This document shows, piece after piece, positions 1 through 64,000 of a stretch of 64,000 nt of DNA. This DNA is from Nitratidesulfovibrio sp. SRB-5 (GTDB lineage: Bacteria > Desulfobacterota > Desulfovibrionia > Desulfovibrionales > Desulfovibrionaceae). The stretch is taken from the NCBI RefSeq assembly GCF_019931275.1, contig NZ_JAIOTY010000002.1:186001-250000 (forward strand). Direction: 5' to 3'. The position numbers were made by a program, and so were the translations under genes. The notes under the pieces are model-generated. The model worked only from the letters and a program-made list of their open reading frames with translations, was not told the DNA's origin and searched no databases. The number at the start of each line of letters is the position of its first letter. Position 1 is the stretch's first letter.

Positions 1-5
1 GGGCG

Positions 6-620
6 TCATGCCGGGTCGTGTTTCAGGGGAGGCCAGGCGTTGCGCTTGGTCCGCAGGAAATCGTCGCCTTCTCCCGGGTACACCCGGCGGTCGGCCAACG
101 GCGTGGGTGTGGTGACCGGCGGCCAGTGACCGGGCGTCGGGTCCGGCCCCTCCAGTGCGGCGGGCACGGGCTGGGTATCGGTCATGCGCGGATTCGCCCG
201 CACGTCCACGCCGTGCACCGGCGCGGAAAACTCGATGGCCAGCCCGTTGGGGTCGAAGCTGTACAGCGAGTGGATGAAGCCGTGGTCCACCAGTTCCGAA
301 CACCAGAATCCCGCTGCCTCCAGCCTGTCCTTGAGTTCCCACAGGTCGTCGTCCGTCGCCACGCCCACGGAAACGTGGTCGAACACCACGGCTCCGCGCA
401 CGGGCGCGCCGTGGTCCTTTTCCTCCACGGGGGTCACGCCGTCCCACTCGAAGAAGGCAATCATGTCCACGGGCGACACTTCGAAGAAGTACTGGCGGTA
501 GCCGGAGTGGCCCAGCCCGGCCACGATGCGCATGCCGAGCAGGTCGCGCCAGAAACGAACGGTGGACTCCATGTCGCCGGTGACCATGGCCAGATGGTTG
601 AAGCCGGTATAGCGGGGCAT
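6..620 (-). CDS. VOC family (glyoxalase/dioxygenase-like) protein
   Basis: A 204-residue protein with two beta-alpha-beta-beta-beta modules of the vicinal oxygen chelate fold. Candidate metal ligands are His9 (FNHLAM), Glu47, His82 (FDHVSV) and Glu130 (GLAIEF), the usual spacing for glyoxalase I or extradiol-type VOC enzymes. The SxDPNG-type loop before Glu130 is typical. The last 60 residues are Pro-rich and outside the fold. The ATG is preceded by AGGAG at 6-nt spacing, so longer upstream reading frames are rejected. The metal-dependent fold is clear; the substrate is not identifiable. It is leftward and unlinked to an obvious pathway. Confidence 0.85.
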   Translation of the reverse strand: MPRYTGFNHLAMVTGDMESTVRFWRDLLGMRIVAGLGHSGYRQYFFEVSPVDMIAFFEWDGVTPVEEKDHGAPVRGAVVFDHVSVGVATDDDLWELKDRLEAAGFWCSELVDHGFIHSLYSFDPNGLAIEFSAPVHGVDVRANPRMTDTQPVPAALEGPDPTPGHWPPVTTPTPLADRRVYPGEGDDFLRTKRNAWPPLKHDPA

Positions 621-649
621 CGGGGCTCCTGATGGCTTGCGTGAAGATG

Positions 650-1561
650 CTAGGGGGAGGGCAGGGCATCCAGCGCCCGCAGGATGATGTCCAGCGGGGG
701 GCGCTTGTTCACGTCGGATACGTGGATGTGCCGGATGATGCCCTGCCTGTCGATGATGACAAGGGCGCGTTCCGCCATGCCGTCGCCGCGCAGCAGGCCG
801 TAGGACGCGGCAACCGCGCCGTGCGGCCAGAAGTCGGACAGCACCGGAAACCACACGCCGCCGACAGCGCCGCCGACTTCGCCTTGCCGGGGTACGGCTG
901 TCTGCCCCTTGCGGGGCGGAGGTGAGGACTGGCCCGCGCCGTGCCCCTCATCGTTACCGTTTCCGGGGGTGCGCTCGACCATCTCGCGGGTCCACGCGTA
1001 CAGCGAGGGCAGGTTGTCGGTGGTGATGCCCAGCAGCACCGCGCCGCGCCGTTCGAATTCCTCGCGGGCAATGTTGTAGCCCGGCCATTGCCCGGAACAG
1101 ACCGGGGTGAACGCGGCAGGCACGAATGAAAGAACCACGGCGCGCTTGCCCCGGAAGTCGGACAACCGGATCGTGCCGGTGTCTGTGCCGCTGGTTGATG
1201 TGTACGGACCGGGCAGGGCAGGCAGGACGAAGTCGGGCGCGGTGTCGCCTACTGCCACCTTCAGTACGCTGTCCACCGGCTTGCGGGGGGCATCCGGGTA
1301 GATCAGGTCTTGCAGACCGGCGGCCTGCAACGGCACGGCAACGGCCAGCACGCCCAGAAGGGCCAGTGCCAGGATGGCGGCGGCCAGAAGGAGGCCAGTG
1401 CGGCCAGTGAGCCAGTACGGCGTGCCGGGGGCCGAAGATGTCTGGGTCGTGCGATCTGGGCGATCTGGGCGACCTGGGCGACCTGGGCGACCCGTGCGGC
1501 CAGCGGGAACAGTGCGGCCCGGGGGCGGGTTGCCCGTGCAGGATGCGGTAGTGCGTGGCAT
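650..1561 (-). CDS. Membrane-anchored peroxiredoxin (AhpC/TSA, Bcp-like)
   Basis: A 303-residue protein. Residues 20-40 are a low-complexity Gly-Arg-Pro stretch encoded by 9-bp tandem repeats. A transmembrane segment follows at about 55-77, then a thioredoxin-fold peroxiredoxin domain. The peroxidatic cysteine is Cys155 in PxxxTxxC form (PAAFTPVC). A roughly 40-residue Gly/Pro-rich insert interrupts the domain. The start is chosen because GAGGG lies 9 nt upstream of this ATG. The domain probably faces the periplasm and reduces peroxides; the topology is inferred. The next gene upstream encodes a TlpA-like thioredoxin lipoprotein, a plausible electron donor. Confidence 0.85.
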   Translation of the reverse strand: MPRTTASCTGNPPPGRTVPAGRTGRPGRPGRPDRPDRTTQTSSAPGTPYWLTGRTGLLLAAAILALALLGVLAVAVPLQAAGLQDLIYPDAPRKPVDSVLKVAVGDTAPDFVLPALPGPYTSTSGTDTGTIRLSDFRGKRAVVLSFVPAAFTPVCSGQWPGYNIAREEFERRGAVLLGITTDNLPSLYAWTREMVERTPGNGNDEGHGAGQSSPPPRKGQTAVPRQGEVGGAVGGVWFPVLSDFWPHGAVAASYGLLRGDGMAERALVIIDRQGIIRHIHVSDVNKRPPLDIILRALDALPSP

Positions 1562-1632
1562 GGCTGGTACCCTCTTTCGGGGCGGCGTATCGACGGAGCG
1601 GCGGGGCAGCCGGGGGGGGGCGCCCGTGGGCA

Positions 1633-2337
1633 TCAGTTGCTGCGTTTGGCGATGGCGGAAAGCTCGTCCAGAAAGGCCTGCGGGGAGGCCATGCGCCCGG
1701 TGCGCGAGAACAGCGTGGCGGGCGCGGCGGGATTTTTCAGCGAAACCAGAAAGAAATGCGGCGTGCCTGGTTCGCCCACCTGCTCATGCACGGCCAGGTC
1801 CGGATCGGCGAACAGAGGGATGGTCACCCCGTACCGCTCGCGGAAGAGGTCCACTTCCATGCGGGTATTGCCCGCCCCCACGCCGATGACCGTGATGCGG
1901 TCCTTCAGGGGCGAGGCGGCCAGCAACTCGGCAAGGCGGTTCATGTGCGGGGCCTCGCGCTGGCAGTGCGGGCAGTACATGCTGAAGATTTCGATCAGCA
2001 CCAGCTGCGCCTTGCTGCCCGTGGCCGGGCGGATGTCCGAAAGCTTCCACGGCCCCTCGCCGGAAAGGCCCAGCGCGGCCAGTTGAGCAGGCGTGGCGGC
2101 GTTTTCCAGAGGAATGTCCGGGAATGGTGAACTGGCCGGAACAGGCTCCGCCAGGGTGGGCGTGGCGCAGGCGGGCAGCAGGGCCAGCAGGGCTGCCAGC
2201 AGCAGGGTGCGCAGCAGCGGCAGGGGGATGACCGTGCTATGTGGCTGGCCGGGGTGCCAATGGCGGGGGGCCTTCCGTGCGATTGTTGCGGCCTGTCTGG
2301 CCGGACGCGGCATTTCCGGGGTGTGGCGGCAGGGCAT
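1633..2337 (-). CDS. TlpA-like thiol-disulfide lipoprotein
   Basis: A 234-residue protein. After a long N-terminal region a hydrophobic stretch ends in the lipobox LPAC (Cys57), so it should be a lipid-anchored periplasmic protein. The thioredoxin fold follows, with the redox motif CPHC (Cys122, Cys125) in FSMYCPHCQ, then a cis-Pro region in GTPHFFL. The start is supported by GGAGA 6 nt upstream. It lies just upstream of the membrane-anchored peroxiredoxin in the same direction, and the two probably form a periplasmic peroxide-detoxifying pair. The partner relationship is inferred from adjacency. Confidence 0.85.
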   Translation of the reverse strand: MPCRHTPEMPRPARQAATIARKAPRHWHPGQPHSTVIPLPLLRTLLLAALLALLPACATPTLAEPVPASSPFPDIPLENAATPAQLAALGLSGEGPWKLSDIRPATGSKAQLVLIEIFSMYCPHCQREAPHMNRLAELLAASPLKDRITVIGVGAGNTRMEVDLFRERYGVTIPLFADPDLAVHEQVGEPGTPHFFLVSLKNPAAPATLFSRTGRMASPQAFLDELSAIAKRSN

Positions 2338-2502
2338 GGCGGTCTCCGGTACTGGCGGTGCGTAGTATTGCGGAGCATACAGCAGGAATCCGGATTGCGC
2401 AAAGGCGTGCCCCATTGCACCCGGTCCAGCACCGGACGCAGGAGGCCGCCGCCATTGGCATTGTCTGCCGGGCGGTGCTAGTACACGCGGCAGGAGGCGC
2501 AC

Positions 2503-3573
2503 ATGACCACTCCTCACGACAGTCCGCCTGGCGACACGACCGCTGCGCAGGGCGCTCCGACCGACATCACACCCGGCACCGGGGGTGCCGGACCTGTCGG
2601 CGATTGCGCGTCCGCACCGTCCGCATCCGCCCCGCCTGCGCCTGACGTCTCCGCCTCTGCCACGCCTGTCGCTGCCGGACAGCGCCCCGACCAGCGCAAG
2701 GCCTACCTGTACGGCATCGCCACGGTGGCCATCTGGTCCACGGTGGCCACGGCCTTCAAGCTGGCACTGCGCCAGCTGGATCCGTTGCAGTTGCTGCTGG
2801 TGTCCACGGCGGTGTCGCTGCTGGTGCTGGCCGCCATCCTGCTGGTCCGCCACGGATTCGGGGGGCTGGCCCGTGAACTGGCGGCCGCGCCCCGGCGCGA
2901 ACTGCTGCGGGCCGCGCTGCTGGGCGTGCTGAACCCCTTCGCCTACTACATCGTGCTGTTCAAGGCGTACGCCCTGCTGCCCGCGCAGGTGGCCCAGCCG
3001 GTGAACTACACCTGGGCCATCACCCTGACGCTGCTTTCCGTGCCGCTGCTGGGGCACAAGGTGACCCGGCGCGAGTTGCTGGCCGTGGCCGTGAGCTATG
3101 CCGGGGTGGTGGTCATCGCCACGCGGGGCGACGTGGCCGCGCTGGCCGGGGGCAACGTGACCGGGGTGGCGCTGGCGCTGGTGAGCACGGTGATCTGGGC
3201 GCTGTACTGGATAGGCAACGCGCGCAGTCCGCTGGAACCGGTGCTGGGGTTGTTCTGCAATTTTGCCGCCGGGTTGCCGCTGGTGCTGGCGGCCACGTGC
3301 ATCTTTTCGACGCTGCCGCTGGGGGCGGAACTGTGGCCGGGGCTTGCCGCCGCCGCGTACGTGGGGGCGTTCGAGATGGGCATTGCCTTCGTGTTCTGGC
3401 TGAAGGCCATGCGGCTGACGGAGTCTGCGGCGCGCATCGGCAACCTGATCTTCTTTTCGCCGTTTCTGTCGCTGGTGTTCATTGCGCTGCTGCTGGGCGA
3501 GCGGATACTGCCCACCACGTTGGCGGGGCTGGTACTGATCGTGGCGGGCAACCTGTTGCAGCGCCGGGGGTAG
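2503..3573 (+). CDS. EamA/DMT-family transporter
   Basis: A 356-residue inner-membrane protein. The first 65 residues are Pro/Ala/Asp-rich and hydrophilic. About ten transmembrane helices follow, forming two EamA repeats. The first repeat carries the family-typical VAIWSTVATAFKLAL segment. The second carries AYVGAFEMGIAFVFW and the closing LLLGE segment. AGGAGG precedes the ATG. Family members export amino acids, sugars or metabolites; nothing here tells which. It is divergent from the TlpA/peroxiredoxin pair. Confidence 0.9.
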   Translation: MTTPHDSPPGDTTAAQGAPTDITPGTGGAGPVGDCASAPSASAPPAPDVSASATPVAAGQRPDQRKAYLYGIATVAIWSTVATAFKLALRQLDPLQLLLVSTAVSLLVLAAILLVRHGFGGLARELAAAPRRELLRAALLGVLNPFAYYIVLFKAYALLPAQVAQPVNYTWAITLTLLSVPLLGHKVTRRELLAVAVSYAGVVVIATRGDVAALAGGNVTGVALALVSTVIWALYWIGNARSPLEPVLGLFCNFAAGLPLVLAATCIFSTLPLGAELWPGLAAAAYVGAFEMGIAFVFWLKAMRLTESAARIGNLIFFSPFLSLVFIALLLGERILPTTLAGLVLIVAGNLLQRRG

Positions 3574-3648
3574 CGCGGGGGAGCTGGCGGGGGGAGAGAG
3601 GCGCCTGCTTGGGAACGCCGGGAATGCGGCGCAAAAACAGCCTGTTCC

Positions 3649-3734
3649 CCGCTGGCGTCGTCAGTCCGCGTTTCGCCTTGGTCGAGTATCCGTATACACT
3701 CCCTGCGGCGAAACGCGTCCTTCCTCGCCAGCGG
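3649..3734. repeat. Hairpin repeat family 1, copy A
   Basis: Nested inverted repeats: outer arms CCGCTGGCG / CGCCAGCGG and inner arms CGCGTTTCGCC / GGCGAAACGCG. The reverse complement of 12291-12386 aligns over its whole length, with changes in the arms that keep pairing. Confidence 0.7.
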
Positions 3735-3887
3735 AAAAAACTCTTGTTTTCACGCCGCCTTCCCGGCACCAGCCCCCCCGTGCGTCCAAGGCCGCGCACG
3801 GGATTGGAGGAAGGAGATCGGGGCAGCAACGGGGGCATCGGAAGGGCACCCGAGTGGCGGCGTGGCTGCGGGAGATTCGTGCACATG

Positions 3888-3955
3888 CGCATTCCGCCGG
3901 GCAGATCGCCCGGAGGCGCCTTGCGCCGCAGGGAAGCTGCCCGGCAGGGAATGCG
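3888..3955. repeat. Hairpin repeat family 2, copy 1
   Basis: Arms 3888-3904 and 3937-3955 pair over about 16 bp with one bulge, around an internal GGCG..CGCC stem. It is closely related to 4025-4093, whose outer stem differs in sequence but still pairs. Confidence 0.65.
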
Positions 3956-4024
3956 GTGCAGGATGACAAACGCCAAGGGCACGACTCGAACCCTCGCCGT
4001 GGCAACGGAAGCGTAGCGCGCATT

Positions 4025-4093
4025 GGCGTTCCCGTCGGCAGATCACCCGGAGGCGCTTGGCGCCGGAGGGAAGTTGCCGACGGCAGGAACGCC
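4025..4093. repeat. Hairpin repeat family 2, copy 2
   Basis: Arms 4025-4040 and 4075-4093 pair, with an inner GGCGC-TTG-GCGCC hairpin. The core resembles copy 1 (GGCAGATC, CCCGGAGGCGC, GGGAAG), while the arms carry compensating changes. Confidence 0.65.
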
Positions 4094-4113
4094 GCGCAAG
4101 AATCGTTGGGGGT

Positions 4114-4133
4114 CCAGGGGGCGGAGCCCCTGG
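4114..4133. repeat. Short GC-rich palindrome
   Basis: CCAGGGG (4114-4120) and CCCCTGG (4127-4133) form a 7-bp stem with a six-base loop. No T-tract follows, so it is not called a terminator. Confidence 0.5.
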
Positions 4134-4173
4134 AACGCGGGGGTACAGGGGGTGTTCGTTACAACACCTCCTG

Positions 4174-4357
4174 TCCGCCGGAGGCATAACGAAATCGGGC
4201 GTGTTCGGCAGGGCACGCCTGCCTTCGTAGAGGCCGCGTCCAACAAGGCGCGCCGCCATTCCCCATCCGCCGGAGGCATAACGAAATCGAGCGCTAACGT
4301 GGTGGCTGGAGTGCCTTCGTAGAGGCCGCGTCCAACAAGGCGCAGCACCCATTCCCC
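4174..4357. repeat. Two tandem copies of a 92-bp repeat
   Basis: The block TCCGCCGGAGGCATAACG starts at 4174 and 4266. The block beginning TGCCTTCGTAGAGGCCGCG starts at 4220 and 4312. Both are spaced exactly 92 bp, and the sequence between them has diverged. Both blocks recur at 10861-10941 with the first one inverted. Confidence 0.8.
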
Positions 4358-4401
4358 CAAAAAGTGGACGGGGACGAGAGCCTATGCCCTCGCCCCCGTC
4401 C
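4357..4401 (-). terminator. Rho-independent terminator of the psp operon
   Basis: Arms 4366-4378 and 4389-4401 pair over 13 bp with one G-T pair. On the minus strand the stem is followed by a run of five T. It lies about 120 bp past the pspC stop. Confidence 0.75.
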
Positions 4402-4519
4402 GGAGACGCCTCTCCATCCCTAAGGACTATGGTGTCCGGAACCGCCGGGCCTGCGCGGAGTCCTGCGCGGCAACGCCTTTTCCGCGTTTTCACCGCGCTG
4501 GCGCCTACCCGTTCCGGCG

Positions 4520-5107
4520 CTATCGCTGTGCGCCAAACCTGCGGTCCCAGTCGAAATCCCGTCGCGTGACCACATCCTCCATGCGGCGGATGCGGCCTTC
4601 CAGTCGGTCGAACTTTTCCTTCAGCCTGCGCAGCGCCTCGCCGCGCGAGGACACGTAGCTGCCGTAGAAGTCGCGTTCGCCCGCGTCCGCCGGTTGCAGC
4701 ACCGGGCGCGGCTTCATCACCAGCCCGGCCAGCACGTACAGTCCCACCACGGGCCAGAACCCGGTGAACAGGGCCGCCGCCACGAACAGCGCGCGCACCA
4801 TGAATACCGACATTCCGAAATGTTGCGCAAGCCCTTTACACACCCCCATCAACTTGCCGTCGCGGGCGCGGTACAGGGTGCGGGGGCCACGGTCGTGCCA
4901 GGCATCCCGCCCGCCGCGCAGCGTACCCCAGGCATCTTCTTGGCGTGCGCCGTCGCGGCAGGAACCGTCGCCATGCCATCCGGTCCGGCCCGAGCCGTCA
5001 CGGTCGAATCCGTTCCCGTCGCGGCTTGCCCCGTTGGGGCACTTCCGTCCGCCCCGGCCCCAGCCGGAACGCCTGTCGAACCTGCTTTCGTGACCGTCCA
5101 TGGTCAT
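4520..5107 (-). CDS. pspC: PspC domain protein
   Basis: A 195-residue protein. Residues 1-75 are Gly/Arg/Asp-rich and unlike other PspC proteins. The PspC domain follows (LYRARDGKLMGVCKGLAQHFGM), with a transmembrane segment (VRALFVAAALFTGFWPVVGLYVLAGLV). The C-terminal part is a charged coiled coil (RGEALRRLKEKFDRLEGRIRRM in substance). In the phage-shock system PspC is a membrane sensor partner of PspB that draws PspA off PspF. Its ATG overlaps the pspB stop as ATGA, suggesting coupling. A second ATG two codons later has better spacing from GGAGG, so the start may be 5101. Confidence 0.85.
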   Translation of the reverse strand: MTMDGHESRFDRRSGWGRGGRKCPNGASRDGNGFDRDGSGRTGWHGDGSCRDGARQEDAWGTLRGGRDAWHDRGPRTLYRARDGKLMGVCKGLAQHFGMSVFMVRALFVAAALFTGFWPVVGLYVLAGLVMKPRPVLQPADAGERDFYGSYVSSRGEALRRLKEKFDRLEGRIRRMEDVVTRRDFDWDRRFGAQR

Positions 5108-5427
5108 TCCCTCCCCTGCCCGCGCGGGGCATCGCGTCCGGCGTCATGCCGGGCACGCCCCGCCGTGCCGTCCGGATCAAGCAGCAGCGTTTCCAGCGCC
5201 TCCACCCGTTCCTCCATGCGGCCCATGGCCCGGTACATCTCCTGGATCATCCGGGTCTCGTCGTCGTGCGCCGGGGTGGCGCCCTCGCGGGTGCGCAGCA
5301 GACGGTACAGGATGGCCAGCAACAGCACGGCCACCAGAGCGGGCAGCACCATGAACCAGAACATCATGACCGGCCCCAGTTGCGCCATGACGGCGAACAT
5401 TTCCTCGAACATGTATGGCTCATGCAT
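5104..5427 (-). CDS. pspB: PspB-like membrane protein
   Basis: A 107-residue protein. One N-terminal transmembrane helix (VMMFWFMVLPALVAVLLLAILY) is followed by a cytoplasmic coiled coil (RMIQEMYRAMGRMEERVEALETLL) ending in LDPD. This is the layout of PspB, which is usually about 75 residues; here a charged tail is added. A GAGG sits 6 nt before the ATG. It lies between pspA and pspC in the expected order. The assignment rests on layout, the MEERVEALE-type coil and context, not on strong sequence identity. Confidence 0.75.
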   Translation of the reverse strand: MHEPYMFEEMFAVMAQLGPVMMFWFMVLPALVAVLLLAILYRLLRTREGATPAHDDETRMIQEMYRAMGRMEERVEALETLLLDPDGTAGRARHDAGRDAPRGQGRE

Positions 5428-5529
5428 GCGTGGCCTCGAACTGTCGTGCCGCCGCGCGCCGGGGCGTGGCCCGTGGCGCGGGCAGCGGGGTGGCAAGCCC
5501 GGATGGAATGGCGGACGTCAACACGTGCG

Positions 5530-5563
5530 GTGCGCCTGATGCGCCTGATGCTTCTGATGCGCC
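5530..5563. repeat. 9-bp tandem repeat between pspA and pspB
   Basis: Three to four copies of GCGCCTGAT, one degenerate, in the 256-bp gap between pspA and pspB. Nothing else is recognised in that gap. Confidence 0.6.
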
Positions 5564-5683
5564 TGGCGCGGCCCCATGCGGGGCGGCGTGCGGCCCATGC
5601 CCGCAGGGGCGATGCCGCGCGGGCATACAGGCCAGCCTCTGCAACCGCCAGACTAGCCCCTGCAACCGGTGGGCGCAAGGCGG

Positions 5684-6415
5684 TTACTCCCCCGCGCCGG
5701 AAACTTCATCGTGGCGCGGGGTGGTATCGCCCTTGCCGGAATTGCCAGCCCGTTCACCCACGCGGGCGCGCAGGGCGGCCAGCTCGCGCTCCAGTTCGTC
5801 GCGCGTTTCCAGGTCCGCGAAGGCGGCGTCCAGACCGTTGCGGCTGTCGGATGGCACGCGCACGGCGTCGGCCTCGGCCTCCATGTGTTCCACGCGGCGC
5901 TCAAGTTCCTCGAACCGGTGCATCACTTCCAGCGAGGCGGCGCGGCGCACGTCCTCGCGGGCCTGGCGGCGCACCCGGGCGTGCACGTGGCGCTGCACCA
6001 GCATGCGCTGCTTTTCGCGCGCGGCGGCCAGCTTTTCGTCCAGCACGTCCATGTCGGCCTGCGTGCGGGCCACCAGCGCGTCGATCTCGTCCAGTTCGCG
6101 GCGCAGCGCGTCGGCGCGCTCGTTCTCGCGTCGGCGTTCCAGCAGCGCCTCGCGCGCAAGGTCCTCGCGCCCGGAAGTCACGGCCAGCTCGGCCCGGCGA
6201 TCCCAGCGGTCCACCTGGTCCAGCACGCCGTCCAGTTCGCGGCGCACCCGGCGCGCCTCGGCCATGCTGGAAGCGCACCCGGCCTTCAGTTCCACCAGCG
6301 TTTCCTCCATTTCGCGGATCATCAGCCGGACCAGCTTTTCCGGGTCCTCGGCCTTGTCCAGCATGGCGCTGATGTTGGAACTGACGATGTCCTTGAATCG
6401 AGAAAAGATACCCAT
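5684..6415 (-). CDS. pspA: Phage shock protein A (PspA/Vipp1 family)
   Basis: A 243-residue protein beginning MGIFSRFKDIVSSNISAML, the family's N-terminal amphipathic helix. It continues with the hallmark AEDPEKLVRLMIREMEETL and then a long Glu/Arg-rich coiled coil. PspA binds stressed inner membrane and forms ESCRT-III-like scaffolds. In enterobacteria the soluble form inhibits the activator PspF. GGAGG stands 6 nt before the ATG. The gene heads a leftward pspA-pspB-pspC unit with a sigma54 promoter upstream and a divergent PspF gene, so the classic circuit appears to be present. Confidence 0.93.
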   Translation of the reverse strand: MGIFSRFKDIVSSNISAMLDKAEDPEKLVRLMIREMEETLVELKAGCASSMAEARRVRRELDGVLDQVDRWDRRAELAVTSGREDLAREALLERRRENERADALRRELDEIDALVARTQADMDVLDEKLAAAREKQRMLVQRHVHARVRRQAREDVRRAASLEVMHRFEELERRVEHMEAEADAVRVPSDSRNGLDAAFADLETRDELERELAALRARVGERAGNSGKGDTTPRHDEVSGAGE

Positions 6416-6457
6416 GATCGCCTCCTGCGGTGCGTCGTGCATTCGTGCCAGCGGGAA

Positions 6458-6473
6458 AGCAGCAACCGTGCCA
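6458..6473 (-). promoter_or_regulatory. Sigma54 promoter of pspA
   Basis: On the minus strand the sequence reads TGGCACGGTTGCTGCT, with the GG and GC dinucleotides 10 nt apart as required for -24/-12 elements. It lies about 45 bp upstream of the pspA start. Confidence 0.8.
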
Positions 6474-6569
6474 GCCCGCCCGCAGAAGGCAACCATGAGC
6501 AATCACTGGGAATGGCCTCAACATGCCGGGCGATGCGTACCGCCCGTAAAATTGATTTACACCAATATC

Positions 6570-6588
6570 TGGTGAAAATCACCAAAAT

Positions 6589-6605
<17 letters not shown>
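6570..6605. promoter_or_regulatory. Twin palindromes, probable PspF binding sites
   Basis: TGGTGA-AAA-TCACCA (6570-6584) and the perfect 17-bp ATGGTTGA-A-TCAACCAT (6589-6605) sit side by side about 100 bp upstream of the sigma54 promoter, a normal activator-site distance. The second overlaps the possible pspF start codons, which would allow autoregulation. The binding role is inferred. Confidence 0.6.
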
Positions 6606-7893
<1,288 letters not shown>

Positions 7894-7962
7894 TCCGCCG
7901 TAACCAGCCGTCACCCCACCCCACCGCACCGCGCGCTCAACCTCAGCACCAAGAGGCACGCC

Positions 7963-9930
7963 ATGTCCCATTCCGATACGTCCGCCACCGTGGGTACCCG
8001 CAACATCTACCTCGAAACCCTGCCCATCGCGGAAGCCGTGAACCGAGCCCGCGCCGCGCTGGACCGCGCCACGCTGGTCCGCGCCGAAACCGTGGGCTCG
8101 CACGAGGCCGCCGGACGGGTGCTGTCCGAGGCGGTGTACGCGCGCTATTCCTCGCCCACCATGCACAGCGCGGCCATGGACGGCATTGCCGTGCGCGCGG
8201 CGGACACCTTTGCCGCGCGCGAAGGGCATCCCGTGGCCCTGCGCCGGGGCGAAGGCTATCACCCGGTCAACACCGGCCACCCCATGCCCGAAGGGTGCGA
8301 CGCCGTGGTGATGATCGAGCATGTGGCCCAGATCGACGCGGACACCGTGGAGATAGAGGCCCCGGCCTTTCCGTGGCAGCACGTGCGGCGCATCGGCGAA
8401 GACATCGTGGCCACGGAACTGCTGTTCCCGCGCAACCACCGGCTGGCCGCCTGCGACGTGGGCGCGCTGCTGTCCGGCGGCATCTGGGACGTGCAGGTGT
8501 GGGAGCGGGTGCGCATGCGCATCATCCCCACCGGCGACGAGGTGCTGGACTTCACCACGAGGCCGGAGCCGGGCGCCGGGCAGGTGGTGGAATCCAACTC
8601 GCAGGTGCTGGCGGCCATGGCCCGCGACATGGGCTGCATCGTAGAACGCATCCCCCCGGTGCCGGACAACCCCGACGCCCTGCGCGCCGCACTGGCCCGC
8701 AGCCTGGACGAGGGCGTGCACGTCACCGTGCTGTGCGCGGGATCGTCCGCGGGCAGCAAGGACTTCACCCGGCAGGTCATCGCGGCGGAAGGGCGGGTGC
8801 TGGTGCACGGCATCCAGGCCATGCCCGGCAAGCCTTCGCTGCTGGGCGAATGCCGCGGACGGCTGGTGGTGGGCGCGCCCGGCTACCCCGTCAGCGCGGT
8901 GGTCTGCTTCGACGAACTGGTGGCCCCGCTGGTGGCGTGGATGGGACGCACCGTACCGGCGGACCGCCCCGCAGCAGACGTGCATCTGACCCGCAAGGTG
9001 CCCTCCAAGCTGGGGGTGGAAGAATTCGTGCGACTGGCCGTGGGCCGCGTGGGCAACCGGCTGGTGGGCACCCCGCTGGGGCGCGGCGCGGGCAACATCA
9101 CCACGCTGTCGCGGGCGCAGGCCGTGGCCCGCGTGCCCGCCCTGTCCGAGGGCGCCACCGAGCACGAGGTGCTGCGCGCCCGGCTGACCGTGCCCGAGGC
9201 GGTGCTGGACTCCATCCTGGTCTGCGTGGGCAGCCACGACAACACCCTGGACGTGCTGGCCGACGAACTGATGGGCGGCGAGCGGCCCTTCCGGCTCATC
9301 TCCACCCACGTGGGCAGCATGGGCGGCATCACCGCGCTGCGCGGGGGCTCGTGCCATTTCGCCGGGGCGCACCTGTTCGACCCGGAAACGGGCGACTTCA
9401 ACTTTCCCTTCCTGGAAAAGTACCTGCCCGACATGGACGTGCGGGTGGTGAACCTGGCCATCCGGCACCAGGGGCTCATCGTGGCGGCGGGTAACCCCAG
9501 GAATATCATCGGAGTGGAAGACCTTGCGCGCTCCGATGTGCGGTTCATCAACCGTCAGCGCGGCGCGGGTACGCGCATTCTGCTCGACTGGCATCTGGGG
9601 CAGGCGGGCATCGCCCCTTCGCTGGTGCAGGGCTATGACAAGGAAGAATTCACCCACATGGCCGTGGCCGTGAACGTGCTGACCGGCGCGGCGGACTGCG
9701 GCCTGGGCATCCATGCCGCGGCGCGGGCGCTGGGGCTGGACTTCGTGCCGCTGGCGCGCGAGCGGTACGACATCGTGATTCCCGCCGCGCACATGGACGA
9801 TGCGCGGGTGCAGGCCATGCTGGCCCTGCTGCGGGACGAGCGGTTCCTGAAGCGGGTGGAAGCCATGGGCGGGTACGAGACGACGCTGTCGGGCCGGGTG
9901 ATGGAGAAGGGGATGGGGCTTGGGGGGTAA
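7963..9930 (+). CDS. MoeA-type molybdopterin molybdotransferase fused to a periplasmic-binding-like domain
   Basis: A 655-residue protein. Residues 1 to about 425 follow MoeA: SPTMHSAAMDGIAVRA, the GDEV loop of the MoaB/MogA-like domain (IPTGDEVLDF), AGSSAGSKDF, and GAPGYPVSAVVCFDEL, then a C-terminal beta domain. MoeA inserts molybdate or tungstate into adenylylated molybdopterin. Residues of about 430-650 form a PBP-like ligand-binding domain (SHDNTLDVLADEL, QRGAGTRILLDWHL, ADCGLGIHAAARALGLDFVPL). This fusion is known in anaerobes, where the extra domain may bind oxyanion or sense the metal; that role is inferred. Formate dehydrogenases and similar enzymes would be the clients. Confidence 0.88.
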   Translation: MSHSDTSATVGTRNIYLETLPIAEAVNRARAALDRATLVRAETVGSHEAAGRVLSEAVYARYSSPTMHSAAMDGIAVRAADTFAAREGHPVALRRGEGYHPVNTGHPMPEGCDAVVMIEHVAQIDADTVEIEAPAFPWQHVRRIGEDIVATELLFPRNHRLAACDVGALLSGGIWDVQVWERVRMRIIPTGDEVLDFTTRPEPGAGQVVESNSQVLAAMARDMGCIVERIPPVPDNPDALRAALARSLDEGVHVTVLCAGSSAGSKDFTRQVIAAEGRVLVHGIQAMPGKPSLLGECRGRLVVGAPGYPVSAVVCFDELVAPLVAWMGRTVPADRPAADVHLTRKVPSKLGVEEFVRLAVGRVGNRLVGTPLGRGAGNITTLSRAQAVARVPALSEGATEHEVLRARLTVPEAVLDSILVCVGSHDNTLDVLADELMGGERPFRLISTHVGSMGGITALRGGSCHFAGAHLFDPETGDFNFPFLEKYLPDMDVRVVNLAIRHQGLIVAAGNPRNIIGVEDLARSDVRFINRQRGAGTRILLDWHLGQAGIAPSLVQGYDKEEFTHMAVAVNVLTGAADCGLGIHAAARALGLDFVPLARERYDIVIPAAHMDDARVQAMLALLRDERFLKRVEAMGGYETTLSGRVMEKGMGLGG

Positions 9931-10052
9931 GGGCAGGGTAAAAGGCGTGCCTTGTCGAAAGGCGCTTTCCTTTATGCGGCGGTACGCGCGAGTGCGCGTG
10001 TAATCACGCGCAGCAATTTTACACGGTTGTGGCTGTGCAAGAGGTTTGCCTG

Positions 10053-10799
10053 GTGGATATTCCGCGTATTTTCACTATTACGGAAAGCAATCACCGTATC
10101 CATAATCCGTTCACGCCGGAAAAATTCGCCACGCTTGGTGCGGTGTTGCATCTGGAGCCGGGGACACGTGTGCTTGACCTTGGCAGCGGCTCTGGTGAGA
10201 TGTTGTGCACATGGGCGCGCGATTACGGGATTACCGGCGTCGGCATCGACATGAGCCCGTTGTTCACCCGGCAAGCGAAGCTTCGTGCCGAAGAACTTGG
10301 CGTCGCCAAGCAGGTCGAGTTCATCCACGGCGATGCTGCGGGCCATGTCGCCGCCGCAAAGGTGGGGGTGGCAGCCTGCGTCGGCGCCACATGGATCGGC
10401 GGGGGCGTGGCAGGCACCATCGAGCTTCTGGCGAAGAGCCTGTGCGCCGGAGGCATCATTCTAGTCGGTGAGCCTTACTGGCTTCGGGTGCCGCCTACGG
10501 AAGACGTTGCCAGAGGGTGCCATGCCAATGCCATTTCGGACTTTCTCGTACTTCCGGAACTTCTCGGGTCTTTTGGCGATCTTGGCTACGACGTGGTGCA
10601 AATGGTGCTGGCGGATCAGGAAGGCTGGGACAGGTACGAGGCCGCCAAGTGGCTTACCATGCGGCGCTGGCTTGAAGCGAACCCCGACGACGATCTTGCG
10701 CAGGAAGTTCGCGCCCAGCTGACCTCGGAACCACAACGCTATGCAGCCTTCACGCGTGAATATCTTGGATGGGGTGTGTTTGCGCTGATGGCGCGGTGA
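10053..10799 (+). CDS. SAM-dependent methyltransferase
   Basis: A 248-residue class I methyltransferase. SAM motif I is VLDLGSGSGEM, with an acidic residue ending strand 2 (GVGIDMS) and HGDAAG for the adenine-binding region. The N-terminus DIPRIFTITESNHRIHNPFTPEK looks like a small-molecule methyltransferase. A GTG start at 10053 is preferred because AGAGG stands 8 nt upstream; an in-frame GTG at 10029 has no ribosome site. Its substrate is unknown. GC content looks slightly lower than its neighbours. No operon partner is evident. Confidence 0.85.
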   Translation: MDIPRIFTITESNHRIHNPFTPEKFATLGAVLHLEPGTRVLDLGSGSGEMLCTWARDYGITGVGIDMSPLFTRQAKLRAEELGVAKQVEFIHGDAAGHVAAAKVGVAACVGATWIGGGVAGTIELLAKSLCAGGIILVGEPYWLRVPPTEDVARGCHANAISDFLVLPELLGSFGDLGYDVVQMVLADQEGWDRYEAAKWLTMRRWLEANPDDDLAQEVRAQLTSEPQRYAAFTREYLGWGVFALMAR

Positions 10800-10860
10800 T
10801 GTGGGGTGGCTGCGCGGTGACGGCTTCTGCGCGGACAGTCCCGCGTTTTTTGGTTCCCCT

Positions 10861-10941
10861 CGGTTTCGTCATGCCTCCGGCGGGCAGGGGGTGTTCACCA
10901 GCGCGCCACTGCCTTCGTGGAGGGCGCGTCCGCCAAGGCGC
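10861..10941. repeat. Rearranged copy of the 92-bp repeat
   Basis: 10861-10896 is the reverse complement of the 4161-4197 block with about four differences. 10910-10941 matches the 4220-4251 block in direct orientation with four differences in 32. The two parts have therefore been inverted relative to each other. Confidence 0.7.
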
Positions 10942-10970
10942 GACACGTCTCCCTTTCGCTTCATCTCCAT

Positions 10971-11021
10971 GAAAAACAGGCGCGCCGCCGCTGCAAACCT
11001 GCAACGACGGCGCGCCATTCT
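10971..11021. terminator. Terminator after leuB (possibly bidirectional)
   Basis: Arms GGCGCGCCG (10979-10987) and CGGCGCGCC (11008-11016). Reading leftward a TGTTTTTC tract follows the stem; reading rightward ATTCTTTT follows. It sits about 55 bp past the leuB stop. Confidence 0.7.
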
Positions 11022-11069
11022 TTTCCAAAACCGGCCTATGGGCGCATGCCGGGCCACGCCGTCAGGGCA

Positions 11070-12146
11070 TTACACCCGCTCGGTCACCAGGTTCCCCATG
11101 CTCACGGTGCCCACCAGCGTCTTGCCTTCTTCCATGATGTCGCCGGTGCGGTACCCTTCGCGCAGCACGCCGCTGACGGCCTGCTCGATGGCCACGGCTT
11201 CCTTCTCCAGACCGAAGGTGTAGCGCAGCATCATGGCCACGGAAAGGATGGTGGCCACGGGGTTGGCCTTGTTCTGCCCGGCGATGTCCGGGGCGGAGCC
11301 GTGGATGGGCTCGAAGATGCCGGGGCCGCTGGCGCCCAGCGAGGCCGAGGGCAGCATGCCGATGGACCCGGTGATCACCGCCGCCTCGTCGGACAGGATG
11401 TCGCCGAACAGGTTCTCGGTGACGATGACGTCGAACTGGGCGGGCCAGCGCACCAGCTGCATGGCCGCGTTGTCCACGTACATGTGGGTCAGCTCCACGT
11501 CGGGGTATTCCCTGGCCACCTCGATGACCACGGCGCGCCACAGGCGCGACACGGCCAGCACGTTGGCCTTGTCCACCGAGCAGACCTTCCTGCTGCGTTT
11601 GCGGGCCGCCTCGAAGGCCACGCGGGCGATGCGGCGCACCTCTTCTTCATTGTAGATCATGGTGTTGTAGCTGGTGCGCAGGCCGTCGCGCAGCTCTTCC
11701 TCGCACACCGGCTCGCCGAAGTAGACGCCGCCGGTCAGCTCGCGCACCACCATCACGTCCAGACCCTGCGCGGCGATGTCGGCGCGCAGCAGGCAGGCCC
11801 CGGCCAGTTCGGGCAGCAGGGTGGCCGGGCGCAGGTTGGCGAACAGCCCCAGCGCCTTGCGGATGCCCAGCAGCCCCTTTTCCGGGCGGATGGCGGTGGG
11901 CAGGGTATCCCACTTGGGGCCGCCCACGGCGCCCAGCAGCACGGCGTCCGCCGCCTTGCACGCGGCCACGGTTTCGTCCGGCAGGGGGCCGCCCGTGGCG
12001 TCGATGGCCGCGCCGCCGATGAGCGCATTGGTGTAGCTGACGGTGTGGCCGAACTTCTTGGCCACCTTGTCCAGTACCTTCACGGCCTGTTCCACTATTT
12101 CCGGGCCGATGCCGTCGCCCGGCATCAGGCAGATCTTCATGTCCAT
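11070..12146 (-). CDS. leuB: 3-isopropylmalate dehydrogenase
   Basis: A 358-residue protein of normal family length. The N-terminus [14 protein letters not shown] and the signature [24 protein letters not shown] are diagnostic of isocitrate/isopropylmalate dehydrogenases. [10 protein letters not shown] and [20 protein letters not shown] support the leucine-specific branch. It oxidises and decarboxylates 3-isopropylmalate with NAD+ in leucine synthesis. AAGGGA precedes the ATG. It is the last gene of a leftward leuA-leuC-leuD-leuB cluster but is separated from leuD by a 254-bp gap holding a hairpin repeat, which could separate expression. Confidence 0.96.
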
Positions 12147-12290
12147 CTGGATATCCCTTCTCGATGACCGATGCGCGCTATGGGTGGTGCGGCGGCGGGG
12201 TGTACGGCTCGCCGCCGGAATGGTCAGGATTGGCTTATCTCGCTTCCGCCTTTTCTCCTCGCGCCTGCAAAACCGGCATGCGAGGGATTT

Positions 12291-12386
12291 TGTTCTCCGG
12301 CGAGGAAGAGGCGTCTTTCGCGGAGGGAGCGTACTCTTTTCGTACGTGACCGGAGCGAAAGGCGCATCTGACGAAGCCGGAGGGCA
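12291..12386. repeat. Hairpin repeat family 1, copy B
   Basis: On the minus strand the outer arms are CTCCGGC / GCCGGAG, the inner arms GCGCCTTTCGC / GCGAAAGACGC, and the centre GTAC-N7-GTAC. It aligns end to end with copy A at 3641-3742. It lies between leuD and leuB. Confidence 0.7.
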
Positions 12387-12400
12387 AAAGACCCGAATGC

Positions 12401-12892
12401 CTAAGCCAGCTTCTCGCGGACGTAGGGGACGAGGCCACCCTTATCCAGCAACTCCCGCATCGACGCAGGCAGCGGCGGGCAGGTGATGGTGGCCCCGGTG
12501 GTGCGGTTGGTGATCAGCCCCTTGGCCGCATCCACTTCCACGGTGTCGCCGTCGGCGATCTTGTCCACCTCGTCGCCCACTTCCAGCAGCAACAGGCCCA
12601 TGTTGAAGGCGTTGCGGTAGAAGATGCGCGCGAAACTGTGCGCGATGACCACGGGCATGCCCGCGCCCAGGATGGCGATGGGCGCGTGCTCGCGCGACGA
12701 ACCGCAACCGAAGTTGCGCCCCGCCACCATCACGTCGCCGGGCTTCACCCGCTTCACCCAGCCTTCTTCAAGGCCAGCCATGCAGTTTTCGCCCAGCTTC
12801 TGGGTGTCGGTGGTCACCAGAAAGCGCGCGGGGATGATGGCGTCGGTATCGATATGCTCGCCCACCTTGTGGGCGGTGCCGGTGTAGCTCAT
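12401..12892 (-). CDS. leuD: 3-isopropylmalate dehydratase small subunit
   Basis: A 163-residue protein, the short type typical of two-subunit bacterial and archaeal dehydratases. It has the swivelling-domain signature [13 protein letters not shown] and the substrate-loop sequence [14 protein letters not shown]. It pairs with LeuC to isomerise 2-isopropylmalate to 3-isopropylmalate. GGAGG lies about 10 nt before the ATG, and the frame upstream of this start has no such support. It directly follows leuC. Confidence 0.95.
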
Positions 12893-12945
12893 GATGCGTA
12901 AACCTCCGTAAATGGCGTGTGGAACGGTTCCTGGTCTACAGGGGC

Positions 12946-14202
12946 CTACAGGCTGCCGGGGTGGGCGATGATGCCCGCCACGGCGGATGCGGCGGCAACA
13001 GCCGGGCTTGCCAGATAGACCTCGGATTCCAGGCTGCCCATGCGCCCGCGGAAGTTGCGGTTGGTGGTGGCGATGGCGCGTTCGCCGTCGGCCAGAATGC
13101 CCATGTGCCCGCCAAGGCACGGCCCGCAGGTGGCCGGGCCCACGATGCAGCCCGATTCCATGAAGGTTTCGATCAGCCCTTCCTTCAGGGCTTCCTTCCA
13201 CACGCCGGGGGTGGCGGGCAGCACGATGCAGCGCACGCCCTTGGCCACCTTGCGGCCCTTCAGCACTTCCGCCGCCTCGCGCATGTCGCTGATGCGGCCA
13301 TTGGTGCACGAGCCGATGACCACCTGGTCCAGGGTCACGCCCCGCACCTCACCCACGGGCTTCACGTTTTCCGGCAGGTGCGGGCAGGCCACCAAGGGTT
13401 CCATGCCGGACACGTCGAAGGTCAGCTCGCGTTCATAGGTCGCGCCGGGGTCGGCGGACAGGGGGGCGTCCTTGCGGCCACGCGCGGCGGTGTAGGCAAG
13501 GGTCTTGGCGTCGGCGGCGAACAGGCCGGCCTTGCCGCCCGCCTCGATGGCCATGTTGGCGATGGTCATGCGGCCGTCAACGGACAGGGCCTCGATGGCC
13601 GCGCCGTCGAATTCCAGCGCGCGGTACAGCGCGCCATCCACGCCGATCTCGCCGATAAGGCGCAGGATCAGGTCCTTTGCACCCACCCACTTGGGCAGGG
13701 TGCCGGTGAAGGTGGCCCGGATGGTGGGCGGCACCTTGAACCACGTTTCGCCAAGGGCCATGGCCCCGGCCACGTCGGTGGAGCCGAAGCCGGTGGCAAA
13801 GGCGCCCAGCCCCCCGTAGGTGCAGGTGTGGCTGTCTGCCCCCACCACCACGTCACCGGGGCCGACCAGCCCCAGTTCGGGCAGCAGGGCGTGCTCCACG
13901 CCGCAGTCGCCGCCTTCGTAGTAGTGGGTGACGCCCATTTCCCTGGCGAATTCGCGGGTCAGCTTCACCTGCTGCGCCGAAGCGATGTCTTTCTGCGGGG
14001 TGAAATGGTCCATGACCAGCGCCACCTTGTCGCGGTCGAACACCTTTTTCGCCCCCATGGCCCGGAAGGACTTGATGGCGAGCGGAGCGGTGATGTCGTT
14101 TGCCAGAGCCAGCGAGACGCGACAGCGGACGATCTGCCCCGCGGCCGTGATCGCCTCGTCGGTGTGCGCCTGCAGGATCTTCTGCGCAAGCGTGTGTGCC
14201 AT
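12946..14202 (-). CDS. leuC: 3-isopropylmalate dehydratase large subunit
   Basis: A 418-residue aconitase-family protein. The 4Fe-4S ligands are in GSCTNGR and TCGPCLG. Other marks are [10 protein letters not shown] and the [21 protein letters not shown] region. Its length matches the short LeuC/HacA class that pairs with a separate LeuD. Its ATG begins one base after the leuA stop, with GGAGG inside the leuA end, so translation is probably coupled. Confidence 0.95.
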
Positions 14203-15747
14203 CTAGATTCCCTCCTTCTCTTGCTCTTCTTCTTTCTTTGCCAGCCGGTTCAGCGCGTTCACGTACGCGCGGGCGCTGGCCAGTATGATGTCGGGGTCGG
14301 ACCCGCGTCCGACCGCGCTGCTGCCGTTCTGCCGCAGGCGCACGGTCACCTCGCCCTGGGCGTCTGTGCCGCCGGTGATGGCGGTGACCGAGTATCGTTC
14401 AAGCACGGGCGCCCGGCCCACTATTTCGCCAATGACGTTGAACACCGCGTCGATGGGGCCCACGCCGAACCCGGCGGCGCGCTTCACCTCGCCCATGACG
14501 TCCATGACCACGGCGGCGGTGGGGGGCATGCCGGTGTCGCTGCACTGCACGGAAAGGTTCACCAGCCGGTACAGGTCGGGCAGGCGGTAGACCTCTTCAA
14601 GCACCAGCGCCTCGATATCCTCGTCATAAATCTGCTTCTTCTTGTCCGCCAGCTTCTTTACCGCCTCGAACACGGTGACGAGCTGGGCTTCCTCCAGCCG
14701 GTAGCCAAGCTCGTCCAGCTTGTTCTTCACGGCGTTGCGGCCCGAATGCTTGCCGATGACGAGGTCGGTCTTGGTCTTGCCGATGGATTCCGGCGTCATG
14801 ATCTCGTACGTTTCGCGGTTCTTGAGCATGCCGTCCTGGTGGATGCCCGATTCGTGCGCGAAGGCGTTGGCGCCCACGATGGCCTTGTTGGGCGGGATGG
14901 GCTGGCCGATGATCATGGACAGCAGGCGGCAGGTGGGGAACAGCTGCTCGGTCACCACGCCGCAGTCCAGCTGGTAGAAGTCGCGCCGGGTATGCAGGGC
15001 CATGACGATTTCCTCGAGCGAGGCGTTGCCCGCCCGTTCGCCAATGCCGCTGATTGTCACTTCCGCCTGGCGGGCGCCCGCCTTCAGCGCGGCAAGGGTG
15101 TTGGCCACGCCCATGCCGAGGTCGTTGTGGCAGTGCACGCTGAACACGGCCTTGTGGCTGTTGGGCGTGTTTTCGATGACGTACCTGATGAGCCGCCCGA
15201 ATTCCTCGGGCTGGGCATAGCCCACGGTGTCCGGCACGTTGATGGTGGTGGCCCCGGCGTTGATCACCGCCTCGAAGACCCGCACCAGAAAGTCGGGGTT
15301 GGAGCGCGAGGCGTCCTCGGCAGAGAACTCCACGTTGCTGGTGTATCTGGCGGCATGGCGCACGGCGGCCACGGCCATTTCCACCACCTGGTCCGGCTCC
15401 TTGCGCAGCTTGTACTGCATGTGCACCGGCGAAGTGGCGAGAAAGGTGTGGATGCGCGGGGTTTCGGCCACCTTCACGGCCTCCCAGGCCCGGTCGATAT
15501 CGGCGGGCATGGCGCGGCACAGGCCCGCCACCTCCACACCCTTCACGGCGCGGGCGATGGCCTGCACGGCCTCGAAGTCGCCCTGGCTGGAGGCGGGAAA
15601 CCCGGCTTCCATGATGTCCACGCCCAGGGTTTCCAGCTGGCGGGCCAGGCGGATCTTTTCCTGAAGGTTCATGGTGGCGCCGGGCGACTGTTCGCCGTCG
15701 CGCAACGTGGTGTCGAAAATGCGGATGCGACCGGATTCGATGGTCAT
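14203..15747 (-). CDS. leuA: 2-isopropylmalate synthase
   Basis: A 514-residue protein. The TIM-barrel catalytic domain starts FDTTLRDGEQSPGATM, with the metal-binding HCHNDLGMG and GIGERAGNASLEE. A C-terminal leucine-binding regulatory domain follows (GPIDAVFNVIGEIV, ALNRL). It condenses acetyl-CoA with 2-oxoisovalerate, the committed and leucine-inhibited step. The ATG is preceded by GAGGAG about 8 nt upstream. It heads the leu genes and lies 228 bp after pssA. No leucine-rich leader peptide is seen in that gap, so attenuation of the enteric type is not supported. Confidence 0.96.
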   Translation of the reverse strand: MTIESGRIRIFDTTLRDGEQSPGATMNLQEKIRLARQLETLGVDIMEAGFPASSQGDFEAVQAIARAVKGVEVAGLCRAMPADIDRAWEAVKVAETPRIHTFLATSPVHMQYKLRKEPDQVVEMAVAAVRHAARYTSNVEFSAEDASRSNPDFLVRVFEAVINAGATTINVPDTVGYAQPEEFGRLIRYVIENTPNSHKAVFSVHCHNDLGMGVANTLAALKAGARQAEVTISGIGERAGNASLEEIVMALHTRRDFYQLDCGVVTEQLFPTCRLLSMIIGQPIPPNKAIVGANAFAHESGIHQDGMLKNRETYEIMTPESIGKTKTDLVIGKHSGRNAVKNKLDELGYRLEEAQLVTVFEAVKKLADKKKQIYDEDIEALVLEEVYRLPDLYRLVNLSVQCSDTGMPPTAAVVMDVMGEVKRAAGFGVGPIDAVFNVIGEIVGRAPVLERYSVTAITGGTDAQGEVTVRLRQNGSSAVGRGSDPDIILASARAYVNALNRLAKKEEEQEKEGI

Positions 15748-15975
15748 GGTTCGTGCTCCTCTGGCTGTGGTCCGCGCCCGTTGTGGTTGGGGACGGGACC
15801 ATGGCGCTGATGCGCGGTCGTCACGTGCGGCGTGTGCGCCTGACGGATTGCTGCATCTGTTCGTTAGCTGCGCGCCGGCCCGGGAGACGGGACTCTGGCT
15901 GAGAGGAGGGTACACGTCCGCCCGGGAACGGCGTGCGTTCCTGACACGGAGGTACGGGGCGCTGCTACGACAACC

Positions 15976-16725
15976 CTAGGATAGGTTGCGTAGTAGCTTG
16001 TGATTGCGGCGGGGAATGATGACGAAGGTGTACACGGGACCAGAGATGAGGTAGCCCGCGAACACCAGGAAACCCAAGAGCTTGGGTTCGGAGGAGACGA
16101 GTACGAACAGCAGGATGGCGGTAACCATCGAGCTGAACGGATGGGCCTTGATGAGCCCGTATTCCTTGAAGGACGCGTAGCGCACGCGGCTCACCATGAG
16201 GAAGGCGAGCACGAAGACGAGCGCAAGGCAGAGGCGCGGGAAGAACCCCGCGAACTGTTCGGGCACGTAGGGGCTGAACAGCACCAGCGTGGCCACGGCG
16301 CAACCGGCCGCCGGGATGGGCAGGCCGATGAAGAACTTCTTGGAGGTGGTGGCGGTGGATATGTTGAACCGGGCAAGGCGCAACGCCCCGCACACCGCGA
16401 ACAGGAAGGCGGCGGCAATGCCGAGGCGGCCATACTGGTGCAACTGCCACTGGTACATCATGAAGCCGGGGGCCACGCCGAAGGCCACCAGGTCGCACAG
16501 CGAATCGTACTGGACGCCGAATTCGCTGGCGGTATTGGTGAGGCGGGCCACCTTGCCGTCCAGGCCGTCCATGAGGGCGCTGAACAGAATGGCCATGGCG
16601 CAGTCTTCGTACCGCCCGGAAACGGCCCACAACATCCCCAGGAAGCCTGCAAAGAGGCTTGCCGTGGTGAAGAGGTTAGGGAGGATGTACACTCCCTTGT
16701 GGATCGGGCGGGCGGGCTGTTCCAT
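15976..16725 (-). CDS. pssA: CDP-diacylglycerol-serine O-phosphatidyltransferase
   Basis: A 249-residue multispanning membrane protein. It carries the CDP-alcohol phosphotransferase motif (DGLDGKVAR, then GVQYDSLCD), whose Asp residues bind the metal and CDP group. The N-terminal IHKGVYILPNLFTTASL is typical of the membrane PssA subclass. It makes phosphatidylserine, the substrate for the Psd gene just upstream. The two are leftward with a 57-bp gap, so they form a phosphatidylethanolamine synthesis unit ahead of the leu genes. Confidence 0.94.
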   Translation of the reverse strand: MEQPARPIHKGVYILPNLFTTASLFAGFLGMLWAVSGRYEDCAMAILFSALMDGLDGKVARLTNTASEFGVQYDSLCDLVAFGVAPGFMMYQWQLHQYGRLGIAAAFLFAVCGALRLARFNISTATTSKKFFIGLPIPAAGCAVATLVLFSPYVPEQFAGFFPRLCLALVFVLAFLMVSRVRYASFKEYGLIKAHPFSSMVTAILLFVLVSSEPKLLGFLVFAGYLISGPVYTFVIIPRRNHKLLRNLS

Positions 16726-16782
16726 GGCCTTGCGGCTGTCCTGTGCCTTTTTTCGGTCCGTGAACCGTTGTAATTGACGGGG

Positions 16783-17427
16783 TTAGGCGTTGCGGCGCGC
16801 CACTATGGTCTGCCCTGCGAACACCTGTTCACCCACGTTCACCGCCGGAGAATAGTCGTCCGGCAGGTAAAGGTCAACCCGCGAACCGAAGCGGATCATG
16901 CCGAAGCGTTCGCCACGGGCCAGCACGTCGCCTTCATCGGTGCGGCACACGATGCGCCGGGCGATCAGCCCCGCGATCTGCACGAAGGTCCAGGCGGAGC
17001 CGCCTTCCTCGGTCATCTGGTAGGCGCAGCGCTCGTTGTCGGTGGAGGCCTTGTCCCATGCCGCGTTCAGGAACTTGCCGGGATGATAGGCAATGCCGGT
17101 CACGGTGCCCGCCACCGGGGCGCGGTTCACGTGCACGCTGAACACGTTCATGAAGATGCACACCGCGGTGCGCGGCTGGCCGGTGAACGGGTCGGGCATG
17201 GTCTGCACGCGCACCACCTTTCCGTCGGCGGGGCTGACGGCAAGGCCGGGCGCAGTGGGGGTTACCCGTTCCGGATCGCGGAAGAAGTGGCAGCAGAACC
17301 AGGTCAGCAGCATGAACACGAAGCTGCCGGTGGCGCAGCCGAGCATGGCGAGGGAAAGCGTGACGAGGGCGCACAGGCCGATGGCCGGGACGCCTTCGGG
17401 GGTGATGCCGATGGAGGCTTTGCGCAT
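16783..17427 (-). CDS. psd: Phosphatidylserine decarboxylase proenzyme
   Basis: A 214-residue protein, the short archaeal-type Psd. It has two hydrophobic N-terminal segments, [10 protein letters not shown], and VSPADGKVV. The self-cleavage site that makes the pyruvoyl cofactor is the Gly-Ser in MIRFGSRVD near the C-terminus. It converts phosphatidylserine to phosphatidylethanolamine at the membrane. The chosen ATG begins [12 protein letters not shown], which fits the family. No strong ribosome site is visible, so the start is less certain than the product. Confidence 0.93.
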
Positions 17428-17616
17428 GTGGGGTGCCGTTGGTTGCGGTGGTGTGCGGTATGCCGGGGCCGCGGTGCGCGGCCCGCGTGCGGGCAATGTG
17501 GTGGGAGTGTAGGCAAAAGCCGCCGCGCTGGCAACCTGCGGGCAACTGATGAGGCAATGGGGACGGGGGCGGGAATCGTCGGCGGGAGGGCAGGGGGCGT
17601 CGAATGGCCGGTGGGT

Positions 17617-18615
17617 TTACCCTTGGGCGGGGCTGCGATGGTCGCCCGCGCATCGTCGCGCCACCAGCGTGCCCATTACCCGGCGCAACAGCAGGGGGGC
17701 CACGGCCAGCAGGCACAGGGCAAGCCCGGCGCGCAGGGAAATGATGTCGCCAAGATGGCGGATGCGTCCCAGTTCCGCCCCGGCGTGCACGTATAGGGCG
17801 TTCAGCGGCACCATGCCGAGCAGCGAGACCGTGGCGAAGGTGGAAAGACGCATGGCGGTGACCCCGAACAGCAGGTTCACCAGCCAGTAGGGCATCACGG
17901 GCACGCAGCGCAGGCCCAGCAGGCACAGCGCGCCTGGCGAGAGCAACCCGGAGCCGGGCACCCCGGACGGTGGCCGGGCAGTGGGAGCCTGGCCTGCCGA
18001 CGCATGGCCCGTCGCTGCCTGGTCCGAAGGATCCGGGAAAGGGAAAGGAGGCTGCGTCCCGGCCTGCGTCGGCCCATCGGGGCTGCCGCTCCCTTGGGCC
18101 ATGGCCGCGTCGATGCGGGCCAGTTGGCCGGGCCACAGGCGACGCACCGTGCCGCGCAGCAGGTGGCGGGCGCTCAGGAAGGCCAGGCAGGCCCCGGCGG
18201 TGCTGGCCGCGCTGACGGCGGCAAGGGCCATGCCGAAGCCGAACACGGCCCCACCGGTCAGGGTCAGGAACACCGCGCCGGGGATGGAACAGGCGGTCAT
18301 CAGCACATAGCCCGCCATGTACACGGCCACACTGACCACGGGGTGGCGGGCGTGCAGGTCCAGCAGCCGCTCGCGCAGGGCCAGGGCCTGGTCCGGGCCC
18401 GGAGTCGGAAGGTTGCCGGTAAGGAACAGCAGGGCAAGGGTGGTCAGCAGCAGGGCGGCCACCGCTTTCAGGATGGGTACCCGTGTCGCTGTGCCGCGCG
18501 TGGACGCCTCTGTGGCGGGGAGCGGTACACATGCGGCGGCAGGCCCGTCGTGCCCCCCATCAAGGGGGATGCGGGGGGTGCGGGCTGGGGGTGGGGGGCG
18601 ACGGGGAATGCGCAC
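17617..18615 (-). CDS. VTT-domain (DedA/TVP38-like) membrane protein
   Basis: A 332-residue inner-membrane protein with about five to six transmembrane helices. The VTT core is visible as YVLMTACSIPGAVFLTLTGGAVFG, and after an insert as LLGLRCVPVMPYWLVNLLFGVTAM. VTT proteins move or scramble lipids, including undecaprenyl phosphate. A roughly 50-residue Pro/Gly/Ala-rich insert splits the domain, an oddity shared with other proteins of this window. The only in-frame start covering the hydrophilic N-terminus is GTG at 18615, with weak ribosome-site support. Confidence 0.8.
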   Translation of the reverse strand: MRIPRRPPPPARTPRIPLDGGHDGPAAACVPLPATEASTRGTATRVPILKAVAALLLTTLALLFLTGNLPTPGPDQALALRERLLDLHARHPVVSVAVYMAGYVLMTACSIPGAVFLTLTGGAVFGFGMALAAVSAASTAGACLAFLSARHLLRGTVRRLWPGQLARIDAAMAQGSGSPDGPTQAGTQPPFPFPDPSDQAATGHASAGQAPTARPPSGVPGSGLLSPGALCLLGLRCVPVMPYWLVNLLFGVTAMRLSTFATVSLLGMVPLNALYVHAGAELGRIRHLGDIISLRAGLALCLLAVAPLLLRRVMGTLVARRCAGDHRSPAQG

Positions 18616-18835
18616 GGACGGGCCTGCCTGCCGGTGTATGGGCGGCCTTCGCGGAGGAAGGCGATACCATGCGCAGCATGCCCCATGCCAGTGGCGGAAT
18701 GATGATGTCCCGGTGACGGAACGCGAACGATGCCGGTGTGCGCCGCGCCGTCACCTGTCCCTGCGCGGGTGGGCGTCCGTTCGCTGCGCGGCAACTGGCC
18801 GACAGCTTCACGGACGCCGCAGTTTCGAACTGCCG

Positions 18836-19492
18836 TTACCCCGGCCACCCTGCGGGCAGCGCCACCTGCGGGGCCAGCGCGGCCAGGTCGGCGCGGAAGG
18901 CGTCGTGCCCGGTGAACAGCCGGGCATGGATGCCCAGCGCGGCGGCCCGCCCGATGTGCCCGGCGTTGTCGTCGAAAAAGGCCGCGCGCGTCGGGTCCAC
19001 GCCCATGAGAGCCGCGGCGTGGGTGAAGAAGCCGGGGTCGCGCTTGTTCAGCCCCTCGCGGAACGAATTGAACACCCGGTCGAAGTGGCGGTACACGCCG
19101 TGCGCCGCGTCGATTTCCTCCAGCCAGTTGGTATGGTCGCTCAGGATGGCCGTGCGCAGCCCGGCGGCGCGCACCGCGTCGGCGGCGCGCAGCATTTCCG
19201 GGCGCACGGTGAAGCGGCTCATGATCTCCGCGCGCAGGGCGGCGTCGGTGCCGGTCATGCCGGTGGCCGCGCGCACGGCGTTCCACCATGCGGCCTCGTC
19301 GGCCCTGCCGTTGACGTAGCCGGTGGCGTAGCAAAGGTCGGTGGCCGTGCGCATGGCGGCTTCCGGGTCCAGGCCCTGGGTGCGTCCGATGGCGCGCAGG
19401 CCTTCGATGAAGCCTTCCTCGGCCAGCACGCCGCTGAAGTCGAAGAAGATGACGTCAATGTGGGGTGCGGCATTGCCGCGCGAGTGTGTCAT
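18836..19492 (-). CDS. HAD-family hydrolase
   Basis: A 218-residue haloacid-dehalogenase-superfamily protein. Motif I is FFDFSGVLAEE; it reads DFSG rather than the classic DxDGT/V, but the nucleophile Asp is present. Motif II is AILSDHT, motif III carries Lys in NKRDPGFF, and motif IV is AAFFDDN. A helical cap lies between motifs I and II. Such proteins are sugar-phosphate, nucleotide or epoxide-type hydrolases; the substrate is not deducible. AAGGA precedes the ATG. It is divergent from the DUF523/DUF1722 gene. Confidence 0.85.
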   Translation of the reverse strand: MTHSRGNAAPHIDVIFFDFSGVLAEEGFIEGLRAIGRTQGLDPEAAMRTATDLCYATGYVNGRADEAAWWNAVRAATGMTGTDAALRAEIMSRFTVRPEMLRAADAVRAAGLRTAILSDHTNWLEEIDAAHGVYRHFDRVFNSFREGLNKRDPGFFTHAAALMGVDPTRAAFFDDNAGHIGRAAALGIHARLFTGHDAFRADLAALAPQVALPAGWPG

Positions 19493-19636
19493 GGGATATC
19501 CTTGGCGTCTGCGGGGCCACGCCGTGCATGCTGCGCGGTGCCCCGGTTCCGGAATGCCGCCGCTCCCGCGCGCCAGAAAGTCGGCGCGGACGCGCACGGC
19601 AACCCGCTCAGGATAACCACGCGGAGGCAAAGCGCA

Positions 19637-20725
19637 ATGGCAGGATCCACTCGGCCCGCATCCACAGGCCCCACCGACACCACCGGCCCCGCCATGTCCG
19701 CCGGGGCCTCGGAGGCGGCGCACTCCGCCGGTGACGACGACAGGCTGCGGGTGGGCATCAGCTCGTGTCTTCTGGGAAACAAGGTCCGCTTCGACGGCGG
19801 GCACAAGCACGACCCGTACATTACCGGAACCCTGGGCCAGTACATGGACTTCGTGCCGGTCTGCCCCGAGGTGGAATGCGGCATGCCCATCCCGCGCGAG
19901 GCGCTGCGGCTGGTGGGCGACCCGGCCAACCCCCGGCTGGTCAGCGTGAAGGGCTACGAGGACTGGACGGAGCGCGTGCGCGCCTTTGCCCTGCGCCGGG
20001 TGGAACAACTGGCCGCCGAGCGGCTGGACGGGTTCATCTTCAAGCGGGCCTCGCCCTCCAGCGGCATGGAGCGGGTGAAGGTGTACGCCGACCACGACCC
20101 CCGCGACGTTCCGGAAGGCGCGGGCCGCGTCAATCTGGGGCCGCCGCAGGAAAAGGGCGTGGGCATCTTTGCCCGCGTGTTCATGGACCGTTTTCCGCTG
20201 CTGCCCACGGAAGAGGAAGGCCGCCTGAACGACCCGCGCCTGCGCGAGAACTTCATCGAGCGGCTGTTCGTCATGCGCCGCTGGCGCGCCCTGGCGGAGG
20301 CCGGGATGTCGCGCGGCGGGCTGGTGGACTTCCATACCCGGCACAAGCTGCTGCTCATGTCGCATTCGGTGGAGCACTACCGCGCGCTGGGCAGGCTGGT
20401 GGCCCATGCGGCCAGCCACGACCAGGCAAGCCTTGCCCGCGACTACCTGACCGGCCTCATGGACGGGCTGCGCCTGCCCGCCACCACGGCCAAGCACGCC
20501 AACGTGCTGCAACACTGCATGGGTTACTTCAAGCGGGTGCTGACCCCGGACGAAAAAATGGAAATGCTGGAGGTCATCCAGCGCTACCGCAAGTTGCAGG
20601 TTCCGCTGGTGGTGCCGGTGACCCTGCTGAACCACTACGTGCGCAAGTACGGCGAACCGTACCTGGCCGGGCAGTTCTACCTGAACCCGCACCCGGTGGA
20701 GCTGAAGCTGCGCAACCACGCGTGA
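19637..20725 (+). CDS. DUF523 and DUF1722 domain protein
   Basis: A 362-residue protein. Residues 1-35 are low complexity. DUF523 follows (VGISSCLLGNKVRFDGGHK, VCPEVECGMPIPREALRLVG) with conserved cysteines that look metal-binding. DUF1722, the YbgA domain, follows (HTRHKLLLMSHS, KHANVLQHCMGYFK). In other bacteria the two domains occur together or next to photolyase genes; the function is unsettled. GGAGG lies 10 nt before the ATG, so the much longer upstream open frame is rejected. Confidence 0.9.
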   Translation: MAGSTRPASTGPTDTTGPAMSAGASEAAHSAGDDDRLRVGISSCLLGNKVRFDGGHKHDPYITGTLGQYMDFVPVCPEVECGMPIPREALRLVGDPANPRLVSVKGYEDWTERVRAFALRRVEQLAAERLDGFIFKRASPSSGMERVKVYADHDPRDVPEGAGRVNLGPPQEKGVGIFARVFMDRFPLLPTEEEGRLNDPRLRENFIERLFVMRRWRALAEAGMSRGGLVDFHTRHKLLLMSHSVEHYRALGRLVAHAASHDQASLARDYLTGLMDGLRLPATTAKHANVLQHCMGYFKRVLTPDEKMEMLEVIQRYRKLQVPLVVPVTLLNHYVRKYGEPYLAGQFYLNPHPVELKLRNHA

Positions 20726-20929
20726 GCGGTTTCGCACCCGGACCGTTCGTTGCGCGCGTGCGGGCAGCGGAAAGGTCTTGCTCCATATCATGCTGAAATG
20801 GCATGCAATGATTTGCAGCGTGCGCCGTCGGACTGGCGACGACCGGATGTCAGGGGGGCTCGCGCGCACTATGTATCGACGCATATGCGTGGTGCGGTTA
20901 CGGTGCCTTCAAACCGCGAGGAGGCACGC

Positions 20930-21208
20930 ATGATCAGACGCTGGTTGATGAGGATATTTCCGAAGCTGCTCGACGTGGGGTTTGTGGTGGGGCTGATAGG
21001 GGCAGTGGGGTTTGCGGTGGGAGCCGGAATGCTGGACAAGAAGGGCGGCGGGTTTGCGTTCCTTCCGTTCTTTTCGTTGCTGTTCATCGGGTTGTCGGGG
21101 GTGGTCGTCTCCTTTGGACCGCTCTACCTGCTGCTTGAGGTGCGCGACCTGGTCCGGGAATACGTGCGGCAGGAAGGCAACCGCAACCGCGAACATACCG
21201 AAGCCTGA
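20930..21208 (+). CDS. Small two-helix membrane protein, unknown
   Basis: A 92-residue protein with two transmembrane helices (residues about 12-35 and 45-70) and a charged C-terminus rich in Arg and Glu. AGGAGG precedes the ATG closely. It is not recognised as a known family. It is rightward, between the DUF523/DUF1722 gene and a YdjM-like membrane protein. Confidence 0.7.
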   Translation: MIRRWLMRIFPKLLDVGFVVGLIGAVGFAVGAGMLDKKGGGFAFLPFFSLLFIGLSGVVVSFGPLYLLLEVRDLVREYVRQEGNRNREHTEA

Positions 21209-21587
21209 CGAGCACGCCATGGCGGCGACCGCTGCGGCGTGTCGGCGCGCGCATGCGACCATGAGCGGACGGATTGCCATGCAGTCTGTCCGCCTTGCAT
21301 TTCCGGGGCGCCTTCTGCTTGCGGCAGGCCCGTTCCTCCCGTCCCCTCGCCTTGCCCCGTCCCGCGCCGCGCACCCATCTTGCCATCCGCCGTCCCGATG
21401 ACGATATATCCGGAGCAACCACGCCGGTACGCCCCGTCCCGCCACGCGGGCGGAAGCCCGGCGTATTCCGTTCGCGCCCGCACTCCCGTTCCCCGGCTTC
21501 TTCCAGCCCCTTCCGTTCCCTTCTGTCAGCGACGTCACCCGCGCGCCACGCACGCATCCCCAATATGCTCCCCACGGAGGTCGCCCC
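21209..21587 (+). other. Gene-free spacer
   Basis: Nothing convincing is seen in these 379 bases apart from low-complexity GC-rich sequence and the ribosome site of the next gene. Confidence 0.5.
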
Positions 21588-22703
21588 ATGGACCCGGTAA
21601 CCCATCTTGCCAGCGGCGCGCTTGTGGCCATGGCCCTGCCCGATACCCGGCGCAGCCGCTGGTTCATGCCCTTTGCCCTGACCTGCGCGGTGCTGCCCGA
21701 CGTGGACGTGTTCTTCGGCTCCACGCCGCTGGACTATCTGACCATGCACCGGGGCATCACCCATTCCTTCGCGGGCGGTGCGGTCATGGCCCTGCTGACG
21801 GCGCTGCTGTTCCTGCCGCTGCTGCGGCGCGCTCCGCGCGATGCCGTGGGCAGCGGCGGCGTGCACACCTGGGGCTATGCCCGCCATGCGCTGGCCGCCT
21901 ACGGGCTGATCCTGCTGCACATCTTTCTGGACTGCATCACCACCTACGGCACGCAGGTGTTTCTGCCCTTCTCGGACTACCGGGTGGCCCTGCCCGCCGT
22001 GTTCATCATCGACCCGGTCATGACCCTGGTGATGCTGGCGTGCATCGTGGCGGCCATGGGCCGGGCGCATCGGCGCACCTTTGCCGCGCTGGGCCTGGCC
22101 TGGACCGTGCTGTGGCCCGGCGCTTCCCTGGCGGTGCAGCAGCACGTGCAGTCCGGCCTGGTGGCGAAGCTGGCCGCACAGCCCGTGCCGCCCGTGTCGG
22201 TGGCGGTAATCCCCGAGGTGCTGGCCCCGTTCAACTGGAAGGTGGTGGTGGACGATGGCCGCCGCTACGGCATGGCCCGCTACCAGTTGCTGAACCCGGA
22301 TGCGCCGCTGGCCCTCGAACTGTTCGAAAAGGCGGACCCGGTGCTGTACCGCCGCCTGTCCGAGGGGGAAGAACTGTTCCGCGTGTATGGCCGCTTTGCC
22401 ATGTTCATGACCCAGGAAACCCGGCAGGAAAACGGGGCGTCCGTGATCGCCTATCGCGACCTGCGCTTTGCCTCCACGGTGCCGTTCATGCGCATGCTGC
22501 GCGGCGAGGGCGTGCCCTTCCAGTTGTGGGCGCGCCTTTCCACCGACGGGCGGCTGGAAGGGTTCCGTTTCGTGCAGGGGCGCGCCGCGGGCGGCAGCGA
22601 TGCGGCTGGCGCGGCTGGCGGAACTGGTGAGTCTGGCGGGACTGGCGCGACTGGTGAATCTGGCGGAACTGGCGGCGGCGAATGGGTGCCCGTGCCGCGC
22701 TGA
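21588..22703 (+). CDS. YdjM/DUF457-type membrane-bound hydrolase-like protein
   Basis: A 371-residue protein. The N-terminal half has several membrane helices and the family motifs DPVTHLASGA, LPDVDVFFG and HRGITHS. These His/Asp residues make the family resemble membrane metal-dependent hydrolases. The C-terminal half is soluble. The end is a Gly/Thr/Ser-rich tail of about 30 residues encoded by imperfect tandem repeats (GGTGESGGTGATGESGG). GGAGG precedes the ATG. The true activity is unknown; E. coli YdjM is LexA-regulated. Confidence 0.82.
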   Translation: MDPVTHLASGALVAMALPDTRRSRWFMPFALTCAVLPDVDVFFGSTPLDYLTMHRGITHSFAGGAVMALLTALLFLPLLRRAPRDAVGSGGVHTWGYARHALAAYGLILLHIFLDCITTYGTQVFLPFSDYRVALPAVFIIDPVMTLVMLACIVAAMGRAHRRTFAALGLAWTVLWPGASLAVQQHVQSGLVAKLAAQPVPPVSVAVIPEVLAPFNWKVVVDDGRRYGMARYQLLNPDAPLALELFEKADPVLYRRLSEGEELFRVYGRFAMFMTQETRQENGASVIAYRDLRFASTVPFMRMLRGEGVPFQLWARLSTDGRLEGFRFVQGRAAGGSDAAGAAGGTGESGGTGATGESGGTGGGEWVPVPR

Positions 22704-23013
22704 GGGCGGCATGGCATTGCATACGAGCCGATGAAATGTGTCCACACCCCTTGTCACATGAGGGGTGACGCGATATTGATGAAATATTGGGGAGTATGGC
22801 GTGGTGACGCCATGCGGCAACAGCACGGGATGCATCCGCAACTTCCCGTTGGCGGGCGCGGAACATGCCGGAACAGTGCTGTCCGCGCGTATAACATGCC
22901 GCCACTAAACATGTTTCGCACATGGTGCCGCCGCATCGGGGTTCCGGGGCGCGCGCGGCGGCCCTGCACCTACACGCCATGCCCCGCACGGACAGGTCCG
23001 ACTGGAGGTCCAC
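22704..23013 (+). other. HU upstream region
   Basis: A 310-bp gap. It contains an inverted repeat ACCCCT-N9-AGGGGT near 22748-22768 and a locally AT-richer stretch (GATATTGATGAAATATT) suitable for a promoter. No gene is seen. Confidence 0.45.
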
Positions 23014-23289
23014 GTGAACAAGAGCGAACTGGTACGAGCGCTTGCAGAAGAGCACGAACTGCCTGTAGAGGACGCCACCGTGGTGGTGAACACCTTCTTC
23101 GACTGCGTGCGCGATGCGCTGCTGGAAGGTGACCGCGTGGAGATTCGCGGCTTTGGTTCGTTCAAGATCAAGGGCTATCGCGGCTACAAGGGCCGCAACC
23201 CCAAGACCGGCGATTCCGTGGCGGTGCCGCCCAAGCGGCTGCCCGTGTTCCGCGCCGGAAAGGAACTGAAGGACATCCTGAACCCCTAG
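23014..23289 (+). CDS. HU-family DNA-binding protein
   Basis: A 91-residue protein of standard HU length. MNKSELVRALAEEHEL starts the helical dimer body, and the DNA-binding arm carries the signature GFGSFKIKGYRGYKGRNPKTGD. A GTG start has GGAGG 6 nt upstream. As a homodimer or heterodimer it bends DNA and compacts the nucleoid. It is a chromosomal gene in typical host base composition, unlike the NA37-type gene at 28491. Confidence 0.94.
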   Translation: MNKSELVRALAEEHELPVEDATVVVNTFFDCVRDALLEGDRVEIRGFGSFKIKGYRGYKGRNPKTGDSVAVPPKRLPVFRAGKELKDILNP

Positions 23290-23464
23290 GAGACAGGGGC
23301 GGCGAGAGCCTTCGTTTTCGTCATTGGTGGGGCGGCGCGCAGGGCGCCGCCAGGCGGGCGGTTGCGCTGCCGGTCGGGGGGCTGGCTGCGCGAGCGCTCG
23401 TGTTTGGTTCGGGGGATGAGCAGCGTGGATGCGTGCGGCCCGGCGGGCGGCACAGGGGGGCATG

Positions 23465-24253
23465 ATGGGCAACGGCACGGAAGACACATTGCACGGGCAC
23501 AGGGCATGTCCTGTCCCGGCAGTCATGCCGCGCGAACTGGCGGAAGAGCGGCTGCGCCATCTGCACCTGCGCATAGGCGAGGGCATCGTGGCACGGCGCC
23601 CGGCCATCATCGCCACGGTGCTCGGCTCGTGCGTGTCCGCCACGTTTTTCCATAGGTCCACTGGGCTTGCGGGCATCTTTCACGCCATGCTGCCCACGGC
23701 GGAAGGCAGCCGCGATTTCGATTGCAACCCCTGCAAATACGTGGATACCGCCGTGGAGGCGGTGCTGGCCCATTTTCTGCGCAAGGGCGTGCCGGTCATC
23801 GAGATCGAAACCAAGTTGTTCGGCGGCGCCTTCAGCATGAACACCGAAGAAAAGTCGCTGGTGCGATCGCTGGTGGACGTGGGTGGCCGCAACGTGCAGG
23901 TGGCCCGCGACCTGCTGCGCGCCAGGGGGCTGGTGGTGTCCAGCGAACATGTGCTGGGCGAACGGGGCCGCAAGCTGCTGTTCCACGCGGGCACCGGCGA
24001 GGTGTGGGTGAAGCTGCTGCGCCGCAGCCTGGCCGAGCAGGGCCGAGGCGCGGGCCGCACCGGGCGTGGCCGTCATGCCGAGCCCCCGGCCTGGTCGTAC
24101 GACGCCAGGCCGGAACCGTGGCCCGGTCCCGTCCCGTTTGGCGAATCGGGCCGGGCGGGTGGTTCGGGCCGGGCGGCTGGCCCGGTTGGTTCGGACGGCC
24201 CGGCTGATTCGGGCGAGCCGGATGGTTCGGGCGAGCCGGGCGGGCAGGCCTGA
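23465..24253 (+). CDS. cheD: CheD-like chemoreceptor glutamine deamidase
   Basis: A 262-residue protein. The catalytic residues of CheD are present: Thr and Cys in IATVLGSCVS and His in GIFHAMLP. The family sequences KLFGGAFSM and GRNVQVARDLL also match. It deamidates glutamines on chemoreceptors and can interact with CheC. The last 65 residues form a Gly/Ser/Pro/Asp-rich tail of imperfect repeats not found in normal CheD (about 160 residues). The start is the second of two adjacent ATGs, chosen on spacing to a GGGGG tract. No other chemotaxis gene is adjacent. Confidence 0.88.
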   Translation: MGNGTEDTLHGHRACPVPAVMPRELAEERLRHLHLRIGEGIVARRPAIIATVLGSCVSATFFHRSTGLAGIFHAMLPTAEGSRDFDCNPCKYVDTAVEAVLAHFLRKGVPVIEIETKLFGGAFSMNTEEKSLVRSLVDVGGRNVQVARDLLRARGLVVSSEHVLGERGRKLLFHAGTGEVWVKLLRRSLAEQGRGAGRTGRGRHAEPPAWSYDARPEPWPGPVPFGESGRAGGSGRAAGPVGSDGPADSGEPDGSGEPGGQA

Positions 24254-24334
24254 TAGCTCGCGCCTGATAGCTCGCGCCTGATGGCTCGCGCCGGATGGCT
24301 CGGGCCTAGTCGCTCGGGCCGGATAGCTCGGGCC
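24251..24334. repeat. 14-bp tandem repeat array
   Basis: Six consecutive 14-bp units, the first two identical (TGATAGCTCGCGCC), the rest with one to four changes. A seventh, more degraded unit follows. The cheD stop codon is the first three bases of the array. Confidence 0.85.
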
Positions 24335-24519
24335 GGGTAATCCCGCCAGACAGCTCGCGCCGGGTTTCGTCCCCCGATTTCGTTCCCGGATTTTGCCCCC
24401 TCCATTTCGCCGTCCGCTCCCGCAGCGCGCCCGCGCACGCTGGCCTTGCCCCCGGAAATGGGCTACGAGCGGGGGCAGACCCCCATTCCCCACGCACCCG
24501 CACGCCGGACCCTTGCCGC

Positions 24520-25383
24520 ATGAAGATCGTCTTCTGCATCGACGACAACCCCCGCTACCTGCTGATGATGCGCGCCGCCGTGCGTTCGCTGCGGCGTCTG
24601 CATGGCGATGCGGCCCCCTGCGTGTGCGTGTACGGCGGCAGCAACCCGGCGGTCATGGACGCGGTGCGCGCCGAGGGCGTGCAGCTTGTCCGGCACACCC
24701 CGGTCATCGGCGTGCACAACGCCCCGCCGCAGTTCCACCGCTGCATCGGCGCGTTTCTGAAGCTGGAGCTGGCCCTGCTGCCGGAACTGGCCGACGACGA
24801 GTACGTGCTGTACTGCGACGCCGACGTGTACTTTCACCAACCGATTCTGGGAGCCGGTGGGGGCGATGCCGCATCCGGCGGGGCAGAGCACATCCGCCCG
24901 CAGTACATGGCCATGGCCCGCGAGGCCACGGCCCCCTTCCACCACGCCCACGAACAACTGGACTACGAATGGCGGGGCCGCCGCTACGTGGTGCCGCTGC
25001 CCTTTCCCATCTGGACCTTCAGCAGCGGGGTGGTGCTGTTCAACCTCGAGCGGCTGCGGCGGCACGACCACATCCACAACTTTCTGGCCTTCTGCGTGCA
25101 GAACCTGCACCGCATCGGCAATCTGGACCAGTCGCTGCTGAACTATTTCTTCGGCAAGCGGGTGACCAAGCTGGACCCTTCGTGGAACTGCCCGCCCTAC
25201 CGGGCCGACGCGCTGACGCGGGCGCGCATCGTGCACTTTCACGGCCCCAAGCCGTGGGACACCAAACCCGCGTTGTGGAAGGACCTGCGCATCAACCACT
25301 ACATGGAATTCCGGCGCCGCTGGCTGGAACTGCTGACGCCGGAAGAACGCGAGCAGGCCGCCGCGTGGGAGGCGGCGGGGTAG
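24520..25383 (+). CDS. Glycosyltransferase (GT8-like)
   Basis: A 287-residue protein with a Rossmann-like N-terminus (MKIVFCIDDNPRYLLMM) and a metal-binding DxD in YVLYCDADVYF at about residue 103. A conserved FHGPKPWD lies near the C-terminus, where GT8 enzymes carry a His that completes the metal site. These features fit a retaining GT-A sugar transferase acting on lipopolysaccharide, glycan or protein. No strong ribosome site is seen before the ATG. It has no surface-polysaccharide cluster beside it. Confidence 0.8.
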   Translation: MKIVFCIDDNPRYLLMMRAAVRSLRRLHGDAAPCVCVYGGSNPAVMDAVRAEGVQLVRHTPVIGVHNAPPQFHRCIGAFLKLELALLPELADDEYVLYCDADVYFHQPILGAGGGDAASGGAEHIRPQYMAMAREATAPFHHAHEQLDYEWRGRRYVVPLPFPIWTFSSGVVLFNLERLRRHDHIHNFLAFCVQNLHRIGNLDQSLLNYFFGKRVTKLDPSWNCPPYRADALTRARIVHFHGPKPWDTKPALWKDLRINHYMEFRRRWLELLTPEEREQAAAWEAAG

Positions 25384-26010
25384 GGACGCCGTGGGGCGAT
25401 TTTTCGAATCTCTCACCCGCGACGCTTTTTTCCGGCCCGCGCCGTGTCCGGTTCGCATCCCGCCCGGATATTCATTGCTTCCGGCGCGCGCTGCTTGTCG
25501 CCTGCGGCGGTGTGTCCGCCTCCTTCCGTTTCGTCCGCCCACCTTCTGTTTTGTCCGACCCCCTTCGGCTTTGCCTGTCTGCCTTCCGCTTCGCCTGTCC
25601 TGCTCCGGCTCCCCATTACTGCGGTGCCGGGCGCATCCCCCCATCCCCTGCGCCCCGCGCGCCGTGCCCCGTGCGCCGTGTCTGGCTTTTTCGCCCCGTT
25701 TGGCCATTTCGTCGCCCCGGCCATAATCATCTCCGCCCCGCCTTCCCTGCTGTCATCGGGCCGCAAGCCTGCTATGCTGGTTCCGTGTCGCGGTCCTGCC
25801 CGGCCCCGCCCGGTCCAGTTCGGTCCTGCCCGGTTCTGTGCGGTTCTGTGCGGTCCTGTTCGGTCGAGTCCGGTCCTGTTCGATTGTTCCGCATCAGACC
25901 GATTGGACCCGATTGGACACGATTCGGCCCGCTTGGACCAGCCCCGCGCCGCTTTGCAACTATCGCCGCCATCCCACAGCCCGGCCCACCGCCGGATGAA
26001 GGAGTTTCGC
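25384..26010 (+). other. Gene-free region with decamer repeats
   Basis: A 627-bp gap. Its first 400 bp are Pro/Ser/Cys-biased low-complexity sequence without a convincing gene. The last 220 bp contain the decamer arrays and the leader of the aldehyde dehydrogenase gene. Confidence 0.6.
25791..25930. repeat. Two decamer tandem repeat arrays
   Basis: From 25791 the sequence advances in register by 10 bp for about nine units of CGGTCCTGTT and variants. From about 25901 it switches to a second decamer, GATTGGACCC, for three to four units. Confidence 0.85.
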
Positions 26011-27693
26011 ATGTCGTCCCAGCCGTCTGCCACAGCCTCTGGTCCCGCCGCCAGCCCTGCCGACGCCCATACCCCCGAAAGTCTGCGCGCCCTTTTCCCC
26101 GTGGCCGGGCAGCCCCTGCCGGAAGCCGCCCACGCCTTCGCGCCCATAGAGCAGCGCACCTGCCTCATCGACGGCAAGCTGGAGGAATGGCCCGGCGAGA
26201 TGCAGCAGGTGTTTTCGCCCATCGGGGAAGTTGACGGTGCGGGCGGCTTCGCTCCGCGCCTGCTGGGCAGCTGTCCCATTCTGGACGAGGCCGCCGCCCT
26301 GCGCGCCGTGGACGCCGCCGACCGCGCCTGGGCCGACGGCATGGGCGCATGGCCCACCATGGGCGTGGCAGAGCGCATCCGCCACGTGGAGGATTTTGCC
26401 CGGCGCATGGCGGCGCGGCGCACCGAGGTGGTGCGCATCATGATGTGGGAAATCTGCAAGTCGTGGCAGGACGCCAGCGGCGAATTCGACCGCACCATGG
26501 AGTACCTGCGCGACACCATCGACGCGCTGAAGGATCTGGACCGCGCCTCGTCGCGCTTTGTCATAGAGAAAGGCATCTACGCGCAGATCCGCCGCGCGCC
26601 GCTGGGGCCGGTGCTGTGCATGGGGCCGTACAACTACCCGCTGAACGAAACCTTCTGCACGCTGATGCCCGCGCTTATCATGGGCAACCCGGTCATCGTG
26701 AAAACGCCGCGCCTGGGGCGGCTGCTGTATTCGCCGCTGATGGAAGCCTTCCGCGACGCCTTTCCCGCCGGGGTGGTCAACATCCTGCACGGCGACCGGC
26801 GCATCGTGAAGCCCATCATGGCGTCGGGGCGCATCAACGTGCTGGCGTTCATCGGGTCCAGCACGGCGGCGGACGCGCTGCGCCTTGCCCATCCGTACCC
26901 GCACCGGCTGCGCTGCGTGCTGGGGCTGGACGCCAAGAACGCGGGCATAGTGCTGGACTGCGCGGACATGGACCTGACCGTGGCCGAGGCGCTGCAAGGC
27001 TCGTTTTCGTTCAACGGGCAGCGCTGCACCGCGCTGAAGATGCTGTTCGTGCATCAGAAGCGGCTGGACGAATTTCTGGCCCGCATGGACGAGGGCATCC
27101 GCAAGCTGCGCATCGGCATGCCGTGGGACGAGGGGGTGCGCATCACGCCGCTGCCGGTGCCCGGCAAGTCCGCCTATCTGGACGACCTGGTGCAGGACGC
27201 CGCCGCGCATGGCGGCAGGGTGGCCAACAGCGGCGGCGGCTCCCACGCCGAAACCCTGTACCACCCCACGGTGGTCTGCCCGGCCACGCCGCAGATGCGC
27301 GTGTACCACGAGGAGCAGTTTGGCCCGGTGATACCCGTCATCCCCTTCACGGACATAGAAACTCCGGTGCGCTACGTGGTTGGGTCGCAGTATGGGCAGC
27401 AGCTGAGCATCTTCGGCAACGACCCGGACGACGTGGCCCGGCTGATCGATCCCATGGTCAACCAGGTGTGCCGGGTGAACATCAACAGCCAGTGCCAGCG
27501 CGGGCCGGACACCTTTCCCTTTACCGGCCGCAAGGATTCTGCCGAGGGCACCCTTTCGGTCAGCGATGCGCTGCGCTGCTTCTCCATCCGCACGCTGGTG
27601 GCGGCCAAGGGCACCGACGCCAACAAGGAAATTCTGACGAGCATCATCCGGGACAGGCGGTCGAACTTCCTGTCGAACGATTTCATTCTGTAG
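26011..27693 (+). CDS. Aldehyde dehydrogenase family protein (GapN-like)
   Basis: A 560-residue protein. It has the ALDH fold with the oxyanion Asn in GPYNYPLNE and the catalytic Cys at residue 339 in NGQRCTALK. Its closest resemblance by recall is to NADP-dependent non-phosphorylating glyceraldehyde-3-phosphate dehydrogenases. The general-base Glu usually found in LELGGK is absent: the segment reads LGLDAKN, with Gly305 at the Glu position. CoA-acylating members of the superfamily also lack this Glu, so the reaction may differ from plain aldehyde oxidation. The ATG has GAAGGAG 7 nt upstream. Residues 1-40 are an extension. Confidence 0.85.
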   Translation: MSSQPSATASGPAASPADAHTPESLRALFPVAGQPLPEAAHAFAPIEQRTCLIDGKLEEWPGEMQQVFSPIGEVDGAGGFAPRLLGSCPILDEAAALRAVDAADRAWADGMGAWPTMGVAERIRHVEDFARRMAARRTEVVRIMMWEICKSWQDASGEFDRTMEYLRDTIDALKDLDRASSRFVIEKGIYAQIRRAPLGPVLCMGPYNYPLNETFCTLMPALIMGNPVIVKTPRLGRLLYSPLMEAFRDAFPAGVVNILHGDRRIVKPIMASGRINVLAFIGSSTAADALRLAHPYPHRLRCVLGLDAKNAGIVLDCADMDLTVAEALQGSFSFNGQRCTALKMLFVHQKRLDEFLARMDEGIRKLRIGMPWDEGVRITPLPVPGKSAYLDDLVQDAAAHGGRVANSGGGSHAETLYHPTVVCPATPQMRVYHEEQFGPVIPVIPFTDIETPVRYVVGSQYGQQLSIFGNDPDDVARLIDPMVNQVCRVNINSQCQRGPDTFPFTGRKDSAEGTLSVSDALRCFSIRTLVAAKGTDANKEILTSIIRDRRSNFLSNDFIL

Positions 27694-28028
27694 CGGGACG
27701 GGCGGTTGCGAGGGGCGAATCCGGGAGAGCGGGGCGCTGCCCCGCACCCCTGTAGCTCTGCTGTCCTCATCCGTAAGGTTCGCGCTGCGCGCTCACCAAC
27801 GGCTGAAGCAAGGGAGCCGCGTGCGTTGTGATCGCCTCCGTAAGGCTCACAAGCTCGTCAAACGGCTGCCGTCCCCTTGACCTCCCTTTTGGGGGGGAGT
27901 GGGTAGCAAATCACAAGGCCCGCCGGATACGGCGGGCCTTGTGGCGTTCTGGAGAAAGGGGAAGCGTGAGGAGGAGAGGCTGCGGAGACACGGCGGATGG
28001 CTCCCCGTCACCCGACATCGAGCCGGAC
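27694..28028. other. Gap with hairpins and a short duplication
   Basis: It contains the perfect hairpin GCGGGGC-GCT-GCCCCGC (27729-27745). It also holds two imperfect direct copies of a 30-40 bp element starting TCCGTAAGG and ending ACGGCTG (about 27769-27805 and 27838-27868). The strong inverted repeat at 27913 is listed separately. Confidence 0.6.
27913..27942. terminator. Strong inverted repeat, probable bidirectional terminator
   Basis: Arms ACAAGGCCCGCC (27913-27924) and GGCGGGCCTTGT (27931-27942) form a perfect 12-bp stem with a six-base loop. It lies between the convergent aldehyde dehydrogenase and antitoxin genes. The T-tracts are poor. Confidence 0.55.
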
Positions 28029-28271
28029 CTACTGGCCCTTGCGTTCCTGCAAGTGCCTGCCGAGCACCGTCTTGATGAGCGCCTGCCGCGATACGCCAAG
28101 GGTCTTGGCTTCCTTGTCCAGCGCGTTCACCATCCACAGCGGAAAGTCCACGTTGACAGTCTTCTTCTCGCGGTTGGGATGGCGGATGGCGCTGGTATCC
28201 AGAAAGGCGGTGATGTCCTCGCCTTCGTCAAAGCGGCGGTCGAATTCTTCAGTGGAAATTTGCTTGGACAT
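28029..28271 (-). CDS. BrnA-like antitoxin without adjacent toxin
   Basis: An 80-residue protein. The N-terminus MSKQISTEEFDRRFDEGEDI is the toxin-binding type of BrnA/CopG antitoxins. The C-terminal half (VNVDFPLWMVNALDKEAKTLGVSRQALIKTVL) is a ribbon-helix-helix DNA-binding domain. BrnA neutralises the RNase BrnT and represses the operon. AGGAGG precedes the ATG, so the longer upstream frame is rejected. BrnT normally lies directly upstream in the same operon. Here the upstream 220 bp hold no BrnT-like frame, only a promoter and the edge of the AT-rich island. The toxin may have been lost or be encoded elsewhere. Confidence 0.85.
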   Translation of the reverse strand: MSKQISTEEFDRRFDEGEDITAFLDTSAIRHPNREKKTVNVDFPLWMVNALDKEAKTLGVSRQALIKTVLGRHLQERKGQ

Positions 28272-28301
28272 ACAGTGCCACCTCCTCTTTTCTCGCCCGT
28301 T

Positions 28302-28334
28302 TTGCACTGTAGGCAAGTTGGCGAGGTGTGTCAG
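28302..28334 (-). promoter_or_regulatory. Promoter and operator of the antitoxin gene
   Basis: On the minus strand CTGACA (28329-28334) and TACAGT (28306-28311) are 17 bp apart, a sigma70-like match. The inverted repeat TTGC-N7-GCAA (28302-28316) overlaps the -10 element and could be the autoregulatory site. Confidence 0.55.
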
Positions 28335-28395
28335 CCGAATAGCCGATTCCTCATTCAGGCCGCCAAGTGTGTGTGAATTGTTAGTACGAGTATAA

Positions 28396-28423
28396 ATGTT
28401 AACATTGGCATTTACGGCATTTA
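28396..28423 (+). promoter_or_regulatory. Candidate control elements of the island operon
   Basis: The palindrome ATGTTAACAT (28396-28405) is followed by a perfect direct repeat of GGCATTTA (28407-28414 and 28416-28423), 70-95 bp before the first island gene. No confident -35/-10 pair was found. Confidence 0.4.
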
Positions 28424-28490
28424 AAATTGATGCTATTTTCAATAAAAAAAGCGATAATTGTCATTTTTATAACATGGGCAAGGGGATGTT

Positions 28491-29507
28491 GTGATTGACA
28501 TTAGTTCGGCAAGAGTTGGAAGGTTTGTCGTTCATCACGTAGGTAACAAGCTAAGAGAAGAAGGCTACATATTATCTTCGAAGGAATCTGCTGCACAGGC
28601 TGACCTTTGTGAGCTTCTCCTTAAGCACTACCTGCTTCCGCTGTCGCAACAAACAGATTTTTTTGAATTTTTTCATGAATCCGATCTGGGCCTTAATGAA
28701 TTGTATAGGTATTCTTCGAATGTTTTTAAAGATAATGAGTCATTTTTTGAGCAGTCTTGTAATATTGCGAGGCATTTATACAGTGTATCGACGCACCCAA
28801 ACGTTTCAGAAGGTGAGTTAATAATTATTTTGTTTTTGGGTATTCGACTCGGTGAGTTGGCAATGGATGGATTGGCGATTCTAAAGATGGAGAACAAGGA
28901 TAGCTATCTTGATGTCGTTGATGAATTTGGAACAATTCAGTTGATGACAAAGTACGGAATTTCATTGAATAAAATACAGAAAGGGTGCCTTGTGTTTTCA
29001 AGTGGCAATAGCGTAGTTGCTATTGATAATTTGAGTAAAAAAACTAAATACTGGAATGATTCCTTTCTTAAAATAAGGCCACAGAGAACGATGGATGCTT
29101 GTGCAAAAGCTGGTGGCACAATTTTAAAGTCTATCGCAGCTAAGGTGCAGGATGGCTCAGAACGGATATCGTTGAATAAAAAAATAAAGGATGAAATCTC
29201 ATCTAACCACTCATTGTCGTTGGGTGAACTTATCGATATTTCCAAAGGTTTTGTAAGTGAGCGTGCTATTTCTGGGATTGTTGAGGGTGTGCGCGGAGGT
29301 GTGGGGTTTGATTTGTCTGATGGGCTACAGATTGATTCAGGGGCACTCCTCCCATATGTGCGGAAGATGGCTAGTAAAATATGCATAGCAAAGGGTGTTA
29401 ATATTGTTGTTTCAGATCATCTGGTGAGTATTTCAGATGTTTCAATTGAGCCGCGTGTAGGCGGTTTTCGCGCAATTATTGATATGAAGGTTGAGGAGGG
29501 TGAATAA
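28491..29507 (+). CDS. Nucleoid-associated protein, NA37/YejK family (island gene 1)
   Basis: A 338-residue protein. ISSARVGRFVVHHVGNKLREEGY followed by LSSKE, the helical region RLGELAMDGLAILKMENKD, and KKTKYWNDSFLKI resemble the 37-kDa nucleoid-associated family (YejK, PF04245). Those proteins bind DNA, but their job is poorly known. The GTG start has AGGGG 6 nt upstream. Base use is strikingly AT-rich compared with the flanks and codons are A/T-ending, which indicates transfer. It heads a three-gene operon, and its stop overlaps the next start (TAATG). The family call is by recall of motifs; a role in defence is inferred from context. Confidence 0.75.
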   Translation: MIDISSARVGRFVVHHVGNKLREEGYILSSKESAAQADLCELLLKHYLLPLSQQTDFFEFFHESDLGLNELYRYSSNVFKDNESFFEQSCNIARHLYSVSTHPNVSEGELIIILFLGIRLGELAMDGLAILKMENKDSYLDVVDEFGTIQLMTKYGISLNKIQKGCLVFSSGNSVVAIDNLSKKTKYWNDSFLKIRPQRTMDACAKAGGTILKSIAAKVQDGSERISLNKKIKDEISSNHSLSLGELIDISKGFVSERAISGIVEGVRGGVGFDLSDGLQIDSGALLPYVRKMASKICIAKGVNIVVSDHLVSISDVSIEPRVGGFRAIIDMKVEEGE

Positions 29508-30445
29508 TGGGAGGGGAGTTATCAAAAAAATCTGGCGAGATTGGCGAAGATATTGCGCAAAATTTGCTTGCTCAGTTGGGGTGGAAGTTAACGTTGGATA
29601 ATTTTTCGGTGGCATGCAACAATGATTTGCATATAAATAAAAATGGTAATTCTAAGGTGAGCCATGGTGAAGATAGGGTTTATATTTATCATAACCCGTT
29701 TCATGATGACTCTAGTGAAATAGTTCATATATCGGTTAAGCATACTCTGAATAAATACCCGTCAGGGGCAACGCTGAAGACGCATCTAAAAGAATACATA
29801 AGCGAGCTTCAGGAGACGATCGATTGCGCTAGGTATAGTCCAGAGCTTAAAACTGCGATTTCATCACACGTGCTTCGGAAAAACAAGAAACATTCTGGTC
29901 TATTAGTTTGGGTAAGTAGCCATCCGGATGAGGTGAATAGAAATATTATTCGTGACTTAGTGAATGTGCGTTTAGATTGTGAGTGGAAGTACCCGGTGTA
30001 CTTAATTGACAATGCCAGGGCCCACTTTCTTGCTAACGCGGTTAGTGGGGCGAAAGAATGCTTTAAAGCTGAAGAGGTGGAGTTTTTTTATCCACAGATG
30101 GGCACAGCTATTACTGCAACTGAGCCAAGATCTGGATTTTTTTTACCACTTGAGCTTGTCGCGTCTGATATCCTCCCTGTATTATATAAAGATAGTGAGC
30201 GTGTTGAACTTGTGTTTTATGCAAATCAACATTTCTCATTGGATGCGTATACGAAGCTGCTAACGTATGCTATGCGTTTCTCATATGGCCTTGTATCAAG
30301 AATAAGAATAGGAATGCCTGACTTTAATCCTGCATATCATGGAAATGACGTAAAGTCTGCGAGAATGAAATTTTCAGATAGGCGTGAGGAAATTGTCCCG
30401 TTTTGTTTTAATAAAACCATTCTTAATCCTGCTAGTGAAGATTGA
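29507..30445 (+). CDS. PD-(D/E)xK nuclease-like protein (island gene 2)
   Basis: A 312-residue protein. The N-terminus GELSKKSGEIGEDIAQNLLAQLGW looks like the first helix of restriction-endonuclease-fold proteins, with conserved Glu. Then comes DRVYIYHNPFHDD and a strand ending VHISVKHT, where a xVK lysine is expected. Together these could form an E...D...xVK metal site. It somewhat recalls GapS4a, the nuclease-like half of the GAPS4 anti-phage pair; I cannot confirm that. Translation is coupled to gene 1 (TAATG, with GGAGG before it). It is AT-rich like its neighbours. No helicase or methyltransferase partner is present. Confidence 0.6.
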   Translation: MGGELSKKSGEIGEDIAQNLLAQLGWKLTLDNFSVACNNDLHINKNGNSKVSHGEDRVYIYHNPFHDDSSEIVHISVKHTLNKYPSGATLKTHLKEYISELQETIDCARYSPELKTAISSHVLRKNKKHSGLLVWVSSHPDEVNRNIIRDLVNVRLDCEWKYPVYLIDNARAHFLANAVSGAKECFKAEEVEFFYPQMGTAITATEPRSGFFLPLELVASDILPVLYKDSERVELVFYANQHFSLDAYTKLLTYAMRFSYGLVSRIRIGMPDFNPAYHGNDVKSARMKFSDRREEIVPFCFNKTILNPASED

Positions 30446-30446
30446 T

Positions 30447-31592
30447 ATGAAAAATCAATTCGATTTGAATTCAAATATTCTTTCCGGGGCTGAGCTTAGA
30501 GTCCTTCTTAATAGTGATCACATTTCATATGGTGAGGTACAAACAACGCTAAAAGAGAAGGGGGTTTTTGTCGGAAGTATCGACAAGTCAGTAACAGTGC
30601 CGTTGCTGTCTGCTATGCTTTTAACACCAGATAATTTTTCTAGGCTTATCGAAGCAAGTGTCGTGCGTGAGTCTAAGCTTAAAACAAAGATATCTACACT
30701 TCAGTTAATAAATAAAGACGTGGACTGGCGTACTCCATTGCGGGGTGATATTTTTGATGACGATGTGATTCTTATTGAAGAATCTGAAAATTTGAATTTT
30801 GTAGAGTCTCCGGATGTAGTGATTGAAGGTAAAAGTGTAGTGAAAATACAATATGTAGTTGTAAAAAAAGATTATAGCAAAGACTGGTTGGAGAGAGAGA
30901 TAAAATTTTGCGGGGACGTTTGTGTAAGGCAAGTCGGTGATTCGCTTGCTTTGGAGTTCTTGTCACACCATACTGCAAAAGAAACGGAAAGTATTAATCG
31001 TAAGATAATTTCATTGGTTTCAAAAATATTGAATACTTCTGGGGCAACGAGTTCGGTGACACCCCAAGGGATAAATTTTGATTCTTTTGATAACATAGAG
31101 CGGATTCGTTTCTTTAAAAGGTTGACATCAGGCATGCCTCCGCGTTTAAAAGTTGGGAACGTGGATAATATGGATATTGTGCTTGATGAAGCAGCGCCGG
31201 AACTTCCTTCGGATCCTCAAATTGCTTGGATGAAAAATGCGGTTAAGGGGTTAAAAATTGATGGGGAAAGGCTCAATAATATTTTTCTGATTGCAGATGA
31301 GATGTATTACCAGTACTACCACGTGCGAAAAATAGATGTAGAGTTTGACTTTAGTTTGGGCGCGAATTCAGGGTCATGTGGCGTTTGTTTTTCTTTTAGT
31401 GCTCCAGCACGCACAGAGGGTGCATATAAAAAGGGAGAATTAGCGTATTCATTTGTTAAAATTGTATATGACAATGCAGTAAACACAGAGTCAAAGAAGA
31501 ATATTAATAGCGATCTTGAAATAATTATTAAAGAACTAATCAATAAGCACTATAAGAGTATGATCGATGAGAGGGGTGTGCCCGCAGAGTAA
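30447..31592 (+). CDS. Unrecognised protein (island gene 3)
   Basis: A 381-residue soluble protein with no membrane helix or signal peptide. I do not recognise a domain with confidence. The N-terminus (GAELRVLLNSDHISYGEVQTTLKEKGVFVG, in substance) looks like a small helical module, and SAMLLTPDNFSRLIEA follows. The C-terminal part has an alternating strand pattern (KIDVEFDFSLGANS, GVCFSFSAPA). A GapS4b-type partner of gene 2 is one possibility. The start at 30447 is chosen because it lies one base after the gene 2 stop; a longer in-frame version would overlap gene 2. Strongly AT-rich. Confidence 0.65.
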   Translation: MKNQFDLNSNILSGAELRVLLNSDHISYGEVQTTLKEKGVFVGSIDKSVTVPLLSAMLLTPDNFSRLIEASVVRESKLKTKISTLQLINKDVDWRTPLRGDIFDDDVILIEESENLNFVESPDVVIEGKSVVKIQYVVVKKDYSKDWLEREIKFCGDVCVRQVGDSLALEFLSHHTAKETESINRKIISLVSKILNTSGATSSVTPQGINFDSFDNIERIRFFKRLTSGMPPRLKVGNVDNMDIVLDEAAPELPSDPQIAWMKNAVKGLKIDGERLNNIFLIADEMYYQYYHVRKIDVEFDFSLGANSGSCGVCFSFSAPARTEGAYKKGELAYSFVKIVYDNAVNTESKKNINSDLEIIIKELINKHYKSMIDERGVPAE

Positions 31593-31689
31593 TAAGAGTA
31601 TTACATTGGGCTTTCGAGCCAAGTAGCCTCATGTGGCGGGTGCTGTCGCACGGTTCTTGGATCTTACTTTAGGGGAGACTCGCGGGTCA

Positions 31690-34398
31690 TTACATCCCCA
31701 TTTCTTCCCCCTTCCCATCCTCCAACGGCAAGTCCAGCTGCCAGATATCCTCGTCGTAGTCCTTGCTGACGATGAAGCCGACTGACCGCGCCAGTTCGGC
31801 CATGGACTTGTTGTCGCCAAGGGCAGCGCCCACAATGCGCTTGGTGCCGCGCGCCTTGCAGTAACGGATGATCTTCTGCATCAGCAGCTTGCCCAGGCCC
31901 TGCCGCTTCAGGTCGGATCGAACGGCCACGGCGAATTCCGCCTCGCTGTTGTCGGTGCTGACCATGGCCCGCACCACGCCCAGCGTGCGCACCACCCCGT
32001 CGTTGTCCGGCCCCTTGGCGATGAAGGCCATTTCGCGGTCGTAGTCGATCTGGGTCAGCTTCACCATTTCGGCGCGGGGCAGCTTGGCCACGTTGCCGAA
32101 GAAGCGGAACCGCTTGTCCTCCGCCGATAGGCTCTCCACGAATTCCCAGTGCTCCGGCTCGTCTTCCGGGCGGATGGGCAAGAGATCCACGTGCCGCCCG
32201 TCGCGCAGGGCCACGCATTCCTCCAGCTCGCGCGGGTAGGGGCGGATGGCCAGCTGGTCCGTGCCGGTGGTGGTGGACCAGGCAATGCGCATGTGCGCAT
32301 CCAGCGCCACCACGCCGTCGGCATCCACGAACAGCGGGTCTATCTCCAGCTCGAATATCTCGGGAATGTCGATGATCAGCTGCGACACCTTGCACAGCAG
32401 CAGGCGCACGGCGTCCAGATTCACGTGGGCCTTGTGGCCGCTGCCGCGCAGCAGGCGGTACACCCGCGTGCGCGATACCAGTTCCTGCGCAAGGCCCATG
32501 TTCAGCGGCGGCAGGGCGGTCTGGCGGTCGGCCAGCACCTCTGCCATGGAACCACCCTGCCCGAAGTGGATGATGGGGCCGAACACCGGGTCGGTGGCGG
32601 TTTCCACGGCCAGTTCGTGCGCCCCGGCCAACCGGCACATGCGCTGCACGGCATAGCCTTCCATGCGCGCGCCGGGCACCTGGTCGCACACGTTGTTGGC
32701 GGTGGACAGGGCGGCGTCCATCACCTCTTCGTCGCTGGCAAGGTTAAGGGCAACGCCCCCAGCCAGCGACGTGCGCGGCACGTCGGGCGATTCCACCTTC
32801 AGCGCCACGGGGTAGCCTATCTCCGCCGCGGCGGCCACGGCCTCGCGCGGGGTCTTCACGTGGCGCGTCTCGGCCACGGGTATGCCATAGGCGGTGAGCA
32901 CGGCGTGGGCCTCTGCCGGGGTCAGCAGCATGCGCTTGGCCTCCAGCGCGTCGTTCACCACCATGCGCGCCGCCGTCACGTCGGGGTTGAAGGCCTCCGG
33001 CAGCGAGGGCGGCGTTTCCATCAGGGTGTCCTGGTTGCGCCGGTACTCCACCATGTTCAGGAAGGCCCGCACCGCGTTGTCCGGGGTGAAGTGGCTGGGC
33101 ACCCCGGCGGCGGCGAACTTGCGGCGCGCCCCGGCGGCGTCGTCTATGCCCAGCCAGCTGGTCAGCACCGGCTTGCGGCTGCGGCGTGCCACTTCGATGA
33201 CCGCGCCCGCCACGTCGTCGCTGGGCATGGAAAAGGTGGGCACGTGCATCACCAGCACGGCGTCAACGCCCCGGTCGTCCAGAAGTATCTGCAACGCTTT
33301 CGCGTACATGGCCCCGTCGGCGGAACTGCGCACGATCAGCGGGTTCCAGTACGACCAGTCGCGCCCCAGTTCGTTGTCCAGCGCCTGGCAGGTCTCGTCG
33401 GAAAGTTCGGCCAGCTTGCCGCGCCCCTGCAACAGGGCGTCGGTGGCCAGAAAGCCGGGGCTGCCGCCGTTGGTCAGGATGGCCAGCCGGTCGCCCTTCA
33501 GCGGTTTGGCAAGGGCCAGCGTTTCCACCGTGTCGAACATGGCGTCGATGTCGGCCACCCGCAGCATGCCCGCCCGGCGGAAGGCGGCGTCGTACACCTC
33601 GTCCGCGCCCAGCAGCATGCCGGAATGCGCGGCAGCCGCAGCCGCAGCCGCCTCCGACCGCCCCGCCTTGATCACCAGCACCGGCTTGTTGCGGGCCAGC
33701 GCGCGCGCGGCGGACATGAAGCGCCGGGCGCTGTCGATGGTCTCTATGTACAGCAGCACGGCGCGGGTGTTCACGTCGCCGTTCAGGTAGTCCAGCACGT
33801 CGTTGAAATGCACGTCGTACCGGTCGCCCAGGGCGATGAAGTGCGAAAAGCCGATGCCCTTGGACGTGGCCCAGTCCAGAACGGACGTGAACAGCGAATC
33901 GGACTGCGAAAGAAAGGCCACCTTGCCGGGCAGCGCCTCTCGCGGGGCTAGGCTGGCGTTCACCCCCACCGACGGCGTGATGAACCCCAGGCAGTTGGGC
34001 CCCAGCACCCGCACGCCCCAGCGCTGCGCGGCCTGCAACAGGGCGGCCTTCTGCACTTCGCGGCGTTCTCGGTCAAACCGGAAGAACCCCCGGCTCATGA
34101 TTACGGCGGCGCGGGTGCCGCGCTTGCCCAGGTCTTCGATGTAGCCGGGAATGGTTTCGGGCGGGGAACAGATGATGGCAAGGTCCGGCGTCAGGGGCAG
34201 GGTGTCGATGGCGGTGTGGCCGGGCATGCCCGCCACGGCCTCTCCCGTTTCGTTCACCGGCAGCACCGGCCCCAGAAAGGTGCCGGACATCAGGTTTTCC
34301 ATGATGACGCAGCCCGGCTCGCCCGGCGTGGACGTGGCCCCGATGACGGCCACGGAATTGGGTTTGAACATCTGTTCCAGGGACGATTGCGTGGCCAC
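31690..34398 (-). CDS. Acyl-CoA synthetase (NDP-forming type) fused to GNAT acetyltransferase, Pat-like
   Basis: A 902-residue protein. A CoA-binding domain (FKPNSVAVIGATSTPGEPG) comes first, then the ligase-CoA domains (GPNCLGFITPSVGVNAS, AFLSQSDSLF, TNGGSPGFLATDALL). An ATP-grasp domain follows at about 470-700, and a C-terminal GNAT domain at about 730-890 (RSDLKRQGLGKLLMQKIIRYCKARG). This is the layout of Pat/PatZ protein lysine acetyltransferases, which silence acetyl-CoA synthetase. His258 in AHSGM seems to align with the phospho-His loop of active ADP-forming synthetases. The GTG start has GGAAGGGGG upstream. It is divergent from acs, its likely target. Confidence 0.88.
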   Translation of the reverse strand: MATQSSLEQMFKPNSVAVIGATSTPGEPGCVIMENLMSGTFLGPVLPVNETGEAVAGMPGHTAIDTLPLTPDLAIICSPPETIPGYIEDLGKRGTRAAVIMSRGFFRFDRERREVQKAALLQAAQRWGVRVLGPNCLGFITPSVGVNASLAPREALPGKVAFLSQSDSLFTSVLDWATSKGIGFSHFIALGDRYDVHFNDVLDYLNGDVNTRAVLLYIETIDSARRFMSAARALARNKPVLVIKAGRSEAAAAAAAAHSGMLLGADEVYDAAFRRAGMLRVADIDAMFDTVETLALAKPLKGDRLAILTNGGSPGFLATDALLQGRGKLAELSDETCQALDNELGRDWSYWNPLIVRSSADGAMYAKALQILLDDRGVDAVLVMHVPTFSMPSDDVAGAVIEVARRSRKPVLTSWLGIDDAAGARRKFAAAGVPSHFTPDNAVRAFLNMVEYRRNQDTLMETPPSLPEAFNPDVTAARMVVNDALEAKRMLLTPAEAHAVLTAYGIPVAETRHVKTPREAVAAAAEIGYPVALKVESPDVPRTSLAGGVALNLASDEEVMDAALSTANNVCDQVPGARMEGYAVQRMCRLAGAHELAVETATDPVFGPIIHFGQGGSMAEVLADRQTALPPLNMGLAQELVSRTRVYRLLRGSGHKAHVNLDAVRLLLCKVSQLIIDIPEIFELEIDPLFVDADGVVALDAHMRIAWSTTTGTDQLAIRPYPRELEECVALRDGRHVDLLPIRPEDEPEHWEFVESLSAEDKRFRFFGNVAKLPRAEMVKLTQIDYDREMAFIAKGPDNDGVVRTLGVVRAMVSTDNSEAEFAVAVRSDLKRQGLGKLLMQKIIRYCKARGTKRIVGAALGDNKSMAELARSVGFIVSKDYDEDIWQLDLPLEDGKGEEMGM

Positions 34399-34814
34399 CG
34401 TGCGAACCCCCTTCCGTCGTGCCGCCGCGTGCGGGCAGGTGCGGGCGCGCCGGGCGGTTGCCCGGCGTCGTGCGGTGCGCGGTTGCGGCGGCCACGGCGG
34501 TGTCGGCGCGGTCGGGGCATGGCGCGGGCGGGGCGCTTGCTGTTGCCCCGGCGTGCCGTCCCCGTCCGGTGACGGGCCGTCCTGCGCCGTTCATGGGGCG
34601 CACCATTTTGGGCATTCTTTCCGTCCACCGGCAAAAAGTCAATTTCACCGGCGCGGGATGACCGTTCACCGAAAAGGGGGTGGCGCACGTCTTCGCATGT
34701 TTGCGGTGCCCGGCTAGACAAGGGCTGTGAGCCGCGCCCCGCCGCAACACAAGCAGGGCCGCCACGCAAAGGCCGGAAAACCGGCGTACCGCCAAAAGAA
34801 CGGGAGGCAACGGC
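34399..34814. other. Divergent pat-like/acs promoter region
   Basis: A 416-bp gap that must contain the promoters of both divergent genes. No clear sigma70 or sigma54 match was found. The stretch nearer acs is less GC-rich (GGCAAAAAGTCAATTTCACC around 34630). Confidence 0.45.
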
Positions 34815-36818
<2,004 letters not shown>

Positions 36819-36827
36819 TCATAGCAA

Positions 36828-36863
36828 GATGGGGCGCCCCGTTTGGCGGCGGGGCGTTCCATC
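36828..36863 (+). terminator. Inverted repeat after acs
   Basis: GATGG and CGCCCC arms pair with GGGGCG and CCATC across a short mismatch. It lies 10 bp past the acs stop. Only a weak T-tract follows, so it may act as an mRNA end stabiliser or with the next terminator. Confidence 0.5.
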
Positions 36864-36982
36864 CGCCGGCACCCACACCCGCGCCGGACGTGCGGCGATG
36901 TCCGGCGCGGGTGGCCGGCCACTACGGGGAGGCGCGGCTAGTATCGCGCCCCCTGAATGTTCTTCCCCCCTTCCCGCATAAG

Positions 36983-37022
36983 GAGGCGGACCGGTGATGC
37001 CGGTCCGCCTCCGACGTTTTTC
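36983..37022 (+). terminator. Rho-independent terminator
   Basis: Perfect 13-bp stem GGAGGCGGACCGG / CCGGTCCGCCTCC with loop TGATG, followed a few bases later by five T. It is the main stop for acs transcription. The 270 bp between here and the lipoprotein gene hold no recognised gene. Confidence 0.85.
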
Positions 37023-37292
37023 TGGCGGCTGCGGCGACGGGGCATGGCGGCGTTGCCGCACGTCTCGTGTCGCGCCGTGCCGATCGGGCTCGTCAGCGTG
37101 GGGCAAAAAAACTAGCCCGGTTGCCGCGTGTCGTGAAGGGATGCTACGTTGGCGCATGGTTCCGGAATTTTTCGGTCCGGCGGTCGGCTTGCCCCGGTCT
37201 TGTCGTGCCCAGCCCGGAGCATCCACCCGTCAGTGCCGTGCAGCGCCCCTTTGGCCGTGCCACCAGATCCATCGACACCCCAGGAGGTTTCC

Positions 37293-38051
37293 ATGCGCGT
37301 GTTCCCCTTGCGTCAACTCCGTGCTCCCGTCCGTTCCGCGCGTTGCTTGCGCCCCCGCCGCGCCGTCCGGCTCCGGGTCATTCGGCTTTCACTGCTCTTG
37401 CTGTCGCTGGCGATGCTGACGGGATGCGCATGCAGGCAGCCGTCCGCCGAGGCCGGGGCGAAGGCCGCGCAGGTTTCCCCCGCAGAATCCCCCCTGCTGC
37501 TGGAGCACCCCGCCACCGGCGGCATGCTGTACTCCCGCGAGCCGGAACTGTTGCGCCGCTACACGAAGTTTCAGGTGGAGCACGTGGTGCTGCGCGAGGA
37601 ACGGCCCGAGACGTTCCGGGGCGCATCCCTGGACGAAAAGGCGGCCATGGTCTTCATGACGCATGATATTTTCGTGGATGCGCTGCGGCGCGGCGGGTGG
37701 GAGGTGACCGACACGCCCGGCCCCGGCGTGGCCCGGCTGCGGCTGATGATCTTCGGCATGCAGGCCACCGAGGTGGTGCCCAGCGATGCCGCCTACGACA
37801 CCCCCTTCGGGCGTATCGACCTTTCGCGGCTGGACGATTCGGGCCGGGCGGCGCTGATGGGCAACATCACCATCGGCGGCGAACTGACCGACGCGGAAAC
37901 CGGGGCGCGGCTGCTGAGCTATGTGGAGCGCTGCTCCGTCACCGGGCTGGACCCGTTGCGGGCCTTTGGCCGCTGGGACGCCGCGCGCAGCGGGGTGGAG
38001 GCCAGCGCCGCGTCGCTGGTGCGCGGGTGGAACCGCCTGCACGGAAGATAG
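37293..38051 (+). CDS. Putative lipoprotein, DUF3313-like
   Basis: A 252-residue protein. A long basic n-region is followed by a hydrophobic stretch and the lipobox LTGC (Cys45), so it should be lipid-anchored. The mature part (YSREPELLRRYTKFQVEHVVL, ISIGGELTDAETGARLLSYV-like) resembles DUF3313 outer-membrane-type lipoproteins of unknown function; the DUF link is tentative. AGGAGG stands 6 nt before the ATG. It is a single-gene unit with a clear terminator downstream. Confidence 0.8.
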   Translation: MRVFPLRQLRAPVRSARCLRPRRAVRLRVIRLSLLLLSLAMLTGCACRQPSAEAGAKAAQVSPAESPLLLEHPATGGMLYSREPELLRRYTKFQVEHVVLREERPETFRGASLDEKAAMVFMTHDIFVDALRRGGWEVTDTPGPGVARLRLMIFGMQATEVVPSDAAYDTPFGRIDLSRLDDSGRAALMGNITIGGELTDAETGARLLSYVERCSVTGLDPLRAFGRWDAARSGVEASAASLVRGWNRLHGR

Positions 38052-38079
38052 CGTTTGCCGGATTGCGGCCTGAAACACC

Positions 38080-38118
38080 ACCAGCCACGCGGCGTTGCCT
38101 CGTGGCTGGTTCTTTTTT
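38080..38118 (+). terminator. Rho-independent terminator
   Basis: Perfect 10-bp stem ACCAGCCACG / CGTGGCTGGT followed by TCTTTTTT, 30 bp past the lipoprotein stop. Confidence 0.88.
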
Positions 38119-38163
38119 GGCGATGTGGCGGAAGGCGGGTGGGGGCGGGAACAGGTGGCCGAC

Positions 38164-39387
38164 CTAGCCCTGACAGGTGGGCGGGGCCGCCTCCGCCGGA
38201 GTTTCCGGCAGGGGCAGGCGCAGGGTCACCGTGGTGTCGCCGGGCTGGCTGTCGATGTCGATGAACCCGCCAAGGGCGGTGATGACGCCCACGGCCACGG
38301 ACAGGCCAAGGCCCATGCCGCGCCCAACGGGCCGGGTGGAAAAGAACGGCTCGAACACGTGGGGCAGCACTTCGGACGCGATGCCGTGGCCCGTGTCGTG
38401 AAAGGCGATGCACATCTCGCCGCCCGATGGAGGGGAAGAGGGGGACGGGCCAGATGAGGGAGACGCGGACGCGGCGCTTTCCGGGGGGGCGGAACTTGCG
38501 GAAAGCGGAAACTCCACCCGCACGGTAACGGCAAGCTCGCGCTGCGCCAACGGGGGCTGGGCGTATTCCACCGCGTCCAGCGCGTTTTCCGCCACGTGCA
38601 CGAACACCTGGCGCAGTTCCACGGGTGGGGCCACCAGCAGGGGCGTGTCCGGCGGCACGTCCAGCCGCACCGCCACCCCCAGGTCGGCGGCGCGGTCGGC
38701 CAGCAGGCGCAGGGCCTCGCCCAGCAGGTCGGCCATGCGCACCGGGCCGGGGCGCGGGTCCAGCCCCTTGCCGAAGAACAGCAGCTTGCGGGTTATCTCG
38801 CGCACGCGGCGGCTCTGGGCCTTGATCTTGACCACGGAACGGCGCATTTCCGCCGCGTGCGGGCTGGATGCAAGGTCCGGCTCGTCCAGCAGGTCCTCTA
38901 TCCAGCCCGCCGCGTTGGTCATGATGTTCACGGGGTTGTTGATCTCGTGCGCCACGCCTTCGGCCAGCCGCCCGATGGAGGCCAGCTTGCCCGCCTCGAT
39001 CATGCGGGCGTTTTCTTCCTGGCGCAGCTTGCGTTCGTGGGCGGCGCGCAGTTCGCGCACCAGATCGTCGATGTCGGCGGGCTTCAGCAGGTAGTTGAAC
39101 GCCCCGTGGCGCATGCCCTCAACGGCGCTGCGCACGTCCGACGAGCCGGTCAGCATCAGCGCCTCGACCAGCGGCAGGCGGGCCTTCATGCGCCGCAACA
39201 GGTCTATGCCGCTGGCGCCGGGCAGGCACACGTCCAGCACGGCCACGTCGAATTCTTCCCCGGCGTCCAGCAACGCCAGGGCGGATTCGGCGTCATAGGC
39301 GGTGCGCACGGCAATGCCGCGCGCACGCAATCGTTCGGCCAGCAGTTCGGCGAAGGCCGTCTCGTCATCCACGAGCAGGGCGCGCAT
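38164..39387 (-). CDS. Receiver-histidine kinase hybrid
   Basis: A 407-residue cytosolic protein. An N-terminal receiver domain has its phospho-acceptor Asp at about 52 in VAVLDVCLPG. A HisKA domain follows with the phospho-accepting His in EGVAHEINNP, then an HATPase domain with N-box ENALDAV and G-boxes DTGHGI and GRGMGLGLS. A Ser/Pro-rich insert sits in the ATPase domain before DTGHG. The receiver-first order suggests a kinase controlled by phosphorylation from another kinase. GAGGGA precedes the second of two adjacent ATGs. It belongs to a leftward signalling cluster at 38-43.7 kb. Confidence 0.9.
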   Translation of the reverse strand: MRALLVDDETAFAELLAERLRARGIAVRTAYDAESALALLDAGEEFDVAVLDVCLPGASGIDLLRRMKARLPLVEALMLTGSSDVRSAVEGMRHGAFNYLLKPADIDDLVRELRAAHERKLRQEENARMIEAGKLASIGRLAEGVAHEINNPVNIMTNAAGWIEDLLDEPDLASSPHAAEMRRSVVKIKAQSRRVREITRKLLFFGKGLDPRPGPVRMADLLGEALRLLADRAADLGVAVRLDVPPDTPLLVAPPVELRQVFVHVAENALDAVEYAQPPLAQRELAVTVRVEFPLSASSAPPESAASASPSSGPSPSSPPSGGEMCIAFHDTGHGIASEVLPHVFEPFFSTRPVGRGMGLGLSVAVGVITALGGFIDIDSQPGDTTVTLRLPLPETPAEAAPPTCQG

Positions 39388-39488
39388 CATGCTTCCCTCG
39401 GATATATCCGGAATCCGCCCCGGGCATCCCTGCGGATGCCCCGGCCCCCGGAGACCCCCCGGAGACCCCGGGCGGGTGCGGCCCGCCG

Positions 39489-39944
39489 CTACTTCTTGTC
39501 TTCGTCCAGGATCTTGCGGGCGTTGTCGAAGTCGCCGGCCTGCGCAAAGGTGGCGGCCACCATGGCGTCCTCGACCTTTTCGCGGAAGGCGCGGCGGATG
39601 TCGCGCACCAGGATGTCGATGTCCACGGGCTTCTTGTGGTACTCGAAGGCGCCCAGGCGGCGGGCTTCTTCCTCGTCCTTTTCGGTGCCGTGGCCGGTCA
39701 GCACGATGACCTGCACCTGCGGGTAGGCCTTCTTGACGCGGCGCAGCACTTCCATGCCATCGATGCCGGGCATGCGCAGGTCAAGGACCATGACGTCGGG
39801 CACCTCGCCGGCGGACACCATCTGCAGGGCTTCTTCACCGTTCAGGGCAACGGTGGCCCCGGCGTCGCGCATGGACATGCGTTCGGCCAGCGTGCGGACG
39901 AAATTTTCCTCGTCGTCCACCAGCAATACCTTGATACCCTTCAT
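39489..39944 (-). CDS. Stand-alone response regulator (receiver domain)
   Basis: A 151-residue protein with one receiver domain. The acidic pocket is VDDEE, the phospho-acceptor Asp55 lies in MVLDLRMPGIDG, and the switch Thr and Lys are in VLTGHG and YHKKPVD. The last 30 residues form a short charged tail, not an output domain. It probably passes phosphate or binds a partner protein. AAGGAG precedes the ATG. It sits between the hybrid kinase and the duplicated-motif protein. Confidence 0.92.
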   Translation of the reverse strand: MKGIKVLLVDDEENFVRTLAERMSMRDAGATVALNGEEALQMVSAGEVPDVMVLDLRMPGIDGMEVLRRVKKAYPQVQVIVLTGHGTEKDEEEARRLGAFEYHKKPVDIDILVRDIRRAFREKVEDAMVAATFAQAGDFDNARKILDEDKK

Positions 39945-40031
39945 GACTGCTCTCCTTCGGGTTCGGGTGAAACTCGGTCCGCAAACCCGCGCGGCGGTGG
40001 CGAAGCCGCCGCACGGGGCACTAGCTGTGTT

Positions 40032-40322
40032 CTAGATGGGCACGACGCCGTAGCACACGGCCACGTCGCCAAGGCCCACGTTGTCCAGGAAGCTGTTGTG
40101 GATGACCCGGCGCGCGGGGCGCACGCATCCCATCATCTCCAGGGCCACGTCGTGGCAGTCGGCCTCGGCGAAGGCCACGGCCGCGAAGACATCCTCAAGC
40201 CGCCCGGCGCATGCGGCAGCGGGGGTTACGCCCGCCATGCGCATGGCCTCGTCGTGGTCCGCCGCATCGGCGAAGGCCACGGCCGCGAAGCAGCGTTCCA
40301 GCGTTTCACGAAGTGTTGCCAT
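40032..40322 (-). CDS. Small protein with an internal duplication, unknown
   Basis: A 96-residue soluble protein. The motif L-E-x2-FAAVAFA-(D/E)-A-x2-HD-x-A-x2-M occurs twice (residues about 7-30 and 43-66), each copy likely a two-helix hairpin. The tail holds three cysteines overall with the second repeat. GGAGG lies 5 nt before the ATG. It is not recognised. It sits among receivers and kinases, so a phosphorelay partner or adaptor is possible, but that is only context. Confidence 0.7.
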   Translation of the reverse strand: MATLRETLERCFAAVAFADAADHDEAMRMAGVTPAAACAGRLEDVFAAVAFAEADCHDVALEMMGCVRPARRVIHNSFLDNVGLGDVAVCYGVVPI

Positions 40323-40447
40323 ACGTTCCTCCGTTGTGCCGTGGCGGCAGAATGTTGCCGCCGCGTGAGACAAGTGTTTCAGGAGAGCAGTTGGCTATAT
40401 CGTAGCTGAAACCGTTGCAACGCGAAAGCGGAAAATATGGCGCCGCA

Positions 40448-41206
40448 TCATGCGGTGCAGTTGGGGCAGGGCAGAAAAAAGCGCAAATGCGCGGCTTCAG
40501 CCTGTCGCACCTCTGCCCCGCAGGCCTGCATGCATCGTGCTGTGTCGGCACTGGTCGTGGAAAGCTCCGTCGCGCCGGAAGCGGCCCGCGTTCCGGGCGG
40601 GGTGAAGTCCATCTCCACGCCGGGCACACCGTCGTGCAGGGCCGCGCGCAGCACCAGCGCCCCGCCGGTGGCGGGCCGGGAACTCCGGGCGGCCTCGCCC
40701 GCCATGTCGTCTGCCGGGCCGCCGGGCAATCCCTCGCCCAGGCAGCAGCGCACGGCGCGCAACAGGCTGGCGCGCAGGGGCAGGCCGGGGGCGTTCACGC
40801 GCACCGCCGGGCCATCCCCTTGCGAAAGTTCCACCCCGCGCATGGCGCAGCCGCGCCGGGCCAGGGCCACGAATTCCTCCAGCACCGCGCCAAGGTCGCG
40901 GGGGCCCTCGCCGTCCTCTTCCCAGGCGTGGGCCAGGCGGTTCAGGTTCCATGCCAGGTCTCCCCCGCGCGCCACCTGTTCCTGAATCAGCGAAAGCATG
41001 GTGCACAGCCGGTCGCGGTGGGGCAGCCCTTCGCCGCACAGGGACACGAGGTCCTGCATCAGCCCGGCGGATTCGCGGATCACCGCCAAGGCGTTCTGCA
41101 ATTCGTGCGTGGCCGATGCGGCAAGGCGGCCCACGCATTCGTGGGCGGCGTCATCCCCCGCCGTGGCGGCGGGGACGGCCATGTGGATGGTGTCGTCGTG
41201 TGCCAT
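40448..41206 (-). CDS. Degenerate histidine-kinase-like protein
   Basis: A 252-residue protein. LAASATHELQNALAVIRES resembles the H-box of HisKA domains, keeping the His followed by Glu. A helical segment follows, but no N-box or DxGxG ATP-binding motif is found in the C-terminal 120 residues. It may therefore be a phosphotransfer or dimerisation protein (compare ChpT-like proteins) rather than an active kinase. GGAA stands 7 nt before the ATG. Immediately upstream is a receiver and kinase pair in the same direction. Confidence 0.7.
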   Translation of the reverse strand: MAHDDTIHMAVPAATAGDDAAHECVGRLAASATHELQNALAVIRESAGLMQDLVSLCGEGLPHRDRLCTMLSLIQEQVARGGDLAWNLNRLAHAWEEDGEGPRDLGAVLEEFVALARRGCAMRGVELSQGDGPAVRVNAPGLPLRASLLRAVRCCLGEGLPGGPADDMAGEAARSSRPATGGALVLRAALHDGVPGVEMDFTPPGTRAASGATELSTTSADTARCMQACGAEVRQAEAAHLRFFLPCPNCTA

Positions 41207-41254
41207 GCCGTGTTTCCTGTGCGATACGTTGTGCCGGAGTGCGTGCATCCGGGG

Positions 41255-41644
41255 CTAGCTGTTGCCCTGGGCGGCCTGCGCCAGCCGTCCCGCCTCGTGC
41301 AGCTTTTCCAGCAGGTCTTCCAGCCGCAGGGGCTTCATCAGGTAGTCGAAGGCGCCCAGCTTCATGCCCTCGATGCCGTCGCGCGCGCTGCCGTGCCCGG
41401 TCAGCAGGATGACCTGCACGCCGGGGTGCCCGGCCTTGATGCGGCGCAGGGCCTCGGTGCCCTTGATGCCGGGCATCATCAGGTCCAGCACCACCACGTG
41501 GGGCGGGTCAGCCTCCACGGCGCGCAGGGCCTGCTCGCCATCGGTGGCGATGCGCGTGGCCATGCCGCGCAGCGACAGCCGTTCGGCCAGGGTCGTGACG
41601 AATTCCTCTTCGTCATCCACGAGCAGAACCTTCAGTTCCTGCAT
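41255..41644 (-). CDS. Stand-alone response regulator (receiver domain)
   Basis: A 129-residue receiver-only protein. VDDEEE supplies the acidic pocket, Asp54 lies in VVLDLMMPGIKG, and the conserved Thr and Lys are in LLTGHG and YLMKPL. It is closely similar to the receiver at 39489. Its start lies two bases before the kinase stop region, so it is cotranscribed with the dCache kinase upstream, which is its probable phosphodonor. Confidence 0.93.
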   Translation of the reverse strand: MQELKVLLVDDEEEFVTTLAERLSLRGMATRIATDGEQALRAVEADPPHVVVLDLMMPGIKGTEALRRIKAGHPGVQVILLTGHGSARDGIEGMKLGAFDYLMKPLRLEDLLEKLHEAGRLAQAAQGNS

Positions 41645-41646
41645 GC

Positions 41647-43377
41647 TTAGCTCCCGAGGGTGGCCGTTGGCGCGGCCTTCACGGGCAGGAAGACGGTCAC
41701 GGTGGTACCCGCGCCCTCCTTGCTCTGCACCGCGATGTCGCCGCCAAGGCGCCTGATGATGCCGTAGGTTATGAACATGCCAAGGCCGGTCCCCGAGGTC
41801 TTCTTGGTGGTGAAGAACGGTTCGAAGATGTGCCGAAGCACCTCGTCGGACATGCCCTTGCCGTTGTCCTTGATGGACACGCCCACCGTGTCCGGGTCGC
41901 GCAGCCAGGTGGCCAGCGTCACGGACCCGCCGTCCGGCACGGCGGCGAAGGCGTTGTTCAGGATGTTCAGGAACACCTGCTGCAACTGGCCCCGGTCCGA
42001 CGCGATGCGCGGCATGGCCGGGTCGAGGCTGACCGAGGTGGTGATGGACCGGTGCAGCGCCTCCTGCTCCAGGAAGCTCATGGTTTCCTTGAGCACGTCG
42101 TTGACGTCCAGCTGCTCGATGTTCACGTCCATGCGGCGCGAAAAGCCCAGCAGCCGGTGGGTGATGGACCGGCAGCGCTCCACCGAGCGCAGGATGGCGT
42201 CCACCAGCGCGCGGAAGCGGTCGCGCTCCGGAAAGTCCTTGGCCAGTTCCATGAGGTCGGAGGCCAGGCCCGCCTTTTCGTTGATGATGGCCAGCGGGTT
42301 GTTGATCTCGTGCGCCACCCCGGCGGCCAGCCGCCCGATGGAGGACAGCTTCTGGGTGTGCTCCATCTGCACGAAGGCGGCGATGCGCCGCTCGTCGCTG
42401 GCGCGCATGCGCCGCACCAGGAGGTCGGTCAGGCCGAAGGCCACGGACAGGATCAGCGCCACGCTGGTGACGAACAGCAGTATCAGGTCGCTGCGCAGGG
42501 TGGTCCATGGCTTGAAGATGTCGGCGCGGGGCTTCACCGCCATCAGCACGAAGTCGGCGTGCTGGAAGTAGGTGTAGGTGATGAACACGTCGCGCCCGGC
42601 GGGGTCGGTGGTCTCCAGCGTGGCCGTTTCATAGGTCATGGGCGGCATGGGCAGGGGCAGCTGGTCCAGCACGGCGCCGTAGAAGCGCGATGCGGTCTGG
42701 AGCACCCCGGCGGTGTTCACCAGAAAGGCGTCGCTTTCCGGCTCCAGCCCCATGGAGGCGATGAGCCGGTCGAACTGCCCGGTGTCGATGGTGGCGCGCA
42801 GCACCCACGAGTGGCCGTCGTCGGTCATGCGCTGCACGGCGATGACGATGTGCGGAAAGCGCCGGAAGCCCATGAACACGTCGCTGACGTACACGCCCTT
42901 GACCCGCGTCTGCTGGTACCAGTCGGCGCTGGAGTAGTCCTTGCCCTTCAGGTTGTACGGGCCCACGTAGCTTGCGTGCACGCCGTTTTCATTGATGAGC
43001 CCAAGGTCGATGAAGCCGGGAAATTCGCCCTTCACCGCGCGGAAGATGCGGTTCAGGTTGCGTTCGTCCGCCAGTTCCGCCGGGGTGTACACCTGCGAGA
43101 TGAGGCTGACGGTGGAGGCGCGCTCGGCCAGGAACAGTTCGAAGGAATGGCGGGTCTTGTTCACCAGCCCGCGCACCGGGGTGACGATTTCGCGCGTCAG
43201 GGTGGCGCGGTACTGGTGGTAGTTGATCACCGACAGGATGAGCAGCGGCACCACGGCGGCGGTGGTCAGCAGCAGGGTGATCTTGCGGCGCAGGGCCTGG
43301 TAGCGTTCCGGCGCGATTTCTTCCGGCACGTCCAGCGCGGTGCGGAACAGGCTGCGGAAACGTTCCAGGCGGCTCAT
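41647..43377 (-). CDS. Membrane sensor histidine kinase with dCache-type sensor
   Basis: A 576-residue protein. Transmembrane helix 1 is at about 31-52, a periplasmic dCache/PAS-like sensor at about 55-295 (YNLKGKDYSSADWYQQTRVKGVYVSDV-type sequence), and helix 2 at about 300-322. HisKA (AAGVAHEINNPLAIINEKA) and HATPase (NILNNAFAAVP, DNGKGMSD, TGLGMFITYGI) follow. All kinase motifs look intact. No HAMP domain is obvious. Its ATG overlaps the stop of the NifX-like gene (ATGA), so the two are translationally coupled. Confidence 0.92.
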   Translation of the reverse strand: MSRLERFRSLFRTALDVPEEIAPERYQALRRKITLLLTTAAVVPLLILSVINYHQYRATLTREIVTPVRGLVNKTRHSFELFLAERASTVSLISQVYTPAELADERNLNRIFRAVKGEFPGFIDLGLINENGVHASYVGPYNLKGKDYSSADWYQQTRVKGVYVSDVFMGFRRFPHIVIAVQRMTDDGHSWVLRATIDTGQFDRLIASMGLEPESDAFLVNTAGVLQTASRFYGAVLDQLPLPMPPMTYETATLETTDPAGRDVFITYTYFQHADFVLMAVKPRADIFKPWTTLRSDLILLFVTSVALILSVAFGLTDLLVRRMRASDERRIAAFVQMEHTQKLSSIGRLAAGVAHEINNPLAIINEKAGLASDLMELAKDFPERDRFRALVDAILRSVERCRSITHRLLGFSRRMDVNIEQLDVNDVLKETMSFLEQEALHRSITTSVSLDPAMPRIASDRGQLQQVFLNILNNAFAAVPDGGSVTLATWLRDPDTVGVSIKDNGKGMSDEVLRHIFEPFFTTKKTSGTGLGMFITYGIIRRLGGDIAVQSKEGAGTTVTVFLPVKAAPTATLGS

Positions 43378-43721
43378 GCGTCGCTCCTGTGGAACAGGAT
43401 GTCGCCGGGGCGCAGCACGTCGGCGCGAAACCGGGCAATGGCCTCGTCCACCGGGCCCATGACGTTGTCGATGACCTCAATGCGCTTCCAGCGCAGGTAC
43501 TGCCAGAACTCGTCGTCGATGCCGTTGCAGATCACCGCGCGCACCTTTTCTTCCAGCGCGATGCGGCACAGTTCCTCGGACGAGGCGTGGGCCAGCAGCA
43601 CGCTGGAACGGGAAAGCTCGGCGCCGTCGGCGTCCAGGTGCACCAGCAGGGCCTCGCCCGCCAGGTCGAAGCGGGGGGCTACCTCGTTACGGTACAGGGG
43701 TATGAGCAGGGTGGCAGGCAT
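43374..43721 (-). CDS. NifX/NifB-type (dinitrogenase FeMo-cofactor-like) domain protein
   Basis: A 115-residue protein resembling PF02579 domains: MPATLLIPLYRNEVAPRFDLAGEALLV, the middle AEELCRIALEEKVRAVICNGI-like region, and a final helix. The family binds metal clusters or cofactors in nitrogenase maturation but is also common in anaerobes as stand-alone proteins. No nitrogenase gene is nearby. It precedes and overlaps a sensor kinase, so it could sense a metal or cofactor for that kinase; this is inference. Confidence 0.8.
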   Translation of the reverse strand: MPATLLIPLYRNEVAPRFDLAGEALLVHLDADGAELSRSSVLLAHASSEELCRIALEEKVRAVICNGIDDEFWQYLRWKRIEVIDNVMGPVDEAIARFRADVLRPGDILFHRSDA

Positions 43722-43722
43722 A

Positions 43723-45312
43723 TCAGCACATCCCGTACTGTTTCATCTTGCGCCACAGGGTGGAACGGCCCCAGCCCAGAAGTTCCGCGGCCTCGCCCCG
43801 GCGGTTGCCGGTGCGTTGCAGGGCGTCCGCGATGAGGCGGCGTTCCAGGTCGCTGACGCTGGCCCGGGCCAGTGGCTCGGCCATGTCGACGGCGGCCTGC
43901 GCGGAACCCTGCGCGTCACCGGGCGCGCCGGAGGCGTCTGGCACGCCGGGAATGCCGCGCCCGGCCCTGCGCTCGCGCTCGGCGCGGCGGGCTTCTGCCT
44001 TGGCCTGGAAAAGATACGCGGGCAGGTGCGCGGGCATCACCGTTTCACCGGGGCACAGGGTGACGGCGTATTCGGCGATGTTGCGCAACTCGCGCACGTT
44101 GCCCGGGAAGGGGTAGTCCAGCAGGGTGCGCAGGGCCTTGCCCGAGCAGCCGCGCACGGTCTTTTTCATCCGCGCGGCAAAATGCCCCATGAAATGGTTG
44201 AGCAGAAATTCGATGTCCTCGCCCCGGTCGCGCAGGGGGGGCAGGTGCAGGCGCACGGCGGACAGGCGGCGGAACAGGTCCTCGCGCAGGCGGCCTTCGG
44301 CCACCAGCTGTTCCGGGTCGCGGTTGGTGGCCACCACCAGGCGCACGTCGCACGCCACGGGCTCTGTGGCGCCCACGGGGTAGATGACCCCCTCGTCCAG
44401 GAAGGCCAGCAGGCGGCCCTGGATGGACAGGGGCAAATCGCCGATCTCGGTGAGGTACAGCGTGCCGCCCTGGGCCAGGCGGAACCGGCCCGGCTTGTTC
44501 TCTTCCGCGCCGGGGAAGGCGCCCTTGCGGTGGCCGAACAGCTCCGATTCGGCCAGAAATTCGGGCAGGGACGACAGGCTGGCCTTCACGAACGGCTCGC
44601 GGGCGCGGGATGACGCCTTGTGCACGGCCTCGGCCAGGGTGTCCTTGCCGGTGCCCGTCTCGCCGGTGACCAGCAGGGGGCCGTCATTCTGTGCCACGGC
44701 GGGCAGGGCCTGGAACACCCGTTCCATGGCCACGCTGCGTCCCACCAGCGGCCCGAAGGCCTCGCCCTTGGCGGTCTTTTCCTCAAGCTCGCGCACCAGC
44801 GTCAGGTCTTCCACGGCGTGCAGCCAGCCCACCACGCGGCCATCGGCATCGCGCAGGGGGGACATGCTCATGCGCACCGGGATGCGGCGGCGATGGCGGT
44901 TCAGGATGTCGCCTTCCTGCGCGGGGGGCAGTTCGCCGTCGTCCATCATGTCGTAATGCGCGCCCGACGCCGTGGCCACGGTAACCCCCGATGCGGTGGT
45001 CAGCGGGCGGCGCAGCGGACAGCGGTGCAGGCAGATGCTGGCGCGCAGGGCGTGGCGGCAGGGTATGCCGCGCACTTCCGCCGTGGTGAACCCGGTCAGG
45101 GTTTCCAGCGCGCGGTTCATCAGGCGGATGGAACAGTCGGTGTCCAGCAGGGCCACGCCCACGGGCAGGGCGTCCAGCATGGCCGCCAGGTCCACCGGCA
45201 GGGGCGAGATGCCCGACACGTGCGGCAGCGGCGGCGCGCCGTGACGTGCGGGCGACCCGGCGCGGGGCCGGATGCTGTGCGGGGCTGCTGGGCCTGTCTG
45301 CTGCGTGGACAC
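43723..45312 (-). CDS. PAS-AAA+-HTH sigma54-type regulator with altered core motifs
   Basis: A 529-residue protein. A PAS domain carries a cysteine cluster (IPCRHALRASICLHRCPL), then an AAA+ domain and a Fis-type HTH (NRRGEAAELLGWGRSTLWRKMK). Walker A is intact (GETGTGKD). The sigma54-contact loop reads GAFPGA instead of GAFTGA, and Walker B reads GGTLYLTE instead of LDE. Both changes are expected to harm sigma54 activation or ATP hydrolysis. A GTG start at 45312 has AGGTG upstream; a longer frame to 45456 exists without support. It lies just upstream of the NifX-like and kinase genes in the same direction. Confidence 0.85.
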   Translation of the reverse strand: MSTQQTGPAAPHSIRPRAGSPARHGAPPLPHVSGISPLPVDLAAMLDALPVGVALLDTDCSIRLMNRALETLTGFTTAEVRGIPCRHALRASICLHRCPLRRPLTTASGVTVATASGAHYDMMDDGELPPAQEGDILNRHRRRIPVRMSMSPLRDADGRVVGWLHAVEDLTLVRELEEKTAKGEAFGPLVGRSVAMERVFQALPAVAQNDGPLLVTGETGTGKDTLAEAVHKASSRAREPFVKASLSSLPEFLAESELFGHRKGAFPGAEENKPGRFRLAQGGTLYLTEIGDLPLSIQGRLLAFLDEGVIYPVGATEPVACDVRLVVATNRDPEQLVAEGRLREDLFRRLSAVRLHLPPLRDRGEDIEFLLNHFMGHFAARMKKTVRGCSGKALRTLLDYPFPGNVRELRNIAEYAVTLCPGETVMPAHLPAYLFQAKAEARRAERERRAGRGIPGVPDASGAPGDAQGSAQAAVDMAEPLARASVSDLERRLIADALQRTGNRRGEAAELLGWGRSTLWRKMKQYGMC

Positions 45313-45490
45313 GAAGCACCTGTTCCGTCGTTGCGCGTTATGCCGGGCGCTGGGTGAGGACACGGGGCGTCCGGCGTCGGGGGTTGCGGTCCGGGGCGCC
45401 GCGTCGCACCCCGGACCGTTGCCCATGGCAGTTCCACGGGCGGCACATTTTTGCAAGCGGCTGTGCCGGGCGCGTTTCAGATCGGAATGC

Positions 45491-45910
45491 CTAGTGGCCG
45501 CCGGAGCCGAAGATGCCCGACGCCGCCACGGTAAGCACGATGACTTCCAGCACGGCGATGCCTGCCATCAGCGGTTCCTTCTTCTTGAGGAAGGCGGGGA
45601 TCAGCGTCAGGTAGCAGATGATGGTCATGCCCGCGAGCAGCACGATGCCGATGAAGTTCAGGAAGTCGCCCTGCAGGATCAGGGTGGCCCAGCCCCAGCC
45701 GGTGGGCACGTTGCCCTGGGCCAGGTACACGCCCACGCGCTGGCTCCACAGCTGGGTGATGACGTCCAGCGGAATGTGCGGGGGCAGGATGCCCAGCACG
45801 TAGATGAGGTAGGTGACGATCATGATGGCCAGCGAACCCCAGCAGCCGTAATAGAGCAGGTTGGCGTAGGTCACCTGTTCCGGAGACGCCTTGACGGACT
45901 GATTGGACAT
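45491..45910 (-). CDS. Small three-helix membrane protein (exporter partner)
   Basis: A 139-residue inner-membrane protein with three predicted transmembrane helices (about 25-42, 82-106 and 115-133) and a soluble loop between the first two. It possibly belongs to DUF1634, whose members accompany TauE/SafE exporters; that label is tentative. It starts 24 bp after the exporter gene in the same direction, with AGGAGG upstream, so it probably works with the exporter. Confidence 0.75.
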   Translation of the reverse strand: MSNQSVKASPEQVTYANLLYYGCWGSLAIMIVTYLIYVLGILPPHIPLDVITQLWSQRVGVYLAQGNVPTGWGWATLILQGDFLNFIGIVLLAGMTIICYLTLIPAFLKKKEPLMAGIAVLEVIVLTVAASGIFGSGGH

Positions 45911-45934
45911 GTCTGTTTCCTCCTGTGTGCCGGG

Positions 45935-46912
45935 CTAGATGCCGAGGCCCTTGAGCAGCGCCTTGCCGCCAGAGAACAGCAGCACGCCGATGACCATGTA
46001 GCGGATGAACTTGGGCTTGGCCACGGCCAGCAGGCGCACGCCCACGAACGAGCCCAGCATCAGGCCGATGATGGAGGGGATGGCCATCAGCGGGATGACG
46101 CAGCCCTGGTTCAGGTACACCCAGGCGGCCGAGGTGTCGGTGATGGACAGCAGGAACTTGGAGGTGCCCACGGCCACCTTCAGCGGCACGCCCATGAGCA
46201 GGTTGAGCACCGGCACGTTGGCCCACCCGGCGCCCAGGCCGAACATGCCCGCCATCAGGCCGATGACGATGAACAGCAGCAGGCCCGGCAGGGTACGGTG
46301 GGTCTTCCAGTCGATGACCTCGCCGGTGGAGGGTTCGATGAACACGCCGTCCATGCCGAGGGCAACGCTGATGGCGTCCTGCTTCTTCACTTCGGGTCGC
46401 ACGGTGTTCTTGGACACCAGCAGCAGCACGGCAATGAACAGGATGGTGCCGCCAAGGCAGATCTGCACCACGTTGGTGGGCAGGGCCAGGCCGACCATGG
46501 CCCCCACGATGGAGCAGGCCGAGGCGATGAGCGCCACCGGCAGGGCCAGGCGCAGGCTGGCCAGGTTGCGCTTCAGCAGGCCGGGACCAGCCGCCAGCGC
46601 GCCCGCCAGGGCCACCAGCAGGCCCGCGCCGCGCACGAAGTCGAGGTGGAACGGAAAGAACCCGCTGACCAGCGGCACGAACAGCACGCCGCCGCCCACG
46701 CCCGCAAGCACGGCGATGATGCCGAGAATGAAACAGAAGAACAGCAGCGCCGTGGGCCAGAACCACCACGGATGGCCGTCCGCCGGCATGGCTGCGGCGA
46801 CGGTGGAGGCGACGTCGCCCCCAGATGCCAGCGCGGGAAGGGCCCAGCACAGCACGAGCAGGACCGCAAGGACCGCCGGGCCCCAGAACCTGACTTTGGT
46901 AGCGGTGTTCAT
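45935..46912 (-). CDS. TauE/SafE-family sulfite/organosulfonate exporter
   Basis: A 325-residue protein. It starts with a cleavable-looking signal (VLAVLLVLCWALPALASGG) and then has about eight transmembrane helices. The first TauE repeat motif is GIIAVLAGVGGGVLFVPLVSGFF, and the second is LMAGMFGLGAGWANVPVLNLLMGVPLKVAVGTSK. The family exports sulfite, sulfonates or other anions, relevant in a sulfate reducer. It heads a two-gene leftward operon facing a divergent sigma54 activator that is its likely regulator. Confidence 0.9.
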   Translation of the reverse strand: MNTATKVRFWGPAVLAVLLVLCWALPALASGGDVASTVAAAMPADGHPWWFWPTALLFFCFILGIIAVLAGVGGGVLFVPLVSGFFPFHLDFVRGAGLLVALAGALAAGPGLLKRNLASLRLALPVALIASACSIVGAMVGLALPTNVVQICLGGTILFIAVLLLVSKNTVRPEVKKQDAISVALGMDGVFIEPSTGEVIDWKTHRTLPGLLLFIVIGLMAGMFGLGAGWANVPVLNLLMGVPLKVAVGTSKFLLSITDTSAAWVYLNQGCVIPLMAIPSIIGLMLGSFVGVRLLAVAKPKFIRYMVIGVLLFSGGKALLKGLGI

Positions 46913-46924
46913 GTCGGTAATGTC

Positions 46925-46957
46925 CCCTTTTGAAACATTGAAACATTAATGAAACAA
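46925..46957 (-). promoter_or_regulatory. Three TGTTTCA repeats before the exporter gene
   Basis: On the minus strand TGTTTCA occurs three times within about 30 bp, immediately upstream of the exporter start. It may be an operator or a translation control element. The role is unknown. Confidence 0.35.
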
Positions 46958-47042
46958 CAACTCGCCATCGCGGTCCGCAATCCGGGGGGATGTTTGGCCT
47001 TCCTGCCCGGTGCTGCGGCGCGCGTTGCGTCCAGTTTGCCAG

Positions 47043-47067
47043 CAACACACCGAAAGTCGGGGTGTTG
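47043..47067. promoter_or_regulatory. 25-bp near-perfect palindrome between exporter and activator
   Basis: CAACACACCGA-AAG-TCGGGGTGTTG pairs over 11 bp with one mismatch. It is a candidate activator binding site in the divergent region. Confidence 0.5.
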
Positions 47068-47099
47068 ATCTGGGACTCGCCTGAATTTGTGATTGCTGT

Positions 47100-47115
47100 A
47101 ACAAGTTTCGTGCCA
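47100..47115 (-). promoter_or_regulatory. Possible sigma54 promoter of the exporter operon
   Basis: On the minus strand TGGCACGAAACTTGTT matches the -24 element fully and the -12 element except for T in place of C in the GC dinucleotide. It would give a leader of about 175 nt to the exporter gene. Confidence 0.4.
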
Positions 47116-47161
47116 TCAATGAGCGCTTGCCAAACATAGGGAAAAGGCCTAGTTCACGCAC

Positions 47162-48328
47162 ATGGACGGCAGAAATTTTCCGCATACCGGCAACAAATTG
47201 CCGGGCGATGGCCAGGATGGTCCTCATTTCGAAACGTTGCAGAACGGAACAGGGTTTCTCCTGTTGTCCGGAGACATGCTGCGCCTGAAACAGCTGGCGG
47301 TTCAGGTGGCCTCGTCGGACGCGCCCATCCTGATCCACGGAGAGACGGGCACCGGCAAGGAACTGTTCGCGCGGCTCATCCACGACATGAGCGTGCGGGC
47401 GCGCAAGCCTTTCGTGGCCGTGAACTGCGGCGTGCACGAGGGCGAGCTGTTCGCGGACAAGTTCTTCGGGCACGAGCAGGGGGCCTTTACCGGCGCGCAT
47501 CGCACCAGTCAGGGCTGTTTCGAGCTTGCCGGAGACGGCACGCTGTTTCTGGACGAGGTGGGAGAGATTCCGCCCGCCAACCAGGCGGACTTTCTGCGGG
47601 TGCTGGAAGAGCGCAAGTACCGGCGCATCGGCGGGCAGCGGGACATTCCGTTCCAGGCGCGCATCATTGCCGCGTCCAACCGCGAATTGCCGGACATGGT
47701 GCGCGAGGGGCGGTTCCGGGCGGACCTGTTCTTTCGCCTGAACGTGATCCCGGTGTCGCTGCCGCCGCTTCGGGCGCGGCGCGAGGAGATCGTGCCGCTG
47801 GCCCGGCATTTTCTTGCCCATTACGCAGAAAAGTACCACCGGCACGGGCTGCGCTTTCGCCCGGAGACCGAGGCGGGGCTGAGCGGCTATCCGTGGCCGG
47901 GCAACGTGCGCGAACTGAAGAACCTGGTGGAGCGGCTGGCCCTGCTGGCCCCGGATGGAGACATCGGGCCGGAGCACCTGCCGCTGGAACTGCGGTCGGC
48001 TGTGGCCCTTGGGGCGGCGGGCTTGGGCGGGGCGGGCGGATACGCCGGGGGCGGCGTGTCCGGCGTTGCATCGGGCGGGGCGGGGAACGGCAACGGGAAC
48101 GGCAACGGCGGCGGCATGCCGGGCGGAGACCTGGCCATCCATGCCGTGCACCCGGCGGGCATGGGCGAAGACCTCAGTCTGGATGTGGCCCGGCGCGAGG
48201 CCGAGGTGCGCGTGATCCTGAAGGCCATGCGCGCCAGCGGTGGCAACAAGGGCGAGGCCGCGCGCCTGCTTGGCGTCAGCCCGCGCACCCTGCGCTACAA
48301 GTTCAGCGAGTACGGGTTGCGGTTCTAG
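47162..48328 (+). CDS. Sigma54-dependent transcriptional activator
   Basis: A 388-residue protein with a short (about 40-residue) N-terminus and no receiver or PAS domain. The AAA+ domain is intact: GETGTGKE, GAFTGA, GDGTLFLDE, RADLFFRLNV and WPGNVRELKNLVERL. A Gly/Asn-rich linker with repeats (NGNGNGNGGG) leads to a Fis-type HTH (NKGEAARLLGVSPRTLRYKFSEYG). The lack of a sensor suggests control by expression or a partner protein. It is divergent from the TauE/SafE operon and probably regulates it. The ribosome site is weak. Confidence 0.88.
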   Translation: MDGRNFPHTGNKLPGDGQDGPHFETLQNGTGFLLLSGDMLRLKQLAVQVASSDAPILIHGETGTGKELFARLIHDMSVRARKPFVAVNCGVHEGELFADKFFGHEQGAFTGAHRTSQGCFELAGDGTLFLDEVGEIPPANQADFLRVLEERKYRRIGGQRDIPFQARIIAASNRELPDMVREGRFRADLFFRLNVIPVSLPPLRARREEIVPLARHFLAHYAEKYHRHGLRFRPETEAGLSGYPWPGNVRELKNLVERLALLAPDGDIGPEHLPLELRSAVALGAAGLGGAGGYAGGGVSGVASGGAGNGNGNGNGGGMPGGDLAIHAVHPAGMGEDLSLDVARREAEVRVILKAMRASGGNKGEAARLLGVSPRTLRYKFSEYGLRF

Positions 48329-48379
48329 CGGGAAGCGGGCGGGGCTGGATGATCGGCCCGGTCAGGCTTGGAAACTGAG

Positions 48380-48409
48380 AAAGGGCCGCAACTTTCGTTG
48401 CAGCCCTTT
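48380..48409. terminator. Inverted repeat between activator and tRNA genes
   Basis: AAAGGGC / GCCCTTT outer arms and GCAAC-TTTC-GTTGC inner arms. It lies 50 bp past the activator stop and just past the 3' end of the convergent tRNA, so it can serve both. Confidence 0.6.
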
Positions 48410-48416
48410 ATTCTCG

Positions 48417-48503
48417 TGGTGCCGAAGGGGAGAGTCGAACTCCCACTCCCTTGCGGGAACTAGACCCTGAACCTAGCGTGTCTACCAATTCCACCACTTC
48501 GGC
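48417..48503 (-). tRNA. tRNA-Leu (anticodon CAG)
   Basis: Minus strand. The acceptor stem GCCGAAG pairs with CTTCGGC, the anticodon stem CTAGG / TCTAG encloses loop TTCAGGG (anticodon CAG), and the long variable arm of class II tRNAs is present. The T-arm is GGGAGTTCGACTCTCC and the CCA end is encoded. It reads CUG, a very common codon here. Confidence 0.95.
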
Positions 48504-49106
48504 GCGGAGGAGTCGTATAGCCACAGGCGGGTGAGCTTGGCAAGCGGTTTTTTTGCCCGGCGTAAAAAAAGATGCCGATATATATGAATGGCGGGCGTCA
48601 TTCCGGCGCCAGCCCGTTGCTGGCGCGGCAGCGGAATTGGCGACTGGCGCGGCACAGGGACGATACCTGTCGCGGCACAGGGCAGTTTTGGGCGGGGCAC
48701 GCAGCGCATGCCGGTGTCGCCCTGCCGGTGTTGTCCTGCCGGTGTTGTCCTCCCGGACGGGTTCTGGCCATTCCCCTGGCGTGTCTCATCCCCTGACCCG
48801 CACCGTGGCCCGTCTCCCAGCCCCGTACGTCGACACATACGCCAGCCTGTCCGCCCCCCGTCCGTTCCTGCTTCGTTCCTCAGCAGTTCCTTCACCCGGG
48901 CCATTGTCCGGGTTCTCGTCCGCCCTTGCCGCCCCGGCCCGCGTCCGGCCGTGCCCGCCCTTGAACCCGCGCGCCGTTTGGGGTAGCACGAGACGGCGCG
49001 GTGCCGGAACGTCAGCCCCGCGCCGTCAGCCGTTCACGCGGCCCCGCGCCGCATGCCCGCTGCCGCACGGCATGCGCCGCGCACCATTCCGCCGTCACGA
49101 GTATTC
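48504..49106 (+). other. Gene-free region with degenerate repeats
   Basis: A 603-bp gap before ribF. It holds short imperfect repeats (GGCACAGGG about 48649-48682; CTGCCGGTGTTGTC twice around 48721-48755) and otherwise low-complexity GC-rich sequence. No gene or clear promoter is seen. An AT-richer patch near 48571-48590 is just upstream of the tRNA. Confidence 0.5.
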
Positions 49107-50051
49107 ATGGAAATCGCACGCGAATTACAGGAAATAGGCCTCGACCTCTCGCGGGGCAGCTGCGTCACCGTCGGCAACTTCGACGGCGTGCACAACGGCC
49201 ACCGCAAGCTCATCGGGCGGGTCATGGCCAAGGCCGCCGCGCTGGGCGTGCCTTCGGTGGTGGTCACCTTTTGCCCGCATCCCCTGCGGGTGCTGGTGGG
49301 GCCGCACACCCCGCCGCTGATCACCGACTACGAGAAGAAGCTGGACCTGTTCGAGGCGCTGGGGGTGGACCTGACCCTGATGCTGCGCTTCACCCGGGAG
49401 ATGGCCGCGCAGGAGCCGGAAGAATTCGTGCGCCGCGTGCTGGTGGACGCCCTGCACACGCGCGAGCTGGTCATCGGCTACGATTTTTCGCTGGGCAAGG
49501 GGCGCAAGGGCAACTTCGAACTGCTCCAGCGCCTGGGCAAGCAGTACGGCTTTGCCACCGAACAGCTGGACCCCGTCATCATCAACGACGCCGTGGTCAG
49601 CTCCACCCGCATCCGCGACCTGATCCGCGCGGGCGACGTGTGGGACGTGCGCCCGCTCATGGACCGCTTCTACGCCATCCGGGGCAAGGTGGTGCGCGGC
49701 ATGGACCGGGGCGGCAAGCTGCTGGGCTTTCCCACCGCCAACATGGAACCGCGCGACGAACTGATGCCCAAGCCCGGCGTGTACGCCACCTGGGTGCTGA
49801 TCGACGGGCAGGTGTACCAGGGCGTGACCAACGTGGGCTTCAACCCCACCTTCGACAACGCCCGGCTCAGCGTGGAAACGCACATCCTCGACTTCGACCG
49901 CGACATCTACGGCTGGGAAATCCGCGTCTCGTTCGTGCACCGCCTGCGCGACGAGCGCAAGTTCTCCGGCCTGGATGAACTGGTGACCCAGATCCGCCGC
50001 GACGTGGACCTGGCCCGGCAGATACTTTCCGCGCCTGACGCGCGCCTGTAG
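49107..50051 (+). CDS. ribF: Bifunctional riboflavin kinase/FAD synthetase
   Basis: A 314-residue protein of normal length. The N-terminal nucleotidyltransferase domain has TVGNFDGVHNGHRKLI and SSTRIRDLI. The C-terminal riboflavin kinase domain begins GKVVRGMDRGGKLLGFPTANM and has NVGFNPTFDN and HILDFDRDIYG. It makes FMN and then FAD. The ATG begins MEIARELQEI; the ribosome site is weak. A terminator follows within 100 bp. Confidence 0.95.
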   Translation: MEIARELQEIGLDLSRGSCVTVGNFDGVHNGHRKLIGRVMAKAAALGVPSVVVTFCPHPLRVLVGPHTPPLITDYEKKLDLFEALGVDLTLMLRFTREMAAQEPEEFVRRVLVDALHTRELVIGYDFSLGKGRKGNFELLQRLGKQYGFATEQLDPVIINDAVVSSTRIRDLIRAGDVWDVRPLMDRFYAIRGKVVRGMDRGGKLLGFPTANMEPRDELMPKPGVYATWVLIDGQVYQGVTNVGFNPTFDNARLSVETHILDFDRDIYGWEIRVSFVHRLRDERKFSGLDELVTQIRRDVDLARQILSAPDARL

Positions 50052-50114
50052 TTTTCCGGCGGGATGCGTCCCGCCGTGCGGGACGATTCGCCGGACTGCC
50101 GGACCTTTCGGACC

Positions 50115-50142
50115 GGCGGACTTTTAGTCCCGCCGCATTTTT
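50115..50142 (+). terminator. Terminator after ribF
   Basis: GGCGGAC and GTCCCGCC arms with loop TTTTA, then a run of five T. An additional perfect hairpin GGCGGGA-TGCG-TCCCGCC stands at 50058-50075. The remaining 250 bp to the next gene hold nothing recognised. Confidence 0.65.
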
Positions 50143-50389
50143 CGACCCGCCGCGCGCCCGGCCCCGTGCCGCGCCGCGCGGCCCGCATCCGCCGTAACGC
50201 ACAGCGCCGCTGTGTGTTGACGGCGTGCACGCGTTACCGCCAGCCCGGAAACATGGACGCCGCAAGCGCCGTGTCCGGGGACGTACCCCGGTCTTGGGGG
50301 TACCGGCCCCATGCCGTCGGGACACATCCTGTCGGGACGCATCCTGCAGGAACGCACAGGGCCAAGGAAGCACCCATCAAGGAAGCACC

Positions 50390-52207
50390 ATGCTGCGCAT
50401 GCTCAAGAAACCCGCGCACGAATTCCTGCGCCTGTACCGCACCGTGGCCTACGTGCGCCTTGGCGTGCTGGGCATGGGGCTGGGGCTGCTGTCCGGTTGC
50501 GCGGCCATCCTGTTCTTTCTCGGCATAGAGGCGGGCAAGCACTACATTCAGGTGGTGTGGGCCGGGCTTTCGCTGCCCGCCCCGGCGGGAGAAACGCTGT
50601 TCGGCCATGCCGAGGCCGCCGCGCGCGCCTACCGCCCCTGGGTCATCGTGGCCGCGCTGGGCATTACCGGGCTGGTCACCGGCTGGCTGGTGCAGCGCTT
50701 TCTGCCCAACAGCCTGGACGGCATGACCGACGGCACCGACGCCATGATCCGCGCCTTTCACGCGGAAAAGGGCGTCATCCGCCGTCGTGCCCCGCTGCTG
50801 AAGGGGCTTACCTCCATCTGCACCATCGCCGCCGGGGGCAGCGCCGGGCGCGAGGGGCCGGTATCGCAGATCGGAGCGGGCATCGGCTCGTGGCTGTCCA
50901 TGCGGCTGGGGCTTTCCCCGCGCGAGCGGCGCATCCTGATGCTGGCGGGGGCCGCAGGCGGGCTGGGGGCGGTGTTCCGCGCCCCGCTGGGCGGCGCGCT
51001 GACCGCCATCGAGGTGCTGTACCGCGAGGACTTCGAGTCCGAGGCGCTGCTGCCCGCCGTGCTCTCGTCGGTGGTGTCCTATTCGCTGTTCACCTTCGTG
51101 TTCGGCACCGCGCCCATCTTCGGCATTCCGCGCTTCAGCTTCACCTCGGTACTGGAACTGCCATGGTACCTGCTGCTGTCGCTGGCCTGCGCGGCCACCG
51201 GCTGGGCCTACGTGCGCACCTTCCGCGTGCTCAAGTATTCGGTGTTCGGCAAGCTGCGGGCGCGGGTGGGCATCATGTGGACCACGGCCCTTGGCGGGGT
51301 GCTCATGGGGCTGTTCGGCATCCTGTACCCGCCGGTGCTGTCGGACGGCTACGGATGGATCGAGCAGGCCATTCTGGGCCAGTTGCCGGTGGTCACCATG
51401 GTGACGATACTGCTGGGGAAGACGCTTGCCACCGCCGTCACGCTGGGCTCCGGCATGAGCGGGGGCATGTTCGCCCCGGCGCTGTTCGTGGGCGGCATGA
51501 CCGGCGGGGTGGTGGGATTTGCCGCGCAGCAGGTCCAGCCCGGCGTGGTCACCCAGCCCGGCGGCTACGTGCTGGTGGGCATGGCCGCGTTTTTCGCGGG
51601 CATCGCGCACGCGCCCATCGGGCCGCTGGTGATGGTCTGCGAGCTGACCCAGGGGTACGGGCTGCTGGCCCCGCTGATGCTGTCGTCGGCGGTGTGCATC
51701 CTGCTGGGGCGGCGCACTGCGCTGTACGAGAACCAGGTGGAGAACAAGTTCGAGTCGCCCGCCCACCTGCAGGACGCCACGGTGAACCTGCTGGCCACCA
51801 TGCGCGTGCGCGACTGCTACACGCGGGGCCGGGTGGCGGTGGTGGAGGAAAACGTGACCCTGAAGGCCCTCACGGACATCATCGCCAATACGCGGGCGTT
51901 CACCTTTCCGGTGCGGGGCATGCACGGCAGGCTGAACGGCCTGCTGGCCGTGCAGGACGTGCGCGGCATCCTGTACGAGGCGGACCTGTTCGACCTGGTG
52001 CTGGCGGGCGACCTGGCCCGGCCCCTGACCGCCCTGACCGAGGACGACGACCTGTACACCGCCCTGCTGGCCTTCGTGGAAACCGACCTTTCGCAACTGC
52101 CCGTGGTCTCCAAGGACAACGAGGAAGCCGTGCTGGGCCTGCTGGAACGCTCCGACCTGTTCCGGGCGTACAGCGATTCGCTGAAGGCGCTGCGAGAGGA
52201 TCAGTAG
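50390..52207 (+). CDS. ClC-type chloride channel/antiporter with CBS domains
   Basis: A 605-residue protein. The ClC membrane domain spans residues of about 20-440 with GSAGREGPVSQIG, which keeps the gating Glu, and GAVFRAPLGGALTAIEVLYR. A second selectivity loop is GSGMSGGMFAPALFVG. Two CBS domains follow (MRVRDCYTRGRVAVVEE, ETDLSQLPVVSKDNEEAVLGLLERSDLF) that commonly bind adenine nucleotides. The gating Glu suggests an H+/anion exchanger. AAGGAAG precedes the ATG. It converges on the helicase gene with only 17 bp between stops. Confidence 0.93.
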   Translation: MLRMLKKPAHEFLRLYRTVAYVRLGVLGMGLGLLSGCAAILFFLGIEAGKHYIQVVWAGLSLPAPAGETLFGHAEAAARAYRPWVIVAALGITGLVTGWLVQRFLPNSLDGMTDGTDAMIRAFHAEKGVIRRRAPLLKGLTSICTIAAGGSAGREGPVSQIGAGIGSWLSMRLGLSPRERRILMLAGAAGGLGAVFRAPLGGALTAIEVLYREDFESEALLPAVLSSVVSYSLFTFVFGTAPIFGIPRFSFTSVLELPWYLLLSLACAATGWAYVRTFRVLKYSVFGKLRARVGIMWTTALGGVLMGLFGILYPPVLSDGYGWIEQAILGQLPVVTMVTILLGKTLATAVTLGSGMSGGMFAPALFVGGMTGGVVGFAAQQVQPGVVTQPGGYVLVGMAAFFAGIAHAPIGPLVMVCELTQGYGLLAPLMLSSAVCILLGRRTALYENQVENKFESPAHLQDATVNLLATMRVRDCYTRGRVAVVEENVTLKALTDIIANTRAFTFPVRGMHGRLNGLLAVQDVRGILYEADLFDLVLAGDLARPLTALTEDDDLYTALLAFVETDLSQLPVVSKDNEEAVLGLLERSDLFRAYSDSLKALREDQ

Positions 52208-52224
52208 GGGCGGCGATGTGCCCG

Positions 52225-55200
52225 TCAGGTTCGCACGCGGGGCAGGGCGTCCGCCAGCGCCGCGAAATGTCCTATTCGTGACCACGCATCATACGAGCCG
52301 ATAACGTACAGGTTTCGTTTTGCCCGTGACACCGCAACATTGAGTATGTTCGGTGCATTCCCAGCCCACATCCTGGCGCCGACCTCCGCGGTGCCGGGAG
52401 CTCCCAACACGAAGATGACCGTATCCGCCTCCCTGCCCTGAAAGGTGTGAATGGTGCCGATGCGGCGTTCTGCCCATTCTTTTGGGTCCGCGCGTAACGC
52501 CGTGAACAGGGCGTTCCTTTCCCTTGCGGTTCTGCGGAGTCCGCTGGAGACATTCCGGAACGGGGTGATGATGAATGCGTCGGGGGCCGCGATGCCTGCG
52601 TCAGCCAGCCGCTGCAACAGACCGTAAGCCATATCGCCTTCGGCGGCGCTCCATTTGGCGCTGGAGGGGCTGGATATATCGAGCCAGCACGAGGACCCCA
52701 GCGTGTCCGCTACCGCGCACGGGCGACATGGGGCAGGGGCATGCACCATCTGCCCGTCATACGCGATGCGGTTGGATATTCCGAACATGGGGTTCTGGCA
52801 GCGCCGGTGGACAAGCAACGGCACGCCCACACGGCGGGGCTCCGGGTCTGCCGCGAACGCGGCCTGGAAGTTCGATGCGCGGTCGGCCAATATCTGAGCC
52901 GAGGCCTCGGGCGCGGCCCATTGCAGCGGATCAACGTGGAAATGACGGCACACATTTTCCACAAGTCGTTGCGGCAAGGTGACAACAGGCGGAACCTGCA
53001 TGGGGTCGCCTACCACGATGGTGCGCCGCGCCCTCAGGATTGCGCCTGCGGCGGCCTGCGGCGTTGCCTGTCCAGCCTCGTCGATGAGCAGCCAGCCGAG
53101 ACTTTCCGGCGGCAGATCGCAAAGCATGCGCTCTACTGAAGCGAAGGTGGAGGACACCACGGGGACAACCATGAACAGCGACGACCAGAGGTCACCCAGA
53201 AGAGCACGTTTTTCGGGGTCTTGCACTGGCCCGGACATGAAGCCCGTGAGCACTCCGATATTGTGCAGGAGTTTTTGCGCGGAAACGTCGATGAACGCGC
53301 GATGGACATCAAGGGCTGCTATGAACAGGTCTTCCCGTTTCTTGTGCAGACTGGCGGGTATCCATGGTGCTGCAAGGTTGATGACGCTATGATCTGCACG
53401 GAAGAAATGCTCGTCCACCATGCTTTCGCCCAATGTCGAACGCCATGATGCGACCTGCCGTTCAAGTTCCGACAATTCTCGTGCGAGTGCATCAAGGGCG
53501 AATTCTCCGGAGCGGAGTTGATCAGCCAGGGTGTTCAGGGCAGCCACGGCCTGTGTACGTGCCTGCTCGGTATCGCGCACTGCCGCAAGTGCCATCGCCA
53601 CGGCGTCCAGCAAGGCCTCGTTGTCTGCCGCCCATTGTTTCCACCGTGCAGTGCGGAACAGGCGAGAGAAGAAACCCGGTCGCGTAAGCCGGTGGTGTTG
53701 CGCCACGGAGGCTTGTCGCTCGTGCGTTTGTCGGGCGGCATCAGCGTCAGCGATGCAGGCATCCCTGACTGCCGCCGCCTGTTCGTGCTGTGCGGCAAGC
53801 TGCGCATGGGCTTCCCGCAGTTGCGCATGCTTGGCCCGGACAGCCGGAATGCGCAGACAGCATTGGCGGACCTGTTCCAGAGATGCCAGTTCGCTTTCGG
53901 CATCCCTTTTGAGAGCCAAGAAGCGTGCCTTGCAGGCTTTCCATTGCGCAAGCGCCAGTTGCGGTGTCGGTGGACGTTCCTCTTCGACGATACGCGGCGG
54001 GCGTTGTCCGGTTTCGTTGCCCGTCTTGGGGTCCAGTACCGGAATCTGCTGCGGCTTTCCGGCGGCGGTTTTCAGATAGCCAGCCAGGCCGCAATCCTTG
54101 TCCCACCAGAATGCCTTCTGGAACGCCGCACAGTTCGCCCGGTTCCCGAGCACGGCTGCGATCAGCCCCCAGGTTTCAACAGGGGCTGCAACGTCCGTGG
54201 CGGCAGGGGAGCCATCACCATCCCATGGGTTTCCGCCAGCGGAACCTTGTTGCAGCCTGTCACTGGTGGTTTTGAAGTAGCGAAGCTCGTCCGGGGAGCG
54301 GCCCACGGCGGAAAGCGCCGGAAGCTCGCGGCTGATATTCTCCACGGCCTTGTTGTTGCTTGATGCCACAAGGATCTCATGGCCTTTCAAACGGGAATCC
54401 ACACGGTAGATGTGATAAAAGGCCCCGCCACCGAAGGCTATCTTCTCCCCGGATGGCGTGAAGGCAGACGCGGGATTGTCAAAACCCGCCATGACCACTG
54501 CCCGGTCGAACACGCACGCGGCGACCACATCCCGCAGCAAGGTGGTCTTGCCAGTGCCGGGCGGGCCGTTGACGGCAAGGATACCGCCGTTGGGTCCAAG
54601 TTCCTTTCGGGAAAGGTTTACGGCGGCCTGTTGCAGCGTCACCAGCGGGTGTCCGCCTGGACAGGGCCAGCGGGCGGGGGGCATCATGGCGGGCGAGATG
54701 GCCTGCTCCAGCGCTGCCGTGTCGGTCAGCAGGTCAGGCGGTGACTGCGGAGCTTCGACGCCGAGATAACGGCGGAGGCCCTTTGGCAGATCATCCTGTT
54801 GGGATTGTCCGAGGCATCGGCCAAGGTCATGCAGGAAGAAGGAATTGAGCAGCAACGGTTCCGGAGGATTCTGGGCCTTGTAGTAATGGTAGACGCGCAC
54901 GGCAAAGGTCGGCGGTATTGTCATGTCGCCCGGAATGGCAAAATGCTGGGTAAGCCAGCCGAACGCCGCCATGATGTCGTCATGCGTCAGGGGCAGCGGC
55001 GTGCCGTCTTCATCGGTTTTGCGCAGCATTTTTTCCAGAGCCTCGGCGGTCTGGCGTTCTACGCATGCCCATGTACCCAAAGCATCAAGACGCTGTTGCA
55101 GGGCCAAAGGCAACGCCCAGGCAAAACTGCTGAGCCCGATACAGTTTTTGGCCAGCAGGATGCCGTGCCTGTCAACGAGCAGCGTGGCAATGGCGGCGTT

Positions 55201-55887
55201 ACCGCCTTGGCGGGATGGCTGCTCATCGTTTTCGCCAAATGCGGCGGCCATGGCGTCGGTAGCCTTGGCCATGGAGATGGATCCGAGAACAACCTGATAA
55301 TAAAGTTCTGCTTTCTTGCTTGTCGTCTGTACCGGTGGGATCCATGGCAAGCCTCGGTCGAGCTGAGCGATGCAAGCCCGGTCCCCGTTGACTAGGTCTT
55401 CGGGTTTTTTGAACGCTTGTGGCGACAAGGCTTCCAGTGCCGTCCATGCGGCAAGAATGCGCGAGGGGGGCGGCATTTTGTCCGGCGCGGGAAATGGCGA
55501 CGCTTCAGGGGTGGGGGGCGGTGCGGAAGAGGCGGAGAGCGCTGCGAGTGTCATGGGGGATTCGCCAGCATGGTGCGCGGCTGCCGTACTGCCGTGTAGC
55601 GTGTTGTGGGTGGAGGTTGCGGGAGTGCCGACCTGAGTTGTTGGCGGAAGGGTGGTGGCTGGCGTGTCGCTGGCGGCAGAAGACTTGGCGTCGGGCCTGG
55701 CTGGCACGTTATTCTTCATATCCCGCGTGACGTTCGCGTTAAGGGCAGCAGCGCGGACCGTTTGCCGATGAGATAGTTCCTGGGCAATGGCGCGCAGTAC
55801 GGAAACGTCTGTGCCTTGCGTGGCGTATAGGTTTTCCAGATGTTCTATGCTGGCTGAGAAATATGGCCGGTTGGGCTTCTTGGGCAT
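52225..55887 (-). CDS. Large superfamily 1 (UPF1/Dna2-like) helicase
   Basis: A 1220-residue protein. A small N-terminal module (YFSASIEHLENLYATQGTDVSVLRAIAQEL in substance) precedes a variable region. Then come Walker A (NGPPGTGKTTLLRDVV), a long coiled-coil insert with many Glu/Gln/Ala residues, and Walker B (WLLIDEAGQATPQAA). Motif III is VVGDPMQVPPVV, motif V IGTIHTFQGREADTVIF, and motif VI NVAVSRAKRNLYV. All ATPase motifs look intact. No nuclease domain is recognised. Base composition is visibly less GC-rich than its neighbours, suggesting transfer. AGGGGTGAGC precedes the ATG. It could be DNA/RNA repair or defence; unknown. Confidence 0.85.
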   Translation of the reverse strand: MPKKPNRPYFSASIEHLENLYATQGTDVSVLRAIAQELSHRQTVRAAALNANVTRDMKNNVPARPDAKSSAASDTPATTLPPTTQVGTPATSTHNTLHGSTAAAHHAGESPMTLAALSASSAPPPTPEASPFPAPDKMPPPSRILAAWTALEALSPQAFKKPEDLVNGDRACIAQLDRGLPWIPPVQTTSKKAELYYQVVLGSISMAKATDAMAAAFGENDEQPSRQGGNAAIATLLVDRHGILLAKNCIGLSSFAWALPLALQQRLDALGTWACVERQTAEALEKMLRKTDEDGTPLPLTHDDIMAAFGWLTQHFAIPGDMTIPPTFAVRVYHYYKAQNPPEPLLLNSFFLHDLGRCLGQSQQDDLPKGLRRYLGVEAPQSPPDLLTDTAALEQAISPAMMPPARWPCPGGHPLVTLQQAAVNLSRKELGPNGGILAVNGPPGTGKTTLLRDVVAACVFDRAVVMAGFDNPASAFTPSGEKIAFGGGAFYHIYRVDSRLKGHEILVASSNNKAVENISRELPALSAVGRSPDELRYFKTTSDRLQQGSAGGNPWDGDGSPAATDVAAPVETWGLIAAVLGNRANCAAFQKAFWWDKDCGLAGYLKTAAGKPQQIPVLDPKTGNETGQRPPRIVEEERPPTPQLALAQWKACKARFLALKRDAESELASLEQVRQCCLRIPAVRAKHAQLREAHAQLAAQHEQAAAVRDACIADADAARQTHERQASVAQHHRLTRPGFFSRLFRTARWKQWAADNEALLDAVAMALAAVRDTEQARTQAVAALNTLADQLRSGEFALDALARELSELERQVASWRSTLGESMVDEHFFRADHSVINLAAPWIPASLHKKREDLFIAALDVHRAFIDVSAQKLLHNIGVLTGFMSGPVQDPEKRALLGDLWSSLFMVVPVVSSTFASVERMLCDLPPESLGWLLIDEAGQATPQAAAGAILRARRTIVVGDPMQVPPVVTLPQRLVENVCRHFHVDPLQWAAPEASAQILADRASNFQAAFAADPEPRRVGVPLLVHRRCQNPMFGISNRIAYDGQMVHAPAPCRPCAVADTLGSSCWLDISSPSSAKWSAAEGDMAYGLLQRLADAGIAAPDAFIITPFRNVSSGLRRTARERNALFTALRADPKEWAERRIGTIHTFQGREADTVIFVLGAPGTAEVGARMWAGNAPNILNVAVSRAKRNLYVIGSYDAWSRIGHFAALADALPRVRT

Positions 55888-56016
55888 GCTCACCCCTGAG
55901 TTTGCACAGGCTGAGGGCGCGCTGCATGTGCATGCGCCATGGTAGTGAAGCACCAAAAAACCGTGCTTTTGCATAAGATGTCAAGTACGCGCCAGTGCGG
56001 AGAAGGGTGCGATGCC

Positions 56017-57213
56017 CTATCTTCCTCGCCCCCCGGCGTTGCAGGCCAGCAGGGGGCAGAAGGCCAGCGCCTCGTCGGTGAGGGCCGTGGCCGCGCCTTC
56101 GCCGGAGTGAAGGATGAGCGGCGGCTCCACGAGCAGGCCGGGTTTGCCCGCGCGGTGGGCCTCCACCAGCACCAGCGTTGCCGGGCCGTGGGCGCGGGCA
56201 TGCACGCAGCGCAGCCGGGCGGGCTCCTGTCCTGTTTCGCGCAATGCCAGCAGCAGGTCGGGCAGGCGGTCCGGCCCGTACACCCAGCAACTGCGGCCCC
56301 CCGCACGCAGCAGGCGTGCCGCCGCCCGCGTGAAGGCGGGCAGGGTTTCGGGCGTTTCGAACAGGGCGCGGGTGCGCTGGCTGCTGGGCGAGGGACGGCC
56401 TGAGCCGTGCCGACGGTAGGGCGGGTTGGCCACCACCAGATCCATGGACCCGGCCCTGGGCAGGGCGTCGAAGGCGGGTGTGGACATTAGTGTGGCGGCG
56501 TCGGGCGCGGGGTCGGGCAGGTTCACTACCTTCGCGAATTCGTGGGTTCCGGGCATGCCGGAAGTGTTTTTTCCGCCCCTGCCTCCGCCCGAGCCGGTGG
56601 CGGCAAGGTTGGCCCGCAGCACCCGGAAGCGGTCCGCCAGCCCCAGCCGCGCCCCGTTCTGGCGCGCGGTGTCCGCCAGCTCTCCGGCGATGTCGATGCC
56701 CGTGCCCGTCAGGTGCGGGTGGGCCAGCAGCAGGGCCAGCCCCACCACGCCGCAGCCGGTGCCAAGGTCCGCGAAGGCCCCTGACGCCTCCCCCGATGCT
56801 TCCCCCGGTGCGCCCCCTGATGCGTCGCCTGATGTGTGTCCTGATGCGTGTCGTGTTGCCTCCCCTGACAGGCCCTGTCCCGACGCGGGGCACGCGCCGG
56901 TTGCCGCCCGGCGTCCATGGCGGATACCTGCCGCGTTCGCCGTCAGGCCCCCCCGTGCCGACAGGGCCTCCCCGGCAAAGGCCGCCAGCAGCAGGGCATC
57001 CACGGAAAAGCGGAAGCCGCCCACCGGCTGGACGAGCCCGCGCGGAAACAGGGCGCGAGCCTGAACCACGGCGTCGGGCAGCGAATCGGGCAGCGAATCA
57101 GGTAACGAGCAGGGCAGGGTGCCCGGTGAACCAGCCGTGCCAGCCATGCCGGTCGTGCCAGCCATGCCGGTCGTGCCGGTCACATCAGTCATGTCGGGGG
57201 CGTTGCGGCGCAT
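56017..57213 (-). CDS. TrmN6-like adenine N6-methyltransferase
   Basis: A 398-residue protein. LFPRGLVQPVGGFRFSVDALLLAAF is the family start, the SAM motif is DLGTGCGVVGLALL, and the catalytic motif is VVANPPYRR. This is the layout of TrmN6 (YfiC), which methylates A37 of tRNA-Val, although closely related enzymes have other targets. The N-terminal 45 residues (TGTTGMAGTTGMAG, SLPDSLPDSLPD) and an insert at about 95-150 are encoded by short tandem repeats and are not part of the fold. The start is uncertain within that repeated region. Confidence 0.82.
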   Translation of the reverse strand: MRRNAPDMTDVTGTTGMAGTTGMAGTAGSPGTLPCSLPDSLPDSLPDAVVQARALFPRGLVQPVGGFRFSVDALLLAAFAGEALSARGGLTANAAGIRHGRRAATGACPASGQGLSGEATRHASGHTSGDASGGAPGEASGEASGAFADLGTGCGVVGLALLLAHPHLTGTGIDIAGELADTARQNGARLGLADRFRVLRANLAATGSGGGRGGKNTSGMPGTHEFAKVVNLPDPAPDAATLMSTPAFDALPRAGSMDLVVANPPYRRHGSGRPSPSSQRTRALFETPETLPAFTRAAARLLRAGGRSCWVYGPDRLPDLLLALRETGQEPARLRCVHARAHGPATLVLVEAHRAGKPGLLVEPPLILHSGEGAATALTDEALAFCPLLACNAGGRGR

Positions 57214-57430
57214 GGGGGCAGGCTATCCGGGTGGTGCCGGGTTGGCAACGGGTGTTCGCCCCCCCCGTTTGCCATGGCGAACCCATTTGCCATCGCTGAT
57301 GATTTTGGTAGACAAGGATGACGGCGGCAGACCCGCGTCTCGCCATTGTCGTGTATGTTCCGGGCCGCGCGCCTTCCGTTCCGCGCCCGCGTTCCCTCCC
57401 CGTCCGGCCAGCCCCACAGGAGCCCGCCCG

Positions 57431-60400
57431 ATGCAGCAGTTCCGGGCCGACCTGCACATCCATTCCCGCTTTTCGCGCGCCACCAGCGGGCGGCTCAACG
57501 CCCGCCATCTGGCCGCGTGGGCGCGGGTGAAGGGGCTGGACGTGCTCGGCACCGGCGACTTCACGCACCCCAGGTGGCGCGCGGAACTGGCCGAACAGCT
57601 GGTGCCGGACGAAGCCAGCGGCCTGTACCGCCTGCGCGACCCGCGCGGGCTGGACGCCGAACTGCCCGAATACGCGGGCAAGCCGTTGGCCGGGCGCACC
57701 CTGTTCATGCTCCAGGCCGAAATCAGCAGCATCTACAAGCGCGGCGGCAAGGTGCGCAAGGTGCACAACCTTGTCTACGTGCCCGACATGGACGCCGCCG
57801 ACCGCCTGTCGCGCCGCCTGGCAGAGGTGGGCAACATCGAATCCGACGGGCGGCCCATCCTTGGCCTGGATTCGCGCAACCTGCTGGAAATGGTGCTGGA
57901 AACGCACCCGCAGGCCTTTCTGGTGCCCGCGCACATCTGGACGCCGTGGTTCGCCCTGTTCGGCTCGAAGTCGGGCTTCGATTCGGTGGCGGAATGCTTC
58001 GGCGACCTGTCGTCCGAAATCTTCGCCATGGAAACGGGCCTGTCGTCCGACCCGGAGATGAACTGGCTGTGGAGCGAACTGGACCGCTTTGCGCTCATCT
58101 CCAATTCCGACGCGCATTCCGGGGAAAACCTGGGGCGCGAGGCCAACCTGTTCTCCGGCGAGATCGGCTACGAAAGCATCCTGCGCAGCCTGAAGGGGCA
58201 GGGCATCGGCGGGCGCTTTCTGGGCACGCTGGAATTCTTTCCCGAGGAAGGCAAATACCATCTGGACGGCCACCGCAAGTGCGGCGTGGTCATGGAGCCG
58301 CGCGAAACCCGCGCCCGCGGCGGGCTGTGCCCGGTGTGCGGCAAGCCGGTGACCGTGGGCGTGCTGCACCGGGTGGTGGAACTGGCCGACCGCGAAACGC
58401 CCATCCAGTCGCCGGGGCAGCAGGGCTACCTTTCGCTCATCCCCTTGCCGGAAATCCTGGGCGAGTTGCTGGGCGTGGGCGCCAAGAGCCGCAAGGTGGC
58501 GGAACAGCACGCCCGGTGCGTGGCCCGCTTCGGCTCGGAACTGAACATCCTGCAGGACGTGCCCGAGGCAGAACTTTCCCGGTTCTGGGAACCGCTGGGC
58601 GAAGGCATTGCCCGCATGCGGCGGCGCGAGGTGCTGCGCCAGTCGGGCTACGACGGCGAGTACGGCGTGGTGCGCGTGTTCACGGACAAGGAGCGCGCCT
58701 CCATCCAGCGCCGCTCGGTGGTGGGCGGCCTGCCGCTGCTGGAAGGCATGGGCGTGCCCGCCGCCCCGCGCGCGGACGACGGAAAAACCGCCCCCCGCGC
58801 CACTGGCAAGGGCAGGAAGGGCAAGGGCGCGGATCGCCCCTCGCTGCTGGATGGATTGGGCGGCCAGCCTGATGCTGCTGCCGGGGCTGCCCGATCCGGC
58901 CTGTCTGACGCGGCGGCGCGGCCTGCCCCCGCTGCCGAGCCGGACTTCGAATTTTCGCCGGATCCGTCCGCGCCCGGCCCCTCTGGCGCATCGGGCCTGC
59001 CCGACGCTCCCGAAGCCGACGACGGCCCTCCGCCGCCCGCCTTTGCCGCGTTCAGCGCGCCCCGCCCGCCGGAAGGCGCCACCGTGCGCTTCAACCCCGC
59101 CCAGCGCCGCGCCCTGGTCGCCGGTCCGCAGCCGGTGCTGGTGCTGGCCGGTCCGGGCACGGGCAAGACCCGCACGCTGGTGGGCCGGGTGCTGCATCTG
59201 GTGGAAACGGGCATCGACGCCCGGCGCATCCTGGCCGTCACCTTCACCCGCCGCGCGGCGGCGGAAATGGACGAGCGCCTCGCCACCGCCCTTGGCGAGG
59301 ACGCCCCCCTGCCGCGCACCGATACCCTGCACGCCCTGGCCTTCGAATACTGGCACCGGGCCACGCCCACGCCGCCGGTGCTGCTTTCGGAAGAGGCGGC
59401 CCGCCGCGTGTTCGCGGAAGCCAACCCCGACGAGCCCGCCCAGCGCCTGCGCGAGGCGTGGGAGGCCATCGGGGTGTGCCGCGAGAAGATTCGTTCGTGC
59501 CTTGCGGAGCACGCCCCGCTGCTGGCCCGCTACACCGAGCAGAAGGCGGCCTGGAATCTGGCCGACTACACCGATCTGCTGGAATTCTGGCTGGATCAGA
59601 TGCAGAACAGCATCTACGCCAGCCCATGGCGGCACGTGCTGGTGGACGAGATCCAGGATCTTTCGCCCCTGCAACTGACGCTGGTGCGGGCGCTGGCCCC
59701 GCGCGGCGGGGCGGGCTTTTTCGGCATCGGCGACCCGGACCAGTCCATCTACGGCTTCCGGGGCGCGCACGGCGACGTGGCCGCCTTCCTGCGCGAGGCG
59801 TGGCCCGACCTTTCCGTGGTGGCGCTGGAGGAAAACTACCGTTCCTCGGCGCGCATCCTCGACTTCGCGGGCGGGCTGATGCAGGGCCGCTCGGCCTGCG
59901 GCCCGCTGCGCGCCGCGCGCGACCTGCCCGGCGAACTGCACCTGTTCGAGGCGCCCACGGCGGAAGGCGAGGCGGCCTGGATCGGCGAGCAGATTCGCGG
60001 CCTCATCGGGGCCACCAGCCATTCGCTGCTGGACGCCGGGCATGGCCGGGCGCGTCGGGGCACGGTGCTGGACGAGGGCGGGTTCAGCCCCGGCGACATC
60101 GCCGTGCTGGTCCGCGTCAAATCGCTGATTCCCCAGTTGCAGCGCACCCTGACCCGCTTCGGCGTGCCCTGCGCCGTGCCCGAGGCCGAGGCCTTCTGGG
60201 CCGACCAGCGGGTGGCGCTCATCCTGGGGGCTGCCGGGCGCATGCTGGGCATCGGGTCCACGTCGTCCCCCGCTGGTCCGGCGCTGCCCGCCGGGCTCAG
60301 CCACCGCCGTCTGGTGGCGGAAGGGGTGCATCCCTCGCTGGCAGACCGGCTGAGGCTGGATGCGTCGCCGTTCCCCATGCATCGCGGCGGGGACGCGGCT

Positions 60401-61156
60401 GACAATGCCCACGGTGCGCCCGGTGCGCCGGAGACTCCCGCTGCCACTGGCTCGCCCGCCGTGTCTGGATCGCCTGATGGTTCCGATGGCCCCGAGGCCT
60501 CCGGTGCCGCCATCGACCCCTCAGGCGGCGAGGTCCCCCTGCGCCCCGACGCGGAAATTCCCGCGCGCGACACGCCGCACGAGGTGGACTGTCCGCCCAA
60601 GGTGCTGGCCCGCGGCCCGCTGGGCGTGGCCGCCTACCTGCGCGAAACCCCGCCCTTCGACGACCTGTTCTGGCAGTCCTCGGCCTTCCGGGCGCTGTCC
60701 CGCGCCTACGACACCCATGGCGGCTGGGCCGGGCTGATGAACTGGATCAGCCTGCAAAGCGAGCTGGAACTGGTGCGGCGCGGCAGCGAGAAGGTGCAGA
60801 TCATGAGCCTGCACGCGGCCAAGGGGCTGGAGTTTCGCGCGGTGTTCCTGCCCGCGCTGGAGGACGGCATCATGCCCTTCGCCGGGGCGGGCACCCTGAC
60901 CGGCAAGCCCCAACGCGACGGCGCCAGCCCCGACACCCGTACCGACATGGACGAGGAACGCCGCCTGCTCTACGTGGGCATGACCCGCGCCTCCGAGGGG
61001 CTGTTCCTCAGCTGCGCCGCGCGCCGCCAGCTGTATGGCCGCGAACTGCGCCTGAAGCCTTCGCGCTTTCTGGACGACGTGCCGCTGGAAGGGCTGCGCC
61101 GCTCCATGCTGGTGCAGCACCAGAAGCGCAAGGAACGCCAGCTGTCGCTGATGTGA
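57431..61156 (+). CDS. Endonuclease Q-like PHP nuclease fused to UvrD-family helicase
   Basis: A 1241-residue protein. Residues 1 to about 430 form a PHP-type metal domain: DLHIHSRFSRA, GTGDFTHP, VPAHIWTPWF and NSDAHSGENLG supply the ligands. A cysteine cluster (CGVV, then CPVCGK) follows, as in Endonuclease Q. A roughly 115-residue Pro/Ala linker leads to a UvrD helicase: LAGPGTGKTRTLV, LVDEIQDLSPLQ, GDPDQSIYGFRG, SLHAAKGLEF and LLYVGMTRA. A second low-complexity insert lies before the last motifs. EndoQ nicks 5' of deaminated bases, so the fusion probably opens and processes such lesions. AGGAG precedes the ATG. Confidence 0.9.
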   Translation: MQQFRADLHIHSRFSRATSGRLNARHLAAWARVKGLDVLGTGDFTHPRWRAELAEQLVPDEASGLYRLRDPRGLDAELPEYAGKPLAGRTLFMLQAEISSIYKRGGKVRKVHNLVYVPDMDAADRLSRRLAEVGNIESDGRPILGLDSRNLLEMVLETHPQAFLVPAHIWTPWFALFGSKSGFDSVAECFGDLSSEIFAMETGLSSDPEMNWLWSELDRFALISNSDAHSGENLGREANLFSGEIGYESILRSLKGQGIGGRFLGTLEFFPEEGKYHLDGHRKCGVVMEPRETRARGGLCPVCGKPVTVGVLHRVVELADRETPIQSPGQQGYLSLIPLPEILGELLGVGAKSRKVAEQHARCVARFGSELNILQDVPEAELSRFWEPLGEGIARMRRREVLRQSGYDGEYGVVRVFTDKERASIQRRSVVGGLPLLEGMGVPAAPRADDGKTAPRATGKGRKGKGADRPSLLDGLGGQPDAAAGAARSGLSDAAARPAPAAEPDFEFSPDPSAPGPSGASGLPDAPEADDGPPPPAFAAFSAPRPPEGATVRFNPAQRRALVAGPQPVLVLAGPGTGKTRTLVGRVLHLVETGIDARRILAVTFTRRAAAEMDERLATALGEDAPLPRTDTLHALAFEYWHRATPTPPVLLSEEAARRVFAEANPDEPAQRLREAWEAIGVCREKIRSCLAEHAPLLARYTEQKAAWNLADYTDLLEFWLDQMQNSIYASPWRHVLVDEIQDLSPLQLTLVRALAPRGGAGFFGIGDPDQSIYGFRGAHGDVAAFLREAWPDLSVVALEENYRSSARILDFAGGLMQGRSACGPLRAARDLPGELHLFEAPTAEGEAAWIGEQIRGLIGATSHSLLDAGHGRARRGTVLDEGGFSPGDIAVLVRVKSLIPQLQRTLTRFGVPCAVPEAEAFWADQRVALILGAAGRMLGIGSTSSPAGPALPAGLSHRRLVAEGVHPSLADRLRLDASPFPMHRGGDAADNAHGAPGAPETPAATGSPAVSGSPDGSDGPEASGAAIDPSGGEVPLRPDAEIPARDTPHEVDCPPKVLARGPLGVAAYLRETPPFDDLFWQSSAFRALSRAYDTHGGWAGLMNWISLQSELELVRRGSEKVQIMSLHAAKGLEFRAVFLPALEDGIMPFAGAGTLTGKPQRDGASPDTRTDMDEERRLLYVGMTRASEGLFLSCAARRQLYGRELRLKPSRFLDDVPLEGLRRSMLVQHQKRKERQLSLM

Positions 61157-61324
61157 TGCCCGTCGGGCCCTGTGCCGTGTGGCCCGGCGCGTGATGTTTC
61201 CGGGGCGCGCTGTCCCGCCCCAGTCCCGTCGCTGTCTGGCCCCTGTCTGGCCCTTGTCCCGCCCCTGTCTGGCCGCTGTCCCGTCGCCATCCGGCCCGGT
61301 CTTCCCCGTATCCCGCCAACGCAA

Positions 61325-61356
61325 ACGGCCCGGTCATGCCGGGCCGTGGTGTTTTT
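61325..61356 (+). terminator. Rho-independent terminator
   Basis: Perfect 9-bp stem ACGGCCCGG / CCGGGCCGT with loop TCATG, then GGTGTTTTT. Confidence 0.85.
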
Positions 61357-61357
61357 C

Positions 61358-61393
61358 GGGGAAGGGGAAGGGGAAGGGGAAGGGGGCGGGGAC
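61358..61393 (+). repeat. GGGGAA repeat, G-quadruplex candidate
   Basis: Four consecutive GGGG-AA units followed by GGGGG and CGGGG. Four G4 runs with 2-nt loops are a textbook quadruplex pattern, placed directly after the terminator T-tract. Confidence 0.8.
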
Positions 61394-61480
61394 GGCGCGC
61401 ACTGGCGCAAGCCGCCCCGTGGTGCACGTTGTCCCGTCACGCAGGTCGCCCACCGTGCGGGAATGCCGTGGCGGGCGGGG

Positions 61481-61630
61481 CTACAGGGGGCAGCACACCC
61501 GGTACACGTAGCGTTCGTACAGGCCGGACACCCTGCCCGCCGCGCGGGGGCTGAGGCCCGCGTCGCGCAGGCGACAGTAGACGTGCAGGGGGTTGAAACG
61601 GTGCTGCAGAAAGTGCTTCACGTGGCGCAT
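61481..61630 (-). CDS. Small 49-residue conserved-looking protein
   Basis: A 49-residue basic protein, MRHVKHFLQHRFNPLHVYCR at its start, with an amphipathic helix and a C-terminal YERYVYR. GGAG lies 6 nt before the ATG. Its codon use and the well-placed ribosome site support a real gene. It reminds me of small proteins seen in related sulfate reducers, but I cannot check that. Function unknown. Confidence 0.6.
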   Translation of the reverse strand: MRHVKHFLQHRFNPLHVYCRLRDAGLSPRAAGRVSGLYERYVYRVCCPL

Positions 61631-61873
61631 CAAGGTCTCCTGTTCCCCGTCCTGCTCCGGAGTGCCCCATGGTGGCTCATGGTGGCGTGACGGGGGAACG
61701 ACGTATGCCGTGCATGGCGCGTGCCGGGTTGGTCCGTGGTCCATGGTGGCGGCCTCTTGCGAAGGCGGCGCACCGCAGACGACCGGAAAACCGGCGTTGC
61801 GGGGGCGCGCGGGCGGCACTTTTCTGCCGGGCCGCGCTTGCCGCTCAGGCGGAAAGCCCGTAACCGGAACGGC

Positions 61874-62689
61874 ATGCACGTTCCGCAGGCCCTTACCGCA
61901 TCGCCTCGGCTTCTGTCCAGAACCGTAGCGGCCCCTTCGTGGGTGGTTGCGGGCAACGTCCATGATAATTGCGCATTTCTTTCGGAAAAAGTGCACGAGG
62001 TGGGACTGTGCCTGTTCGAGGCCGAAGCCTGCCTTGCCTACACCGACGCCGACCTGCCCCCGGCGCTGGCCGCGCTGCCCCTGACCTGGCACGCCCACCT
62101 GCCGGTGGATCTGGACTGGGGGGCCGGGCCGCACGGTGCGCCCGGCGCGGGCGCGGCGCGGGTGTGCGGGCTGCTGCTGGACCGGGTGGCTTTTCTGGGC
62201 GCGCACCGCGCGGTGCTGCACCCGCCCACGCCGCAGCAGGCCGAGGCTGCGGGTTTTTCCGGTGCGGACGGCCCGGCCCGGCTGCTGGCGGCCTTTCTGC
62301 GCGAATGGACCCGCCACGGTCGCGACCCGGCCTGCCTGCTGCTGGAAAACATCGCCGGGCAGGACCTGACGGACCTGCTGCCGGTCATCGGCGACGGAAA
62401 CTGCAAGGTGTGTCTGGACATGGGCCATGTCCTGACCTACGGTCAGCATAGGTTGCCCGCATCCGCAGCACTGCTGGAGCGGGTGGGCATGGTGCACGTG
62501 CATGCCCCCGGCGGCATGGACCGCCACCGCGCCCTCACCGAACTGACGGCGGAAGAAGCCGCCTGGGCCGCGAGGGTGTTGCCCGCCCTGCCGCCGGACG
62601 CGGTGCTGATGGTGGAGGTGTTCGCCTGGGACGGGGTGCTGGCCTCGCTGCCGGTGCTGGAACGCCTGCTGGACGGGGAGCCAGCCTGA
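61874..62689 (+). CDS. TIM-barrel protein, CbiR-like (cobamide remodelling) candidate
   Basis: A 271-residue protein of the xylose isomerase/AP-endonuclease 2 barrel type: HAHLPVDLDWG, AHRAVLHPP, LLENIAGQDLTDL, CLDMGHVLTYG, MVHVHAPGGMDRH and VLMVEVFAWDGVLASL carry the metal-binding Glu, Asp and His residues. By recall it fits CbiR, a phosphodiesterase that removes the lower ligand of cobamides so that they can be remodelled. No cobalamin riboswitch was recognised upstream. GGAA precedes the ATG. The function assignment is moderate; the fold is more secure. Confidence 0.7.
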   Translation: MHVPQALTASPRLLSRTVAAPSWVVAGNVHDNCAFLSEKVHEVGLCLFEAEACLAYTDADLPPALAALPLTWHAHLPVDLDWGAGPHGAPGAGAARVCGLLLDRVAFLGAHRAVLHPPTPQQAEAAGFSGADGPARLLAAFLREWTRHGRDPACLLLENIAGQDLTDLLPVIGDGNCKVCLDMGHVLTYGQHRLPASAALLERVGMVHVHAPGGMDRHRALTELTAEEAAWAARVLPALPPDAVLMVEVFAWDGVLASLPVLERLLDGEPA

Positions 62690-62711
62690 AACTGTCAGGC
62701 GGGCATTGCCG

Positions 62712-62762
62712 GACGTCCCATACATGCCGGGCATGCCAGACATGCCGGGCATGACGGGCAGT
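62712..62762. repeat. ATGCCGGGC tandem repeat
   Basis: Five imperfect copies of a 9-bp unit, ATGCCGGGC/ATGCCAGAC, between the CbiR-like and DHH genes. Confidence 0.65.
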
Positions 62763-62845
62763 ACGGGTTCGCGAACACCACAACATCACGGACATCACGA
62801 GAGACGCGCATCGGGCATCACGCGATTCGGGGCCGAGAGGAGATC

Positions 62846-64000
62846 ATGAGTTACTTCCGGAAGCTGGAGACCAGGCTCACCCACCTGCAAGAGCTGTTCG
62901 ACCGCGCCGAGCGCTGGCTCATCGTGATCAACGCCGATCCCGACGCCATGGCTTCCGCCCTGGCGCTGAAGCGCATCATGATCCATCGCGTGGACGATGT
63001 GGCCATCGCCCGCGTCAACGAGATCACCCGGCCCGACAACCTGGCCATGGCGCGCTACCTGCGCATTCCCATGGTCAAGCTTACCCCCACGCTGGCCGCC
63101 CAGTTCGACCGCTTTGCGGTGGTGGATTCGCAGCCCCACCACCATCCGGCGTTCAAGGACCTGTCCTTCTCGCTGGTCATCGATCACCACCCGCTGGTGG
63201 AAGATCATCCGGTGGTGGCCGACTTCAAGGAAATCCGCAACGAGTACGGCGCCACCTCCACCATCATGACCGAGTACCTGTACAATCTCGGCATCCGGCC
63301 CGGAAAGCTGCTGGCCACGGCGTTGCAGTTCGGCATCAAGACCGACACCGCCAGCTTCGAGCGCGCCTTCCACGACGTGGACATGCGCGCCTACCGCTAC
63401 CTGACCAAGTTCGCGGACCACGCCCTGCTTTCGCGCATCGTGCGCAGCGAATTCCGGCTGCACTGGCTGGACTACTTTTCGCGCGCGTTCATCAGCATGC
63501 ACAAGCTGGGCACCGGCCAGTACGTGTACGTGGGCGAGGTGGAAAACCCGGACATTCTGGTGGTCATCGCCGACTTCTTCATGCGGGTGCACGAAATCCG
63601 CTGGGCGGCGGTGTGCGGGGTGTACCACGACACCATCGTGGTCATCCTGCGCGGCGACGGCATGGGGCGCGACCTTGGCCGTTACGCCAGCCTGCAATTC
63701 GGCGACGTGGGTTCCGCCGGGGGGCACCGGGCCATGGCCCGCGCAGAGATTCCCCTGACCGCCGCCGATGGCCGCAACGTGGAGTTCTTCATCTACAAGC
63801 GGCTGCTGGCCCCCCGCAAGAAAATGCGGGCCAAGGTGGAGCCGAAGCCCGACCAGAAGCCCGACGCCAAGCCCGGTGGCGGGGCGGAATCCGCGCCCGG
63901 ACAGAAAACCGCCCAGAAGGCGGTGCCGCCGGGCGAGCGCAAGCCCGAGCAAAAGCCCCCTGCCGCGCTGCCTGCGGGCACGTCCGTCGCGCTGCCTGCG
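62846..64000 (+). CDS. DHH/DHHA1 phosphoesterase (partial, runs off the window)
   Basis: 385 codons are visible and the frame is open at the window end. The DHH domain has NADPDAMASALAL and VIDHHPL; the DHHA1 domain contains GGHRAMARAEI. This layout matches NrnA-type oligoribonucleases/pAp phosphatases or c-di-AMP phosphodiesterases. After about residue 325 a Lys/Pro/Ala-rich tail begins (KPDQKPDAKPGG), of unknown length. AGGAG stands 5 nt before the ATG. Neither stop nor downstream context can be seen. Confidence 0.85.
   Translation, partial: MSYFRKLETRLTHLQELFDRAERWLIVINADPDAMASALALKRIMIHRVDDVAIARVNEITRPDNLAMARYLRIPMVKLTPTLAAQFDRFAVVDSQPHHHPAFKDLSFSLVIDHHPLVEDHPVVADFKEIRNEYGATSTIMTEYLYNLGIRPGKLLATALQFGIKTDTASFERAFHDVDMRAYRYLTKFADHALLSRIVRSEFRLHWLDYFSRAFISMHKLGTGQYVYVGEVENPDILVVIADFFMRVHEIRWAAVCGVYHDTIVVILRGDGMGRDLGRYASLQFGDVGSAGGHRAMARAEIPLTAADGRNVEFFIYKRLLAPRKKMRAKVEPKPDQKPDAKPGGGAESAPGQKTAQKAVPPGERKPEQKPPAALPAGTSVALPA

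Follow-up and report, generated by a model that had tools for sequence, protein, structure and literature searches.

What part does a nucleoid-type protein play at the head of a nuclease operon? This question is raised by three adjacent genes in a stretch of 64,000 nucleotides from Nitratidesulfovibrio sp. SRB-5 (hereafter the window), of which the first matches a nucleoid-protein family and the other two match a pair of defence proteins.

Operon architecture and insertion site

The initial annotation described an abrupt AT-rich block of three genes, coupled by a TAATG overlap and by a 1-base gap between the second and the third gene, and the coordinates of the open reading frames bear this out (Table 1). 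The GC content is 0.391 in positions 28491-31592 vs 0.678 in the window outside 28390-31592, with GC3 values of 0.35-0.36 for all three genes alike, and stretches of 1.5 kb with less than 52% GC (step 100) occur only around the operon (start positions 27501 to 30901). The promoter-like site upstream matches 10 of 12 consensus positions, at a frequency of such sites near chance (12 in the region vs 9.3 expected).

Table 1. Positions of the operon genes and of neighbouring features in the window
Feature	Position	Strand	Remarks
NA37/YejK-family gene, operon gene 1	28491..29507	+	GTG start, 338 aa
GapS4a gene, operon gene 2	29507..30445	+	312 aa
GapS4b gene, operon gene 3	30447..31592	+	ATG start, 381 aa
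Promoter-like site TTAACA-17-TAAAAT, upstream of operon	28399..28427	+	consensus scan only
Orphan BrnA-family antitoxin gene, flanking, outside operon	28029..28271	-	NCBIfam NF047399

Homology to congeners ends at around 27705-28299 on the left of the operon and restarts at 31704-31718 on the right. The operon occupies a genus-specific site, at which four of the six congeners examined carry defence-like cargo: type II cas1/cas2, a pair of methylase and GHKL ATPase with similarity to PD-Lambda-5, and a P-loop ATPase resembling the defence candidate PDC-M28C. No direct or inverted words of 10 to 20 bases are shared between 27690-28420 and 31560-31760, and no integrase or transposase was recognised by eye among the open reading frames of 26000-34000, in agreement with the unmarked edges noted initially. 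Integrase genes adjoin the three-gene operon at two other loci (L003 and L005).

Concerning the left flank, the antitoxin gene brnA (111.2 bits, cut-off 60) has a near-identical counterpart at the same site in a congener (G006; within the ORF 1788-2156 on the minus strand of L036), where it lies alongside other cargo; a BrnTA module was therefore rejected as part of the operon unit. Visual inspection of the three reverse frames immediately upstream of brnA revealed no BrnT.

Identity and predicted folds of the three proteins

By their sequence, the second and third proteins are GapS4a (NCBIfam NF047933, 301.6 bits, cut-off 270) and GapS4b (NF047934, 331.3 bits, cut-off 300). The initial annotation had offered this identity as one possibility and a new system as the other, which is now moot. 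The profiles of GapS4b from the three-gene and two-gene forms match over 345 columns (E 4.7e-52). The E...D...xVK pattern pointed out previously in gene 2 corresponds to E14, D56 and S76-x-K78 of GapS4a, all four residues being invariant in 11 aligned proteins, and the context of the catalytic lysine is S-x-K rather than E-x-K.

A sequence search of the PDB with the three operon proteins and their profiles returned only matches with E above 0.2. Since a profile comparison of GapS4a with six Mrr_cat domains was negative (prob 0.6%), an AlphaFold model was used (pLDDT 85.8). Its N-terminal half is matched in VIA by 2okf (Z 8.5), EndoMS 5gke (7.0), HamA (6.9), SduA (6.4) and FokI (6.3), with all fold matches of GapS4a below Z 9, and in Foldseek a single entry reaches E < 0.001, namely an Argonaute (7r8k, E 7.4e-4, TM-score 0.25). 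For the nuclease fold expected of gene 2, the VIA matches speak in favour, and the low Z values, the Foldseek result and the Mrr_cat comparison do not; a PD-(D/E)XK-like fold of the N-terminal domain is at most moderately supported. A second domain (residues ~168-305) appears endonuclease-like or RPB5-like from the VIA matches of the model.

The gene 1 protein matches Pfam PF04245 with 48.8 bits (cut-off 24.6, E 8.5e-13, residues 13-196), a family matched at E 0.01 by six of eight operon NA37 proteins. The best PDB match of its AlphaFold model (pLDDT 83.9) is E. coli YejK 9be2, both in Foldseek (E 1.2e-6, TM-score 0.40) and in VIA (Z 15.5, rmsd 7.7, 248 residues aligned). By Pfam match and modelled fold it is therefore a divergent member of the NA37/YejK family, as its resemblance had suggested from the outset. 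The operon NA37 profile matches that of standalone NA37 proteins of Bacillota and phages over its full length (E 1.7e-48); against a profile of two YejK proteins alone the match is weak (prob 4.7%), and this shallow YejK profile also failed on the standalone proteins (0.8%). Residues 1-198 are not basic (20 K+R, 25 D+E), so that the charge gives no clear hint of unspecific DNA binding, and Pfam reveals no second, DNA-reading domain.

Behind YejK, entries of KwaB occupy ranks 2, 3 and 8 in the VIA list of the NA37 model (9mtn_B Z 6.0, 9mrx_D Z 5.8, 9nyu_A Z 5.0), with 124-133 aligned residues and model positions 1-195 lying on KwaB 7-195 or 11-195. According to the available text of a review (PMC12904381), KwaB of Kiwa binds DNA without cutting it and halts replication and late transcription. 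By this precedent, NA37 would be an additional effector without nuclease activity: it would cover the infecting DNA and prevent its replication or late transcription, with cutting left to GapS4ab. We consider this quite unlikely, as the KwaB scores fall in the range of common arrangements (Z 5-6) and resemble those of unrelated chains such as the MHC-like 4g59_B (Z 5.5 in the same list), and as the operon exhibits neither a KwaB match in PADLOC nor a KwaA-like membrane partner.

Association of NA37 with GapS4ab

Of 23 distinct loci, 12 have an NA37 gene directly upstream of GapS4a, on the same strand and -4 to +9 bp away (the window, L003-L009, G753, G908, G880 and G1408); seven of these were retrieved with the window's own GapS4a as query, a search that favours close kin of this locus. 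The distance is -4 to +2 bp in 11 loci and +9 bp in G1408, so that NA37 is not a chance neighbour of GapS4ab. Hosts of the three-gene operon include Yersinia, Komagataeibacter, Methylobacter and Dechloromonas; the gene order, whose conservation had been proposed as a refuting test, is hence kept in other genomes, and NA37 is supported as the added component of GAPS4 that the initial annotation foresaw. In the 11 others (L010, L011, L035, L044, L045, L046, L047, L048, L050, L052 and L074), a tblastn search (E 1e-3; eleven queries from NA37 and YejK) found no NA37 upstream of GapS4a; the upstream stretch covered 748 bases for L044 (contig end), 1,500 bases for L047, L048, L050 and L052, and 5-12 kb in each of the remaining six. 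NA37 is therefore not needed by every GAPS4. In L022, noted beside L044, another ORF lies directly upstream.

Left out of the 23 loci were L051 (G697; 100% identical to L010), L033 and L034 (GapS4a identical to L045), E. coli H4 and H5 (scores equal to H3), further short copies of counted loci, and L002, L053, L058 and L065, which lie under the family cut-off and in which no NA37 was found. G1408, likewise under the cut-off at 236 bits because its GapS4a is broken, was retained. Of 5,426 E. coli genomes, four carry the two-gene form, and NA37 is missing from those E. coli copies that were inspected; in phage records, no GapS4a was found with either query. In a sample of 178 genomes from the window's phylum, at least one NA37 match exists, namely the window gene alone, a lower bound since the family search missed two of seven known operon NA37s. 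As this gene is the only match, NA37 looks unlike host housekeeping.

NA37 could act as a regulator of the operon outside the immune machine, either lifting the silencing that host nucleoid proteins impose on this AT-rich foreign DNA or keeping the nuclease genes repressed until needed. The AT-rich composition within GC-rich DNA would suit such a role, as would the leading position of NA37, where regulators are often encoded. NdpA2, a member of the NA37 family from the P. aeruginosa element PAPI-1, is described in the accessible part of one study (PMC8565334) as tuning a promoter via changed MvaT binding and as acting with TprA. However, the same NA37 type accompanies GapS4ab in all four host genera named above, the two-gene form of GAPS4 has no NA37, and a second, DNA-reading domain is missing by Pfam, such that a purely regulatory role appears doubtful to us.

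In a tree built from 22 GapS4a proteins (L074 was found later), the presence or absence of NA37 requires one change, and none of 500 shuffles gave a number as low. Eleven NA37 loci form one clade (100/100), whereas the one-change result is weakly supported where G1408 joins (56/25; 54% of 200 bootstrap trees). The NA37 of G1408 groups with those of Bacillota and phages at only 80/76 support; 1% of 200 bootstrap trees unite all 12 operon NA37s in one clade, yet the AU test does not reject this arrangement (p-AU 0.074). G1408 may have recruited its NA37 in a second, independent event.

The identities of NA37 correlate with those of GapS4a over eight loci (r 0.70, Mantel p 0.0004) and with those of GapS4b over seven (r 0.71, p 0.0001); the three genes co-diverge. 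Three Methylobacter operons and G880, which belongs to the same family, give NA37 dN/dS values of 0.14-0.28 in all six pairs, i.e., the gene is under purifying selection in one family of hosts. For GapS4a, dN/dS is 0.11-0.20 among Methylobacter-type operons, where dS amounts to 0.03-0.10 in NA37 and to 0.38-0.69 in GapS4a (0.06 in one close pair). Diversifying selection was rejected as the cause of the faster GapS4a divergence, given the low dN/dS and a jump that is synonymous; the latter indicates gene exchange in these operons.

That NA37 is a mere stable passenger, kept since the operon moves as a unit, would accord with the GapS4 loci that lack it, the E. coli copies included. The purifying selection on NA37 and its retention down to 32% identity between main-clade operons speak against this and make it very improbable.

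Proposed role and comparison with known systems

The pairing of NA37 with GAPS4, kept across distant bacteria, suggests a working part of the immune system. We read the window operon as a horizontally acquired anti-phage operon of a three-gene GAPS4 subtype with NA37 as dedicated subunit or cofactor, at a probability of roughly 0.55. GapS4a and GapS4b would form the conserved nuclease core; motif and predicted fold point to a nuclease in which GapS4a provides the PD-(D/E)XK-like catalytic site, its second domain being probably structural. NA37, a presumed DNA binder by its kinship with YejK, would most likely tune the place or time of cutting by GapS4ab, in a putative direction: it might load the nuclease on infecting DNA or restrain it on nucleoid DNA. 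The purified homologue NdpA2 did not shift the tested promoter DNA, as far as the available text of the study goes (PMC8565334). The name of the family and the insertion site are the grounds on which an anti-phage function is presumed. A nucleoid-type protein would be wired into the defence operon itself, while another part of the GAPS4 family works without it, a natural comparison which renders the question directly testable.

Hachiman and Kiwa were rejected as home families. HamA, with which a comparison had been proposed, resembles GapS4a in its predicted PD-(D/E)XK-like domain (8vx9_A, Z 6.9 over 143 residues) and in nothing closer: the operon lacks a HamB helicase, and PADLOC returned no match to it, Hachiman and either Kwa protein included. 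To Kiwa it may be linked by a weak fold resemblance of the N-terminal part of NA37 (residues 1-195) to KwaB. Within the NA37/YejK family, to which its Pfam match and predicted YejK fold assign it, the operon NA37 is set apart by a large distance from YejK proper in the tree and by being tied to GapS4ab in an operon.

A YejK nucleoid-associated domain also occurs in a validated, phage-protective transcription unit of E. coli found with DefensePredictor; the partner genes are unnamed in the text available, and the comparison is confined to this domain (PMC13092281). It is probably another system, since DNA of the Yersinia three-gene operon had no blastn match in the 5,426 E. coli genomes. In a wider and, in our estimate, unlikely reading, DNA clamps of the NA37 type would recur in DNA-targeting immunity as exchangeable sensing modules, descended from an ancestral DNA-gripping fold common to KwaB and the E. 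coli YejK-domain unit, and NA37 would tell GapS4ab self (e.g., nucleoid-coated, supercoiled) from incoming DNA.

The literature matches listed, mostly non-subscription and without the original GAPS4 report, include no paper on GapS4a/b or on NA37 with GAPS4. The published GAPS4 is reportedly a two-gene system from Vibrio islands. The window operon is most similar to it, both proteins exceeding the curated cut-offs in the same order and with tight spacing, yet its GapS4a shares only ~26-28% identity with GapS4a from the two-gene form on two plasmids, and a dedicated NA37 gene precedes gapS4ab.

Organization and identity of the three genes

The three coupled genes form an abrupt AT-rich block (TAATG overlap, then a 1-base gap; GC content 0.391 in the genes vs. 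0.678 outside the block), as the initial annotation had described. Its tentative equation of the second and third genes with GapS4a and GapS4b is confirmed by profile searches (NF047933, 301.6 bits, cut-off 270; NF047934, 331.3 bits, cut-off 300), and residues 13-196 of the first protein match NA37 (Pfam PF04245, 48.8 bits, cut-off 24.6), in agreement with the NA37/YejK likeness proposed for it. PADLOC of 2023 gave no match to any of the three proteins up to E 1. At E below 0.001, the AlphaFold model of NA37 (10 sequences, mean pLDDT 83.9) matches one PDB entry, E. coli YejK 9be2 (Foldseek, E 1.2e-6, TM-score 0.40; VIA, Z 15.5, rmsd 7.7, 248 residues); according to its title, the structure paper on YejK deals with a novel DNA binding clamp.

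Coordinates and contents of the operon, its genomic site and related loci
Feature	Locus	Position	Strand	Description
Gene 1, NA37	window	28491-29507	+	ORF, 338 aa, GTG start
Gene 2, GapS4a	window	29507-30445	+	ORF, 312 aa; overlaps gene 1
Gene 3, GapS4b	window	30447-31592	+	ORF, 381 aa
Hypervariable site of the genus	window; L036-L041	27694-31703 (window)		between aldehyde dehydrogenase gene and CoA-ligase/GNAT gene
Cargo	congener G007	same site		type II cas1/cas2 with repeats
Cargo	congener G003	same site		ORFs like those of G007, by eye
Cargo	congener G005	same site		methylase and GHKL ATPase, PD-Lambda-5 similarity
Cargo	congener G004	same site		P-loop ATPase similar to PDC-M28C
Cargo	congeners G006, G001	same site		genes without Pfam or PADLOC match
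BrnA-family antitoxin, orphan	window	28029-28271	-	at site edge
BrnA-family antitoxin	L036 (site in G006)	inside ORF 1788-2156	-
Low-complexity run	window	about 25500-25950		short GC-rich repeats (seen in translations)
Interrupted GapS4a	L064 (genome G1408)	38-1210 and 1337-2101		next to transposase-like ORF
Standalone NA37	L069 (viral contig)	6001-7053
Standalone NA37	L070 (viral contig)	5998-6999
NA37 and overlapping partner	L042	80-1862	-	partner 273 aa, no Pfam match
NA37 and overlapping partner	L043	43-2512	+	partner 483 aa, no Pfam match

Conserved gene order and the two forms of GAPS4

The same gene order was found in other genomes. Seeded with the window GapS4a, a search yielded seven loci (42-51% identity) in Yersinia, Atopomonas, Komagataeibacter, three Methylobacter, and Dechloromonas, the host classes including Gamma- (Atopomonas, Methylobacter), Beta- (Dechloromonas), and Alphaproteobacteria (Komagataeibacter); in all seven, NA37 lies directly upstream of GapS4a and GapS4b follows, truncated in L007 where the contig ends. 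Family searches covered partly overlapping sets of 59, 369, 345, 151, 300, 204, 170, and 178 genomes, centred on taxa already known to carry the genes, and the survey was extended to plasmids, E. coli genomes, and phage and viral-contig sequences. Among 23 distinct GapS4a loci, NA37 is situated directly upstream in 12, and none was found in 11. Seeding alone does not explain this pairing, because loci first found by family profile also include four with NA37 (genomes G753, G908, G880, G1408), besides five without it (G117, G466, G644, G677, G689). The gap between NA37 and GapS4a measures -4 to +2 bp in 11 NA37 loci and +9 bp in G1408.

In the GapS4a tree (22 loci), presence or absence of NA37 requires a single change, whereas none of 500 shuffles needed so few, and 11 NA37 loci form a clade with 100/100 support. 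The divergent G1408 sits between, the split including it being weakly supported (56/25) and present in 54% of 200 bootstrap trees; since the tree is unrooted, gain and loss of NA37 are not separable. Among the NA37-free loci, settings were examined for six of 11: two are plasmid-borne, L045, L035, and L074 lie in prophage-like DNA, and L046 lies beside an integrase gene. The NA37 loci L003 and L005 adjoin integrase genes (L003 also a tmRNA), and a Y1 transposase gene is found upstream of L006. In G1408, the ORF next to the interrupted GapS4a is by eye presumably of IS21 type, and the remaining operon is on another contig.

NA37 co-diverges with its partners, between-locus identities being correlated with those of GapS4a (r 0.70, p 0.0004, 8 loci) and GapS4b (r 0.71, p 0.0001, 7 loci), and in the Methylobacter group it is under purifying selection, with dN/dS of 0.14-0.28 in all six pairs of four operons. 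Within the window's phylum (178 genomes), the window gene was the only NA37 match, in a family search that recovered five of seven known operon NA37s in one check, and YejK gave no match in this sample, so that the phylum is probably other than Pseudomonadota. In the NA37 tree, the operon proteins group with NA37 proteins that stand alone in Listeria, Alicyclobacillus, and two phage contigs, whereas YejK proper is distant (operon vs. standalone profiles, E 1.7e-48). G1408 may mark a second recruitment of NA37, although a single clade of the operon proteins is not rejected (p-AU 0.074).

Four Methylobacter-type operons (L006, L007, L009, L056) share NA37 of 97-99% identity, and GapS4a of 83-86% in five of six pairs; this jump in GapS4a is largely synonymous, which suggests that GapS4ab alleles were exchanged while the adjoining NA37 stayed constant. 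The NA37 genes on viral contigs (25% identity to operon NA37) could encode counter-defence or phage nucleoid proteins, and the overlapping pairs in L042 and L043 are possible further NA37 modules.

Genomic site of the operon

The gene to the right of the operon was matched in seven congeners, and the spot was compared in six, with both flanks present in four (G006, G001, G005, G004) and the right flank alone within the stretch in G007 and G003. The cargo, AT-rich or CRISPR, varies among the congeners examined, being defence-like in four of the six and of unknown kind in two, so that location supports a defence role of the operon. No BrnT toxin is visible beside the BrnA-family gene. The kilobase holding the low-complexity run is strongly skewed (AT skew -0.30, GC skew -0.14).

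Predicted folds and the role of NA37

The AlphaFold model of GapS4a (11 sequences, pLDDT 85.8) looks like two endonuclease-like domains. Its N-terminal half resembles in VIA the fdxN element excision controlling factor 2okf (Z 8.5), followed by EndoMS (7.0), HamA (6.9), SduA (6.4), and FokI (6.3). For residues 168-305, the likeness is to chains of RNA polymerase subunit E (Z up to 8.8) as well as to EcoT38I, Cap4, BamHI, and Can2. The polymerase chains (RPB5) and the excision factor (XisH) both have an endonuclease-like fold. Residues E14, D56, S76, and K78 are invariant in the 11 aligned proteins. Against a nuclease fold of gene 2, all VIA Z remain below 9, profile comparison with six Mrr_cat domains gave no match, and below E 0.001 Foldseek yields Argonaute 7r8k alone (E 7.4e-4, TM-score 0.25). 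On balance, a nuclease fold seems likely.

We favour a mechanism in which GapS4ab would be a nuclease cutting DNA and NA37 a DNA-binding cofactor tuning its action, the operon presumably having an antiphage effect. The computational results establish the parts, their order, co-divergence, selection, and predicted folds, and cutting, DNA binding, and the antiphage effect are inferred. A role of NA37 in transcription, for which NdpA2 in PAPI-1 offers a precedent (PMC8565334), appears rather unlikely. Still less probable is a KwaB-like, DNA-coating effector: among the structures most similar to the NA37 model, KwaB entries come second, third, and eighth, with YejK first, but only at Z 5-6 (VIA), like the unrelated chains beside them. 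Against simple coating, moreover, the NA37 protein is not basic, and NdpA2 alone did not shift the promoter tested (PMC8565334).

In 2026, an E. coli defence unit that had been put to the test was reported to contain a YejK domain, the partner genes being unstated in the passages concerned (PMC13092281). The literature matches listed, whose coverage does not extend to the original GAPS4 report, contain no published account of an NA37-GapS4a-GapS4b unit. GAPS4 and NA37 are each already known separately, and the unit constitutes a variant of the known GAPS4 system.
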